Shown piece by piece: positions 1-47,732 of a DNA stretch of 47,732 nt; position 1 is the stretch's first letter; each line of letters opens with the position of its first letter. Source of the stretch: Bacteroidaceae bacterium (lineage in GTDB: Bacteria; Bacteroidota; Bacteroidia; Bacteroidales; Bacteroidaceae). The stretch spans positions 1-47,732 of the forward strand of contig JAFZPZ010000107.1 in assembly GCA_017552435.1 (NCBI GenBank), given 5' to 3'. The notes beneath the pieces are model-generated. The model was given only the letters and a program-made list of their open reading frames with translations, was not told where the DNA came from and ran no database searches. The position numbers were made by a program, and so were the translations under genes.

Positions 1-252
1 ATGCTCGTTATGTGGTTCTTTGTGGTGTGTCTGATGTTGCTCTCAGGTCTCTTTACTCCTGTGCGCTCTATGCCAGACTGGGCCTACATGACCACCTATA
101 TCAACCCCATGCACTATTTTGCCGATGCCATTCGCACTGTTTTCGTACGAGGCGGCAACTTCCAAAGCATAGCCCACCAAGTGTTCGCTCTGTTCTGCAT
201 CGCCTCAGTCATGGCTGTATGGGCTGTTCAGAGCTACAAGAAAAATAACTGA
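1..252 (+). CDS. ABC-2 type transporter permease, C-terminal part
   Basis: Only the last 83 residues are in the window; the gene begins upstream. Two hydrophobic segments flank a loop with the motif SGLFTPVRSMPDW and then NPMHYFADAIR, which is the pattern seen in the last two membrane helices of ABC-2 (YhhJ/YadH-like) permeases. The protein would be the membrane half of an export pump in the inner membrane; the substrate cannot be told from this fragment. The partner ATPase and any second permease should lie upstream. The ATG at position 1 is probably internal. Family call is fairly sure, function beyond that is not. Confidence 0.75.
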   Translation: MLVMWFFVVCLMLLSGLFTPVRSMPDWAYMTTYINPMHYFADAIRTVFVRGGNFQSIAHQVFALFCIASVMAVWAVQSYKKNN

Positions 253-300
253 GTGTGGTTTCACAAAAAGCGTCACAATTTTCACTTTTTACATAAATCG

Positions 301-332
301 TTTGTTTATATATAAAATAATGTGTAATTTTG
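301..332 (+). promoter_or_regulatory. Bacteroidetes-type promoter for the AraC-family gene
   Basis: TTTG at 301-304 and TAATTTTG at 325-332 match the -33/-7 consensus with a 20-base spacer. Transcription would start near 339, giving a short leader before the ATG at 361 and arguing against the TTG start at 352. Confidence 0.6.
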
Positions 333-360
333 CGCCGTAGAACTCCCATTTTTGACGATT

Positions 361-1176
361 ATGCAGGTAGATTTCCGGTATTCCGCCGACTTCCTGGCGA
401 TGAATGCGCCTGAGTTGAGACACACTTGCATGCACCTGCTATGCACAGCTGGAGAGGGCAGCTTTGTGTTTAATGAGCGGTGTTATCACATCGTGAAGAA
501 CGACCTGGTGGTGATACCTATGCCCGCCCGCGTCAGTAATATCGCGGCTCATGCCGACATGCAGGTGGAGTGGTTTGCAGCTGACTATAAGTTCCTACAG
601 AACCTATTGCCATCAAACAACTACGGCATCGGTGGTAGCATCTCGTTGAATCAAGATCCCGTCATCAAACTCACGGATGAACAGGCTGCCCTTCTGCTTG
701 CTGACTTCCACCGGCTACGTGACCGCATGGGCGACCGTCACCTGCTCTTCTACCGCGAACTGATGGGCAGCCTCTGTCTGACCATGATGTACGACATCTT
801 CGAACCTCATGCACAGCGCGATGCCTCCTACACCCACAGCGACCGCACGGCCTATATCGTGAAACAACTCATGGCATTGCTTTCTACTGGCATCAGCCGC
901 ACAGAACGCGACGTGAGCTACTATGCCGAGCGCCTGAACGTGTCTCCTAAGTACCTCTCCGCCACCATCAAGCGTGTGACAGGGCATAGCGTCACTTCCT
1001 ATATCGACCGCCACACCGTACCTATATTAAAAGACTATCTGGGTGACGAACGCATGTCGCTCACCCAGATAGCCGAACTGATGAATTTCGCCTCGCTCTC
1101 GTACTTCAGCCGCTACTGCACCAAACATCTTGGCCAGTCGCCCAGCGAGTACCGCCAGAGCCTACAGCCGAAATAA
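361..1176 (+). CDS. AraC-family transcriptional regulator
   Basis: This 271-residue protein has a cupin-like N-terminal half (CMHLLCTAGEGSFVFNE, then VVIPMPARV) and a C-terminal pair of helix-turn-helix units. The HTH region includes YYAERLNVSPKYLSATIK, then LTQIAELMNFASLSYFSRY, ending in the GQSPSEYR signature of AraC proteins. It is expected to bind DNA and switch transcription in response to an unknown ligand. A TTG nine bases upstream is in frame, but the ATG at 361 fits the promoter better. It stands alone between the transporter tail and a secreted peptidase gene and ends in its own hairpin terminator, so its target genes are not obvious from context. Confidence 0.88.
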   Translation: MQVDFRYSADFLAMNAPELRHTCMHLLCTAGEGSFVFNERCYHIVKNDLVVIPMPARVSNIAAHADMQVEWFAADYKFLQNLLPSNNYGIGGSISLNQDPVIKLTDEQAALLLADFHRLRDRMGDRHLLFYRELMGSLCLTMMYDIFEPHAQRDASYTHSDRTAYIVKQLMALLSTGISRTERDVSYYAERLNVSPKYLSATIKRVTGHSVTSYIDRHTVPILKDYLGDERMSLTQIAELMNFASLSYFSRYCTKHLGQSPSEYRQSLQPK

Positions 1177-1198
1177 TCCTAATTTTTCTCAAAAGATT

Positions 1199-1230
1199 CC
1201 TCCGTATCGCTGGTGGTATGGAGGATTTTT
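1199..1230 (+). terminator. Rho-independent terminator after the AraC gene
   Basis: CCTCCGTA (1199-1206) pairs with TATGGAGG (1217-1224), eight pairs with one G-U, followed by ATTTTT. It ends just before the -7 box of the next gene. Confidence 0.6.
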
Positions 1231-1232
1231 CG

Positions 1233-1240
1233 TACCTTTG
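1233..1240 (+). promoter_or_regulatory. -7 box TACCTTTG of the HELGH peptidase gene
   Basis: A perfect TACCTTTG box 41 bases upstream of the ATG at 1281. No convincing -33 element is visible. Confidence 0.5.
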
Positions 1241-1280
1241 GCACAAATAATATAAAATCTCATTAACTATCTCAGGGAAT

Positions 1281-2501
1281 ATGAGAATAATAACAGTCAT
1301 TTGTACAGTATTGATAACGTGCGGTCTTAGTGCATCAGCACAAAAGCGCATTTACATCCCAGAAGACATGCGTGGCATGAATCTGGAGAGCGACACTTCG
1401 AAATGGTGCTGGAAACGGTCTGCAGAGACCCGCGACTGCATTTTTATGTGGGAACGCGGATTCGGCAATGATTTGCAGAACCCGCCGCGACTTGAGGACC
1501 AGCCCATGGATTTCAACCTTTCTGTGCTCATGGAGCGTGTGCAGTCGTTTTACACCTTCTTCCGCGATACGCTGCATTTCGTGAAGGGCGACTCAAAGGC
1601 CGACTACTACAAGATGATGGTCTTTGTGAAGTACTCGCTCGACGGCTCGGCATACGGCGGCACCTACGACAATTTCATCGGTGCCCTGTGGGTGGCCCCC
1701 AACCGCATACAGGACAAGACGATGAATTGTATGGCTCATGAGTTGGGCCACTCGTTCCAGACACAGATAGTGGCCGACGGCATGGGTGAAGCGTGGGGTG
1801 GATGCGGTTTCTTCGAAATGACCTCGCAGTGGATGCTCTGGCAGGTGAACCCTTGGTGGCTACGTGATGAGAACGATCACTTCGAAGCCTTCAAGACGCT
1901 GACCCACAAGGCTTATTTGGCTGTGGAGAATATCTATCACTCGCCCTACGTCATCCAGTGGTGGAGCGACCTGCACGGACGGGCTTCGATAGCCGAGCTG
2001 TATCGTCAGGGACGCGTTGGCGAAGACCCCGTCATCACCTACAAACGAATGTACGGCCTCTCACAAAGTGACTTCAACGCCGAGATGCTACGGGGCTATC
2101 AGCATCTTGTGAACTTCGACTTCACCCACGCCCGACGTGAGACCCGTCCCTACGCCTGCACCTTCACGTGTCCGTTGGACACTCTTAGCGGCGGATGGCT
2201 ACAGCCCGAAAACATGCCTGAGGAGTACGGTTTCAACGCCATCCCGCTACCTGTAGGCAAGAAGCGTTTTCGTTTAGAACTGAAAGGCGACCAAGTGCTG
2301 TTCGGCTTCGTGGGTGTGACATCGGAAGGCGAATCAATCTACGGCGATGTAGGCAATCCTCTGTTCACCTGTCCGAAAGACAAAGAACTAAAACATCTCT
2401 ATCTCGTCGTGATGGGTGCTCCAAGCGAACATACACAACTTCAAGCTGGTGATGGCAACGGCACGACTGCCACATTCCCCTATAAGTTCCGGGTAAGATA
2501 G
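1281..2501 (+). CDS. Secreted zinc metallopeptidase-like protein (DUF6055-like)
   Basis: 406 residues with a signal peptide (MRIITVICTVLITCGLSASA, cleavage probably before QKR). The zinc-binding motif HELGH lies at residues 153-157, followed by GEAWGG and an aromatic stretch around SQWMLWQVNPWW. This arrangement resembles the DUF6055 group of putative gluzincin metallopeptidases found in gut Bacteroidetes and Clostridia. The signal peptide places it outside the cytoplasm, where it could cut host or dietary glycoproteins; that role is inference. Motif and export signal are seen directly, the family assignment is from memory of the pattern. It has its own -7 box and is not obviously in an operon. 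Confidence 0.65.
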   Translation: MRIITVICTVLITCGLSASAQKRIYIPEDMRGMNLESDTSKWCWKRSAETRDCIFMWERGFGNDLQNPPRLEDQPMDFNLSVLMERVQSFYTFFRDTLHFVKGDSKADYYKMMVFVKYSLDGSAYGGTYDNFIGALWVAPNRIQDKTMNCMAHELGHSFQTQIVADGMGEAWGGCGFFEMTSQWMLWQVNPWWLRDENDHFEAFKTLTHKAYLAVENIYHSPYVIQWWSDLHGRASIAELYRQGRVGEDPVITYKRMYGLSQSDFNAEMLRGYQHLVNFDFTHARRETRPYACTFTCPLDTLSGGWLQPENMPEEYGFNAIPLPVGKKRFRLELKGDQVLFGFVGVTSEGESIYGDVGNPLFTCPKDKELKHLYLVVMGAPSEHTQLQAGDGNGTTATFPYKFRVR

Positions 2502-2792
2502 AAAGGTACGGCATTGCTCAACGGATATCTCCTTGATGTCCTGCTCTGTCAGGGGAGCACACCGCGTTTCAGCGTTTCAGTTGTTACAGTTGTTTTTACC
2601 CTATTTTTGAGAAAAGGCAAAATTAAACTCTATATTTATATATATATAAATATAGAAGTATTTTTAGGGGTGAAAATAGCCTATTTTGAACTGTAACAAC
2701 TGTAACGCGTAACGCAGATTGCGCATTAAAAATGAAAGAAGAAATTTGAAAAATTTCTTGACAATTATTCGTGAACCGCAATGGAGTCGCCG

Positions 2793-2800
2793 TACCTTTG
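2793..2800 (+). promoter_or_regulatory. -7 box TACCTTTG of the HU-like gene
   Basis: A perfect -7 box about 195 bases upstream of the HU start. The -33 element is not clear. Confidence 0.5.
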
Positions 2801-2955
2801 CAGTGTCGAAAGAAAGACAGAAACGGCCCCGCTCGCCAGCAAGGAAGATTTCCCAGGTGCACCAAAATTTTCTCCCTGCCCAGAGCGCAAAATTCCAGTC
2901 CGAAACCGACAAACGAGATCTAAAACTAACTACTAACCCGACCTTCCCACAGTCG

Positions 2956-2980
2956 CCCCCTAAAGGGGGCTGGGGGGTCC
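2956..2980. repeat. GC-rich palindromic interspersed repeat
   Basis: CCCCCTAAAGGGGGC followed by a second G run and TCC. The same core recurs at 18525-18546, 18597-18619 and 25313-25336, with relatives at 4256-4315, 6497-6535, 6655-6691 and 15466-15492. Confidence 0.7.
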
Positions 2981-2995
2981 AAAAACTTTACAACT

Positions 2996-3553
2996 ATGGC
3001 AATGAAAGTAAAAGCAATCGAGAAGAAACTGAAGTTCACCAAGGACGAGAACGACCCCGGCGTATGGCGCTACGTGATGCAGCCCGAGCTCTACACCTCG
3101 CTCTCCCAGAAGAAGGTCATCAAGGAAGCAGCCCTGCGCAGCGGCGTGAGCCAGGGCGTGATGCAGGCCTGCTGGGATGCAGCCGGCGAGGTCATCAAGG
3201 CCTGGGCAACCGAGGGTCACAGCGTGGCACTGCCCGGACTCGGCACCATGCGCTTCGGCCTCCGCTCTAAGGCCGTCGAGGACGTCAACGACGTGAAAAC
3301 CAAGCTCATCCGTAGCCGCCGCATCATCTTCACCCCCGATGTGGACCTGAAGGAGGAACTGGCAGGCACCGCCATCCAGATCACCTGCTACGACCGTAAC
3401 GGCAACGAGGTGAAGCGTGTCACCAGCGCCGACGACGGCACCGTGGAAGATGAGAGCCTCACCGGAGATTCCGGAAATTCCGGAAATACCGGCGAAGGTG
3501 GCAACACCGGCGACAACGGTGGCGGTGACGGCCCAATCGGAGACGCTGAGTGA
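2996..3553 (+). CDS. HU-like DNA-binding protein with Gly/Asn-rich tail
   Basis: 185 residues. The first 125 resemble the Bacteroidetes HU/IHF-like family: helices with SQKKVIKEAALRSGVSQGV, the turn HSVALPGLGTMRFGLRSK, and a strand reading SRRIIFTPDVDLKEEL. After residue 145 the protein turns into an acidic low-complexity tail of Gly, Asn, Asp and Glu. In Bacteroides and Prevotella this family typically lies beside a smalltalk peptide, an N-acetylmuramoyl-alanine amidase and a VirE-like gene. Here the smalltalk peptide follows, no amidase is present, and a VapE-like gene lies 22 kb away. The role is probably DNA or nucleoid binding tied to a mobile or prophage-derived module; that is inference. 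Confidence 0.82.
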   Translation: MAMKVKAIEKKLKFTKDENDPGVWRYVMQPELYTSLSQKKVIKEAALRSGVSQGVMQACWDAAGEVIKAWATEGHSVALPGLGTMRFGLRSKAVEDVNDVKTKLIRSRRIIFTPDVDLKEELAGTAIQITCYDRNGNEVKRVTSADDGTVEDESLTGDSGNSGNTGEGGNTGDNGGGDGPIGDAE

Positions 3554-3585
3554 ATTTAATCCGGGCTCAATGCCCGGGTTAAATT
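3553..3585 (+). other. Strong hairpin between HU and smalltalk genes
   Basis: AATTTAATCCGGGC (3553-3566) pairs with GCCCGGGTTAAATT (3572-3585): 14 pairs with one G-U and a 5-base loop, starting on the last base of the HU stop codon. No U tract follows, so it may stabilise or attenuate the message rather than fully terminate it. Confidence 0.55.
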
Positions 3586-3586
3586 G

Positions 3587-3614
3587 GATTAAAGATTAAA
3601 GATTAAGGATTAAA
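3587..3614. repeat. Heptamer tandem repeat, unit GATTAAA
   Basis: Four direct heptamers (GATTAAA, GATTAAA, GATTAAG, GATTAAA) directly after the hairpin, in the gap between two genes. Confidence 0.7.
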
Positions 3615-3711
3615 AATTATTTGAGGATTTTCGAGGGCAAAAGCAATCGTCGTTAACTTCGAGCGTAGCGATAACTCCGTTAACTCCTTTAACTTCTAAA
3701 TTCAAAAAGCT

Positions 3712-3813
3712 ATGAAAAAAGAAACTTGGAAATTCATCATTCAGACGATAATCGCCATTCTGACGGCTATCGCAACCAGCCTGGGAGTCACCTCCTGCAT
3801 GGGGCTAATCTAA
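3712..3813 (+). CDS. Smalltalk family small membrane peptide
   Basis: A 33-residue peptide beginning MKKETWKFIIQTIIAILTAI and ending SCMGLI. It has a charged start and a single hydrophobic helix. It matches the pattern of the 'smalltalk' peptides that commonly follow HU-like genes in Bacteroidales, and the position 158 bases after the HU stop supports this. The SLGVTSC stretch near the end could be a lipoprotein-like cysteine. Function is unknown in the family; a membrane location is likely. Too short for most gene callers. Confidence 0.75.
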   Translation: MKKETWKFIIQTIIAILTAIATSLGVTSCMGLI

Positions 3814-3856
3814 TTCAAAATTAAAAATTCAAAATTATAAAATTAAAAAATGGCTT

Positions 3857-3893
3857 GCTGGGCTCGTGTCATGATGATGCGGGCCCAGCTTTT
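3857..3893. terminator. Bidirectional terminator between smalltalk and YfhO genes
   Basis: CTGGGCTCG (3858-3866) pairs with CGGGCCCAG (3880-3888), one G-U pair, followed on the plus strand by CTTTTG. On the minus strand the same stem is followed by AAGCCATTTTTT, so it can end both converging genes. Confidence 0.65.
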
Positions 3894-3906
3894 GTGTTTC
3901 AGCAAT

Positions 3907-6561
3907 TTACAAAGAATGCTTCTTCCGATAGAAGCTGAAGGCAAGCAATGCGATGAGCATCAGAACCAGCAGAGCAAGGGCGGTGTAAGCAATAGCCTCG
4001 GTGATATGCACCGTCTGCGGGTCGAAGGTCATGATGACCTCATGTTCGCCAGCAGGAACCTTGATGGCCCGCAGCACATAGTTGGCACGGGCAATGTCCG
4101 TCGGCTCACCATCGATGGTGCAAGTCCAACCGGGATAATATATCTCACTAAAGACAACTACCCCACCCTTCTGACTCTTCACCTTGTAGGCAAGACGATT
4201 GGCTTCGTAGCTGGTCAGTTCGACAGACCCTTCCGGACCTTCAAGACCCTCTAAATCTCCCTTAAAGGGAGACTTTATCTCCTCCCCTTTAAGGGGAGGT
4301 CGGGAAGGGTCTGTGGAGTCAGAGAGGGTCTTCTCAAACTTCTCGTCCACGACGGCAACCTTTCTGAGGTCCGTATCGTGCAGGGCTGCTATCTCGGCAT
4401 CGGCATCGGGAACGTAGTTAATTGCGTTGACGAACCATCCGTTTCCTTGTGCCCAAGGATTCTGGACTGGCAGCTTGCCATTGTCCTTCAAACCGAGGAT
4501 GACATATTTTGTATTGAGCATGTTGAGCACCGGGAAAAGGCTGTCGCCCGGGCAGTCCTCCAGATGTCCCACGCTCTCGACAACGGCCTTGTTGATGCGG
4601 CTCATCTCGCCCTGCAGGTGCTCCTCGATGAGCTCCTGATAGCGACGCAGCTTGGCTGGATGGTAACCGCCTATGCTCTTGTGATAGTAGGAGGTCGTGT
4701 TGTCGTTGAAGGTGCTCACGCTCAGGTTCAGCACGCGATAATAGGTGTCGGTGTCCTGACAGATGACGCGGTCGGCATCAGTCTGCGGGAAGGCCTGTTC
4801 ATTGCTCTGCGGACGGGTGAACATGCCGTCGTTGAGGTAGCGCTTGTTGATGCCCCACATATCCACAAGGCACAGCACAAGGATGCCTGCCACCATAGGC
4901 GTGCTCTTGAGCTTGCCAAAGCGGTAAGCCAGCAGCAGGGCGGTTCCGATAGCAACGACAATGAAACTGCGGAGGGCATCGGTGGTAAACATAGCCCGAC
5001 GCATCTCGCTCATGTTGTTCATAATCTGCCCCGCCATCTCCTGCGGGATATAGCCGGCACTGACATACTGCTGCATGTACATCTGATCAGAGGAAGAAAT
5101 GTAGTTGCCGAAGAAAGCATCGGGCATGAGCCAGAAGAGCAACGCCATGCCACCGGTCAGGGCAAAGCTGATAGTTATATAATGTACGCGCGGGAGTCCG
5201 TCTTCCTTGCCACGAAGGCAATCGGGGTCTTCAATCACCTTCTTCAGGGCCATCATGGCGAGCAAGGGGATGGTGAACTCGGCAATCACGAGGATGCTGG
5301 CTACGGTACGGAACTTGTCATACATGGGCACATAATCCAGGAAGAAGTCGGTAAAGCCCATGAAGTTCTTGCCCCACGAGAGCAGGATGCTCAGCGCCGT
5401 GGCTGCCAGGAGGCACCACTTCATGGGACCTTTCACAATGAAGAAGCTGAGCCAGAAGAGCATCAGCACGAAAGCGCCGACATAGACGGGGCCACTGGTT
5501 CCAGGCTGTTCGCCCCAGTACTGCGTGAAGGCACGATAGACAGGGATGAAGTCCTGCTTGGCATGTTTCATGGCGGTCTTGTTGTCGGCCAAGATCTGAC
5601 TGGCACCGCCCTTGGTGTTGGGCACGAGGAGTGTCCACGTCTCGCCGATGCCGTAGCTCCACATGGTGATATAGCTGCGCTCCAGTCCGCTGGAAGTCTG
5701 GTCGGCAGGGTCTTTGGTCTTCTGCGTCAGCTCGCTCTTGCCGCGCATGCTCTCCTTGCTGTATTCCCAAGTATGGTAGAGATTGCTCACGTTGATGCAG
5801 ACACCCAGGATGCCGCCGATGGCAAAGCAAAGGGTAGCGCGGAGCCACTTCGCAAACGCTTTCTGTCGAATGGCATCGATGAGGAAAGCCAGCGCCATGA
5901 GGCCAACGACAAAGAGGAAGTAGTAGGTCATCTGCACGTGGTTGCTGAGCACCTGCATGGCAGTGAAGAAGCCCGTCACAACGATGCCGAGCAGATACTT
6001 CCCGCGATAGCAGAGCACCATGCCGCCGATAGTGGGCGGAATGAAGCTCAGGGTCAGGAGTTTCCAGATGTGTCCGGCCTGAATGATGATGAAATAGTAG
6101 CTGCTGAATGCCCAGAGCACAGCGCCGAGGGCTGCCATCCAGACGCGGAAATCAAAGGCCCGCAGCATGATGTAGAAGCCCAACAGCATCATGAAGACAT
6201 AGGCTGCATAGGCCGAGAGTCCGGGCAGGCCGAGCTGATAGACACGCTCCAATGTGCTCAATGTCTCAGTACTGCGGTAGCTGGGACTCATCTGATAGGT
6301 CGGCATACCGCAGAAGAGCGTGTTGGTCCAACGGGTACGCTCGCCATTATGAGTGGCGCGGTACTGCTCCATCTCCACGCCGCTGCCCACACCGCCGGTA
6401 TGGTCATGACCCGTCAAAACCAGCCCGTCGCGAATGGGCACGATGAAATACACCACGCTGACAGCCACAAAGAACAGGATGGCCAGCAAGTCGGAGACCC
6501 ACCCCCTGCCCTCCCTTGTAGGGAGGGAGCAGTTACTATTTGACATTGTGTTCTCGCTCAT
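3907..6561 (-). CDS. YfhO family multi-pass membrane protein
   Basis: 884 residues with about a dozen hydrophobic helices, the early loop VLTGHDHTGGVGSGVEMEQYR and a C-terminal periplasmic stretch with SEIYYPGWTCTIDGEP before a last helix. These are marks of the YfhO family, large inner-membrane proteins of the GT-C type thought to act in glycosylation of cell-surface polymers; the exact substrate is unknown. Two interspersed GC-rich palindromic repeats are read in frame: one gives SLPTREGRGW near the N-terminus, the other gives about 25 Pro/Lys/Gly/Glu-rich residues late in the protein. It follows rpsO on the same strand after that gene's terminator; no separate promoter is obvious in the short gap. 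Confidence 0.88.
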   Translation of the reverse strand: MSENTMSNSNCSLPTREGRGWVSDLLAILFFVAVSVVYFIVPIRDGLVLTGHDHTGGVGSGVEMEQYRATHNGERTRWTNTLFCGMPTYQMSPSYRSTETLSTLERVYQLGLPGLSAYAAYVFMMLLGFYIMLRAFDFRVWMAALGAVLWAFSSYYFIIIQAGHIWKLLTLSFIPPTIGGMVLCYRGKYLLGIVVTGFFTAMQVLSNHVQMTYYFLFVVGLMALAFLIDAIRQKAFAKWLRATLCFAIGGILGVCINVSNLYHTWEYSKESMRGKSELTQKTKDPADQTSSGLERSYITMWSYGIGETWTLLVPNTKGGASQILADNKTAMKHAKQDFIPVYRAFTQYWGEQPGTSGPVYVGAFVLMLFWLSFFIVKGPMKWCLLAATALSILLSWGKNFMGFTDFFLDYVPMYDKFRTVASILVIAEFTIPLLAMMALKKVIEDPDCLRGKEDGLPRVHYITISFALTGGMALLFWLMPDAFFGNYISSSDQMYMQQYVSAGYIPQEMAGQIMNNMSEMRRAMFTTDALRSFIVVAIGTALLLAYRFGKLKSTPMVAGILVLCLVDMWGINKRYLNDGMFTRPQSNEQAFPQTDADRVICQDTDTYYRVLNLSVSTFNDNTTSYYHKSIGGYHPAKLRRYQELIEEHLQGEMSRINKAVVESVGHLEDCPGDSLFPVLNMLNTKYVILGLKDNGKLPVQNPWAQGNGWFVNAINYVPDADAEIAALHDTDLRKVAVVDEKFEKTLSDSTDPSRPPLKGEEIKSPFKGDLEGLEGPEGSVELTSYEANRLAYKVKSQKGGVVVFSEIYYPGWTCTIDGEPTDIARANYVLRAIKVPAGEHEVIMTFDPQTVHITEAIAYTALALLVLMLIALLAFSFYRKKHSL
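4256..4315. repeat. Pair of palindromic repeats inside the YfhO gene
   Basis: TCTCCCTTAAAGGGAGA (4256-4272) and CCTCCCCTTTAAGGGGAGG (4281-4299), then a G-rich arm. Both are read through in frame by the minus-strand gene. Confidence 0.75.
6497..6535. repeat. Palindromic repeat at the start of the YfhO gene
   Basis: CCCTCCCTTGTAGGGAGGGAG with a flanking CCACCCCCTG arm, translated as part of the YfhO N-terminus. An inverted relative lies at 6655-6691, just downstream of rpsO. Confidence 0.75.
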
Positions 6562-6590
6562 TGTATATAAGGTAATTTCTAATTGCTAAT

Positions 6591-6626
6591 AAAAAAAGAA
6601 GTGAGGAGTGCGAACACTTCTCACTT
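6591..6626 (-). terminator. Terminator of rpsO
   Basis: On the minus strand AAGTGAGAAGTG pairs with CACTCCTCACTT around a TTCG loop and is followed by TTTTTTT. It lies between rpsO and the YfhO gene. Confidence 0.75.
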
Positions 6627-6654
6627 GGTTCAAGCTTCGCCTCGTATAAGGCAA

Positions 6655-6691
6655 CCACTCCCTCCCTACAAGGGAGGGATGGGGTGGGTCT
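6655..6691. repeat. Palindromic repeat after rpsO
   Basis: CTCCCTCCCTACAAGGGAGG followed by GATGGGGTGGGTC. It is the inverted counterpart of the copy inside the YfhO N-terminus and sits immediately 3' of the rpsO stop. Confidence 0.7.
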
Positions 6692-6693
6692 GC

Positions 6694-6963
6694 TTATTTA
6701 CGCAGGCCGAGAGCTTTGACAATTGCACGATAGCGGTTGATGTCGCGAGCCTTCAGGTAGTTAAGCAGGGCGCGACGCTTGCCGACCAGACCAGTCAGGG
6801 CACGCTCGGTGCTGTGGTCCTTGCGGTTCTGCTTCATGTGCTCGGTCAGGTGAGCAATGCGGTAGCTGAACAGAGCGATCTGGCTCTCAGCGCTGCCGGT
6901 GTCGGTCTTACTCTGACCATACTGGCCAAAAATCTCTTCTTTCTTAGCTGAATCTAAGTACAT
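6694..6963 (-). CDS. rpsO: 30S ribosomal protein S15
   Basis: 89 residues starting MYLDSAKKEEIFGQYGQ, with the conserved segments DTGSAESQIALFSYRI, LTEHMKQNRKDHSTERAL and KRRALLNYLKARDINRY. S15 binds 16S rRNA early in small-subunit assembly. The open frame extends upstream to 7152, but the -7 box at 7038-7045 lies inside that extension and the family is 88-89 residues, so the start at 6963 is clear. The roughly 70-base leader could hold an autoregulatory site, as in other bacteria, but none was recognised. Confidence 0.97.
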   Translation of the reverse strand: MYLDSAKKEEIFGQYGQSKTDTGSAESQIALFSYRIAHLTEHMKQNRKDHSTERALTGLVGKRRALLNYLKARDINRYRAIVKALGLRK

Positions 6964-7037
6964 AATTTTGTTTGTTATGTGTTGAACTTGTTTGTCGAAC
7001 AGCACCTCTCGTCGGCACTGTTTCGCAAATGCGGCTG

Positions 7038-7045
7038 CAAAGGTA
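7038..7045 (-). promoter_or_regulatory. -7 box TACCTTTG of rpsO
   Basis: CAAAGGTA on the plus strand, 75 bases upstream of the rpsO ATG. The upstream -33 region is occupied by heptamer repeats and shows no TTTG. Confidence 0.55.
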
Positions 7046-7051
7046 CGAAAA

Positions 7052-7086
7052 AAAGTGAAAAGTGAAAAATTAAAAATTAAAAATGA
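7052..7086. repeat. Heptamer tandem repeat, units AAAGTGA/AAAATTA
   Basis: Five heptamers (AAAGTGA twice, AAAATTA twice, AAAATGA) immediately upstream of the rpsO -7 box. Confidence 0.65.
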
Positions 7087-7141
7087 TGCGAAAAGTGAAA
7101 AATTAATGCATTTATTATGTTTTTTTCGCATGAGGGGCAAT

Positions 7142-7172
7142 AAAAACCCCACTGTGGAGAACCACAGCGGGG
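7142..7172 (-). terminator. Terminator of the BspA-like gene
   Basis: On the minus strand CCCCGCTGTGG pairs with CCACAGTGGGG (11 pairs, one G-U) around a 4-base loop, followed by TTTTTATT. Confidence 0.8.
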
Positions 7173-7201
7173 GAATTACTTGCCTTAAATTGGATTATCT
7201 C

Positions 7202-10200
7202 CTACTTGAAAGAGACCTTCTTGCCATTCACAATGTAGATGCCCTTAGATAATTGACCATTGACCATTGAGGATTGACCATTAATCTTGCGGCCGCTGAG
7301 GTCATAGACGGCACCTTCCGAATGTTCAATGTTCAATGTTGAATGTTCAATGTTCTCAATGCCGGTCTCATCGGCTCCTGGGTAAACGGAGAAACCATAG
7401 ATGAGCAGAACATTGTTGTACAGGTCCTCTGCCCCCTTACGGAAGGCGGGCGCCGAGCATGCATCGGAATCTACGGCGTAGAAATATACGTAGGTTGGTT
7501 CAGAAACGTTGTAGCTGACAAAGATTTCACCACGCTCGTTTCTGACGGCATAGGTGGGTGTTTCATTACCGATTTGGACAACCAAGGAAATATTACCCTT
7601 GGTAGCAACATCGAGTGCAATGACACCCTCTCCGGGTCCCACTTCCAGGATGATTCCCGTGAAGTTATCACGGATATCAGAACTGCCTGGAATGGCATCG
7701 TTGATTTGAGACATGTCGGTGGCCTCAGTGATGTAGATGTAGCCATCCATGTAGCCGTTGCCGGTGCTCGGATTCAAATTATAATAAACGTTCCCGAGGG
7801 AGGTATCATAGAGGTTTACACCAGCGAAGAAGGATGCCCTTACATGCATTTCCTCCGTGATTGGAATGATGGAAGTGCTGAGGTCTCCGACGAAGGTGAC
7901 GTTGAGGAAGGAGAACTTACTCTGCCACTTCTCCAGGTCGGCGGCGCGAACGTGCATCTTCGTTGCCTTGTCGGGCATGAACTGTTTAGCCTCGTTGTTG
8001 GATTCCCTCCATGTCAGCGCATCAGGGTCTGCATAGCAGTTTATATCGAGGATTTTGGTACAGTTGTAGAAGGCATTGGAGCCTATTTGGGTAACACCGC
8101 TTCCAATGTTAACAGTGAGCAGATTGCTGCAGCCAAAGAAAGCATAGGCATCTATGAATGTCACACTGGAAGGTATGTCAATACTGGTTATAGCGGAATA
8201 GGCGAATGCATCGCCGCCGATGGACTTTACGGAGCCAGGAATGGCTATTGTCGGTGCATCGACATAATAGAATGCACAGCCTTCAATGGCTTCGACTCCG
8301 AAGGGGATAACCGTATTCTTATTACCGACAATGAGCTTGTTTGTAGCCCTCTCTATGACGGCATTACCTTCTTCTCTGTAAACAGGATTGTCCTTATCTA
8401 CATAGAAGTTCTCCAGAGTAAAGATGCCAGACAGTGCAGCATATTCGATATTGTGAAGGCTGGCAGGAATATAGATATTCTGGATGCCATAACAAAAGGC
8501 AAAGGCACGAGAACCTAAAGTGACAAGGTTCTCGGGAAGGTACAGGTCCGGAGTGGGCCAATTCCAGATATCACTGAATGCATAGAAGCCAATACTGATC
8601 AGGGAATTAGGTAGGTTCGTAACACGAATATTACTCATAGCGTCAAACGCTTCGTCGCCCACGTGGGTAATGCCGTCCGGCAATTCTAACTCCGTAATGG
8701 AATTAGGATCGACTGCTGTCATCCACGGGGCTGTACTGATGTAATCAACATCATTCCAGTCGTAGTCGGTCATCGGACCTGATCCGGTGATAGTGAGACG
8801 GTAGGCCGGCTTTTCTATCGGCTGGCCGGTTTCGTAATCCCATACCAATACGTTGTACGAAAGCTGGGTCAAATTCCATTTCAAATCCGGGCCGCATGTG
8901 CCGCTGAGTTCGGGTTCGCCGCCTCCTTCCTGAGTAATCGTTATGCTATTGATGAAGATTCCACCGCGCCCTGAGAAATATATATCCAGTACGCCATCCT
9001 GGTATTCTGTGGTGCCATCGAACCGAAGTTCGTAAATGGTAAAGCCGTCGTCATAGTTCCCAGAGGCCGTATGTGTCTGCTGAAGGCCGTCGCGTGTTTG
9101 CTTCTCGTAGAGTTCTGCTTCTATGTTCTCTATTTGTCCTGTTGCGCGGATGACGACCTTGCCAACAGCCCCCGTCAAGGAGAATTGGTTCTTAAGATGG
9201 AAAACGGTCTCCTCCTGGGAGGTAGGATCGCCCACGAGAAGGCAAGGAATCATGGTTTCTCCGTCAAAGCTCAGGTTGGTTGCCGACATAAGAGTTGATT
9301 GTCCCTGGACAAAGAGATCCCATATGAAGCCCTCATCACTGCCCGCGATTCCGTGCTGCGTATTCTCGTCGATCGGAGCATCCTGCATCAGCATTGTAAA
9401 GGTAGTCGTGATAGTGGTACTGCCTCCGCCTTCCTGGCCTTTCATGACGAGTGTGATACTATGAAGGTATGAACGACGCCCGGCATACAGGTAGAAGGAA
9501 AGGTCGTTTTGGAAAACCTCTCCATCTCCAAAATCCAGTTCGAAATCCTTGAAGTACGGAGTGTTTTCAGTAGTCATTTCACTATTCCAAGTATCGCCAT
9601 AAGGTGACGTATAAGAAAGGAGTGCTACGTCGCCTGCGGCCTTTACTATGATTTTTTCAACTGTGCCAAACACCATGAAATTTGGTGTGAGTGTAAGACG
9701 GTGATAAGTGCTGCTTCCACCCGTAAGCCCCATGTAAACGCAAGCCTCATCATTATAATTTGTGGCATAAGCTTCCAAGGCGGTTCCGTCATCAGGAAGT
9801 GCATAACTCCAGTCGCGTTCGTCGGAATCTGCAAAGAGCGTATTGGACTCGAGTGATATATCGAAGAAGCGGGAAACAAAGTCGTTTTTCCCATCAATTG
9901 GAACCTCTGTTTCAATGTCAATGGCCTGCAGATACATTGGATCGGTCGATGCTGCATCCTTCTTGTATATACGTATCTTGACTGAATGTTTTGGTAGTGT
10001 GGACTCCACGTCTAAGCCGTTGAAAGGGAACGAGAATGCTGTGATATTCCTGTCCGAAACATCGAGATTGTAGGAGAAAGGCTCCGAGCCACCGAAATCG
10101 AGCTCTAATTTTCCGATGTTGCCACCCATGTTTATGGTCAATATTTGTATACTTCCCGGAACCTCGAATTCGGCCATCAGGTTGAGCGATTGTTCCCGGA

Positions 10201-10474
10201 CAGTGGCTTGGAGACATTGTTGACCGTTTAACGTCGTCATCTGGAAAGTGGGCATGTGAGATTCACCCTGAGCTTCCCAAGACCAGTCGTTGGCTTCAAC
10301 GGTATTCAGCAGTCCAGCTGCATACGTATCATGAGCCACGCCAAGTACGAAATTCATGAAGGTAGAGGTGTAATAGACAGTTTCTGTGTTAGCCTCCTGG
10401 GTCGCGATGCTCTGGGATGGGACACCGAAAAATAAAAAAAATGATGTTAAAAGTAATTGGTAAATGGGTTTCAT
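7202..10474 (-). CDS. BspA-like leucine-rich repeat surface protein
   Basis: 1090 residues with a signal peptide (MKPIYQLLLTSFFLFFGVPS). The first 500 residues form three similar beta-rich segments, each opening with a WDL/WSW-type stretch and closing in a strand such as INSITITQEGG. Residues from about 550 to 850 are LRR_5 (BspA-type) repeats, for example LENFYVDKDNPVYREEGN and SSVTFIDAYAFFGCSNLLTV. BspA-type proteins of oral and gut Bacteroidetes bind host proteins at the cell surface. The C-terminus reads VYDLSGRKINGQ... GIYIVNGKKVSFK, resembling a Por/T9SS-type sorting tail. Two heptamer repeats are translated just before and inside that tail, giving NIEHSTLNIEHSEG and INGQSSMVNGQLS. Confidence 0.82.
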   Translation of the reverse strand: MKPIYQLLLTSFFLFFGVPSQSIATQEANTETVYYTSTFMNFVLGVAHDTYAAGLLNTVEANDWSWEAQGESHMPTFQMTTLNGQQCLQATVREQSLNLMAEFEVPGSIQILTINMGGNIGKLELDFGGSEPFSYNLDVSDRNITAFSFPFNGLDVESTLPKHSVKIRIYKKDAASTDPMYLQAIDIETEVPIDGKNDFVSRFFDISLESNTLFADSDERDWSYALPDDGTALEAYATNYNDEACVYMGLTGGSSTYHRLTLTPNFMVFGTVEKIIVKAAGDVALLSYTSPYGDTWNSEMTTENTPYFKDFELDFGDGEVFQNDLSFYLYAGRRSYLHSITLVMKGQEGGGSTTITTTFTMLMQDAPIDENTQHGIAGSDEGFIWDLFVQGQSTLMSATNLSFDGETMIPCLLVGDPTSQEETVFHLKNQFSLTGAVGKVVIRATGQIENIEAELYEKQTRDGLQQTHTASGNYDDGFTIYELRFDGTTEYQDGVLDIYFSGRGGIFINSITITQEGGGEPELSGTCGPDLKWNLTQLSYNVLVWDYETGQPIEKPAYRLTITGSGPMTDYDWNDVDYISTAPWMTAVDPNSITELELPDGITHVGDEAFDAMSNIRVTNLPNSLISIGFYAFSDIWNWPTPDLYLPENLVTLGSRAFAFCYGIQNIYIPASLHNIEYAALSGIFTLENFYVDKDNPVYREEGNAVIERATNKLIVGNKNTVIPFGVEAIEGCAFYYVDAPTIAIPGSVKSIGGDAFAYSAITSIDIPSSVTFIDAYAFFGCSNLLTVNIGSGVTQIGSNAFYNCTKILDINCYADPDALTWRESNNEAKQFMPDKATKMHVRAADLEKWQSKFSFLNVTFVGDLSTSIIPITEEMHVRASFFAGVNLYDTSLGNVYYNLNPSTGNGYMDGYIYITEATDMSQINDAIPGSSDIRDNFTGIILEVGPGEGVIALDVATKGNISLVVQIGNETPTYAVRNERGEIFVSYNVSEPTYVYFYAVDSDACSAPAFRKGAEDLYNNVLLIYGFSVYPGADETGIENIEHSTLNIEHSEGAVYDLSGRKINGQSSMVNGQLSKGIYIVNGKKVSFK
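7252..7286. repeat. Heptamer tandem repeat, unit ATTGACC, inside a gene
   Basis: ATTGACC, ATTGACC, ATTGAGG, ATTGACC, ATTAATC. On the minus strand it encodes the INGQSSMVNGQLS part of the C-terminal tail of the BspA-like protein. Confidence 0.8.
7320..7354. repeat. Heptamer tandem repeat, unit GAATGTT/CAATGTT, inside a gene
   Basis: GAATGTT, CAATGTT, CAATGTT, GAATGTT, CAATGTT. The first 33 bases match 36742-36774 exactly, in an unrelated peptidase gene. Confidence 0.85.
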
Positions 10475-10540
10475 ATAAGTATGATTTTTGTATTTTGTTA
10501 TTTTTGCTTACAATAGTACACTTTTTCTCATTTTCTCTCG

Positions 10541-10548
10541 CAAATTTA
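10541..10548 (-). promoter_or_regulatory. -7 box TAAATTTG of the BspA-like gene
   Basis: CAAATTTA on the plus strand, 66 bases upstream of the ATG. No clear -33 element at normal spacing. Confidence 0.45.
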
Positions 10549-10674
10549 CAAAAAAAAATGAATTTACACCATTTCACATTTCAAAAAAAATCTCTGACAT
10601 GATAAAAGCTTGTAAAAATATCATTTCGTGGCAACTTTTTGCAAAAAAACGTGTAATCCAATCAAAAAAAAGCG

Positions 10675-10682
10675 TATATTTG
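10675..10682 (+). promoter_or_regulatory. -7 box TATATTTG of the RND adaptor gene
   Basis: It ends one base before an in-frame ATG at 10684, so that ATG would not be in the transcript. This supports the ATG at 10708 as the true start. Confidence 0.5.
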
Positions 10683-10707
10683 CATGGGAAAAGCCAGAAT
10701 ACATGTC

Positions 10708-11802
10708 ATGATAAGAAAAAGCATACTGCCCCTTTTGTTGGGTCTCTTCGCATTTGTCTCCTGCCAGCAGAAAAAGCAGGAGAAGGCAGCTCTTGTCTAT
10801 AAAACCCAACGGGTTGAACGATCGAGTCAGGTGGTAAAGGCACTCTACAGCGCTACTATGAAGGGTCGCGAAATCGTGGAGGTACGCCCACAGGTGAGCG
10901 GCCTCATCACCAAAATACTGATAGCTGAAGGGCAGAAGGTTCACAAGGAACAAACGTTGTTTATCATAGACCAAGTGCCCTATCAGGCAGCGCTGAATAC
11001 CGCAGAGGCGGCGCTGAAGTCGGCAAAGGCAGCAGAACAGTCGGCACAAATCACCTACAACAGCAAGAAACAGTTGCGTGACCAGCAGGTGATAGGCGAT
11101 TTCGAGATGCAGACAGCCTACCAGTCGCTACTCTCGGCACAGGCACAGGTCGCTCAGGCTCAGGCTCAAGTTGCCAATGCCCGCAACAGTCTGAGCTATA
11201 CAGTAGTGAAGAGTCCCGTCAGCGGTGTGGCTGGCATGATTCCATATCATGTGGGAGCTTTGGTCAGCAGCAATATCAGCGAACCCCTGATATCTGTCTG
11301 TGACGACAGCGAGATGTGGGTATATTTCAGCTTGAGTGAAAGGGAAGTGACCAACTTGACTCTGCAATACGGCAGTCTGGAGGCGTTCATGCAGGGAATG
11401 CCCGATGTCTCGCTGCTGCTGAGTAATGGAACCCCGTACAGCGAATCTGGCAAGGTGGATGCGGTGAGCGGCATCGTAGATGCCAGTACTGGAGCCGTTT
11501 CCCTTCGTGCCGTATTCCCCAACAAGGAACACCTGCTCCGCAATGGCGGCACTGGAACAGTGGTGGTATCAACCATCAAGGATAATGTAATCGTCATCCC
11601 CCAGACAGCCACCTTTGAGTTGCAGAACAAGGTCTTCGTCTATCGTGTCATCGATGGCAAGACGGCACAGACGGAAATCAAGGTCGCTCCATTGGATGAC
11701 GGCACAACCTATATTGTTGAAGAGGGACTTACAGAAGGCGACATCATCATTGCCGAAGGCGCAGGGTTGCTCAAGGATAACCTTGAAGTGAAGAATGATT
11801 AG
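10708..11802 (+). CDS. RND efflux periplasmic adaptor lipoprotein (AcrA/MexA-like)
   Basis: 364 residues from the ATG at 10708. A lipoprotein signal ends at FAFVSC, so the protein is anchored in the inner membrane by a lipidated cysteine. The biotinyl-lipoyl half (EVRPQVSGLITKILIAEGQKV), a coiled-coil hairpin rich in AQAQ, and the second lipoyl half (SYTVVKSPVSGVAGMI) are in the expected order, followed by beta-barrel and membrane-proximal domains. It links the pump encoded downstream to an outer-membrane channel. A hairpin-forming repeat of CGACCAAA-like units fills the 101 bases before the pump gene. An earlier in-frame ATG at 10684 overlaps the promoter region. Confidence 0.9.
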   Translation: MIRKSILPLLLGLFAFVSCQQKKQEKAALVYKTQRVERSSQVVKALYSATMKGREIVEVRPQVSGLITKILIAEGQKVHKEQTLFIIDQVPYQAALNTAEAALKSAKAAEQSAQITYNSKKQLRDQQVIGDFEMQTAYQSLLSAQAQVAQAQAQVANARNSLSYTVVKSPVSGVAGMIPYHVGALVSSNISEPLISVCDDSEMWVYFSLSEREVTNLTLQYGSLEAFMQGMPDVSLLLSNGTPYSESGKVDAVSGIVDASTGAVSLRAVFPNKEHLLRNGGTGTVVVSTIKDNVIVIPQTATFELQNKVFVYRVIDGKTAQTEIKVAPLDDGTTYIVEEGLTEGDIIIAEGAGLLKDNLEVKND

Positions 11803-11811
11803 TGGTTTAGG

Positions 11812-11902
11812 AGATTCGTCGTTTGGTGGTTTAGGAATTTTACTAACAGCCTTCGGTTACTTCCCCAAACGACTAAACGACCAAACAACCAAACGACCAA
11901 TT
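11812..11902. repeat. Inverted GTCGTTTGGT / ACCAAACGAC repeats between RND genes
   Basis: Units such as TCGTTTGGTGGTTTAGG on the left and CCAAACGACTAAACGACC on the right face each other across about 27 bases, so the spacer can fold into a long hairpin. Related units occur at 16585-16640 upstream of queA. Confidence 0.6.
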
Positions 11903-11903
11903 T

Positions 11904-14900
11904 ATGACTCCAAAGACATTTATAGATAGACCGATATTGTCGGGTGTAATCTCAGTATTCATTGTGGTGCTGGGATTGATAGGCTTGCTGAACCTGCCCA
12001 TCGAGCAGTTCCCTGAGATTGCGCCACCAACCGTCAGCGTGCGCGCCAACTATACCGGTGCGAATGCCGAGACGGTACAGAAGAGCGTCATCATCCCCCT
12101 GGAAGAGAGCCTGAACGGTGTGGAGAACATGATGTACATGACCTCCTCGGCCACCAATACGGGCTCGGGCAGCATCAGCATCTACTTCAAGCAGGGAACA
12201 GATGCCGATATGGCGATGGTGAATGTGCAGAACCGCGTGGCTTCTACGCAGGGACAGTTGCCAGCCGACGTAACCCGTAGCGGCGTGACGGTCCGCAAAC
12301 GTCAGACCAGCAACATCAAGAGCCTCTCGCTCTACAGCCCTACGGATGCCTACGATACCGACTTCCTGACCAACTACATGAAGATTAACATCGAGCCGCG
12401 CCTGTCGCGTGTGCCGGGTGTGGGCGAGGTGAACATCTGGGGTGCCAGCTATAGTATGCGCATCTGGCTCGACCCTCTGCGAATGGCTTCCTACGGCTTG
12501 ATGCCTTCGGATATAGATAATGTGTTGGCAGAGCAGAACATCGAAGCGCCGACGGGAACGCTGGGAGCCGATGCCGAGAATACCTTCCAGTATGTCTTGA
12601 AATACAGAGGCCGTTACGAAGAGGAGCACGACTACGAGAATATGGTCATCAAGTCGTTGCCCGATGGTAGTGTGTTGCGCCTGAAGGATGTGGCGCGTGT
12701 GGAGCTGGGCATTCAGAACTACACCATCCAGAACAGCACCAACGGACATGCAGGTGCCAACTGTATGATTGCCCAGACACCAGGTTCAAATGCCAATGAG
12801 ATTATCCAGCGCATTGACGAGACGGCTCTTGAGATAAAGAAGGAATTGCCGCCTGGCATGGAGCTGGTGGATGTGATGAGCACCAAGGACTTTCTGGACG
12901 CCAGTATTCATAATGTGGTGCGCACGCTTCTGGAAGCCATCTTCCTGGTGGTGCTGGTGGTCTATATTTTCCTGCAGGACCTGAAGAGCACCTTCATCCC
13001 ATCGCTGGCTATTGTGGTCAGTCTGATTGGCACCTTTGCCGTGCTCTACTTCATCGGCTTCAGCCTGAACCTGCTCACCCTCTTTGCATTAGTCCTGGTC
13101 ATCGGTACGGTGGTGGATGATGCCATTGTGGTGGTGGAGGCCGTGCAGGCCAAGTTCGACGAGGGCTACCGTTCGCCCTATCTGGCTGCCGTCGATGCGA
13201 TGAGGGGACTGACTTCAGCCCTTATCACCACGACGATTGTCTTCATGAGCGTCTTCATTCCCGTCTGCTTTGTGGGCGGTACTACGGGCGTCTTCTATAC
13301 CCAGTTTGGTGTGACGATGGCCATAGCGGTGATTATCTCCACCATCAACGCCATGACCCTCTCACCGGCGCTGTGTGCACTGATGTTGCGTCCACGCAAG
13401 GAGGGCGATACCAGCTTCTCGGCCCGTTTCCACGAGGCATTCAACATCAGTTTCCATCGTGTAGTAGGCAAGTACCAGCGTGGCGTTTTGCGCATCTTCC
13501 GTCATCGCTGGCTGCCCTGGGTATCTGTGGTTGTGGTGTGCGTGCTGTTGGGCTATATGCTCCGGACCACCAAGACGGGCTTTGTCCCCAACGAGGATAT
13601 GGGCTCCATCAACGTAAATGTGCAATGTGCCCCTGGTACGAGTATGGCGGTGACGGGCAGGATTACCCGCGAGGTGGAGAAGCGCATCAAGGATATTCCG
13701 CAGTTCCGACTCTATAACATGACCATCGGTCGAGGCTCTACCTTCGACCAGTCTTCTTCGGCCGGCTCCTTCAATATTCGTCTGAAGAACTGGGACGAGC
13801 GCAAAGGCAAGGGCGATGACATCAACTCCGTCATCGACGAGATTTACCGTCGTACTGCCGATATCACGCAGGCACAGATTCGCGTCAGCACCCGTCCCAT
13901 GATTTCGGGCTACGGAGCCACCAGCGGTTTCGAACTGCATGTGCAAGACCGCAAGGGCGGCAAGATAGAGGACCTGATGCGCTACACCCGCGTGCTGATT
14001 GATTCCCTCAACCAGGAGCCCGCCATCTCGCGTGCCTTCACCACCTTCGATACCAAATATCCGCAGTATCGGGTCGAGGTGGATGCTGCCCGTTGTAAAC
14101 GAGATGGTGTAACACCAAATTCCGTTCTAAAGGTCCTTTCGGGCTATGTGGGCGGTACGTACAGCAGCAACCTGACGCGCTTCACCAAGCTCTATCGTGT
14201 GATTGTGCAGGCTTCGCCTGAGTTCCGTCTGGACGAGCAGGCACTCTCCAATATGCGTGTCCGCAGCGAGAGCGGACAGATGATTCCTATTACCCAGTAC
14301 ATCAGTATGGAACGAGTGTATGGCAGCGAGGGTTTGAACCGCTTCAATCTGTTCAGCAGTATTGCCGTTATGGGGCAGACAGCCGACGGCTACAGTAGCG
14401 GTCAGACACTGGAGGCTATCCGTCGAACTGCTGCCAAGGTGCTGCCAGAGGGATACGGCTATGAGTTCGGAGGTATGTCGAGAGAGGAAGCGTCCCTTTC
14501 CGACGGCTTCAAGCTCTCAATGTTCAATGTTCAATGTTCAATGACAACAATCGTTTTCATCATTTGCGTATTGTTCATATACCTTATATTATGTGCCCTC
14601 TACGAGAGCCTCTTCATCCCCCTGGCTGTTATCCTGAGCGTGCCCTTTGGTTTGCTGGGTAGCTTCCTCTTCTCGCGGATGTGGGGCTTGGAGAACAATA
14701 TCTACATGCAGACGGGATTGATTATGCTTATCGGTTTGCTGGCCAAGACGGCTATCCTGCTTACCGAATACGCCACAGAGCGTCATCGTCAGGGCATGAG
14801 CATCACGATGGCTGCGATGTCGGCAGCACGTGTGCGTCTGCGTCCCATCCTGATGACCTCGCTCACCATGATCTTCGGTATGCTGCCGCTGGTCTTTGCG

Positions 14901-15053
14901 CATGGTGTGGGTGCCAACGGCAACATCTCCCTGGGTGTGGGCTGTGCTGGCGGTATGTTGGTGGGAACCATTGCACTTATCTTCGTGGTTCCCGTGCTGT
15001 ACATGCCTTTCCAGTGGCTCCACAGCCGTTTTGGCCACATGGTAAAAAAATAA
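11904..15053 (+). CDS. RND multidrug efflux pump, HAE1/AcrB-like
   Basis: 1049 residues, the normal length for AcrB-type pumps. It starts FIDRPILSGVISVFIVVLG and has the conserved PIEQFPEIAPPTVSVRA near the N-terminus, two sets of six helices and two large periplasmic regions. The proton-relay aspartates lie in GTVVDDAIVVVE at residues 405-406, matching Asp407/408 of AcrB. It would export hydrophobic drugs or bile-type compounds by proton antiport. Around residues 872-881 four TCAATGT-type heptamers are translated (SMFNVQCSM), just before the helix that starts TTIVFIICVLFIYL; the family normally has a shorter loop here. No TolC-like channel gene follows; folK converges 10 bases downstream. 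Confidence 0.93.
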   Translation: MTPKTFIDRPILSGVISVFIVVLGLIGLLNLPIEQFPEIAPPTVSVRANYTGANAETVQKSVIIPLEESLNGVENMMYMTSSATNTGSGSISIYFKQGTDADMAMVNVQNRVASTQGQLPADVTRSGVTVRKRQTSNIKSLSLYSPTDAYDTDFLTNYMKINIEPRLSRVPGVGEVNIWGASYSMRIWLDPLRMASYGLMPSDIDNVLAEQNIEAPTGTLGADAENTFQYVLKYRGRYEEEHDYENMVIKSLPDGSVLRLKDVARVELGIQNYTIQNSTNGHAGANCMIAQTPGSNANEIIQRIDETALEIKKELPPGMELVDVMSTKDFLDASIHNVVRTLLEAIFLVVLVVYIFLQDLKSTFIPSLAIVVSLIGTFAVLYFIGFSLNLLTLFALVLVIGTVVDDAIVVVEAVQAKFDEGYRSPYLAAVDAMRGLTSALITTTIVFMSVFIPVCFVGGTTGVFYTQFGVTMAIAVIISTINAMTLSPALCALMLRPRKEGDTSFSARFHEAFNISFHRVVGKYQRGVLRIFRHRWLPWVSVVVVCVLLGYMLRTTKTGFVPNEDMGSINVNVQCAPGTSMAVTGRITREVEKRIKDIPQFRLYNMTIGRGSTFDQSSSAGSFNIRLKNWDERKGKGDDINSVIDEIYRRTADITQAQIRVSTRPMISGYGATSGFELHVQDRKGGKIEDLMRYTRVLIDSLNQEPAISRAFTTFDTKYPQYRVEVDAARCKRDGVTPNSVLKVLSGYVGGTYSSNLTRFTKLYRVIVQASPEFRLDEQALSNMRVRSESGQMIPITQYISMERVYGSEGLNRFNLFSSIAVMGQTADGYSSGQTLEAIRRTAAKVLPEGYGYEFGGMSREEASLSDGFKLSMFNVQCSMTTIVFIICVLFIYLILCALYESLFIPLAVILSVPFGLLGSFLFSRMWGLENNIYMQTGLIMLIGLLAKTAILLTEYATERHRQGMSITMAAMSAARVRLRPILMTSLTMIFGMLPLVFAHGVGANGNISLGVGCAGGMLVGTIALIFVVPVLYMPFQWLHSRFGHMVKK
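14517..14544. repeat. Heptamer tandem repeat, unit TCAATGT, inside the RND pump gene
   Basis: TCAATGT three times, then TCAATGA. It is read in frame as SMFNVQCSM at about residue 872, immediately before a transmembrane helix. Confidence 0.85.
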
Positions 15054-15063
15054 GGAGCCTGCC

Positions 15064-15471
15064 CTACATGATTTCACGGAGGGGTATCATGACGAAATCG
15101 CGTTCGTACATGTGGGGATGCGGCAAAGTGAGTTTTGGAGTAGAAATCTTGAAGTCGCCGTACAGAAGCAGGTCGATGTCGATGGGACGGTCGTGATAGA
15201 CACCATTCTTCGATTTCCTGGTACGACCCAATTCCCGCTCTATCTTCTGTGTCTCCTTCAAACACTGCTCAGGCGAAAGCGTAGTCAGTACCTTACAGGC
15301 AGCATTGAGGAAAGGATGCTCGCTCTGGAAGCCCCAAGGCTTTGTTTCGATGAAAGAAGAAACACGCTGCACCGTGCCGACACGCTCGTTAATCAGCGAA
15401 ATAGCACGGTGCAACATCTGTTCCCGGTCACCCATATTAGAGCCGAGCGATATATAAAGTTCCTCCCCCAT
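15064..15471 (-). CDS. folK: 2-amino-4-hydroxy-6-hydroxymethyldihydropteridine pyrophosphokinase
   Basis: About 135 residues from the ATG at 15471 (MGEELYISLGSNMGDRE). It transfers pyrophosphate from ATP to hydroxymethyldihydropterin in folate synthesis. Family marks are LGSNMGDRE, ETKPWGFQSEHPFLNAA and the signature HDRPIDIDLLLYGD. A longer start at 15498 overlaps the queA end by 8 bases and adds MTSPLLNSP, but those residues come from a GC-rich interspersed repeat (15466-15492), so the shorter start is preferred. It is the last gene of the miaB-to-folK minus-strand run. Confidence 0.92.
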   Translation of the reverse strand: MGEELYISLGSNMGDREQMLHRAISLINERVGTVQRVSSFIETKPWGFQSEHPFLNAACKVLTTLSPEQCLKETQKIERELGRTRKSKNGVYHDRPIDIDLLLYGDFKISTPKLTLPHPHMYERDFVMIPLREIM

Positions 15472-15492
15472 CGGGGAGTTTAGAAGGGGGCT
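15466..15492. repeat. GC-rich interspersed repeat at the queA-folK junction
   Basis: CCCCCATCGGGGAGTTTAG followed by AAGGGGGC. It is a looser member of the palindromic repeat family and touches the folK start and queA stop. Confidence 0.55.
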
Positions 15493-16573
15493 AGTCATTC
15501 AATATCAGCATCGCATCGCCGTAGGTTCCAAAGCGATAGCGCTTATCGGGGTCGTTCTCGTTGAAACGAAGTGCTTCCTTGTAGGCCTTCATGATGAGGT
15601 CATAGCCGCCAAAAGCACAAGTCAGCATAAGCAGTGTGCTGTAAGGCAGATAGAAGTTGGCTATCATGGCATCGGCCAGATGGAAGTCGTAGGGCGGGAA
15701 GATAAAGCGATTCGTCCATCCGTGATACTCCTTGAGTAGACCATCGGTGGAGACTGCCGTTTCGAGAACACGCTGCACAGTAGTGCCGACAGCCACCACT
15801 TTGTGCTTTTCCAGATGGGCCTTGTTGATGATATCACAAGCATCCTGTTCAACATGCATCTCCTCGCTGTCCATCTTGTGCTTGGTCAGGTCTTCAACAT
15901 CTATCTCGCGGAAATTGCTCAAGCCGCAATGCAAGGTGACAAAGGCAAATTCAACGCCCTTAATCTCCATCATCTTCATCAGTTGCGGCGAGAAATGGAG
16001 ACCTGCTGTAGGAGCAGTGACAGCGCCCTCTTTCTCGGCAAAGATGGTTTGGAAGTTCTCTTCGTCTTCGGGCAGGACATCACGCTTGAGTATATGCTTG
16101 GGGATAGGAGGCTCGCCCAGGGCAAAGAGTGCACGTTTGAACTCCTCGTGGGTACCATCATAAAGGAAGCGCAAAGTACGGCCGCGACTCGTCGTATTGT
16201 CAATAACTTCCGCCACCATTGATTCGTCCTCGCCAAAATATAGCTTGTTGCCTATACGTATCTTGCGTGCAGGATCTACCAACACATCCCAAAGCCGCAT
16301 TTCCTTATTAAGTTCACGCAACAGGAAAACCTCGATCTTGGCACCGGTCTTTTCCTTGTTACCATAAAGACGGGCAGGAAAGACCTTGGTGTCGTTGAAC
16401 ACAAAGACATCCTTCTCGTCGAAATAGTTGAGCACATCGCGGAAAGAATCATGATGCTCGATGACACCTCTTTGGGTATGTATGACCATGAGACGGCAGT
16501 CGTCGCGGAAGGGGGTAGGTTCCTTTGCAATACGGTCTTCTGGGAGCCTGTACTTGAATTGCTGTAGTTTCAT
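15491..16573 (-). CDS. queA: S-adenosylmethionine:tRNA ribosyltransferase-isomerase
   Basis: 360 residues, normal for QueA. It converts 7-aminomethyl-7-deazaguanine in tRNA to epoxyqueuosine using the ribosyl part of SAM. Recognisable segments are [65 protein letters not shown] and the C-terminal YGDAMLIL. It ends overlapping the possible long folK start and is separated from truB by about 140 bases of repeat-rich spacer. Confidence 0.96.
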
Positions 16574-16584
16574 ATTATATTTGG

Positions 16585-16645
16585 TCGTTTAGGGGATTAG
16601 TCGTTTGGTCGTTTAGGGGATTAGTCGTTTGGTCGTTTAGGTAAT
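16585..16645. repeat. GGTCGTTT-type tandem repeat upstream of queA
   Basis: Repeated GGTCGTTTAGGGGATTAGTC units in the truB-queA gap, related to the repeat between the two RND genes. Confidence 0.6.
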
Positions 16646-16690
16646 TGGCCGATATGTCGTTATGTTGATATTTCGATATGTCGAACTATT

Positions 16691-16725
16691 AATTGTGAAT
16701 TATGAATTATGAACTATGAATTATT
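16691..16725. repeat. Heptamer tandem repeat, unit AATTATG, over the truB stop
   Basis: AATTGTG, AATTATG, AATTATG, AACTATG, AATTATT. The truB stop codon (16714-16716) lies inside it. Confidence 0.75.
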
Positions 16726-17406
16726 CTCCAACCAGGCGGAGAAATCATCAACTTTTATGCAGTCCTCCACGCGAATGTCCCCGATACGGGTTCGGCGCAA
16801 GGCGATGAGATGGGCACCGCTGTCGAGGGCAAGTCCTATGTCACGAGCCAAAGCGCGAATATATGTGCCTTTGCTGCAAACAACACGTATTGTGGCCTGC
16901 ATCTTCTCCTGATTAAAATCGAGGAGTTCTATCTCATCTATTACCAATACTTTGGGCTTGAGTTCCACATCCTTTCCTTTGCGAGCAAGATCATAAGCGC
17001 GATGGCCGTCTATCTTGCAGGCCGAGAAAGCAGGCGGTATCTGTTCGATGCGTCCTTGGAAACGGGTCAGCACTTCACGCACCAAGGGTTCGGTGATATG
17101 CTCCGTTGGATAGGTCTGGTCGATGGGTTTCTCTAGGTCGAAACAGGGCGTAGTGGCTCCGAGCTGCAATGTGGCAACATATTCCTTAACATGTGCCTGT
17201 AGCTCCTCGATACGCTTCGTGGCATGTCCTGTACAGACGACCATCACACCTGTCGCCAAAGGGTCGAGTGTACCTGCATGCCCCACCTTGAGCTTTCGCA
17301 CACCAAGACGACGGCAAAGAAGTGCACGTATCTTGGCCACAACGTTGAAACTGGTCCACGTCAGCGGTTTGTCAAAATAGAGTATTTCGCCGTTGATGAA
17401 ATCCAT
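16714..17406 (-). CDS. truB: tRNA pseudouridine(55) synthase
   Basis: 230 residues. It makes pseudouridine 55 in the T-loop of tRNA. The catalytic aspartate is D48 in GHAGTLDPLATG; other marks are FDKPLTWTSFNVV and CSKGTYIRALARDIG. Its start overlaps the uppP stop in a TAATG junction, so the two are translationally coupled. The last codons and stop are supplied by a heptamer repeat. Confidence 0.96.
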   Translation of the reverse strand: MDFINGEILYFDKPLTWTSFNVVAKIRALLCRRLGVRKLKVGHAGTLDPLATGVMVVCTGHATKRIEELQAHVKEYVATLQLGATTPCFDLEKPIDQTYPTEHITEPLVREVLTRFQGRIEQIPPAFSACKIDGHRAYDLARKGKDVELKPKVLVIDEIELLDFNQEKMQATIRVVCSKGTYIRALARDIGLALDSGAHLIALRRTRIGDIRVEDCIKVDDFSAWLENNS

Positions 17407-18269
17407 TAGTCAACCATTACGAGTGAGTGCCCCGTCCACAAAAGGGCGAGTATGATGATACCTACGATGATGCGATAGATGCCAAATGCCTTGAATCCAT
17501 ACTTGGTAAGGAAGCTGACGAACCACTTCATAGCAAGCAATGCCACCACGAAAGCTACAACACAGCCCAGGGCCAACATCATCAGATTGTCGCGCGTTGC
17601 CCAGCTGGCATCGGCCTCATCACCAAAGAACAGTTGCAGCACATCCAGAGCGGTAGCTGCCGCCATCGTGGGAACAGCCAGGAAGAACGAAAACTCGGCA
17701 GCGGCGCGGCGTGTCAGCTTCTGGGCCATACCGCCTACGATGGTTGCCATAGAGCGTGATACACCAGGTATCATGGCGATGCACTGGAACAGACCGATGC
17801 GGAAAGCACGTCCCTCCGTCAGCTCGGTCTGCTCGCTGCCCTTGTTGAAGATGCGGTCGCAGAATAGCATGAAAACGCCACCGATGACCAGCATCAGAGC
17901 CACCACCTCCACGTTCTCGAGGAAGCGGTCTATCAGGCCGGACATCTTGCCGATGAAGCCGATGACGATAGCAGGCACAAACGCCACCAGGAGCTTCCAA
18001 TAGAAGTCCCACTTATGGAGGAAGGTCTGCAATGGAGTGCTGCCGTAGGGAGCCGGTGTGCTGTTCAGACGAAAGAAACGGTTCCAGTAGAGACACACGA
18101 CAGAGAGGATGGCTCCGAACTGGATGATGATGGTGAATGCCTTCACGAAGGGCGTGCTCTCAACCCCCAGCAGGTTCTGCGTGATAATCATGTGTCCCGT
18201 CGAAGAGACGGGCAGGAACTCCGTAAGCCCCTCCACAATGGCGATGATAATTGTCTCGAATGCTGTCAT
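17406..18269 (-). CDS. uppP: Undecaprenyl-diphosphatase
   Basis: 287 residues with about eight hydrophobic helices. It dephosphorylates undecaprenyl pyrophosphate to recycle the lipid carrier for peptidoglycan and other surface polymers, in the inner membrane. Family motifs are present: [15 protein letters not shown] near the start and [14 protein letters not shown] in the middle. It lies between a DUF3098 gene and truB in an order common in Bacteroidales. Confidence 0.96.
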
Positions 18270-18281
18270 GCCAGTACCTCC

Positions 18282-18506
18282 TTATTTCTCTTGCTTCTTG
18301 GCCTTAGGTTTGAACATAATGGCGAACATGATGAAGACAAATCCGAAAAGACTTACCAGAGGTGCCACTTTTATGCGACGTGCGCTGAAGATGTCTGGAT
18401 TGAAAACTCCTTCTGCACTGCCTTCACCCGACATCAGTACGAGACCGATGATGACGATGGCCATTCCGATGGCCAGCAGAATGTAATTCTTTTTACTAAA
18501 TGCCAT
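18282..18506 (-). CDS. DUF3098 family small membrane protein
   Basis: 74 residues with two hydrophobic helices (YILLAIGMAIVIIGLVLMSG and VSLFGFVFIMFAIMFKP) and a loop reading FNPDIFSARRIKVAP, the hallmark of DUF3098. It is a two-helix inner-membrane protein of unknown role that regularly sits between ftsX and uppP in Bacteroidetes, so a link to envelope growth is plausible. It starts 12 bases upstream of uppP. Confidence 0.9.
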   Translation of the reverse strand: MAFSKKNYILLAIGMAIVIIGLVLMSGEGSAEGVFNPDIFSARRIKVAPLVSLFGFVFIMFAIMFKPKAKKQEK

Positions 18507-18524
18507 GTTTATTTGCGATTTACA

Positions 18525-18546
18525 GACCCCCAGCCCCCTTAGGGGG
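18525..18546. repeat. GC-rich palindromic repeat between ftsX and DUF3098
   Basis: GACCCCCAGCCCCC followed by TTAGGGGG. A second copy at 18597-18619 faces it across the same gap and reaches the ftsX stop codon. Confidence 0.7.
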
Positions 18547-18596
18547 AGAAAAGGGTCGCGTTACTAATTTATATATCATCCATATCTTTTTCAATT

Positions 18597-18619
18597 CCCC
18601 CAAAGGGGGTTAGGGGGTC
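18597..18619. repeat. GC-rich palindromic repeat at the ftsX end
   Basis: CCCCCAAAGGGGGTTAGG followed by GGGTC. On the minus strand it begins immediately after, and partly within, the ftsX TAG. Confidence 0.7.
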
Positions 18620-19488
18620 TAATACAGCTCTGCCCCACGCATCTTCAGGCAATGGGTCACAGAGAAATAGGTGCAGAGGATAGTTAGGATAAGTCCTATA
18701 CCAAGCACCGATACTGCGGTGATAATCATGTTCTGCTGTGTGACATAGAGCAAAACATCGGCATCATAGACCGATGCACCATATATGCCAGCAAGGATGA
18801 CAGCATCGGCAATAAATGCCGAAGCAATACCTATCCAGAAGCTACGCACTAGGAAGGGACGCCGGATGAAACTCCACTTGGCACCCACCAATTTCATCGT
18901 ATGTAACACAAAGCGATGATTAAATACACTAAGGCGTACGGTATTGTTGATGAGACTCAGTGAGATGACGACAAGCAGCAAGGCGATAGCAAGGAGGAAG
19001 AGTGAGGCACGATGCAGATTTCGGTTAAGGCTCTCCACCAAATCCTTCTGATACATCACATTGGCAACATACTTCATGCCACGTATCTCTTCGCTAATCC
19101 ACTGCAGACTGTCACCAGAAGAATACTCCGGCTTGACCCTTACCTCCATCGAGATAGAAAAAGGATTGGCACCAAGGAAGTCCGTGGGATCAATACCCAT
19201 GCTCTCTATCTGCTCCTGCAAAGCTTGCTCCCGACTGATATAGTCGATACAACTGACATAATACTTCTCATCCAAAGCACTTTGCACTTGTTCTGCTTCT
19301 GCCGTCTGCGCATCATCGTCGAGCACAACGGTAACAGTCAAGTTTTCCTTGACACTGTCGGCTACCACACGAGCCGTGAGTGAAAGCAGTATGACCAGTC
19401 CTATGAGGATGAGCACCAGACTTGTACTGATGGTACTGGTGATGCCCTGTAATACCCAGGATATCTTTTGCTTCTTTCTGTGTTTCAA
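18619..19488 (-). CDS. ftsX: FtsX-like cell division permease
   Basis: 289 residues with the FtsX layout: one helix after a basic N-terminus (STSLVLILIGLVILLSL), a periplasmic domain of about 110 residues, then three C-terminal helices. FtsX works with the ATPase FtsE at the septum and controls peptidoglycan hydrolases. Segments VKENLTVTVVLDDDA and SLINNTVRLSVFNHRFVLHTMKLVGA are typical. ftsE is not next to it in this window. It precedes DUF3098-uppP-truB on the same strand. Confidence 0.92.
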   Translation of the reverse strand: MKHRKKQKISWVLQGITSTISTSLVLILIGLVILLSLTARVVADSVKENLTVTVVLDDDAQTAEAEQVQSALDEKYYVSCIDYISREQALQEQIESMGIDPTDFLGANPFSISMEVRVKPEYSSGDSLQWISEEIRGMKYVANVMYQKDLVESLNRNLHRASLFLLAIALLLVVISLSLINNTVRLSVFNHRFVLHTMKLVGAKWSFIRRPFLVRSFWIGIASAFIADAVILAGIYGASVYDADVLLYVTQQNMIITAVSVLGIGLILTILCTYFSVTHCLKMRGAELY

Positions 19489-19517
19489 CTGTAATATAGG
19501 TTTAAAATTTCTAGGTT

Positions 19518-19538
19518 AACTATGAACTATGAACTCTC
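19518..19538. repeat. Heptamer tandem repeat, unit AACTATG, over the miaB stop
   Basis: AACTATG, AACTATG, AACTCTC. The miaB stop codon (19527-19529) lies inside it. Confidence 0.65.
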
Positions 19539-20849
19539 GACTATCCCCTTGAGGGTGGCACTACTGCTCTCTGTAATGCTAACGGTAACGGTCTGACCGA
19601 TGTGGAGATTGCCGCGAGGAACGATGACCACCTTGTTCTGTCCTGTACGTCCGAAAAGTTCGTCACGACTACGCTTGCTGACTCCTTCGAGGAGAATGTC
19701 GTACTGCTTGCCGATACAGCGGCGGTTAGCTTCTGCGGAGAGTTCGTTCTGCAGAGCGATGAGTTCGTTCAGGCGGCGTATCTTCACCTCCTCGGGCACA
19801 TCATCTGGCAGATGCTTGCTGGCGTATGTACCTGGGCGCTCGCTGTACTTGAACATGAAGGCGCTGTCGTAGCCCACTTCACGCATGAGGGAAAGACTCT
19901 GCCGGTGGTCCTCTTCCGTCTCACTGCTGTAGCCGGCGAAGATGTCTGTCGAAATGGCGCAATCGGGAATGATGCGGCGTATGGCACCTACACGTTCCAA
20001 GTACCACTCCCTCGTGTATTTGCGGTTCATCAACTTCAGGATGCGGTCGCTGCCACTCTGGACGGGCAGATGTATGTGGTGGCATAGGTTCGGTTCTTCG
20101 GCAATGACACGGAGCGTCTCGTCGCTCATGTCCTTTGGGTGCGAAGTGGTAAAACGTACCCTCATCTGCGGCACCTCCCGAGCCACACGTCTGAGTAAAT
20201 CCGGAAATCCCGGACTATCCGGAGACTCTGGAATCCGGTAGCTGTTCACATTCTGTCCCAACAGGGTCACTTCCTTGTATCCTCTCTCTTGCAAATCACG
20301 ACACTCCCGCAGAATGCTCTCCACATCTCGACTACGCTCTCGGCCTCTGGTATAGGGCACGATGCAGTAGTGGCAGAAATTGTTGCAGCCACGCGTAATG
20401 CTGACGAAGCCCGAGATGTGTGGTCCGCAGATGCGTTGGGGCACAATGTCGCGATAGGTCTCTGTGGTCGAGAGTTCGACGTTGATAGCCTTGTGCCCAC
20501 ACTCCACTTGTGCAATAAGATCAGGCAGTGACATATAGGCATCCGGACCAACCACGATATCGGCATGATAAGCTTCTATTAGTTGCTCACGGACGCGCTC
20601 TGCCATACAACCGAGTACACCGATTATGAAATGACGCCCCTTCTTCTTCAGACTATAGAGAAACTCCAAACGGGAAAGAATCTTCTGCTCGGCATTGTCG
20701 CGGACGGAACAGGTGTTCAGGAAGACGGCATCTGCCTCGTCCATATTATCTGTCACCTCATAGCCCGCCATACCCATTACGCTGGCAACGACCTCGCTGT
20801 CAGCTACGTTCATCTGACACCCGTAAGTTTCTATGAGCAGTTTCTTCAT
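19527..20849 (-). CDS. miaB: tRNA-2-methylthio-N6-dimethylallyladenosine synthase
   Basis: 440 residues. It adds a methylthio group to i6A37 of tRNA. The N-terminal cluster cysteines are C11, C47 and C81; the radical-SAM motif CNNFCHYC supplies C155, C159 and C162; a TRAM domain ends the protein (GRTGQNKVVIVPRGNLHIGQ). Length and order are normal for MiaB. The final Ser and TAG stop come from an AACTATG-type heptamer repeat. Confidence 0.96.
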   Translation of the reverse strand: MKKLLIETYGCQMNVADSEVVASVMGMAGYEVTDNMDEADAVFLNTCSVRDNAEQKILSRLEFLYSLKKKGRHFIIGVLGCMAERVREQLIEAYHADIVVGPDAYMSLPDLIAQVECGHKAINVELSTTETYRDIVPQRICGPHISGFVSITRGCNNFCHYCIVPYTRGRERSRDVESILRECRDLQERGYKEVTLLGQNVNSYRIPESPDSPGFPDLLRRVAREVPQMRVRFTTSHPKDMSDETLRVIAEEPNLCHHIHLPVQSGSDRILKLMNRKYTREWYLERVGAIRRIIPDCAISTDIFAGYSSETEEDHRQSLSLMREVGYDSAFMFKYSERPGTYASKHLPDDVPEEVKIRRLNELIALQNELSAEANRRCIGKQYDILLEGVSKRSRDELFGRTGQNKVVIVPRGNLHIGQTVTVSITESSSATLKGIVESS

Positions 20850-20905
20850 CCTTTGTTTTGCCTGAGCTAGCTCAAAACAGGGGTATACATCCCCATTTTC
20901 GCCCG

Positions 20906-20913
20906 CAAAGATA
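20906..20913 (-). promoter_or_regulatory. -7 box TATCTTTG of miaB
   Basis: CAAAGATA on the plus strand, 57 bases upstream of the miaB ATG; probably starts the miaB-ftsX-uppP-truB-queA-folK run or its first part. No clear -33 element. Confidence 0.45.
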
Positions 20914-20988
20914 ATGCTTTTTTATGAGAATCGTGTTTTTTTGCCAATAAAATGTGCTTATCTGCTTGTTTATGAGGTTTTATGGCAT

Positions 20989-21017
20989 AAAAAAGCCCCT
21001 CCTTTTGCAGGAGGAGC
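20989..21017 (-). terminator. Terminator of ddh
   Basis: On the minus strand GCTCCTCCT pairs with AGGAGGGGC (nine pairs, one G-U) around GCAAA, followed by TTTTTT. Confidence 0.85.
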
Positions 21018-21051
21018 TCTATTTTCCAGTACAATTATTACAAATCACCTA

Positions 21052-21951
21052 TTACACAAGGTGTCCGATTATCTGTTCGCGATCTCCTGGCAGATAGTCG
21101 ATGACAGGAATCTCTATCATCGTATAAGCGCCAGGCTGCTGCTTCATGGTGGCACGAGCCGCATTAACAAGCACCTGTGCAGTAAGGGCAGGATTGTTGA
21201 TCTTCATATTGAACTCAAAAAGCTGGTTGTGCGTCTGGCCGCTCACACCCTTGCGAACGAGGTTCACTCCATGACCGACATCGTTCAGGGCATCTACGCT
21301 CTCCACCTGGAAAACATGTGTCTCGTCGTGGGAGAAATATGGGTCTGCCTTGATGGCCTTCGTTACTTCCTCCAGACTTGCGCCTTCTTCCAGCTCCACA
21401 TATACCATGCGACGGTGAATGCCTTCGCCCACAGGAATGGTCATCGATAGCGCATCTTTCACACCGGCTTTGCTGCGCACACAAACGCTGTGCCCCATGC
21501 TGCGACCAGGACCGAAGTTTGTATAGGTGAGGCCTTTCGGAGCAAGGCTCTCCATCAGGGTGCGGACGATGCTGTCACTCCCCGGGTCCCAACCGGCAGA
21601 GATGATACTTACAGCTCCATGCTGCTTGGCGGCAGCCGAAAGTGTACGGCGCAGGTCGAGGATAGATGTGTGTATGTCGAAGCTATCGACGGTGTTGATG
21701 CCCAGTGCGAGGCATTTCAGAGCGTGCTCTTCCACCGAGCGCGTCGGGGTTGCAAGGATGGCGACGTCCACTTTGCCCAATTCGGTAATGTCTTTCACAA
21801 CAGCATAATCAGCCAGTTCTGCGGGTTTATTGGCTGCTCCGTTACGTCGAACAATACCTGCTATCTCCATGTCGGGGGCCGCCTGCAAAGCTTGAATGGT
21901 GTAACGCCCGATGTTGCCGTAACCAACGACTGCAATTCTCAATTTTTCCAT
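21052..21951 (-). CDS. ddh: meso-diaminopimelate D-dehydrogenase
   Basis: 299 residues starting MEKLRIAVVGYGNIGRYTIQ, a Rossmann NADP site. Other segments are SFDIHTSILDLRRTLSAAA, SIISAGWDPGSDSIVR and GPGRSMGHSVCVRSKAGVKDAL. It makes meso-DAP directly from tetrahydrodipicolinate for lysine and peptidoglycan, a route used by many Bacteroidetes. The open frame extends upstream to 22107, but the -7 box at 21993-22000 and the family N-terminus fix the start at 21951. Confidence 0.95.
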   Translation of the reverse strand: MEKLRIAVVGYGNIGRYTIQALQAAPDMEIAGIVRRNGAANKPAELADYAVVKDITELGKVDVAILATPTRSVEEHALKCLALGINTVDSFDIHTSILDLRRTLSAAAKQHGAVSIISAGWDPGSDSIVRTLMESLAPKGLTYTNFGPGRSMGHSVCVRSKAGVKDALSMTIPVGEGIHRRMVYVELEEGASLEEVTKAIKADPYFSHDETHVFQVESVDALNDVGHGVNLVRKGVSGQTHNQLFEFNMKINNPALTAQVLVNAARATMKQQPGAYTMIEIPVIDYLPGDREQIIGHLV

Positions 21952-21992
21952 ATTTAATGTTCTTTTAGTTAGCATTATCCTGATTTCGCTTG

Positions 21993-22027
21993 CAAAGGTA
22001 CAGCTTTTTACCGAAACAAGCAACAAA
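21993..22027 (-). promoter_or_regulatory. Promoter of ddh
   Basis: Minus-strand TACCTTTG (22000-21993) with TTTG at 22027-22024, spacer 23 bases, slightly longer than usual. Confidence 0.5.
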
Positions 22028-22334
22028 ATGCGTGGTTTTTCGTTATTATTCAGATTTCCGGAATAAAAACAGAAGAAAAATGGAGAGCAAACTCGTAGGC
22101 AAAACATTCATTTTTTCTTTTTTTACTTCTTTTTTTACTTCAATTTTAATTTCGAAGCAAGACTCGAGCGAAAAGCCAAAAAGTTTTCCAACAGAAACAA
22201 CGCACTTACAGGGGGAAAAATACTTTTTGGAAAACTTTTTGTTTCGTACCAAATAGTTAACAATCTGCTTTTCTGTGACTTAACTTTTTGTTTTGGAAAA
22301 CTTTTATTTTTCTTGAAAAATTTTCTTGTTTTAT

Positions 22335-22366
22335 TTTGGTCAACTCGGAAAATAATTCTACCTTTG
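22335..22366 (+). promoter_or_regulatory. Promoter of nrdDG
   Basis: TTTG (22335-22338) and TACCTTTG (22359-22366) with a 20-base spacer, a near-perfect match to the Bacteroidetes consensus. Confidence 0.75.
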
Positions 22367-22422
22367 TAGTCGTTTTCGAATCTTTCTACCAAAGACACTA
22401 AACTTAACACACTATACCTATT

Positions 22423-24582
22423 ATGATTGTTATTAAACGAGACGGCTCGCAAGAAGAGTTTAACAGAGCCAAAATTAAAAACGCCCTCGTCGGAGCGTTA
22501 CGGTCGGTGAACAGGATGGACGAGGAAAAAATCAAAAGCGTAGCCACCGACCTGAGTGAAAGCATATCTGTCCGCGACGGCTTCACCGTAGAGGAGATAC
22601 AGAACCGCGTAGAGCTGGCCTTGATGCAGAACGGCTACTACGACGAGGCAAAGGCCTACATCCTCTATCGCCACAAACATGCCGAAGCCCGCTTCATCAA
22701 GGAGCGTATCGACTACATGAACGAGTACAGCCACTCCGACGACAATGCAGCTACTGCTTCGGAAACAGACGCCAATGCCAACGTGACGATGAAAAACGTG
22801 GCAAACCTGGAGGGTGAGGTGTACAAGACCACCAACCGCGTCATCCAGCGCCAGCGCATGAAGGACAAACTGAACCAGATGTACCCGGAGGTATCAAAGC
22901 AGTACGAGGCAGATTTGAATCACCATATTATATATACGCACGACGAGGCATCCACTCCCGTACTGAAGCAGTACTGCATGGCTGTCAGCCTCTACCCCCT
23001 GATGACAGAAGGCGTGGGCAACATCGACGGTGTCACACCCGGCCCTCCAAACGACTTGCAGTCCTTCTCGGGACAGATTACGAACCTCACCTTCCTTCTC
23101 TCCTCCCAGTGCAAGGGTGCAGTAGCATTCGGCGAGTATTTCATAGTGCTGAACTACTACATCATATCCGAATTCGGTAAGAACTGGTACGACCATCTTG
23201 ACGATGTGGCCACCACCAGCATCTGCCTGCAGCAGCGCACGGTTCGCGAGCACATCCTGAAAGCCTTCAAGCAATTCATCTGGGGCATCAACCAGCCGGC
23301 CGGCAACCGCTCCTATCAGTCTCCCTTCACGAATGTCTCCTACTACGACCATACATACTTCGACAGCCTCTTCGCCAACTTCTGCTACCCCGACGGCACC
23401 AAGCCCGAATGGAAAGCCGTAGATACCCTGCAGCGCATGTTCATGAAGTGGTTCAACAAGCTTCGCCTCAAGCAGTTGCTTACCTTCCCCGTCGAGACAA
23501 TGGCTATGGTTTACGACCCCGAGACGAAAGACATCATCGACAAGGACTACAAGGACTTCACCGCCGAGATGTACGCCGAGGGCCACTCCTTCTTTACCTA
23601 TATCTCGGACAGTGCCGACTCGCTGGCCTCCTGTTGCCGACTGAAGAACGAGCTGACGGAGAACACCTTCAACCCGACGTCCGGCCTGACGGGTGTGATG
23701 ACTGGCTCGTGCAACGTCATCACGCTGAACATCAACCGCATCGTGCAGGACGCCAAGCGCACCGTCTCCGGTACAGAGGGCGACTATGACTTCTACTCCT
23801 TCCTGCGCCTTTACCTCACCACCATCCTGGAGCGCGTCTACAAGTACCATATCGCCTACAAGACCATGCTCTACGAAATGGAGGACCGCGGTATGTTCGC
23901 AGCATCCAACGGAGGCTATATCTACATCAGCAAGCTCTACTCCACCATCGGCATCAACGGACTGAACGAAGCCGCTCGCTTCCTGGGACTGACGGTAGGT
24001 AACAACCCCGAGTACATCAAATTCCTGCAGATCATTCTGGGCACCATCAAGGAGGAGAACAAGCGCCACAGCATCCACGACAAGAAGAGACCCTTCCTCT
24101 TCAATTCCGAAGTCGTTCCTGCTGAAGGCCTGGGTGGCAAGAACTACCGATGGGATAAGGAGGACGGCTACTGGGTACCAGAAGACGAGAACCTCTACAA
24201 CTCTTACTTCTACGACGCTCACGACGATACCCGCGTACTGGACAAGTTCATCCTGCACGGACGTCAGACCTACCAGTTCACCGACGGCGGAAGCGCCCTG
24301 CATTGCAACCTGCAGGACCACCTCACCAAGGAGCAGTATCTCAAACTCATCGACTTCGCCATCGAGAACGGCACCTCCTACTACACTTTCAACATCCCCA
24401 ACTCGAAGTGCGAGGACTGCGGACACATTATCAAGAAGCCCATCGAGGTTTGTCCTTGCTGCGGCAGCTCGAACATCACACAGTACACCCGCATCATCGG
24501 CTATCTGCGCCCCATCCCCGCCTTCGGACGTGACCGCCAGATAGAGGCCGCCAAGCGCACCTACAGTTGTAATCTGGAATGA
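22423..24582 (+). CDS. nrdD: Anaerobic ribonucleoside-triphosphate reductase
   Basis: 719 residues. It reduces ribonucleotides to deoxyribonucleotides without oxygen, using a glycyl radical. An ATP-cone regulatory domain opens the protein (IVIKRDGSQEEFNRAKIKNAL). The zinc-site cysteines are CEDC and CPCC near the C-terminus, and the radical glycine is G693 in TRIIGYLRP. The protein ends TYSCNLE. It overlaps nrdG by four bases (ATGA), so the two are coupled. Confidence 0.97.
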   Translation: MIVIKRDGSQEEFNRAKIKNALVGALRSVNRMDEEKIKSVATDLSESISVRDGFTVEEIQNRVELALMQNGYYDEAKAYILYRHKHAEARFIKERIDYMNEYSHSDDNAATASETDANANVTMKNVANLEGEVYKTTNRVIQRQRMKDKLNQMYPEVSKQYEADLNHHIIYTHDEASTPVLKQYCMAVSLYPLMTEGVGNIDGVTPGPPNDLQSFSGQITNLTFLLSSQCKGAVAFGEYFIVLNYYIISEFGKNWYDHLDDVATTSICLQQRTVREHILKAFKQFIWGINQPAGNRSYQSPFTNVSYYDHTYFDSLFANFCYPDGTKPEWKAVDTLQRMFMKWFNKLRLKQLLTFPVETMAMVYDPETKDIIDKDYKDFTAEMYAEGHSFFTYISDSADSLASCCRLKNELTENTFNPTSGLTGVMTGSCNVITLNINRIVQDAKRTVSGTEGDYDFYSFLRLYLTTILERVYKYHIAYKTMLYEMEDRGMFAASNGGYIYISKLYSTIGINGLNEAARFLGLTVGNNPEYIKFLQIILGTIKEENKRHSIHDKKRPFLFNSEVVPAEGLGGKNYRWDKEDGYWVPEDENLYNSYFYDAHDDTRVLDKFILHGRQTYQFTDGGSALHCNLQDHLTKEQYLKLIDFAIENGTSYYTFNIPNSKCEDCGHIIKKPIEVCPCCGSSNITQYTRIIGYLRPIPAFGRDRQIEAAKRTYSCNLE

Positions 24583-25031
24583 AGTACGTCGATGTTAAGG
24601 AAGTCTTTGCCGAGATTCCCGACGAAATAACCCTTGCCATCAGCATCAGCGGTTGTCCCATTCGCTGCCCGGGCTGTCACAGTCAATACCTCTGGGCCGA
24701 TGTGGGCGAACCGCTGACTGAAGAGGCTCTAGCCGAAATGCTGGAAAGCCATGTAGGAGTGACCTGTCTCTGCCTGATGGGAGGAGACCAAGATCCGGCC
24801 GAGATTGACAGATTGGCCCATTGGGTAAAGGAGAACTCCCGTGTGCGGATAGCTTGGTACAGCGGCCGCAGCGAACTGCCGCCAGAGATAGAGGTAACCC
24901 ACTTCGACTACCTGAAGATTGGTCCCTACGATGCAAAATGCGGCCCGCTGAACGCCAGAACCACCAACCAAAGACTTTACCGCGTAGAGCAAGGCAGACT
25001 CACAGATATCACACACCGTTTCTGGAAGTAA
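24579..25031 (+). CDS. nrdG: Anaerobic ribonucleotide reductase activating protein
   Basis: 150 residues, a short radical-SAM enzyme that installs the glycyl radical on NrdD. The iron-sulfur cysteines are C26, C30 and C33 in GCPIRCPGC. The segment LCLMGGDQDPAEI is the expected SAM-contact region. Translation is coupled to nrdD and ends before a strong terminator. Confidence 0.96.
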   Translation: MKYVDVKEVFAEIPDEITLAISISGCPIRCPGCHSQYLWADVGEPLTEEALAEMLESHVGVTCLCLMGGDQDPAEIDRLAHWVKENSRVRIAWYSGRSELPPEIEVTHFDYLKIGPYDAKCGPLNARTTNQRLYRVEQGRLTDITHRFWK

Positions 25032-25068
25032 AATAGCGAGCCCTGTCAGCAAGGACGCACAGACCCAC

Positions 25069-25111
25069 AAAGGCGGCACCGGTTTTTCCCGATGACCGCC
25101 TTTGCTTTTTT
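25069..25111 (+). terminator. Terminator of nrdDG
   Basis: AAAGGCGG (25069-25076) pairs with CCGCCTTT (25096-25103), followed by GCTTTTTT. Confidence 0.85.
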
Positions 25112-25531
25112 GTAAAAATAGTTCTCACAACGCTTTCTTTGCCATTTATTGCCTCTATAGGATTATTTCTGCAACTATTAATAGTAGCAATATTTTCCCT
25201 TAATGGTAACAATATTTTCCCTTAATAGTAGCCAATCCACTTTCCGGCAGATTTCGGAACATTTCCAAATAATGTAAAGATTTTTCCATTTCTAATTTTT
25301 CACTCTCATTCTCCCCCTAAAGGGGGCCGGGGGGTCTGCATTTGTTCCCTGCCCAGAGAAAAATTTTTCCTCCGCCGAGCAGTAAAATTTTCCTGGCGAG
25401 GTAGCAAAAACCCATTTTCAGAGGCTTTTGCATGTCCTATGGAATGTAATGATTTTTCCAATATCCTTCAATCATTTCTATAACCATTCATCATTCATTA
25501 TTCATCTTCCACTTTTCATTCTTTCGAAAAA
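25112..25531. other. Gene-free region left of the VapE-like element
   Basis: No gene is supported. It contains a 22-bp direct duplication with CAATATTTTCCCTTAAT at 25188-25204 and 25210-25226, a GC-rich palindromic repeat at 25313-25336, and the motif TTCCCTGCCCAGAG near 25345 shared with the HU leader. Confidence 0.5.
25313..25336. repeat. GC-rich palindromic interspersed repeat
   Basis: CCCCCTAAAGGGGGCCGG followed by GGGGTC; nearly identical to the copy at 2956-2980. Confidence 0.75.
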
Positions 25532-25638
25532 ACACCTCCCCACCTCCCTTGACGGGACTGCAAGCCCGATAAATACTGGGGTTGACGGACGGGAGGTGTT
25601 GTTCTCAGACCTCCCTTAAACCTCCCGTCAGACCTCCC
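25532..25638. repeat. Left inverted repeat (about 107 bp) of the VapE-like element
   Basis: Matches the reverse complement of 26997-27102 at roughly four bases in five by eye. It holds ACCTCCC units spaced 11-12 bases near its inner end (ACCTCCC-TTAA-ACCTCCC-GTCAG-ACCTCCC) and two internal hairpins, one with CGGG...CCCG arms and one with GGGAGGT...ACCTCCC arms. The inner 19 bases are identical in both copies. Confidence 0.85.
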
Positions 25639-25693
25639 ATTTCAAGATGTTCAAAAATGGGGGATTTTTTTCGTGCAATTTGCGTGACAAAAC

Positions 25694-25724
25694 TTGCGAA
25701 TGCAAGATTTTTTTCGTACCTTTG
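25694..25724 (+). promoter_or_regulatory. Promoter of the VapE-like gene
   Basis: TTG at 25694-25696 and TACCTTTG at 25717-25724 with a 20-base spacer, inside the element between the left repeat and the gene. Confidence 0.65.
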
Positions 25725-25779
25725 CAGAGTTTTAAAGGACATACTATAACAACACAAAAAAACTAAAAAGAAAACAGCT

Positions 25780-26988
25780 ATGAATCAAAAGCTAATTGTT
25801 AATGGCGAGCCGATAAGGCCCTCGACTGAAGGGATGCTCGCCGCAGAAATTTTCCTTATCGAGAACTACCGTTTCCGCAGGAACATCCTGAACGGAAAGG
25901 TAGAGTTTGCAACCTTCAACGCCGTGCAACAGCCCTCGGAATACCGTCCTCTCACGGCGGAGGCGCTGAACAGCATCGTGCTGCGTGCCAAGCGAGAGGA
26001 GATCAGCGAGAACAATCCCAGGTCGGAGATTACCGAGTTCATCCGCTCGGAAGAGGTGCCCGTCTATAATCCGATAGAGGAGTTCCTGAACGGTCTTCCT
26101 GCCTGGGACGGACAGAATCATGTGGCCCGCCTTTTCGGGCGTCTGCCCGGGGTCAGCTCCGAGCAGCTGTCCTTCCTCTCCATCTGGCTCCGTTCAGCTG
26201 TCGCCCATTGGCTTCAGATGGATACGCTTCACGGAAACGAATGTGTGCCGACGCTGATCGGTCCTCAGGGTTGCGGCAAGACCACCTTCCTGCGTCGCAT
26301 GTTGCCCCAGCATCTGCGCCAGTATTATCTCGACCACATGAACCTCTCGAACAAGTTCGACAAGGAGATGGCCTTGACGAACAACCTGCTTGTCAACCTC
26401 GACGAGCTGGAAGCCATCCGTCCCAGCCAACATGCAGCCCTGAAGCAGACACTCTCGAAGAGCAAGGTGAACGGACGCCCCATCTATGGCTGCGCCCAGG
26501 AAGATCGGCCCCGTTTTGCCTCCTTTGTGGCTACTACCAACAACCCCCATCCTTTGACGGATGCGACTGGCAGCCGGCGATATATCTGCATCCAGATTCC
26601 GCAAGGACAGGATATAGATAATGTAGGGGAGATCGACTACGAGCAGCTCTATGCCCAGGTGCTTTACGAGGTTCGGGAGCAGAAGGCGCCCTATTGGTTC
26701 AACAATGTCGAGGTAGCTCGCATTCAGGAGCTTAACATCGGCTTTGCGGAGAAGAAGGATATGGCCGACATGATTTCCGTCTGCTTCCGCAAGCCGGAAG
26801 AGGGAGACTTGGTGAAAGCGATGAACAGCCAGCAAATGCTACAGGTGATTCAACGCGAATACCCAAGCCTGAAGATCAACCACAGCGCGAAGGTTCATTT
26901 GGGGCAAGCTATGAAAGAACTGGAGTTCGACCACACGGAACGCAGCCATGTGGCATATTACAAAGTGGTTCCCCTGAAGGCCGCATGA
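25780..26988 (+). CDS. VirE/VapE-like P-loop ATPase with DUF3874-like C-terminus
   Basis: 402 residues. The ATPase core has Walker A GPQGCGKTT at residues 161-169, Walker B LLVNLDEL at 203-210, a sensor-like ATTNN at 251-255 and GSRRY at 264-268, the usual order in virulence-associated E proteins. The last 60 residues (MLQVIQREYPSLKINHSAKV and on) look like DUF3874. VapE proteins in phage satellites act in replication initiation as primase-helicase partners; in Bacteroidales, stand-alone copies are common and unexplained. The gene sits alone between inverted repeats of about 107 bp, with its own promoter inside. The right repeat begins 8 bases after the stop codon, so the coding region fills nearly the whole interior. 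Confidence 0.85.
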   Translation: MNQKLIVNGEPIRPSTEGMLAAEIFLIENYRFRRNILNGKVEFATFNAVQQPSEYRPLTAEALNSIVLRAKREEISENNPRSEITEFIRSEEVPVYNPIEEFLNGLPAWDGQNHVARLFGRLPGVSSEQLSFLSIWLRSAVAHWLQMDTLHGNECVPTLIGPQGCGKTTFLRRMLPQHLRQYYLDHMNLSNKFDKEMALTNNLLVNLDELEAIRPSQHAALKQTLSKSKVNGRPIYGCAQEDRPRFASFVATTNNPHPLTDATGSRRYICIQIPQGQDIDNVGEIDYEQLYAQVLYEVREQKAPYWFNNVEVARIQELNIGFAEKKDMADMISVCFRKPEEGDLVKAMNSQQMLQVIQREYPSLKINHSAKVHLGQAMKELEFDHTERSHVAYYKVVPLKAA

Positions 26989-26996
26989 GATTAGAC

Positions 26997-27102
26997 GGGA
27001 GGTCTGACGGGAGGTCTACGGGAGGTCTTAAAACAAGACCTCCCGTCCGCAATCCCTTTATTCATCGGGCCTGCAACCCCGTTAAGGGAGGTTGGGAGGT
27101 AT
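26997..27102. repeat. Right inverted repeat (about 106 bp) of the VapE-like element
   Basis: Reverse complement counterpart of 25532-25638. It opens with GGGAGGT units 12 and 11 bases apart and contains a perfect hairpin: ACGGGAGGTCTT (27018-27029), loop AAAAC, AAGACCTCCCGT (27035-27046). No target-site duplication was found outside either repeat. Confidence 0.85.
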
Positions 27103-27247
27103 TTTTGACAGTCAACATAAAAAAGTTTTAACGTTTAACCGAGTCTACTAATTTCAGGGTTAAGCAATAAGGTAGTCAACCTAAATCAGGGAACTACACA
27201 AATAATCTTCTATAAAGGCATTTCTTTGCCAGACACCCATAGATAGC

Positions 27248-28432
27248 TTACGGCTTGGCAGCCCACACCATCAGCTTGCAAATGCCGGCACACCGAACGT
27301 CGCTGCCCTCGGGTGCCCATAGGCCTACGGTCACCTCTTGAGCCTCGCGAAGCGTGATGCTGAAACAGCGCCAGTCCATCATCCGATCTGCCTCGCAATG
27401 GTTTTCATAACCTTTCGCTGCGAATATTACGTCGGAGGGCAAAGCATCCTCATTTTGTGCAAAGAAGATGGCGGCGAAGTAATAAGTCCCAGGTTCCAGG
27501 AAAACGCGTTGCCCTAAGAGCAGCCCAGGTCTGGCGGGCTCATCGCTACGGTATTCCAGAAAGATGTCCGAGTCGCCCATTCCACGTCCTACATCACTCC
27601 TGTGAACCAGCCGACAGCGGCTGACATCCTGATCCGTTGTCCACCCTTCAGGCAATGGTGCCTCATGGCCTCGCCACAAGTCCACTACGTTGCTGTTCTT
27701 CATGTAGTTGTACATCAGCTCCACATCTGCGCCATTGAGCTTCTTCGGAATGCGATCGCCCGTCTTTGGGTGAGGACGGGCGTCATCCACGCGCTGGGCA
27801 CTGTCTCGCAGTGCTTCCATCTGTCGATAGTCCTCCTCTGTGGTTGCTTTCCGTAGCAGATAGAGCTGGAAGTCGTCGGCCTGTGCGCGACTGCCGTGTT
27901 GCCAGTTCTCTTCAGATCGGAATCCGATGCACACCGAATCCTCCAGAACCACAAAGTGCAGCACGTTTTCATAGCTGGCGTTTTCCTGATTATAATCAGC
28001 CGCATAGTTCTTTACCCGCAGGGAGAATGGACCTGCGTAGATCTCTGCTTGCGACAGTGCTGTGCCGTCTTCCTTATCCTCGACCTGCTCATAGTCATAG
28101 AGCGCCTTATCCAAGTCGCACGGCAAATGCCAAGCCTTAACCCTCAGTTCGTACTCGCCCGCAGGGAGACCATGCAGCATTTGATTGACATCGAAGTCTT
28201 TCATGAAATAGGCCAGCGTTCCGTCTTCCTCCACTGGCCTGCCACCACGAGTGAATGTCCAGACATCCAGGCTGTCAGTATCACACTGCGGGTTGCGTAT
28301 TGCACAGGTCCAGTCCTCTGCTCCTGCAGGCATCTCTGTATTCGCATTCCAGCATTTGCCGAACAACCACCACACGCCGACAACCACAGCAAAAATTGCC
28401 CCCCCAACATCCACCATCTCGGCTTCCGACAC
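27248..28432 (-). CDS. C-terminal part of a frameshifted membrane protein, family unknown
   Basis: This frame encodes the transmembrane helix (GGAIFAVVVGVWWLFG) and about 350 residues of an extracytoplasmic region. The region has beta-rich segments such as LPAGEYELRVKAWHL and FLEPGTYYFAAIFFAQNED, suggesting two jelly-roll or Ig-like modules. The first methionine is internal and not a real start: the N-terminal domain lies in the previous frame upstream (28201-28761), and the two join at a G7 run (28399-28405). One extra G would give a continuous protein of about 500 residues. No family was recognised. No neighbour shares the strand. Confidence 0.6.
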   Translation of the reverse strand: MSEAEMVDVGGAIFAVVVGVWWLFGKCWNANTEMPAGAEDWTCAIRNPQCDTDSLDVWTFTRGGRPVEEDGTLAYFMKDFDVNQMLHGLPAGEYELRVKAWHLPCDLDKALYDYEQVEDKEDGTALSQAEIYAGPFSLRVKNYAADYNQENASYENVLHFVVLEDSVCIGFRSEENWQHGSRAQADDFQLYLLRKATTEEDYRQMEALRDSAQRVDDARPHPKTGDRIPKKLNGADVELMYNYMKNSNVVDLWRGHEAPLPEGWTTDQDVSRCRLVHRSDVGRGMGDSDIFLEYRSDEPARPGLLLGQRVFLEPGTYYFAAIFFAQNEDALPSDVIFAAKGYENHCEADRMMDWRCFSITLREAQEVTVGLWAPEGSDVRCAGICKLMVWAAKP

Positions 28433-28761
28433 TTACCTTTACGCCTTCCCTCATCACTCTCTACTTTTGCCTCTTCATCATTTCGAGACACAGTCGTTTC
28501 CTTGCTCTTGTTCAGGAACTCCCTGTAGTCCGCATAGCCCAGGAAACGCGCCAGGATATCCACCGTCGCCTGTCGAGGGACGACACCCGAGCGATAGCCC
28601 CAAAGACGCATAAGTGTTGTGGGACTTATCGTCTCATGAACACGTTCAAATATACGTTCCGACAGCCAATTGAAGTCCAATGGCGTCTGCATCGTCCGTC
28701 CCACCTGATGCTCTATGGCTTCACATAGTTGTTGATACTCGTTCTGCATCTGATTTTTCAT
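28201..28761 (-). CDS. N-terminal part of the frameshifted protein, helical domain
   Basis: Starts MKNQMQNEYQQLCEAIEHQV and contains FNWLSERIFERVHETISPTT, LMRLWGYR and ATVDILARFLGYADYREFLN. This resembles a helical N-terminal domain widespread in Bacteroidetes ahead of a transmembrane helix, probably cytoplasmic and perhaps DNA- or signal-related; the role is not known. After KPRWWMLGG the frame runs off into unrelated residues because of the G7 tract. The ATG at 28761 is chosen because the -7 box lies at 28775-28782; 28749 is also possible and 28785 is excluded by the promoter. Confidence 0.6.
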   Translation of the reverse strand: MKNQMQNEYQQLCEAIEHQVGRTMQTPLDFNWLSERIFERVHETISPTTLMRLWGYRSGVVPRQATVDILARFLGYADYREFLNKSKETTVSRNDEEAKVESDEGRRKGKCRKPRWWMLGGQFLLWLSACGGCSANAGMRIQRCLQEQRTGPVQYATRSVILTAWMSGHSLVVAGQWRKTERWPIS

Positions 28762-28774
28762 TTGTTTTCTGTCA

Positions 28775-28782
28775 CAAAGGTA
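28775..28782 (-). promoter_or_regulatory. -7 box TACCTTTG of the frameshifted gene
   Basis: CAAAGGTA on the plus strand. Transcription would start only a few bases before the ATG at 28761, giving a very short leader. Confidence 0.5.
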
Positions 28783-28785
28783 CAC

Positions 28786-29435
28786 AGTTTCATCATATTC
28801 ACCAAGTTTTAAGTCAATAAATTGCCTGTTTTATCTCATAAAACGCAAATGACATCGAAGTGACATTAAAGTGGCATTGAGGTAATGCTGTTTGTCTCAA
28901 AAAAAACGCCTACATTTGTACCAAAACAAGCCCTTATGGGCGTGAACGATAACAAACTAACACCTCACAAACAAAATAATCAGCCCACTATGGTACGACT
29001 TTCACAAAAGTTTCCTATCTTTGTAGCGTCGATGAGTTAAAAGCCATCGACCGCAATGCGAGGAGCATCACATCTGCGTTCCGTCAGAGAATCCGGAAAA
29101 TTCACTGCGTAGTAAGGAACAAAGATTGAGAGCCGTTCCTCCTATAATCGTATAGATGTACCCTGCCTCGGCAGGACTACCTATATATTATAGGTGTGGG
29201 CTGATTTCATTCTTTTTACTACAGGTCATTTCCGGAACCTTCTGACAAAGAGTGACAGGAGGCTCACACTTTTGCGTGCATAAAAAAGAATATATAAACA
29301 AATAAAGAATCAATATATTTCCAAATAATAATAGAAATCCTCATCAAGTGTCTTCTTGTTGATGAATCATTACAGAAAAAAGAGCGTGCATCGCTACATA
29401 ATAATACTTAACTAATTGAAGATTAACATTTCATT
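28786..29435 (+). other. Gene-free region with two -7 boxes and a structured RNA
   Basis: No protein gene is supported. TACATTTG lies at 28911-28918, with TTTG at 28891-28894 (spacing 16), and TATCTTTG at 29016-29023. The latter would start transcription near 29030, at the first hairpin of the RNA described separately. Past the RNA is an AT-rich stretch with a small hairpin (TCATCAA 29341-29347 / TTGATGA 29359-29365). Confidence 0.5.
29028..29260 (+). ncRNA. Candidate rod-shaped structured RNA, 6S-like
   Basis: A 5' hairpin GTCGATG/CATCGAC (29028-29034/29045-29051) precedes a long rod. Closing stem: GTCAGA (29083-29088) with TCTGAC (29241-29246) and TCCGGAAA (29092-29099) with TTTCCGGA (29229-29236). 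Next stem: GTAGTAA with TTACTAC, extended by CTG/CAG. A large bubble follows, then an end hairpin CCTATAAT/ATTATAGG enclosing CCTGCC-TC-GGCAGG. A closing stem, central bubble and apical stem is the plan of 6S RNA, which mimics an open promoter and binds RNA polymerase. No sequence match to 6S was possible here; it could instead be another RNA or a leader of the SPFH operon. Confidence 0.5.
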
Positions 29436-30800
29436 ATGGGACTATTCGGCAGAGGAAAAAGCGGGGGAATGATGAATGTCATTCGCTGCGACGAAGAAGA
29501 ATATATGGTGTGGAAATGGCGTCCAGAAGGTCAAGACGTCAACACAACAAGTAGAGAAAATAGTATTCGTTATGGCAGTAGCCTTCGTGTAAAAGATGGT
29601 GAAGTGGCAGTGTTTGTATATAAGCAAGCTAACGGCACTATGCAGGATTTTATTGAAGGGCCGTATGATGATACAATAAAGACTGCAAACTTCCCAATAT
29701 TGAGCAGTATAGTTGGCATGGCATATGGCGGTGAATCCCCTTTCCAAGCAGAAATCTATTTTATTAACCTGCAGGGCAACAACCAACTTCGATTTGTCGT
29801 GCCATATTTTGATGTTTTCGACCCACGCTTGCCTGACCATGCTATTCCAATTGCTGTTCGTGGTTCTATAACATTCAGTATTACTGATTATCGTGGGTTT
29901 GTTAAATTGAACCGATTAGTTAACTTTGACCATGATCGGTTTATGAAGCAAATTAAAGATGCTTTGGTAGAGAATGTGAAAGGTGTTGTAGTAAATGTTC
30001 CTAAAGAAATGGGGATTCCTGTAGTACAGATGGAGGGACAAGTCATCAATGTCAGCACAAAAGTTAAAGAGCATCTAAGGCCCTATTTGGAAGAAACTTT
30101 TGGTGTAAATCTTAGGGGGCTTTTTTTCTCGGCGTTGGAAATAGATAAAGACAGCCCAGGCTATGAGGAAGTATACAAAAACACAGCGGGTCATTTAGAA
30201 GAGACCTTAAATGCGCAAAAAGATGTGAATATTCAGAATCTGATAGACACCCAACGGATAAATGCTGAAAATATGGAAGAGTCACTTCGGATTCAAAGGG
30301 AAGAAGCTCAGCGTGCACAACGATTACAGACAGAACAGGCTTTCATCGGAGCACATGCTCTAAATAAGCAAACTGAAGTGTTAAGGACAGCCGCTGGCAA
30401 CTTAAGCCAAATGGGAAATGTCAATCTGGGTGGACAAGTTGGGAGTGGAGGCCTGAACCCAGCTGGTATGATGACAGGTATGATGATGGGAGGTGCTATG
30501 GGACAGCAGATGGCTGGTATGATGCAAAATTTGGGTCAACAGATGCAAGGAGTGATGAATACTCCTCCACCAATTCCTAACATTCAATATCACGTTGTTG
30601 TCAATGGTGCACAAGCAGGCCCTTTCACTTTGCCAGAGTTACAGCAAATGGCACAAAAAGGCCAGTTCACGAAGCAATCATATGTTTGGAAGCCAGGAAT
30701 GGCAAATTGGGATTTAGTTGGAAACGTGCCAGAACTTTCAATACTTTTTATTCCTGTTCCTGAATCTGTTCCGCCACCGTTACCGCCAGATTCGATTTAG
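29436..30800 (+). CDS. SPFH-domain protein with C-terminal GYF_2 domain
   Basis: 454 residues. Residues about 40-250 form an SPFH (band-7-like) domain of the YdjI type, with VKDGEVAVFVYKQANGTM and FVVPYFDVFDPRLP. A charged helical stretch (ENMEESLRIQREEAQRAQR) leads to a Met/Gly-rich segment (MMTGMMMGGAMGQQMAGMMQ) and a GYF_2 domain (YHVVVNGAQAGPFTLPELQQ ... KPGMANWDLV). No signal peptide is present, so it is probably cytoplasmic and membrane-associated. YdjI of Bacillus works with PspA in membrane stress. First gene of a set of five on the same strand with short gaps. Confidence 0.85.
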   Translation: MGLFGRGKSGGMMNVIRCDEEEYMVWKWRPEGQDVNTTSRENSIRYGSSLRVKDGEVAVFVYKQANGTMQDFIEGPYDDTIKTANFPILSSIVGMAYGGESPFQAEIYFINLQGNNQLRFVVPYFDVFDPRLPDHAIPIAVRGSITFSITDYRGFVKLNRLVNFDHDRFMKQIKDALVENVKGVVVNVPKEMGIPVVQMEGQVINVSTKVKEHLRPYLEETFGVNLRGLFFSALEIDKDSPGYEEVYKNTAGHLEETLNAQKDVNIQNLIDTQRINAENMEESLRIQREEAQRAQRLQTEQAFIGAHALNKQTEVLRTAAGNLSQMGNVNLGGQVGSGGLNPAGMMTGMMMGGAMGQQMAGMMQNLGQQMQGVMNTPPPIPNIQYHVVVNGAQAGPFTLPELQQMAQKGQFTKQSYVWKPGMANWDLVGNVPELSILFIPVPESVPPPLPPDSI

Positions 30801-30903
30801 GTTTTATCCTTGAGTTTATAGCGATATATTAGAAATTAAATTATATACAAGAAAAACCGAAGCGCTTTAAAGGCAGTAGGAAAAACTTCAAATATAAAGT
30901 ATT

Positions 30904-31509
30904 ATGGGACTTCTTTTTGAAAGTAAAAGTGAGAAAGAACGAAGAGAACGGCAAGAGTTTTGGAGTGATGTGAGTAAAGCACATGAAAAGGCTAAAGCTG
31001 ATGCAGATCGAGAACGAATGTATAATGAGCGAAGAGAAAGAGAACATCAGGAGAAACACGATGCTCTAACAATTGACCTTAATGAGCTTAAAGATGAGTT
31101 CAGTAAGGCAAAAGAAATGGAAAAACTACAAGACAAAATAGATGCCATTTTGTCCATTTATGCCAAGACTGGATCGATAATTAAGCAAGCTAATAGAATA
31201 GGAGATTTCGCTATCCCTGACCTCGTAAAAGCTTTTCGTGCGAAATTAGTGGATGCGATAGCTTTCATGTCAAAGCCTAAAAATCGTGAGGATCAGCTGG
31301 CATGTCTTCAATTGTTAACCAGTACATCAATTAAAGCGGATAAGATTAACAAATGGAAGAAAGAGCTTGCTCAAGAAGTGAGGAAACAATACTCAGATGA
31401 CTCTGAACTATTAATGTATTGTGATAAGGTATTAGGAAAAGTAATTCCTGCAGATTCCTCCATAGGTACTAAGCTTAAGATAATCATAAGTAATCTCTTT
31501 CGGAAATAA
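30904..31509 (+). CDS. Charged helical protein, unknown
   Basis: 201 residues, rich in Lys, Glu and Arg in the first 80 (KSEKERRERQEFWSDVSKAH), predicted from composition to be coiled coil, then a compact helical half (DFAIPDLVKAFRAKLVDAIA). No family was recognised. Its start MGLLFESKSEKE resembles the MGLFGRGKSGG start of the SPFH protein. Placed second in the operon, it could be a scaffold partner in the position PspA takes in Bacillus, but no PspA similarity is visible. The stop is three bases before the next start. Confidence 0.7.
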   Translation: MGLLFESKSEKERRERQEFWSDVSKAHEKAKADADRERMYNERREREHQEKHDALTIDLNELKDEFSKAKEMEKLQDKIDAILSIYAKTGSIIKQANRIGDFAIPDLVKAFRAKLVDAIAFMSKPKNREDQLACLQLLTSTSIKADKINKWKKELAQEVRKQYSDDSELLMYCDKVLGKVIPADSSIGTKLKIIISNLFRK

Positions 31510-31511
31510 AA

Positions 31512-31862
31512 ATGACTGAGCATAATTTTTTTTCTATAGACCGTCTCGTGGAGTTCGGCCTAGGGATAGGGATAGCTCAGCAAATGGTTGGGATGATGAA
31601 CCAGTACATGCAGTCAATGTATGTACCTGGTTCCATCCAATCGATGCCAAAATCTATCCCAAGCATCTACTATGTCGCTATTGATGGGAAGCAAGTAGGT
31701 CCTCTTAATGATTGTGAATTAAGTCAGCTAATAGCACATGGCAAGGTAAATAAAGAGACTCTTGCATGGGTTCCTGGTATGAATAATTGGAAGCCCATTG
31801 AACAAGTGCCAGAAATACTAAGAGTTGTTGCCTTAGCACCGCCGTCGCTCCCCAATCCATAA
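31512..31862 (+). CDS. GYF_2 domain protein
   Basis: 116 residues. A short Met-rich N-terminal part (GIAQQMVGMMNQYMQSMY) precedes a GYF_2 domain (YYVAIDGKQVGPLNDCELSQ ... WVPGMNNWKPI), the same pairing as at the end of the SPFH protein two genes upstream, so one may derive from the other. GYF-type domains bind proline-rich peptides. It starts three bases after the previous stop, indicating co-translation. Confidence 0.75.
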   Translation: MTEHNFFSIDRLVEFGLGIGIAQQMVGMMNQYMQSMYVPGSIQSMPKSIPSIYYVAIDGKQVGPLNDCELSQLIAHGKVNKETLAWVPGMNNWKPIEQVPEILRVVALAPPSLPNP

Positions 31863-31874
31863 ATTAAAAGAATT

Positions 31875-32225
31875 ATGAAAATAAATATTTTCCTTACGCT
31901 CGTTAGTTTTTTGCTTACTGCGCTGCTGGGTTATTGGATTTTTGACACGGCAAGGGGAAAAGAGAACGACATTATTTGCGGCGTTTTAAGCTTTATATGC
32001 TTGTTGTCCACTCTTATTCCCTTGATTGGATTGCGATTCTATTCCGTTAAGCTTGGGGTTAATATTCGCATTTTATCAGGCTTTTTTTTCATCATCTTCC
32101 TGATTAGTCATTTCTGTTCTGCATTGTTTGGGATAAAAATGCCATTCTATATAATTATCAATGCCATTCTTCTTCTTTTATATCTTGCTGTTTTATACAA
32201 GATGCAGGATATCAAAGATATTTGA
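31875..32225 (+). CDS. Small four-helix membrane protein, unknown
   Basis: 116 residues with four hydrophobic stretches (IFLTLVSFLLTALLGYWIF, VLSFICLLSTLIPLIGL, GFFFIIFLISHFCSALF, NAILLLLYLAVLYKM) and short charged loops. No family recognised. Twelve bases after the GYF_2 gene and 20 before the next gene, so clearly part of the operon; a membrane anchor for the SPFH/GYF proteins is a reasonable guess. Confidence 0.7.
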   Translation: MKINIFLTLVSFLLTALLGYWIFDTARGKENDIICGVLSFICLLSTLIPLIGLRFYSVKLGVNIRILSGFFFIIFLISHFCSALFGIKMPFYIIINAILLLLYLAVLYKMQDIKDI

Positions 32226-32245
32226 ATTAAAGAAATAAAAGATTT

Positions 32246-33445
32246 ATGTATTCCAATGAATTAGAGGCTATCATCAATGCCGTATTAGCTGATGGCATAA
32301 TAACAGACAAAGAACGTGAAGTCCTCCACAAGCGGGCCGTTCAAGAGGGCGTTGATATAGATGAATTTGACGTTGTTCTTGAAGGTAGATTGGCCAAAAT
32401 GAAACAGCAGAAAGAGCAATCTAATTCTGTTTCGCCCAAATTGTCAGCTACTGAAAAAAAGGGGAATGTTGTAAAATGTCCAAATTGTGGTTGTACAGAT
32501 GTCGCAGGAAGAGCTATATGCCCTGATTGCGGATATGTTTTTTCTATCATTGGAGCGAGCAGCTCTATAGAAAGATTCCATAAGGAATTATCGGAATTAA
32601 ATAGGAACCAAGAGGAAAACACAAAAGCTGGTTCTTTTTGGGATGACTTCAAAACTACCGATAAAAAAAGAGACAGACAGGTAGTTAATAAAATGGACTT
32701 TATTTCCAAATTCCCTGTGCCAAATTCCCGCGCAGATTTACTGGAATTTATGCAGATGATACAACCCTCTGCAAAGGCCATTGGCCCCAAAGATGGTTTG
32801 ACTGGATTCCATGGAATGTCTCCTAGTGCCAGAAAGGAAGATTTGTCCTATGCTTATTGGCTTCTTTTTGCCAATTGCGTAAACAAAGCAAAAATGAGTT
32901 TTCTACATGATAAGGACTTCGCTCCTTTCTTTGCATTCTACGACAAAGAGATGTCGAAATCAAAAGGGGTAATGGCATTCTATGCATCGCACAAACAATT
33001 GGTTATGGCCATTAGCGCTGTAATTGCTTTGCTGCTTATCTCTGGAACAACATTTACATGTGCTATTAAAGAAGAAAAAGAAAGAAATGAAGAATTAAAA
33101 CAAGAAATACAGATTATTAAGCCTCAAGTAGATCAACAATATGAGAAGCTTTGTTCGGCGATAGAAAAATTGGGAATACCTAATGAAGATAATTATGAAG
33201 AAATGACATATGAATTGTTAAATATTTCGTGGACTAAAATCTCAATAATAGGTACAGATTATAGTCCTAATCCATATGAAGAAGGAAAAAAGAAGGAATT
33301 CCTTAAGAAGAAGGAGATTTATGCAAATAGATTACAGCAGATATATAAAGTAGTATATGGATATAGCAATGATAGTGATTCTTTGAACGAGGAATACATG
33401 AAAAAAACTCCGAAAGAAATTTTAGAGATTGCGTTCGACGAATAA
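32246..33445 (+). CDS. Helical/TerB-like, zinc-ribbon and single-TM protein
   Basis: 399 residues. The first 60 (LEAIINAVLADGIITDKERE) look like a short acidic helical domain of TerB flavour. A zinc ribbon follows with C78, C81, C92 and C95 (KCPNCGC ... ICPDCGY). A middle domain (RADLLEFMQMIQPSA) leads to a transmembrane helix at about 251-273 and a coiled coil (KEEKERNEELKQEIQ) with a C-terminal helical region. Zinc ribbon plus TM recalls YdjG of the Bacillus PspA-YdjGHI set. Last gene of the operon. TerB similarity is tentative. Confidence 0.7.
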   Translation: MYSNELEAIINAVLADGIITDKEREVLHKRAVQEGVDIDEFDVVLEGRLAKMKQQKEQSNSVSPKLSATEKKGNVVKCPNCGCTDVAGRAICPDCGYVFSIIGASSSIERFHKELSELNRNQEENTKAGSFWDDFKTTDKKRDRQVVNKMDFISKFPVPNSRADLLEFMQMIQPSAKAIGPKDGLTGFHGMSPSARKEDLSYAYWLLFANCVNKAKMSFLHDKDFAPFFAFYDKEMSKSKGVMAFYASHKQLVMAISAVIALLLISGTTFTCAIKEEKERNEELKQEIQIIKPQVDQQYEKLCSAIEKLGIPNEDNYEEMTYELLNISWTKISIIGTDYSPNPYEEGKKKEFLKKKEIYANRLQQIYKVVYGYSNDSDSLNEEYMKKTPKEILEIAFDE

Positions 33446-33694
33446 TCTTGTTTCGATACAACGAATATCTTTGAAATACAATTTGTGGAATGTGATATTA
33501 CGTCAAAAGTAGGTCGGTGTCATTTCATCTCTCTCTATAGAGGGCTCAGTTAAGTTTGTTTGTGTTTTTGTTGAGCTTGCCTGTTGATGTTTGGCCTTAT
33601 GTAAAGAAATGCATGATTATAGGCAGAATGTCAATGTAATGCCTTTGGCTTCGGTGAAGAATGACGGTCGATATACTCACACAGATAGGGACTT

Positions 33695-34477
33695 ATGATT
33701 GTATTTTGCATCATAGAAAAGGTCAGGAGATACATCCTCATGTTCATCCTGCTTTGCCCGACTTTGTTCATCTTTCCAGCTGCGGCACAGACGACAGGGA
33801 TAGACATCCCATTCTCTGTAAAAAAGAAGATTGAGCAGATTCTCTATCGACGAGGGTATGCTGTGTCGTACAACAAGGATACTAAGACACCCAACTGGGT
33901 GGCTTGGCACCTAGCGACAGCACATTTGGAGGGTGATGCCCCACGACCCAATGCAGGCGCTTTTCACGAGGATGCAGAAGTGCCGGCGCCCAGGGCAAAC
34001 AACGAAGATTACAAAGGGAGCGGTTGGAGTCGCGGACATATGTGTCCTGCGGGTGACAACAAATGGGATAGCACAGCAATGTACGAGTCTTTTTTGCTCA
34101 CGAACGTATGTCCTCAGAGTGTCAATCTCAATAGCGGAGTTTGGAACCAAATCGAGATCTCTTGCAGGCAATGGGCTGCGAAATATGGTGGACTTGATAT
34201 CGTTTGTGGTCCTATCTACTTCAATCAGGAACACGATACGATAGGCGCAAACAGAGTTGTCGTACCCGAAGCCTTCTTCAAAGTCGTGCTATGTCTGCAA
34301 GATAAACCTAAAGGAATTGGATTCATTTGTAGGAACATGAATGAGAATAAGAAAAAGGAAGCCTATGTGCACTCTATCAATCAGATAGAGCGCATCACCG
34401 GCTACACTTTCTTCCCTCATCTGGATCCGCTTGTTTCGGAACAGGTTAAAAGCAGAGGCAACCTCAAAGAGTGGTGA
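33695..34477 (+). CDS. Secreted DNA/RNA non-specific endonuclease (NUC1 family)
   Basis: Up to 260 residues. The catalytic motif is SRGHMCPAGDNKW, with histidine as general base and the RGH core conserved; the usual Asp before RGH is Ser here, a variant also met in Bacteroidetes members. Later segments FLLTNVCPQSVNLNSGVWNQ supply the metal-binding Asn. An N-terminal hydrophobic stretch (MFILLCPTLFIFPAAAQ) indicates export, so it would degrade extracellular nucleic acid. The start is uncertain: 33695 keeps the basic EKVRR before the hydrophobic core, while 33740 starts directly at it. It stands apart from the SPFH operon by 249 bases. Confidence 0.88.
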   Translation: MIVFCIIEKVRRYILMFILLCPTLFIFPAAAQTTGIDIPFSVKKKIEQILYRRGYAVSYNKDTKTPNWVAWHLATAHLEGDAPRPNAGAFHEDAEVPAPRANNEDYKGSGWSRGHMCPAGDNKWDSTAMYESFLLTNVCPQSVNLNSGVWNQIEISCRQWAAKYGGLDIVCGPIYFNQEHDTIGANRVVVPEAFFKVVLCLQDKPKGIGFICRNMNENKKKEAYVHSINQIERITGYTFFPHLDPLVSEQVKSRGNLKEW

Positions 34478-34585
34478 GGAACGAGGCCAAGCATCGCCAC
34501 TGGTATGAAGAGAGCATTGAGCGGGAGTTTATTGGAATGAGTAAAAAAAACGACCTCGCGATGTACAGGAAAATCGCAGAATTGT

Positions 34586-35512
34586 ATGGAAAATCCTTGG
34601 TTAAACATTTCATGGTCAAATACTATTGCTGAATGCGATAAAAATCATAAAATTATCATTGGTTCTGGGAAAGGCAAAAAAGAAGTACTTTTTGGATCCT
34701 CAGAATATGTAGATTTCATTAACAGAAACGATAAAGACAAGAACGGGAAAGACGTAAATAACCCCGTTAAACTGTCTTTTGACTGTCTTCCAGAACCTTT
34801 TTATGGAGACCCCAAAAGTAATGTGTATTGTTTATGTATGAATCCTGGTGAACCTGATCCAGATTTCAACAAAGATAATGATGAAAAAGGAGGATATAGA
34901 TATCAAACGTATTGTCAAGCTATGCTTAATCACCAGCCACAACCCAAAGATCTAATCTATAATGGAAATTTTATTGAAAGTAATAAAGTTGAATATAATA
35001 AGGCCCTTGCTTTAATATTGAAAAATCTAAAGGCTTATAAAAAAAGACATAATAATTTCCTCCCAAGGCCTCATTTAGGAGATACATGGCAAAGAGAAGT
35101 TTGGAAACAATTGAAAGAAAAACTGGGGGATGAACCTAAGATATTTAGTATAGAATTTTTCCCCTACCATTCTACAAGTGGATTCGTTTTCCCCAAAGAC
35201 TTGCCATCTTACAAATATCGCAACGAGCTCATCAAGGAAGCTATGGACAAACACAAGCTAATTATAATAATGAGAAACCGAGATCAATGGTATGAGATTG
35301 AAAATGATGATGATATAAACGGATTAGGTCCAAGACTCAAACGATATGCAAATAAAGTTTTCCTAAGAAATTCGCAAAGAGTATGGCTAACACCAGGTAA
35401 TTTCTGCTGGGAAATACCAGAAAAACAAGACAATACAAAGTTTCTCTGTGTTCCATATGCAGAACCTTGGGCATGTCACAGTGTTGAAGACATAATAGCA
35501 AAGTTTAAATAA
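34586..35512 (+). CDS. Hypothetical protein, possibly uracil-DNA glycosylase-like fold
   Basis: 308 residues, no export signal, AT-rich codon use like its neighbours. The segment VYCLCMNPGEPDPDF at residues 80-94 recalls the GxNPG motif of the uracil-DNA glycosylase superfamily, and IEFFPYHSTSG near residue 190 plus VWLTPGNF near 280 could be the later active-site strands. This is a weak likeness and not a firm assignment. It is followed 13 bases later by a small acidic protein gene, so the two may be a pair. No promoter was recognised. Confidence 0.6.
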   Translation: MENPWLNISWSNTIAECDKNHKIIIGSGKGKKEVLFGSSEYVDFINRNDKDKNGKDVNNPVKLSFDCLPEPFYGDPKSNVYCLCMNPGEPDPDFNKDNDEKGGYRYQTYCQAMLNHQPQPKDLIYNGNFIESNKVEYNKALALILKNLKAYKKRHNNFLPRPHLGDTWQREVWKQLKEKLGDEPKIFSIEFFPYHSTSGFVFPKDLPSYKYRNELIKEAMDKHKLIIIMRNRDQWYEIENDDDINGLGPRLKRYANKVFLRNSQRVWLTPGNFCWEIPEKQDNTKFLCVPYAEPWACHSVEDIIAKFK

Positions 35513-35525
35513 TAATTAGGTTTCA

Positions 35526-35813
35526 ATGTACACATTAGATTACATCAAGTCACTCCATATTGATTTGGAAACATGGAACAACGGTCCTGGAACCCTTGTT
35601 GAAGAGGATCATTATTATTTGGCTGATTATTTCGATGACGAGCAACTGGAACCGTTGATGGATCATGATGATGAACTCAAAGACTTTCTGGATGGTATCG
35701 AGGCGTTGATAAAAGATGACATCTGTATCGGTTGCATCAAGTGCTTCACCGTCAAGAACGCTGACGGCCACATCGTCGGAGAAGTGGAGCCGTACTATTA
35801 CGGTTGGTCATGA
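35526..35813 (+). CDS. Small acidic hypothetical protein
   Basis: 95 residues, very acidic (YYLADYFDDEQLEPLMDHDD), with a CIGCIKC cluster at about residues 72-78 and an aromatic end EPYYYGWS. No family recognised. It follows the previous gene by 13 bases and is followed by a strong hairpin, so it ends a transcription unit. The acidic character would suit an immunity or inhibitor protein, but nothing confirms that. Confidence 0.6.
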   Translation: MYTLDYIKSLHIDLETWNNGPGTLVEEDHYYLADYFDDEQLEPLMDHDDELKDFLDGIEALIKDDICIGCIKCFTVKNADGHIVGEVEPYYYGWS

Positions 35814-35829
35814 AAAAAGCATGAAAAAA

Positions 35830-35863
35830 GCAGGTGGAAGGACTCGTGTGTCCCTCCACCTGC
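35830..35863 (+). terminator. Strong hairpin after the acidic protein gene
   Basis: GCAGGTGGA (35830-35838) pairs with TCCACCTGC (35855-35863) and is extended inward by four more pairs after a mismatch. Only a weak T content follows, so termination efficiency is uncertain. Confidence 0.55.
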
Positions 35864-35936
35864 GATGTTATTGATGTGATGTGGCGGTTATTGCTCTACG
35901 ATGAAAACGTGCAGTACAATAAAATAAATAATATGT

Positions 35937-36074
35937 GGAAAAAGTCCCAAATATTATACTATTTTTAAAGGAAAAGTCCCGATTATAATCTTTAATTTGA
36001 GGAAAAAGTCCCAAATATTATACTATTTTTAAAGGAAAAGTCCCGATTATAATCTTTAATTTGAGGAAAAAGTC
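35937..36074. repeat. 64-bp tandem repeat, two copies plus a partial third
   Basis: Copies at 35937-36000 and 36001-36064 appear identical; a third begins GGAAAAAGTCCC at 36065. Each copy itself holds GGAAAAAGTCCCAAAT and GGAAAAGTCCCGAT as two diverged halves. It directly precedes the ATPase remnant. Confidence 0.9.
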
Positions 36075-36136
36075 CCGATTTTTTGCATAATCATAATAAT
36101 AATCGTATATATGCAGCCGAACTACGAAACATAGTT

Positions 36137-36280
36137 ATGCTTTACAGGAAGTTCACAAGTCGTATAGAAGAGTTCCTGCAAAAGGAACCACAAAAGATTA
36201 TGCTGGTAAATGGAGCCAACCAGTCCGACAAGACCGCGGGTGGTGCGGATCTTGTCATTCCTGAGATTAAACTATTGTGA
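36137..36280 (+). pseudogene. N-terminal remnant of a DUF4143/AAA_14-like ATPase
   Basis: The residues LYRKFTSRIEEFLQKEPQKI followed by MLVNGANQSDKT match the usual start of Bacteroidetes AAA_14 ATPases, which read NGARQ-x-GKT at the P-loop. Here Arg became Asn and the glycine before Lys became Asp, so ATP binding is probably lost. The frame stops after 47 codons where the family runs to about 400. Identity rests on the short N-terminus only. Confidence 0.5.
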
Positions 36281-36412
36281 ATAAGACAATACATTAATTT
36301 ATGCCATCGTCTTGGCATTATGCTGGGTATATTCGATTATCTGGAAGGGCAATGAGTAACCGTATGCCAATAGAACAGATATGACATACGTCCCTCCACC
36401 ATTAGTTTTTGA

Positions 36413-36471
36413 TGTTTGAAAACACTTTATTTGTTTAATATTTAGTGTTTGCAAACATTTTATTATCTTTG
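36413..36471 (+). promoter_or_regulatory. Promoter with two TGTTTG(C/A)AAACA operator-like sites, no intact gene
   Basis: TGTTTGAAAACA (36413-36424) and the perfect palindrome TGTTTGCAAACA (36446-36457) lie 33 bases apart, three helical turns, ahead of the -7 box TATCTTTG (36464-36471). The frame that follows at 36499 is only 23 codons, so the regulated gene has been lost. Confidence 0.55.
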
Positions 36472-36638
36472 CGGCGAATAACAATAAAAGCTTAAAGTAT
36501 GGAAGAACAGATCGGCTATCTTATTAGTGCAGGCACCATCCAGCGATTCGCATTCTCCAATTCTGCCTAATGCCAGACCACCTGCATGCTGTGATACATG
36601 TGACGAAGGTGATGGATACGAGTATCCGCAGGAACTGG

Positions 36639-39600
36639 TCAGTAACGGGAATTGAACATGAGTTTTTTCCCACCACGGATATAGATGGTGCCCGGCTGGA
36701 GAGTGGTTACTCTGCGGCCCATCAGGTCAAAGACTGCATCTGAATGTTCAATGTTCAATGTTGAATGTTCAATGGTCTCTATGCCATCGATGATCTCATC
36801 CGTGAGGTCACCCACAATCGTGCCATACTCTGCCCATCTCGATGCCTTATATTTGTCAACAGCACTGGCATAGACGTGAATGGTGGGCTTGCTATTGAAG
36901 ACATAGTCCGAGAGAGTCGGAGGCGTGAGGGCCTTGACGTATGCATCCTTGACGGGAGAATTGTAGAAGACGCCCTGGCTTATCGTCTTGACTTTCTTGC
37001 CGATAATAACCGTCGTGAGCATGTCGCACCCGCCAAAGGCTTCGAGACCAATCGAAGCTACGGCATCGGGAATCTCCATCATCTTGAGACCCGAGAACCT
37101 GAAGGCTCTGTCTTCTATCTTGTTAAGCTTCTGAGGCAGGCGCATAGAGATGAGTTTCTTGAAGCCATCGAATGCATAAGCGCCCATGACATTCAGAGTG
37201 GTAGTATAACTCTGATAGTACGGGTAACTGGCAGTCACGATTTTGGCTTCCGAAAGGTCTATCGACGCCAAATTGTTCTCCCCAATGAGTTTGCGCAGAT
37301 ACTTTATGTCCCTTCCATTTATGCTGCCGCTGATGGTAGCCTTGATGGCATTGGCCGACAGAGAATCGGAGAGGACGCCCGCTTTCGGCATGACCACGTA
37401 CTCCGACCCTTCGCCCGATTTTGTAATTTCGTGCAGGGAGCCGTCGGCATCAAGGGAGTAAAGAGTGAAGAGTGAAGAGTGAAGAATCGAGGAGGGGATG
37501 CAGAAGTGCTTCGAGTTGGCGGCATACTGGAGGTTGCCAAACTCATCAAGCAGCATGAAGCCCATGCCGCCTTCACCCTCCAAAGCATAGAGGCTGTCGG
37601 CCCGCAGGTAGGTATAGGAGGAAGGTGCACATGCTCCGGGCAAATAGCTGGTGAACTGACCCACGTCGCCACATTGTCCTACCTGGTCGGAATCGCGACG
37701 CTTCTGCCCGGCTGTCGTGAGGAACCCAGTCGTAAGCACATAATCGACGCGATCCTCTATGAAAAGTATCTCGCGATTCTTGGTCGGATACTTGGAAATC
37801 TCGGCCAACGTCTTGTCTATATCAGCCTGTTTGACCGTCATTGTATGAGCGCCATAATCATTGACGGTATAGTTCGTGAGCGGTTCGAAGAAACCCCATA
37901 TCCGGAAGAAGTCGGTAAGGTCCTCCTGTGCTATCTCGCAGACCTTGCGGACGAACTTCAAACAACCCGTGTTAGAGCCATACAGCGTCATCGGGTCTTC
38001 GCGCAGGGCCTTGAAAAGGGTCGGATAGAATGAGATATTCTTCTGCGCCAAATGATAGTAGAGGTAGAGCTGCCAATACATGCGCATCTGGCTCTCGAGC
38101 GAACGGGTAAAGAACGGTTCGTGCCGAGCATACTCGTCCATAACAGTCGTGAGGGCATTTCCGCGCGACGCGACCAGCCCATCGTGGAACCGGATGAAGT
38201 TGGAGAAGAGGTTATTGCTGACCTCGGTACCGCCTTCTACGGTAATGGCCCCTTGATTGTTATGGCCGCACTCATGTGCAGCGCACCAATCGTCGAAGTC
38301 TGCAGTACGACTGACATCGAACGAGCTTCGGACGCAACCCAAGGAATTGTAGGCTGTCCTGAAGGATGCGGAATTGGCAAAGCCACCATCGGTTTCCTCG
38401 CCCTCGATGGCGAAGTTGGGATTATTGTAATAGAGGGGGAACACGGCGTCACCACCAGAAAGGTAGAAGGGTGCTCCTGTCCGATTGCCCGATGCCACAG
38501 ATTCACTGATGCCCATGAGTTCTTTCTCCCACACAGTCAGGCTGTCGAACCAGGCAATGCTCTTGTCGATGGTGGAAGGCCAGACAGTCTTGTAGGTGCT
38601 CGTCTTGAAATTGAAGAGCGACTGCCCGCCCCTGACGGTAAACCTTTCGTGTGTGGCAGCCTTCAGGATTGCCTTGTAGTCGCTGTCGCTCTTTCTGCTT
38701 ACATCATAATAGCCGTTCACTACCCCACCCTCGATGTGAATCTTTATCTCGGGCCACTCGCTTAGGGTCTTGTTCATCGACTTCGTGTCGGCAGTATAGA
38801 TAACATAAAAGAGTGCGTCTTGCTGGCCGTCCACGATGTTCAAACCCTTCTTGAGCATCTTGCCCTGTTTGGCACTCGACACCAAATCGTTTCCGGCACA
38901 GCCCGCGATGTAGAGGGTTGTCCCTGTTGGCACATCCGAATCCACAAAGACATAGAGGGGGTCGTAGCCCGTCGTGTAGATGCCGGTCGGGTTGCCCATA
39001 TAGGAACCTCCTGTGCTCTTGAGCTTGCTGTTCCAGTAGCTCGCATCGCTGTAGGGTTTGTAGCTGTGGATGCGGAAGTCCTGCTCGTACTTTGCCCAAG
39101 TCTCGTTCTTCAACTTCAGGGCAATGGGAATCATGTATGAAGGCATTCCGCCATCGGTCAAAGACAGAGTCAGCTCTTCGTCGCTCATGCCCTTGTATTC
39201 AGCTTTCAGCTGGGTACAGGCCGCATCCTCGAACCATGTGCTTGCTTTCTCGTTGACAATAGCACTGGAGTCTGTTTCCTCCTCAGGATAGTAGTTCTCC
39301 AACTTCCCGACAAGGGAGCCGTACTGGTTCCACGTAGAAGCCTTGTAATCGGCCAACGCGCTCGAATAGACGCGAATAGTAGGGCTGGCTGTGAAGATAT
39401 ATGCTGCCAGCGCAGGCGGTGTCTTGGGTTTCACAAAGGCGTTCTTGATGGAAGAAGAGTTGTAGAACACCGCCTGGTCGAACTTCGACACTCTGCTGCC
39501 GATGACGACCTTGGTCAGAGAACTGCAATCGGCAAAGGCGGCACCTCCCAGATGAGTCACCGTATTGGGAATATCGACCTGGGTGATGCCTGTCTTCGAG

Positions 39601-39965
39601 AAAGCATATCTGCCGATGTCTGTAATTGTGGTCGGCAAAGTTATGGCGATAAGTTTGGAGCAATCGGCGAACATATAGTCGCCAATCACATCGTTCGACG
39701 TCGTATAATTCTCGTTGTAGGCCACGCCGCCACTCACAATCCTGACTTCCGACAAGTCAAGTCTCGACACCTTCCCTCCGTTTATCTGTTCGCGGAGGAA
39801 CTTGACATCGCTGCCGTTGATGAAGCCCGTCAGTTTGATTTGCTTTCCGGTCGTTCCCATGAGCGAGGATAGTGTACCAGCCTTCTCCACATGAATTGTG
39901 TCTGCCGACCATACGTTTGCAGTAAAAAGGCAGACAATGCCGAGCAACAAGAATCTGAACATCAT
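36639..39965 (-). CDS. M60-like peptidase with flanking leucine-rich repeats, paralogue 3
   Basis: 1108 residues with a signal peptide (MMFRFLLLGIVCLFTANVWS). N-terminal LRR_5 repeats (residues about 60-190), a central M60-like (enhancin/mucinase-type) domain, then more LRR_5 repeats near 870-1040. The zinc motif is HECGH at 564-568 with the third ligand probably E577. M60-like enzymes of gut bacteria cut mucin-type glycoproteins, so a role on host mucus is likely. The tail FDLMGRRVTTLQPGTIYIRG resembles a T9SS sorting end. The linker before it (IETIEHSTLNIEHSD) is encoded by GAATGTT/CAATGTT heptamers, and SSILHSSLFTLYSLD comes from AAGAGTG heptamers. Third of three tandem paralogues with gaps of about 33 bases. 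Confidence 0.88.
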   Translation of the reverse strand: MMFRFLLLGIVCLFTANVWSADTIHVEKAGTLSSLMGTTGKQIKLTGFINGSDVKFLREQINGGKVSRLDLSEVRIVSGGVAYNENYTTSNDVIGDYMFADCSKLIAITLPTTITDIGRYAFSKTGITQVDIPNTVTHLGGAAFADCSSLTKVVIGSRVSKFDQAVFYNSSSIKNAFVKPKTPPALAAYIFTASPTIRVYSSALADYKASTWNQYGSLVGKLENYYPEEETDSSAIVNEKASTWFEDAACTQLKAEYKGMSDEELTLSLTDGGMPSYMIPIALKLKNETWAKYEQDFRIHSYKPYSDASYWNSKLKSTGGSYMGNPTGIYTTGYDPLYVFVDSDVPTGTTLYIAGCAGNDLVSSAKQGKMLKKGLNIVDGQQDALFYVIYTADTKSMNKTLSEWPEIKIHIEGGVVNGYYDVSRKSDSDYKAILKAATHERFTVRGGQSLFNFKTSTYKTVWPSTIDKSIAWFDSLTVWEKELMGISESVASGNRTGAPFYLSGGDAVFPLYYNNPNFAIEGEETDGGFANSASFRTAYNSLGCVRSSFDVSRTADFDDWCAAHECGHNNQGAITVEGGTEVSNNLFSNFIRFHDGLVASRGNALTTVMDEYARHEPFFTRSLESQMRMYWQLYLYYHLAQKNISFYPTLFKALREDPMTLYGSNTGCLKFVRKVCEIAQEDLTDFFRIWGFFEPLTNYTVNDYGAHTMTVKQADIDKTLAEISKYPTKNREILFIEDRVDYVLTTGFLTTAGQKRRDSDQVGQCGDVGQFTSYLPGACAPSSYTYLRADSLYALEGEGGMGFMLLDEFGNLQYAANSKHFCIPSSILHSSLFTLYSLDADGSLHEITKSGEGSEYVVMPKAGVLSDSLSANAIKATISGSINGRDIKYLRKLIGENNLASIDLSEAKIVTASYPYYQSYTTTLNVMGAYAFDGFKKLISMRLPQKLNKIEDRAFRFSGLKMMEIPDAVASIGLEAFGGCDMLTTVIIGKKVKTISQGVFYNSPVKDAYVKALTPPTLSDYVFNSKPTIHVYASAVDKYKASRWAEYGTIVGDLTDEIIDGIETIEHSTLNIEHSDAVFDLMGRRVTTLQPGTIYIRGGKKLMFNSRY
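36742..36776. repeat. Heptamer tandem repeat, unit GAATGTT/CAATGTT, inside an M60 gene
   Basis: GAATGTT, CAATGTT, CAATGTT, GAATGTT, CAATGGT. The first 33 bases equal 7320-7352 base for base, including the two G-variant units. Confidence 0.85.
37461..37488. repeat. Heptamer tandem repeat, unit AAGAGTG, inside an M60 gene
   Basis: AAGAGTG three times and AAGAATC. A one-base variant lies at the same place in paralogue 1 (44182-44209) but not in paralogue 2. Confidence 0.8.
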
Positions 39966-39999
39966 AGCTTTTAAAATGAGGAGTGAAGAATGAAGATTC

Positions 40000-42900
40000 T
40001 TACTTAATCATGAACTTTTTCCCGTCACGGATGTAGATGGTGCCAGGCTGGAGAGTTGTAACTCTGCGGCCCATCAGGTCATAGAAAGCCCCATTCTCCT
40101 GTCCTTCAAATTCATTTTGAATTTTGAATTTTGACTTTTGAATTTCTTCAATGCCATCTACCATTTCGTCCGTCAGGTCGCCTACAAGGGTGCCGAACCT
40201 CTCCCAATTGGCTGCCTTGTATGCATCAAGTGCACTTGCATAGACGTGAATGGTGCGATTCTTGCCAGAGAAGAGGTAGTTGCTCTCACCATTCAGTGTC
40301 GGTGGCGTGAGCGGCTTGACGTAGGCTTCCTTGATGTTGCCCGAGCCGTAGAACACGCCCTGGTCCATTGACTTGACGCTCTTGCCGATAATTACCGCCG
40401 TCAGCGAAGTGCAGTATGCAAAGGCATCACCACCGACGGATGTCACCTTGTCGGGAATCTCTATGAAGCTGAGTCCGGAACCGGAGAAGGCGGTCGAGCC
40501 AATCGTAGTGAGCGTCTGGGGCAGCCTCATGACGGAAAGTTTCTTGATGTTCTGGAAAGTGGCGTTGGCGATGGAAGTGGTACGAGCCTGTTCGAGATCA
40601 ATGGATTGAAGGTTCTCTTTGTTGATGAGCTGCTTCATGTAGTTGATGTCCGTTGTATTGATCGGGCCGCTGACGATAAGTTTGATGACTTGGTCGTTCT
40701 TAAGCATTGACCTGAGTCTTCCTGCAACGGACAGCTCGACGTACTCTGTGCCGCTGCCTGCCTTGGTGACTTCGCGCAACAATCCGTCCGCATCGTAAGA
40801 ATAGATGGTGAAATCACGACCAACGCTCGTTGGGATGCAGATATTCTTGGCGTTGGAAGCATACTTTAAATTGCCTTCCGCATCGAGCATGAGGAAGCCC
40901 AAGCCGCCAGTTCCCTCCATCGCATAGAGAGAGTCGGATATGAAATAGACATACTCCGAAGGCTCGCAGCCTCCAGGCAGATAACTGGTGAACTGACCGA
41001 GTTCGCCGTACTGGCCAACCTTGTCGGAGCCATTGCGTTTCTTGCCTGCCGCCTGGAGGAAGCCTGTGGAAAGCACATAGTCGGCGCGGTCCTCCACAAA
41101 GATAATCTCGCGATTCTTCACAGGATATTTGCCAATAATGGCTTTTGTGGAATTGATGTTGGCCCTTGTGACAGCAATGGGATGCGAGCCGTAATCTTCA
41201 ATCTTGCTTCCGCTCTTTATCGGTTCGAAGAAGCCCCAAATGTCGAAGAATTCGGTGAGGTCTTCCTGAGCTATTTCACAGACCTTACGGACGAACTTCA
41301 GGCCGCCGTTATTGTTGTTTGAGGTGTTGTAAAGCGACAGCGGGTCTTTGCGCAATGCCTTGAATAGATCGGGATAGAACGAGGTGTTCTTCTGTCCCAG
41401 GTGGTAGTAGAGGTACAGGTCCCAGTAGAAACGCAGACGGCTGTTCACGTCTCTGTAGTAGAAAGGTTCGTGACGGGCAAACTCATTCATCACGGTGGAA
41501 AGCGCAGAACCATTGGAGCTGTTGAGGCCGCCAAGGTAGCAGACGAAGTTAGAGAACAGATTGTTCGATGCTTCCGTACAGCCTTCCACGTTGATGGTCT
41601 GCTGGTTGTTGTGGCCACACTCATGTGCTGCGCACCAGTCGTCCATCTGCGAGTTGGTGGCATCCAGGCAGTTCCTGATGCAGGCGATGCTGTTGTAGCT
41701 GGTTCTGTAGGGTACCGAGTTGGCATAACCGGCATCGCTTTCTTCGCCTTCGATGGCGAAATTCGGGTTGTTGTAGTAGAGAGGATAGATGGCCTCGCCG
41801 CCTGTCAGGTACCAGGGATAGCCGGCCTTCTTGCCAGTTGCAACCTCCTCGGTCATACCCATTATATTCTTCTCCCAAACGGCTACGCTGTCGAACCAGG
41901 CAATACTCTTGTCCATTTTAGCAGCAGTCGTGAATACTTGCTTAAAGGAAGCGGTCTTGAGGTGATAAAGCGAGTGTCCGCCTCTGACAGTAAAGCGGTT
42001 CAGCTTGGCAGCCCTCAGGATTTTCAGGAAATCGGTGGAGGTGTGGAAATTGACATCATAATAGCCGTTCACCTTGCCGCCTTCTACGTGTATCTTCATC
42101 TCCGGCCATTCGCTCAGGGTCTTCTTCATGCTCTTCGTGTCGGCAGTATAGACGATGTAATAGAGCGCATTCTTCGTTCCGTCGATGATATTGAGACCCT
42201 TCTCCAGCCTCGTTCCCGTCTGGGCGCTATAGATGAGCTGGTTCTCTACACAGCCTGTGAAGTACAAAGTTGCGTCGCTGGGAACATCTGCATCCACGAA
42301 GACATAGATCTCGTCGCCGTCGTTCTCGGCATAGATACCTGTTGGGTTGCCCATGTAGGAGCCGCCCGAAGCCATCATTTTATTGTTCCAGTAGCTTGCA
42401 TCGCTGTATGCCTTGTAGCTGTGGATGCGGAAGTCCTGCTCGTAGGCTGCCCAGGTTCCGTTCTTCACCTTCAGGGCTGTGGTTATCATCAGCTCCGGCA
42501 TCCCCACTGCCGTCATGGCTGCGGTCAGTTCCTCGTCGCTCATAGCCTGGCACTCGGGCTTCAGCTGGGTGCAGGCTGTGTCTTCAAAGAAGTTGCCGCT
42601 CAAGGTCTTGGCGATGGTATTGGGGTCAGCCTCCATCGCATAGTAATTCTCCAGACCTCCCACAATAGTGCCAAAGTCTTTCCAACCGGATACCTTGTAG
42701 TCGGCCACAGCTCCCGTATAAACATAGATTTTGGGGCTCGACGAGAACAGATAGGCTGGTACGCTGGGAGGTGTGACAGGCTTCACGTAGGCTGTCTTGA
42801 CAGCAGAGCTGTAGAAGACGCCTTGGTTTAATACTTTCACCTTCTTGCCGATGACGACCGTTTCCAGCGAACCGCAATAGGCAAAGGCATCACCGCCAAT

Positions 42901-43329
42901 GGTAGTCACGCTGCCCGGGATGTCGATAGCCTTGAGTCCAGTTCTTGCGAAGGCATTCGTCTGGATGGTGGTTATTGTCGTCGGCAACACCATTGCCTCA
43001 AGCTTCGAACACTCGTAGAACATGTTCTCGCCGATGATGTCGTTCGATGTCTTATTGGTCCCGTTGTAGGCATCACCGCCGCTCACGATACGGACTTCCG
43101 ACCAGTCGAGCGATGTGACTGTTCCCGCAGTAACCAAGGAACGAATGTACTTGATGTCGGTACCATTGATGACGCCCGTCACCTTCAGCTCCTTATCAGT
43201 GGAGGTCAGCAGCGAAGACAAGGTACCTGCCGTCTCAACGTGGATTTCCGTTACGGCAAGAATGTTTGTTGAAAAGAGACAGATGTAGGCTGCAAAAGAC
43301 AGCCTAAAAAGATTTGTGAAGTTTCTCAT
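40000..43329 (-). CDS. M60-like peptidase with flanking leucine-rich repeats, paralogue 2
   Basis: 1109 residues, same plan as its neighbours: signal peptide (LFRLSFAAYICLFSTNILA), LRR_5 repeats, M60-like domain with HECGH at 569-573 and E582, then LRR_5 repeats and the sorting-like tail FYDLMGRRVTTLQPGTIYIR. It is closest to paralogue 3 around the active site (AAHECGHNNQ). In place of the AAGAGTG-derived residues it reads TSVGRDFTIYSYDADG, showing the version without that repeat. Its linker (EEIQKSKFKIQNEFEGQ) is encoded by ATTTTGA heptamers, different from both paralogues. Confidence 0.88.
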   Translation of the reverse strand: MRNFTNLFRLSFAAYICLFSTNILAVTEIHVETAGTLSSLLTSTDKELKVTGVINGTDIKYIRSLVTAGTVTSLDWSEVRIVSGGDAYNGTNKTSNDIIGENMFYECSKLEAMVLPTTITTIQTNAFARTGLKAIDIPGSVTTIGGDAFAYCGSLETVVIGKKVKVLNQGVFYSSAVKTAYVKPVTPPSVPAYLFSSSPKIYVYTGAVADYKVSGWKDFGTIVGGLENYYAMEADPNTIAKTLSGNFFEDTACTQLKPECQAMSDEELTAAMTAVGMPELMITTALKVKNGTWAAYEQDFRIHSYKAYSDASYWNNKMMASGGSYMGNPTGIYAENDGDEIYVFVDADVPSDATLYFTGCVENQLIYSAQTGTRLEKGLNIIDGTKNALYYIVYTADTKSMKKTLSEWPEMKIHVEGGKVNGYYDVNFHTSTDFLKILRAAKLNRFTVRGGHSLYHLKTASFKQVFTTAAKMDKSIAWFDSVAVWEKNIMGMTEEVATGKKAGYPWYLTGGEAIYPLYYNNPNFAIEGEESDAGYANSVPYRTSYNSIACIRNCLDATNSQMDDWCAAHECGHNNQQTINVEGCTEASNNLFSNFVCYLGGLNSSNGSALSTVMNEFARHEPFYYRDVNSRLRFYWDLYLYYHLGQKNTSFYPDLFKALRKDPLSLYNTSNNNNGGLKFVRKVCEIAQEDLTEFFDIWGFFEPIKSGSKIEDYGSHPIAVTRANINSTKAIIGKYPVKNREIIFVEDRADYVLSTGFLQAAGKKRNGSDKVGQYGELGQFTSYLPGGCEPSEYVYFISDSLYAMEGTGGLGFLMLDAEGNLKYASNAKNICIPTSVGRDFTIYSYDADGLLREVTKAGSGTEYVELSVAGRLRSMLKNDQVIKLIVSGPINTTDINYMKQLINKENLQSIDLEQARTTSIANATFQNIKKLSVMRLPQTLTTIGSTAFSGSGLSFIEIPDKVTSVGGDAFAYCTSLTAVIIGKSVKSMDQGVFYGSGNIKEAYVKPLTPPTLNGESNYLFSGKNRTIHVYASALDAYKAANWERFGTLVGDLTDEMVDGIEEIQKSKFKIQNEFEGQENGAFYDLMGRRVTTLQPGTIYIRDGKKFMIK
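40114..40141. repeat. Heptamer tandem repeat, unit ATTTTGA, inside an M60 gene
   Basis: ATTTTGA three times and CTTTTGA, in the linker before the C-terminal tail of paralogue 2. Confidence 0.8.
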
Positions 43330-43362
43330 GTCTATTTTATGTTAGTTCTTTTATTATCTACC

Positions 43363-46300
43363 TTATTGGGCTAATATCTTTTTTCCGTTTTGGATGTAGA
43401 TGGTGCCAGGCTGGAGGGTGGTAACCCTGCGCCCCATCAGGTCAAAGACGGCCCCCTCATTTTTAATTTTTAATTTTTCATTTTTAATTCCCCGAATGCC
43501 ATCGATGATTTCGTCCGTGAGGTCCCCCACGATGGTGCCGTACTCAGCCCAAGCTGATGCCTTATACTTATCGAGGGCACTCTTATAGACGTGGATGGTG
43601 GGCTTGCTGGTGAAGAGGTAGCCGCTGATGGTTGGTGGCGCGAGTGGCTTGACATAGACATCCTTGACATTGGAGCTGTAGAACACGCCTTGTGCCAACG
43701 ACTTCACGCCATTGCCGATGATGACGGTATTCAGGTTGTCGCAATACGAGAAGGCATCGCCGCCTACGCTCGTCACCTTGTCGGGTATCTCCACTATCTT
43801 GAGCCCGGTACTCGAGAATGCCCACGAACCAATTTTCGTTATGTTCTGGGGCATGACCACAGAGACGAGCTTGTTCAGGTTATAGAATGTATAGTCTCCC
43901 AACACGTTAGCAGAGGTCTTATAATCCTGATAGTAAGCGTATGTGCTGTTAGCGACAATTTGCGCCTGAGAGAGGTCTATCGACTGGAGATTGTTTTTGC
44001 TGCTAAGCTGACGCATGTACTTGATGTCCTTTCCATGTATCTTGCCTTTGACAATCAGCTTTATGACCTGCTCATTCTCCAATGTTGACTGGAGTCTGCC
44101 TGCAGCCGTAAGTTCAACTGTCTCTGTACCATTTCCTGCCTTGGTGATTTCGTGCAGAGAGCCGTCGGCATCAAGGGAGTAAAGAGTGAAGAATGAAGAG
44201 TGAAGAATCGAGGAGGGAATGCAGAATTGCTTCGAGTTGGCAGCGTAGAGAAGGTTACCTTCCTCATCGAGCATCAGGAAGCCCAATCCGCCTTCACCCT
44301 CCAAAGCATAGAGGCTGTCGGCCTGCAGATAGGTGTAGGAGGAAGGTGCACAGGCTCCGGGCAAATAGCTGGTAAACTGACCCACGTCGCCGCATTGCCC
44401 TACCTGTTCCCCGTCGCGATAGTACCGGTGCTGTCCTGCCGTAGTGACGAAGCCAGTAGTCGGGACATAGTCCACACGGTCTTCTATGAAGATAATCTCG
44501 CGGTTCTTCTTCTCATATTGGGCAATCTTCCGCTTCGTACTATTGATGTCTGACAGCCTGTTGGTGACATAATGGTCGCCGTAGCATTCCAGGTACCGGT
44601 TGTTGGCAGGCTCGAAGAAACCATAGACGGTGAAGAAGTCGGTGAGGTCCTCCTGTGCCACCTCGCAGACCTTGCGGACGAACTTCAGGCCCGAGTTGTT
44701 GGTGTTCGAGCCATAAGGAGAAATCTTGTCCTTGCGCAGAGCCTTGAAGAGCTCAGGATAGAACGAGGTATTCTTCTGCGCCAGATGATAATAAAGGTAT
44801 AGGGAGTAATACATGCGGAGGCAGCTGTTGTCAACGGGCCGCCAATAGAACGGCTCGTGACGCGCGAACTCCTGCATCGTCACGCTCAGAGGCCTACCCG
44901 TAGAAGCCCTGTGGCCCATGAGGAAGCGGCAGACGTTGGCGAAGAGGTCGTTGCTGCCCTCGGTAACGCCTTCCAGCATGAAGGGAGACTGGAGCTGGTG
45001 TCCGAACTCATGCGCCATACCTCCCTCGTCGTAACCGTCAATGGATGTGCTGTAGGGATTCAGGAAATACTGGGAAGCGCCCTCGGAGAGGTGGATGCCG
45101 AACTCGTTGGCGTGGGCATAGGAACCCGGCGAGTCGTTATCGACGAACGTGGGATTGTTGAAATAGCCCGGATAGAAGGCGTCGCCGCCCGTAATATACC
45201 AGGGTGCCCCGGCCTTCTCGCCGTTCGCCACAGACTCGCAGATGCCGGTAATATCCTTTTCCCATACCGAGAGGCTGTCCGTACACTCGACGGTCTTGGC
45301 GATTTTGTTCGGGTATTTCTTTCTGAGGATGGATGTCCAGATGCTCAGGACGGAATGCTTGCCCTTCATGACGAAGGCGGAATGAGCGGCACCGGCGAGC
45401 AGTTTCTTGTAGTCGGCATCGGTATGGCGTGAAGCGTCGAAGTAGCCTTCCACCTTGCCGCCCTCGATGTGTATCTTTATCTCTGGCCACTCCTCGAGCC
45501 GCTTGGTCATCGCTTTTGTGTCGGCAGTATAGAGGATGTAGTAGAGCTTGTCAGCGTCACCGTCTATGATGTTGAGGCCCTTCTTCAGTTTCTGGCCTGA
45601 TTTGCCGTTATCAATCATCTTATCGACGCCTATACCTGTTATGTATAGCGTGGCATCGCTGGGAACGTCGCTATCGACAAAGACGTAGAGCTGGTCTGTA
45701 TATGACTGGCAGAGGATGCCCGTCGGATTGCCCATATAGGAGGCGGCACGGCTCCACAGCTTGTCGTTCCAATACTTGGCATCGCTATAGGCCTTGTAGC
45801 TGTGGATGCGGAACTCCTGCTCGTAGTTCGCCCAGCTCTGGTTCTTTATCTTCAGGGCAATACCGACCATATACTCCGGCATACCTGCTTCGGTAAAGGT
45901 AGCAGTCAGGTCCTCATCGCTCATAGCCTGATACTCGGCTTTCAGCTGGGTGCAGGCTGCATCCTCGAAGAAACCAGCGCACAACTCGGAAATGTAGTCA
46001 TCTTCGTCCGGTTCCTGAGGATAGTAGTTTGCCAGAGTGCCGGAGAGTGTGCCGTAGTTCCCCCAGCCCAACTCCCTGTAATCCGCCAAAGACTCCCTAT
46101 AGACATAGATGGTGGGACTCGAAGAGAAGAGATAAGATGGTGGGCTTGGCGGCGTGATGGGCTTCACATACGCCTTCTTCAATGCATCAGAGCCGTAGAA
46201 AGAGCCTTTGCTCAGCTGGTTCACTTTCTTGCCGATGACAACCGTTGCCAAGGAATTGCAATAGGCAAAGGCATCCTCGCCCACCGACCTGACGCTGTTC

Positions 46301-46719
46301 GGGATGTCTATCGACTTGATTCCCGTGTTTGCGAAGGCGTTCTTCTGGATGGCGGTCACAGTCGTTGGCAGCACCATAGCCTGAAGTTTCGAGCACTGGT
46401 AGAACATCTTCTCGCCGATGATGTCGTCAGAGGTCTTATAGCTATCGACGTAGGCATCGCCGCCAGCTACGATATGAACGCCCGACCAGTCGAGGCTCGT
46501 CACCGTTCCCTTGCTGACCAGCGAACGGATGAATTTGATGTCGGAACCGTTGATGAAGCCAGTCACCTTCAGTTCCTTGTCGGAGGTCGAAATAAGCGTA
46601 GAGAGCGTACCAGCCGTCTCCACATTAACTTCCGTCACAGCCCAAATGTTTGTCTGGACAAAGCAAGCGCATGTTGCTAACAACAATTTGCATATTTTTG
46701 TGATGTAAATCTTATGCAT
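43363..46719 (-). CDS. M60-like peptidase with flanking leucine-rich repeats, paralogue 1
   Basis: 1118 residues, promoter-proximal gene of the trio. Signal peptide (KLLLATCACFVQTNIWA), LRR_5 repeats at about 60-200, M60-like domain with HEFGH at 570-574 and E583 (MAHEFGHQLQSPFMLEGVTE), C-terminal LRR_5 repeats and the tail FDLMGRRVTTLQPGTIYIQN. The active-site surroundings differ most from the other two, which suggests a different substrate range. The linker (IRGIKNEKLKIKNEG) comes from ATTTTTA heptamers; FCIPSSILHSSFFTLYSLD contains AAGAGTG-derived residues. The -33/-7 promoter lies 40-70 bases upstream. Confidence 0.88.
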   Translation of the reverse strand: MHKIYITKICKLLLATCACFVQTNIWAVTEVNVETAGTLSTLISTSDKELKVTGFINGSDIKFIRSLVSKGTVTSLDWSGVHIVAGGDAYVDSYKTSDDIIGEKMFYQCSKLQAMVLPTTVTAIQKNAFANTGIKSIDIPNSVRSVGEDAFAYCNSLATVVIGKKVNQLSKGSFYGSDALKKAYVKPITPPSPPSYLFSSSPTIYVYRESLADYRELGWGNYGTLSGTLANYYPQEPDEDDYISELCAGFFEDAACTQLKAEYQAMSDEDLTATFTEAGMPEYMVGIALKIKNQSWANYEQEFRIHSYKAYSDAKYWNDKLWSRAASYMGNPTGILCQSYTDQLYVFVDSDVPSDATLYITGIGVDKMIDNGKSGQKLKKGLNIIDGDADKLYYILYTADTKAMTKRLEEWPEIKIHIEGGKVEGYFDASRHTDADYKKLLAGAAHSAFVMKGKHSVLSIWTSILRKKYPNKIAKTVECTDSLSVWEKDITGICESVANGEKAGAPWYITGGDAFYPGYFNNPTFVDNDSPGSYAHANEFGIHLSEGASQYFLNPYSTSIDGYDEGGMAHEFGHQLQSPFMLEGVTEGSNDLFANVCRFLMGHRASTGRPLSVTMQEFARHEPFYWRPVDNSCLRMYYSLYLYYHLAQKNTSFYPELFKALRKDKISPYGSNTNNSGLKFVRKVCEVAQEDLTDFFTVYGFFEPANNRYLECYGDHYVTNRLSDINSTKRKIAQYEKKNREIIFIEDRVDYVPTTGFVTTAGQHRYYRDGEQVGQCGDVGQFTSYLPGACAPSSYTYLQADSLYALEGEGGLGFLMLDEEGNLLYAANSKQFCIPSSILHSSFFTLYSLDADGSLHEITKAGNGTETVELTAAGRLQSTLENEQVIKLIVKGKIHGKDIKYMRQLSSKNNLQSIDLSQAQIVANSTYAYYQDYKTSANVLGDYTFYNLNKLVSVVMPQNITKIGSWAFSSTGLKIVEIPDKVTSVGGDAFSYCDNLNTVIIGNGVKSLAQGVFYSSNVKDVYVKPLAPPTISGYLFTSKPTIHVYKSALDKYKASAWAEYGTIVGDLTDEIIDGIRGIKNEKLKIKNEGAVFDLMGRRVTTLQPGTIYIQNGKKILAQ
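43459..43486. repeat. Heptamer tandem repeat, unit ATTTTTA, inside an M60 gene
   Basis: ATTTTTA, ATTTTTA, ATTTTTC, ATTTTTA, in the linker before the C-terminal tail of paralogue 1. Confidence 0.8.
44182..44209. repeat. Heptamer tandem repeat, unit AAGAGTG, inside an M60 gene
   Basis: AAGAGTG, AAGAATG, AAGAGTG, AAGAATC; homologous position to 37461-37488. Confidence 0.8.
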
Positions 46720-46758
46720 ATTACGTGTTTAATCTGTCTTTTCCTTCAAAATTGCACG

Positions 46759-46789
46759 CAAATTTACAGTTTTCTACCGAGAATACAAA
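46759..46789 (-). promoter_or_regulatory. Promoter of the M60 trio
   Basis: Minus-strand TTTG (46789-46786) and TAAATTTG (46766-46759) with a 19-base spacer. It would serve all three tandem genes. Confidence 0.7.
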
Positions 46790-47023
46790 AGAAAAACGAG
46801 GAAAAATTCTTAAAATTTCATCTCGCATTTCAGCCACCAAAAATCATCCATCAGCCTTCAGCCCTCAGACATCAAACATCATACGCATTTTTCGTTGCGA
46901 TTTTTCAAAAAAGTCTTCATAATTTTTTAAAATTTTAGTTTTCCCTCTACTAATTATCAGCAAATATCCTTCATAAGCCCCATATTTACATGGTTTTCAC
47001 AATTTCCATTCCCAAACTTTCCT

Positions 47024-47084
47024 TCTACTTTCCCTCTACTAAAATTCTACTTTCCCTCTACTAAAGCTCTACTAATTTTCCATT
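47024..47084. repeat. TCTACT array, 11-bp period, left arm
   Basis: Five TCTACT hexamers spaced by five bases each (TTCCC, AAAAT, TTCCC, AAAGC), giving an exact 11-bp period. An outlying TCTACT occurs near 46946. Confidence 0.85.
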
Positions 47085-47159
47085 AGTTTTCAACTTTGAT
47101 ACTACCTCGCAGAATTAAAAGCTAATCTTTTTATGAGTAATCTGCACATGGTCTGTTAA

Positions 47160-47224
47160 TTATTCCCAACGTGGGAATACTTTGTTCCCAGGCTGGGAAT
47201 ATTTTATTCCCAAGGTGGGAATAT
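47160..47224. repeat. Three TTCCCA...TGGGAA palindromes in tandem
   Basis: ATTCCCAACGTGGGAAT, GTTCCCAGGCTGGGAAT and ATTCCCAAGGTGGGAAT, separated by AT-rich spacers, between the two TCTACT/AGTAGA arms. Confidence 0.85.
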
Positions 47225-47280
47225 CAAGCCGGCCCCTACTCCTTTTGTTAACAGCGCCTATTAAAATAAAACAGATGATG

Positions 47281-47345
47281 AGTAGATGAATAGTAGAGGC
47301 ATAGTAGAAGGTTAGTAGAACTTTAGTAGAAGGAAAAGTAGAGGG
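47281..47345. repeat. AGTAGA array, about 11-bp period, right arm
   Basis: Six AGTAGA hexamers, inverted relative to the left arm, mostly 11 bases apart with one step of 12. An outlying AGTAGA lies near 47392. Confidence 0.85.
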
Positions 47346-47494
47346 AGAAATGAACGGATAGTACTTATTATCAGAATGTTACTGTATTTTTAGTAGAGGC
47401 AAAACCAATTTTGAAAGAATTTAATCGCTTTTTACTATAATTCTTCATTCTTCACTCTTCTAAGAGGCTCATATTATCCCATCCTCTCCCATTC

Positions 47495-47593
47495 AACTCC
47501 AATTCGAATTAGAGTTGAATTAGAGTTTAATATGAGTTCAATTAGAGATCAATATGAATTCTATTGGAGATTGATTAGAGTTCAATTGGAGTG
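47495..47593. repeat. 11-bp tandem array, consensus NAATTAGAGTT, nine units
   Basis: One inverted unit (AACTCCAATTC, 47495-47505) abuts eight direct units from 47506, for example GAATTAGAGTT, GAATTAGAGTT, TAATATGAGTT, CAATTAGAGAT, CAATATGAATT. Every unit is exactly 11 bases. Confidence 0.85.
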
Positions 47594-47610
47594 TGTTGTG
47601 TACTGATTTT

Positions 47611-47732
47611 GGTTGACAGTTTTGTATACTATTCCTAAGTTGGTTTACACTTTACCTTTTTATTCCTACACAGGTTGTCAGTCTTATGACTTTATTCCTG
47701 TTTCAGTTTACACTTTAACCTTTATTCCTAAG
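47611..47732. repeat. About 31-bp repeats ending TATTCCT, running off the window
   Basis: TATTCCT occurs at 47630, 47661, 47693 and 47723. The part before it alternates between a GTTG-CAGT-TAT-AC type and a GTTTACACTTTA type. The array continues beyond the last base. Confidence 0.7.

Follow-up and report, generated by a model that had tools for sequence, protein, structure and literature searches.

A VapE-like ATPase gene between inverted, word-bearing arms: small repeat elements of Bacteroidales that are probably mobile

The element in the window and its protein

The window, by which we mean the whole stretch of 47,732 nucleotides that was analysed (contig JAFZPZ010000107.1 of a Bacteroidaceae bacterium), carries a gene for a VapE-like ATPase of 402 amino acids (25780–26988), enclosed by two inverted repeats that are referred to below as arms. 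The left arm occupies 25528–25638, and the right arm, its mirror, lies at 26997–27106 on the reverse strand; the other window features listed here are given on the forward strand. The two arms align over 111 columns with 86% identity, at a local score of 74.5 against 15.0 at most in five shuffles. An earlier note on this DNA had reported inverted repeats of about 107 bp, agreeing at about four bases in five and identical in their innermost 19 bases. The alignment is real and the 19 bases are indeed identical; the repeats are slightly longer than claimed and the figure for their identity was slightly low.

Each arm is built around the word ACCTCCC. The left arm has six copies of it, five direct (at 25534, 25542, 25609, 25620 and 25632) and one inverted (at 25591), and in the right arm the words follow in mirrored order at 27094, 27086, 27020, 27009 and 26997, with an opposite-facing one at 27038; the spacings in the two arms are equal to within one base. 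From the outside inwards, an arm consists of an outer pair of words 8 bp apart (25534–25548, at the outer end of the left arm), the inverted word, and three inner direct words at 11 and 12 bp (25609–25638 in the left arm). The inverted word pairs with the first inner word in a hairpin, which spans 25589–25615 in the left arm and is perfect, with a stem of 12 bp, in the right arm (27018–27046); both this perfect hairpin and the repetition of words 11–12 bases apart had been recognised before. The left arm also contains a core motif, CCGATAAATA (25566–25575), at whose place several relatives have a GCCGATGTACAAAGGG-like motif.

Between the arms there are only one promoter-like site, TTTCGTACCTTTGCA (25712–25726), and the single open gene, the stop codon of which ends 8 bases ahead of the right arm, exactly as the earlier note had it. 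That note had also remarked on the lack of a transposase, and none was recognised in the window, either in the list of open reading frames (ORFs) or by Pfam. The window ORFs that were searched, between the arms and next to them, include no integrase, no match to a known RNA family was obtained in the window, and no tRNA target was found. Elsewhere in the window, 29436–31862 encodes an SPFH/Band-7 protein with a GYF_2 domain, and a second GYF_2 protein is encoded two genes further.

The ATPase matches the VapE-like domain PF05272 with an E-value of 6.6e-35 (121 bits, the Pfam cut-off being 25), and Pfam finds neither a primase nor a nuclease domain in its 402 residues. The fold of PriRep1, a satellite replication initiator, spans nearly the whole protein. 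Residues 161–169 (26260–26286), which we take to be the Walker A motif, include a stretch, 163–169, that is invariant across 38 aligned proteins. The AlphaFold model has a mean pLDDT of 71 and is weak over much of residues 165–265. Towards the C-terminus, where pLDDT is 76–89, residues 368–380 are modelled as a helix, and 385–388 and 391–398 as two strands, in a winged-helix-like arrangement.

Arms, words and protein tail in related loci

Relatives were collected by a scan of one genome per species, and the best 80 of 338 were kept. Both flanks reached at least 60 bases in 75 of these 80, which constitute our testable close relatives; five loci are truncated by contig ends. A locus was taken to pass the arm test if its score exceeded 25 and was more than 1.4 times the best of five shuffles. 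This was the case for 71 of the 75 testable close relatives (L026, L045, L056 and L084 failed), although one of the 71, L078, passes only by virtue of a duplicated gene, and its arms, which do exist, are weaker. Twelve of 38 further loci passed, and 26, mostly more distant, failed with flanks of at most 1.5 kb; the failures include the close L113 (66%) and L179 (74%). Counting the window, the 75 close and the 38 further loci, 84 of 114 testable loci pass. None of 27 nrdG control loci passed the same test, which, together with the score of the window pair against its shuffles, rules out a chance origin of that pair.

The arms of separate elements have a common layout and differing sequence. Their matched length is mostly 100–150 columns, with a range of 36–164 in the close relatives other than L078. 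The right arm starts 0–31 bp past the stop codon and the left arm ends about 140–530 bp ahead of the start codon in most relatives. Spacing between words is mostly 8 bp (the outer pair), then about 66 bp, then 11–12 bp, in both arms, and many elements have a GCCGATGTACAAAGGG-like motif within the arm gap. The words themselves vary (ACCTCCC, ACCTACC, ACCTAAC, ACCTCAC, ACCTCAT, CCCTCAC, ATATAAC, CTATTAAC and others). Promoter-like sites are common upstream of the gene, the exact TTGTACCTTTGC being present in 27 of 81 elements.

No transposase was recognised inside the arms of the relatives, among the ORFs searched. Other genes are found there in some of them: a DUF6078 gene in L044, L067, L072, L074, L092, L116 and L118 (by Pfam in L072 and L118, by eye in the others), an HU-HIG protein in L183 (Pfam) and in L173 and L181 (by eye), and, in L165, small ORFs that look HicB/HicA-like by eye and have no Pfam match. 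Directly outside the right arm, a DUF6078 gene is present in L037 and L096 (Pfam) and in L046, L064, L082, L083, L100 and L111 (by eye). None of three Bacteroides/Parabacteroides loci (L271–L273) had arms above the threshold: L273 scored 25.6 against 19.4 in shuffles, L272 scored 16.5 against 16.8, with GGTAGATGT words visible by eye, and L271 had none. The proteins at these three loci, of BT4734/DUF3874 type, adjoin HU or DUF6078 genes and may represent larger versions. In genome G080, contigs C5, C31 and C44 start within VapE genes (the match begins at base 2), as if repeats break the assemblies.

Words were taken from the arms of 81 elements without using the protein; seven elements without a credible word (L078, L182, L173, L066, L181, L183 and L163) were left out, and 74 were analysed. 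Similarity between words correlated with the identity of VapE residues 361–400 (26860–26979 in the window) with a Spearman coefficient of 0.367, as against −0.04 to 0.10 for every other 40-residue block of the protein. A partial Mantel test gave 0.26 for residues 320–402 given the ATPase region, a value reached in none of 500 permutations, and −0.08 for the converse, the ATPase region given 320–402. The columns most strongly associated with the word were 390, 368, 391, 392 and 387. With the register of the words set mechanically, A and C being treated alike, H or N at residue 390 went with C or A at word base 5 in 66 of 69 elements, five further elements having another residue, and E or D at residue 387 went with C or A at word base 6 in 34 of 36, the remainder having another residue or an unclear base.

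Such a pairing might simply reflect common descent, and we therefore consider its distribution on a tree built from VapE residues 1–354. A first run put the residue change on the same branch for 13 of 13 changes at base 5 and 14 of 19 at base 6, with the restriction that it omitted seven elements with doubtful words or distant proteins, including all three base-5 exceptions. On the tree of all 74 elements, coincident changes amounted to 13 of 16 for base 5 and 19 of 23 for base 6, whereas permutation gave coincidence in 12% of the changes on average for base 5 (at most 35%) and in 23% for base 6 (at most 47%). Because the changes coincide on a tree of this part of the protein, relatedness does not explain the pairing of residues and words. 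From these comparisons of sequences it is very probable that the VapE protein reads its own arms, and the comparative evidence for direct reading of the word by the C-terminal winged helix is strong. Whatever the mechanism of the element, the residue/word pairs look like a natural protein–DNA recognition code, with many independent changes.

Gene-less arms and their chromosomal places

Arms also occur without a VapE gene. In the window's own genome, two such arms face each other on contig C26, two run in the same direction on C103, and C97 has one by itself. The sequence just outside the left arm of the window (25273–25527) is repeated next to the pair on C26, and the match between 25273–25647 and the surroundings of that pair is 72%. 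On C103 (locus L016) the same-direction arms, at 2040–2111 and 3212–3302, are about 1.1 kb apart, with two small genes between them that look DUF4160/DUF2442-like by eye; part of this block is also present on C97.

Many dispersed copies of the L063 arm are present in Prevotella sp. tf2-5 (G063) and in a close MAG (G120). We inspected 27 arm loci, chosen among the hits in G063, G120, G117 and G064: VapE is present in three and absent in 24; of the latter, 13 are inverted pairs, and the other 11 have arms that are single or point the same way. The sequence shared by the gene-less copies starts at the same outer end, near CAAAAACATATAACC; many of the flanks outside it bear no relation to one another, and one side of the copies often abuts tandem repeats, which were seen beside arms in G063, G120 and G117. 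At L063 and L195–L206, intergenic tandem repeats with units like gaaggtgccgcctcc and ttcagtcggtaacaaaacagg lie outside the arms and terminate at them; by eye, tandem repeats also end at arms with different words (L202–L204).

All of 20 places sampled in HUN156 (G064), found by means of a G063 arm, best match the arms of that genome's own VapE elements (17 match L058 and 3 match L079) when these are compared with three arms from two other genomes, and none of the 20 has a VapE gene. The arm of khp7 (G062) recurs there in three further stretches, over part of its length; at E 1e-4, nine other genomes gave no match to it. Taken together, these two results indicate that gene-less copies follow the word of the genome's own VapE. 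A member of the window's genus, G026 (77% complete), has two matches to the window arm and no VapE match at E 1e-60. Deletion is one way in which gene-less pairs could come about.

The gene is patchy in the window's genus, 22 of 61 genomes having a match at E 1e-60, with long distant relatives counted in. One gene-less arm pair, L198 in G063, is missing at the orthologous place in two relatives: the flanks are 27 bp apart in G117, against 649 bp, and 69 bp apart in G133, against 744. The same place in G120 is occupied by 8.3 kb of other DNA. Because the stretch between the flanks also differs otherwise, we regard L198 as a case of presence/absence, concerning the gene-less pair alone, and not as a clean empty site. 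At the orthologous places of L196 and L249 the flanks are broken or rearranged. No clear target-site duplication emerged: 14 of 78 gene-bearing elements share a direct word of at least 5 bases at their outer ends, and 50 trials with swapped right flanks gave 7.7 such elements on average and 15 at most. Some families of mobile elements produce no duplication. None of 28 nrdG loci from relatives (up to 1.5 kb per side) has an element, and in every one of them the DNA downstream of nrdG has lost synteny with the window. The right neighbour of the L063 element is found in most of at least 50 genomes, and in G064 a gene-less arm pair adjoins this same gene; the left flank of L063 has a counterpart in G120 only, among the genomes compared. 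Elements at the same place in several species (L067/L072/L092, L063/L070 and L037/L038) imply that part of the spread is vertical. In the three species of L067, L072 and L092 the element is found at the 3′ end of the same gene, by eye typA; the right flank is conserved and the left flanks differ.

The earlier note had proposed a minimal mobile element and suggested that relatives be searched for arm–gene–arm units at different loci. Such units are found at many loci in many genomes, gene-less arms are dispersed and one pair is missing in two relatives, all of which lends partial support to mobility; the word minimal does not fit throughout, as some relatives enclose DUF6078, HU-HIG or other genes. 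The pattern that the note had set against mobility, namely the same gene in all relatives with arms absent or fixed in place and no empty site, is not the one encountered.

Interpretation and comparison with known systems

On balance, we favour the view that the window unit belongs to a family of small repeat elements in Bacteroidales that are probably mobile and whose arms regularly enclose one gene, that of a PriRep1-like AAA+ initiator ATPase. Comparison across elements reveals a shared arm layout of words and hairpin, a C-terminal winged helix that tracks the word, and dispersed gene-less copies with the same word. That arms and gene form a dispersing element seems likely to us, and whether its copying is driven by the ATPase we hold to be evenly balanced. 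The initiator would assemble on the words in both arms, open the DNA and bring in the host's replication proteins to copy what lies between; the copies would settle at new intergenic places by way of unlinked enzymes, those of the host or others. Pairs of arms without the gene would then be non-autonomous riders on the same ATPase, much as REPINs are on RAYT, minus the nuclease. What stands against this explanation is that a nuclease or recombinase is absent from the element, together with the unclear target-site duplication, the otherwise differing DNA at the L198 place, the elements that several species have at the same place, the relatives that fail the arm test and the possible origin of gene-less pairs by deletion. 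The dispersed gene-less arms, in combination with a word-matched protein, suggest a kind of mobile DNA without a transposase gene of its own. More tentatively, one may think of a class of self-spreading DNA having neither nuclease nor transposase, in which an initiator ATPase reads words in inverted terminal arms by a residue-to-base code, copies the interior and multiplies both itself and gene-less pairs, joint changes of word and protein splitting the class into several separate families inside a single genome.

Another possibility, which we consider rather unlikely, is that of a stationary module, the ATPase binding the arms for control of its own gene, for defence against phage replication or for chromosome organisation, and the dispersed arms having spread by ordinary duplication or recombination. 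Several elements do keep their place in more than one species, companion genes (DUF6078, for example) recur, and at L198, the most closely read place, an arm lies directly behind a gene. However, the promoter-like site is outside the arm, copies share their outer end while their flanks are often unrelated, and one arm pair is present or absent between relatives.

It is less probable still that a Y1 (RAYT) transposase encoded elsewhere moves the arms as repeats of REP/BIME type, VapE being a passenger or regulator between two of them. The arm pairs resemble REP doublets, Y1 matches exist in 5 of 10 genomes, and a weak Y1 gene (264–1271, PF01797, E 1.3e-4) adjoins the VapE element of L096. But PF01797 has no match in the arm-bearing drafts G000 (the window genome), G120, G062, G106 and G117, and yet dispersed arms are numerous in G120, alongside two VapE elements, and G062 (strain khp7) is not labelled a MAG. 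Moreover, the two Y1 loci of G063 are without a copy of either G063 arm type tested, and the arm word tracks VapE residue by residue.

Since satellites often carry VapE proteins and the window protein is folded like a satellite initiator, one might think of a phage satellite or prophage remnant that has lost its integrase and packaging genes. We find this very improbable: decay does not look like a two-arm layout common to about 70 of 75 relatives, the ATPase motifs are invariant, and no relative of at least 60% identity occurs in phage or plasmid records, five distant ones being in viral contigs. Human-gut records named 'Bacteriophage sp.', 5–15 kb long (H1–H10), contain relatives that are 30–37% identical and are possibly larger versions. 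A MITE whose arm ends are recognised by a DDE transposase encoded elsewhere would account for terminal inverted repeats, intergenic copies and gene-less forms, but is equally improbable given that target duplication is not clear and the arm words go with the VapE protein.

If the mobile-element reading is true, bacterial DNA can move without an element-encoded DNA-cutting enzyme, an origin-reading ATPase and inverted terminal origins being enough. It would also explain the widespread, little studied VapE/DUF3874 family of Bacteroidales and the dispersed repeats in rumen Prevotella-like genomes.

Among known systems, the initiators of SaPI and PICI satellites (Rep, PriRep1) with their iteron origins are alike in the PriRep1 fold and in the pairing of short direct words with an initiator; SaPI Reps are specific for their own iterons. 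In contrast to these satellites, the element is about 1.6 kb long with one gene and neither integrase nor packaging genes, its words are at both ends and not at one origin, and dispersed gene-less copies exist. Unlike the alpha protein of phage P4 with ori1/crr, the window protein has no primase domain, the setting is non-phage, and the arms are inverted and terminal.

REPIN/BIME sequences with RAYT transposases (PMC3116915) are likewise dispersed intergenic inverted doublets whose sequence tracks one linked gene family. The same holds here, with 13 inverted pairs in the 24 gene-less loci and 20 of 20 G064 places matching the genome's own arms. The linked gene, however, encodes an AAA+ ATPase instead of a Y1 nuclease, and the element arms, mostly 100–150 bp, have several words, as compared with REPs of 20–40 bp (PMC3733652).

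The BT4734-like primase-helicases of Bacteroidales (AEP families, PMC5862659) are alike in having VapE-like and DUF3874 domains, and differ from the window protein by a BT4734-like N-terminal primase domain that the latter lacks. Within the flank examined, most of the long proteins looked at had no arms; L118 (619 aa, BT4734-like_N PF08800) has a repeat of 70 matching columns in its flanks and L116 (607 aa) one of 40. Annotated records of BT4734-like proteins show DUF6078 or HU neighbours.

The BrickBuilt MITE of Porphyromonas gingivalis (PMC4596501) is also intergenic and dispersed, with inverted ends and tandem repeats; its ends resemble those of the IS5 family and its 23-nt repeats are inside the element, unlike here. 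PMC4596501 nowhere contains the term 'vire'. No mention of DUF3874 or DUF6078 was found in the open-access literature searched, and none of the titles and abstract openings listed there describes such an element. As this literature, to the extent of those titles and openings, holds no nuclease-less ATPase that reads flanking inverted arms which also spread alone, we rate the kind as new. Its parts are known ones: VapE/PriRep ATPases, the reading of iterons, and REP doublets.
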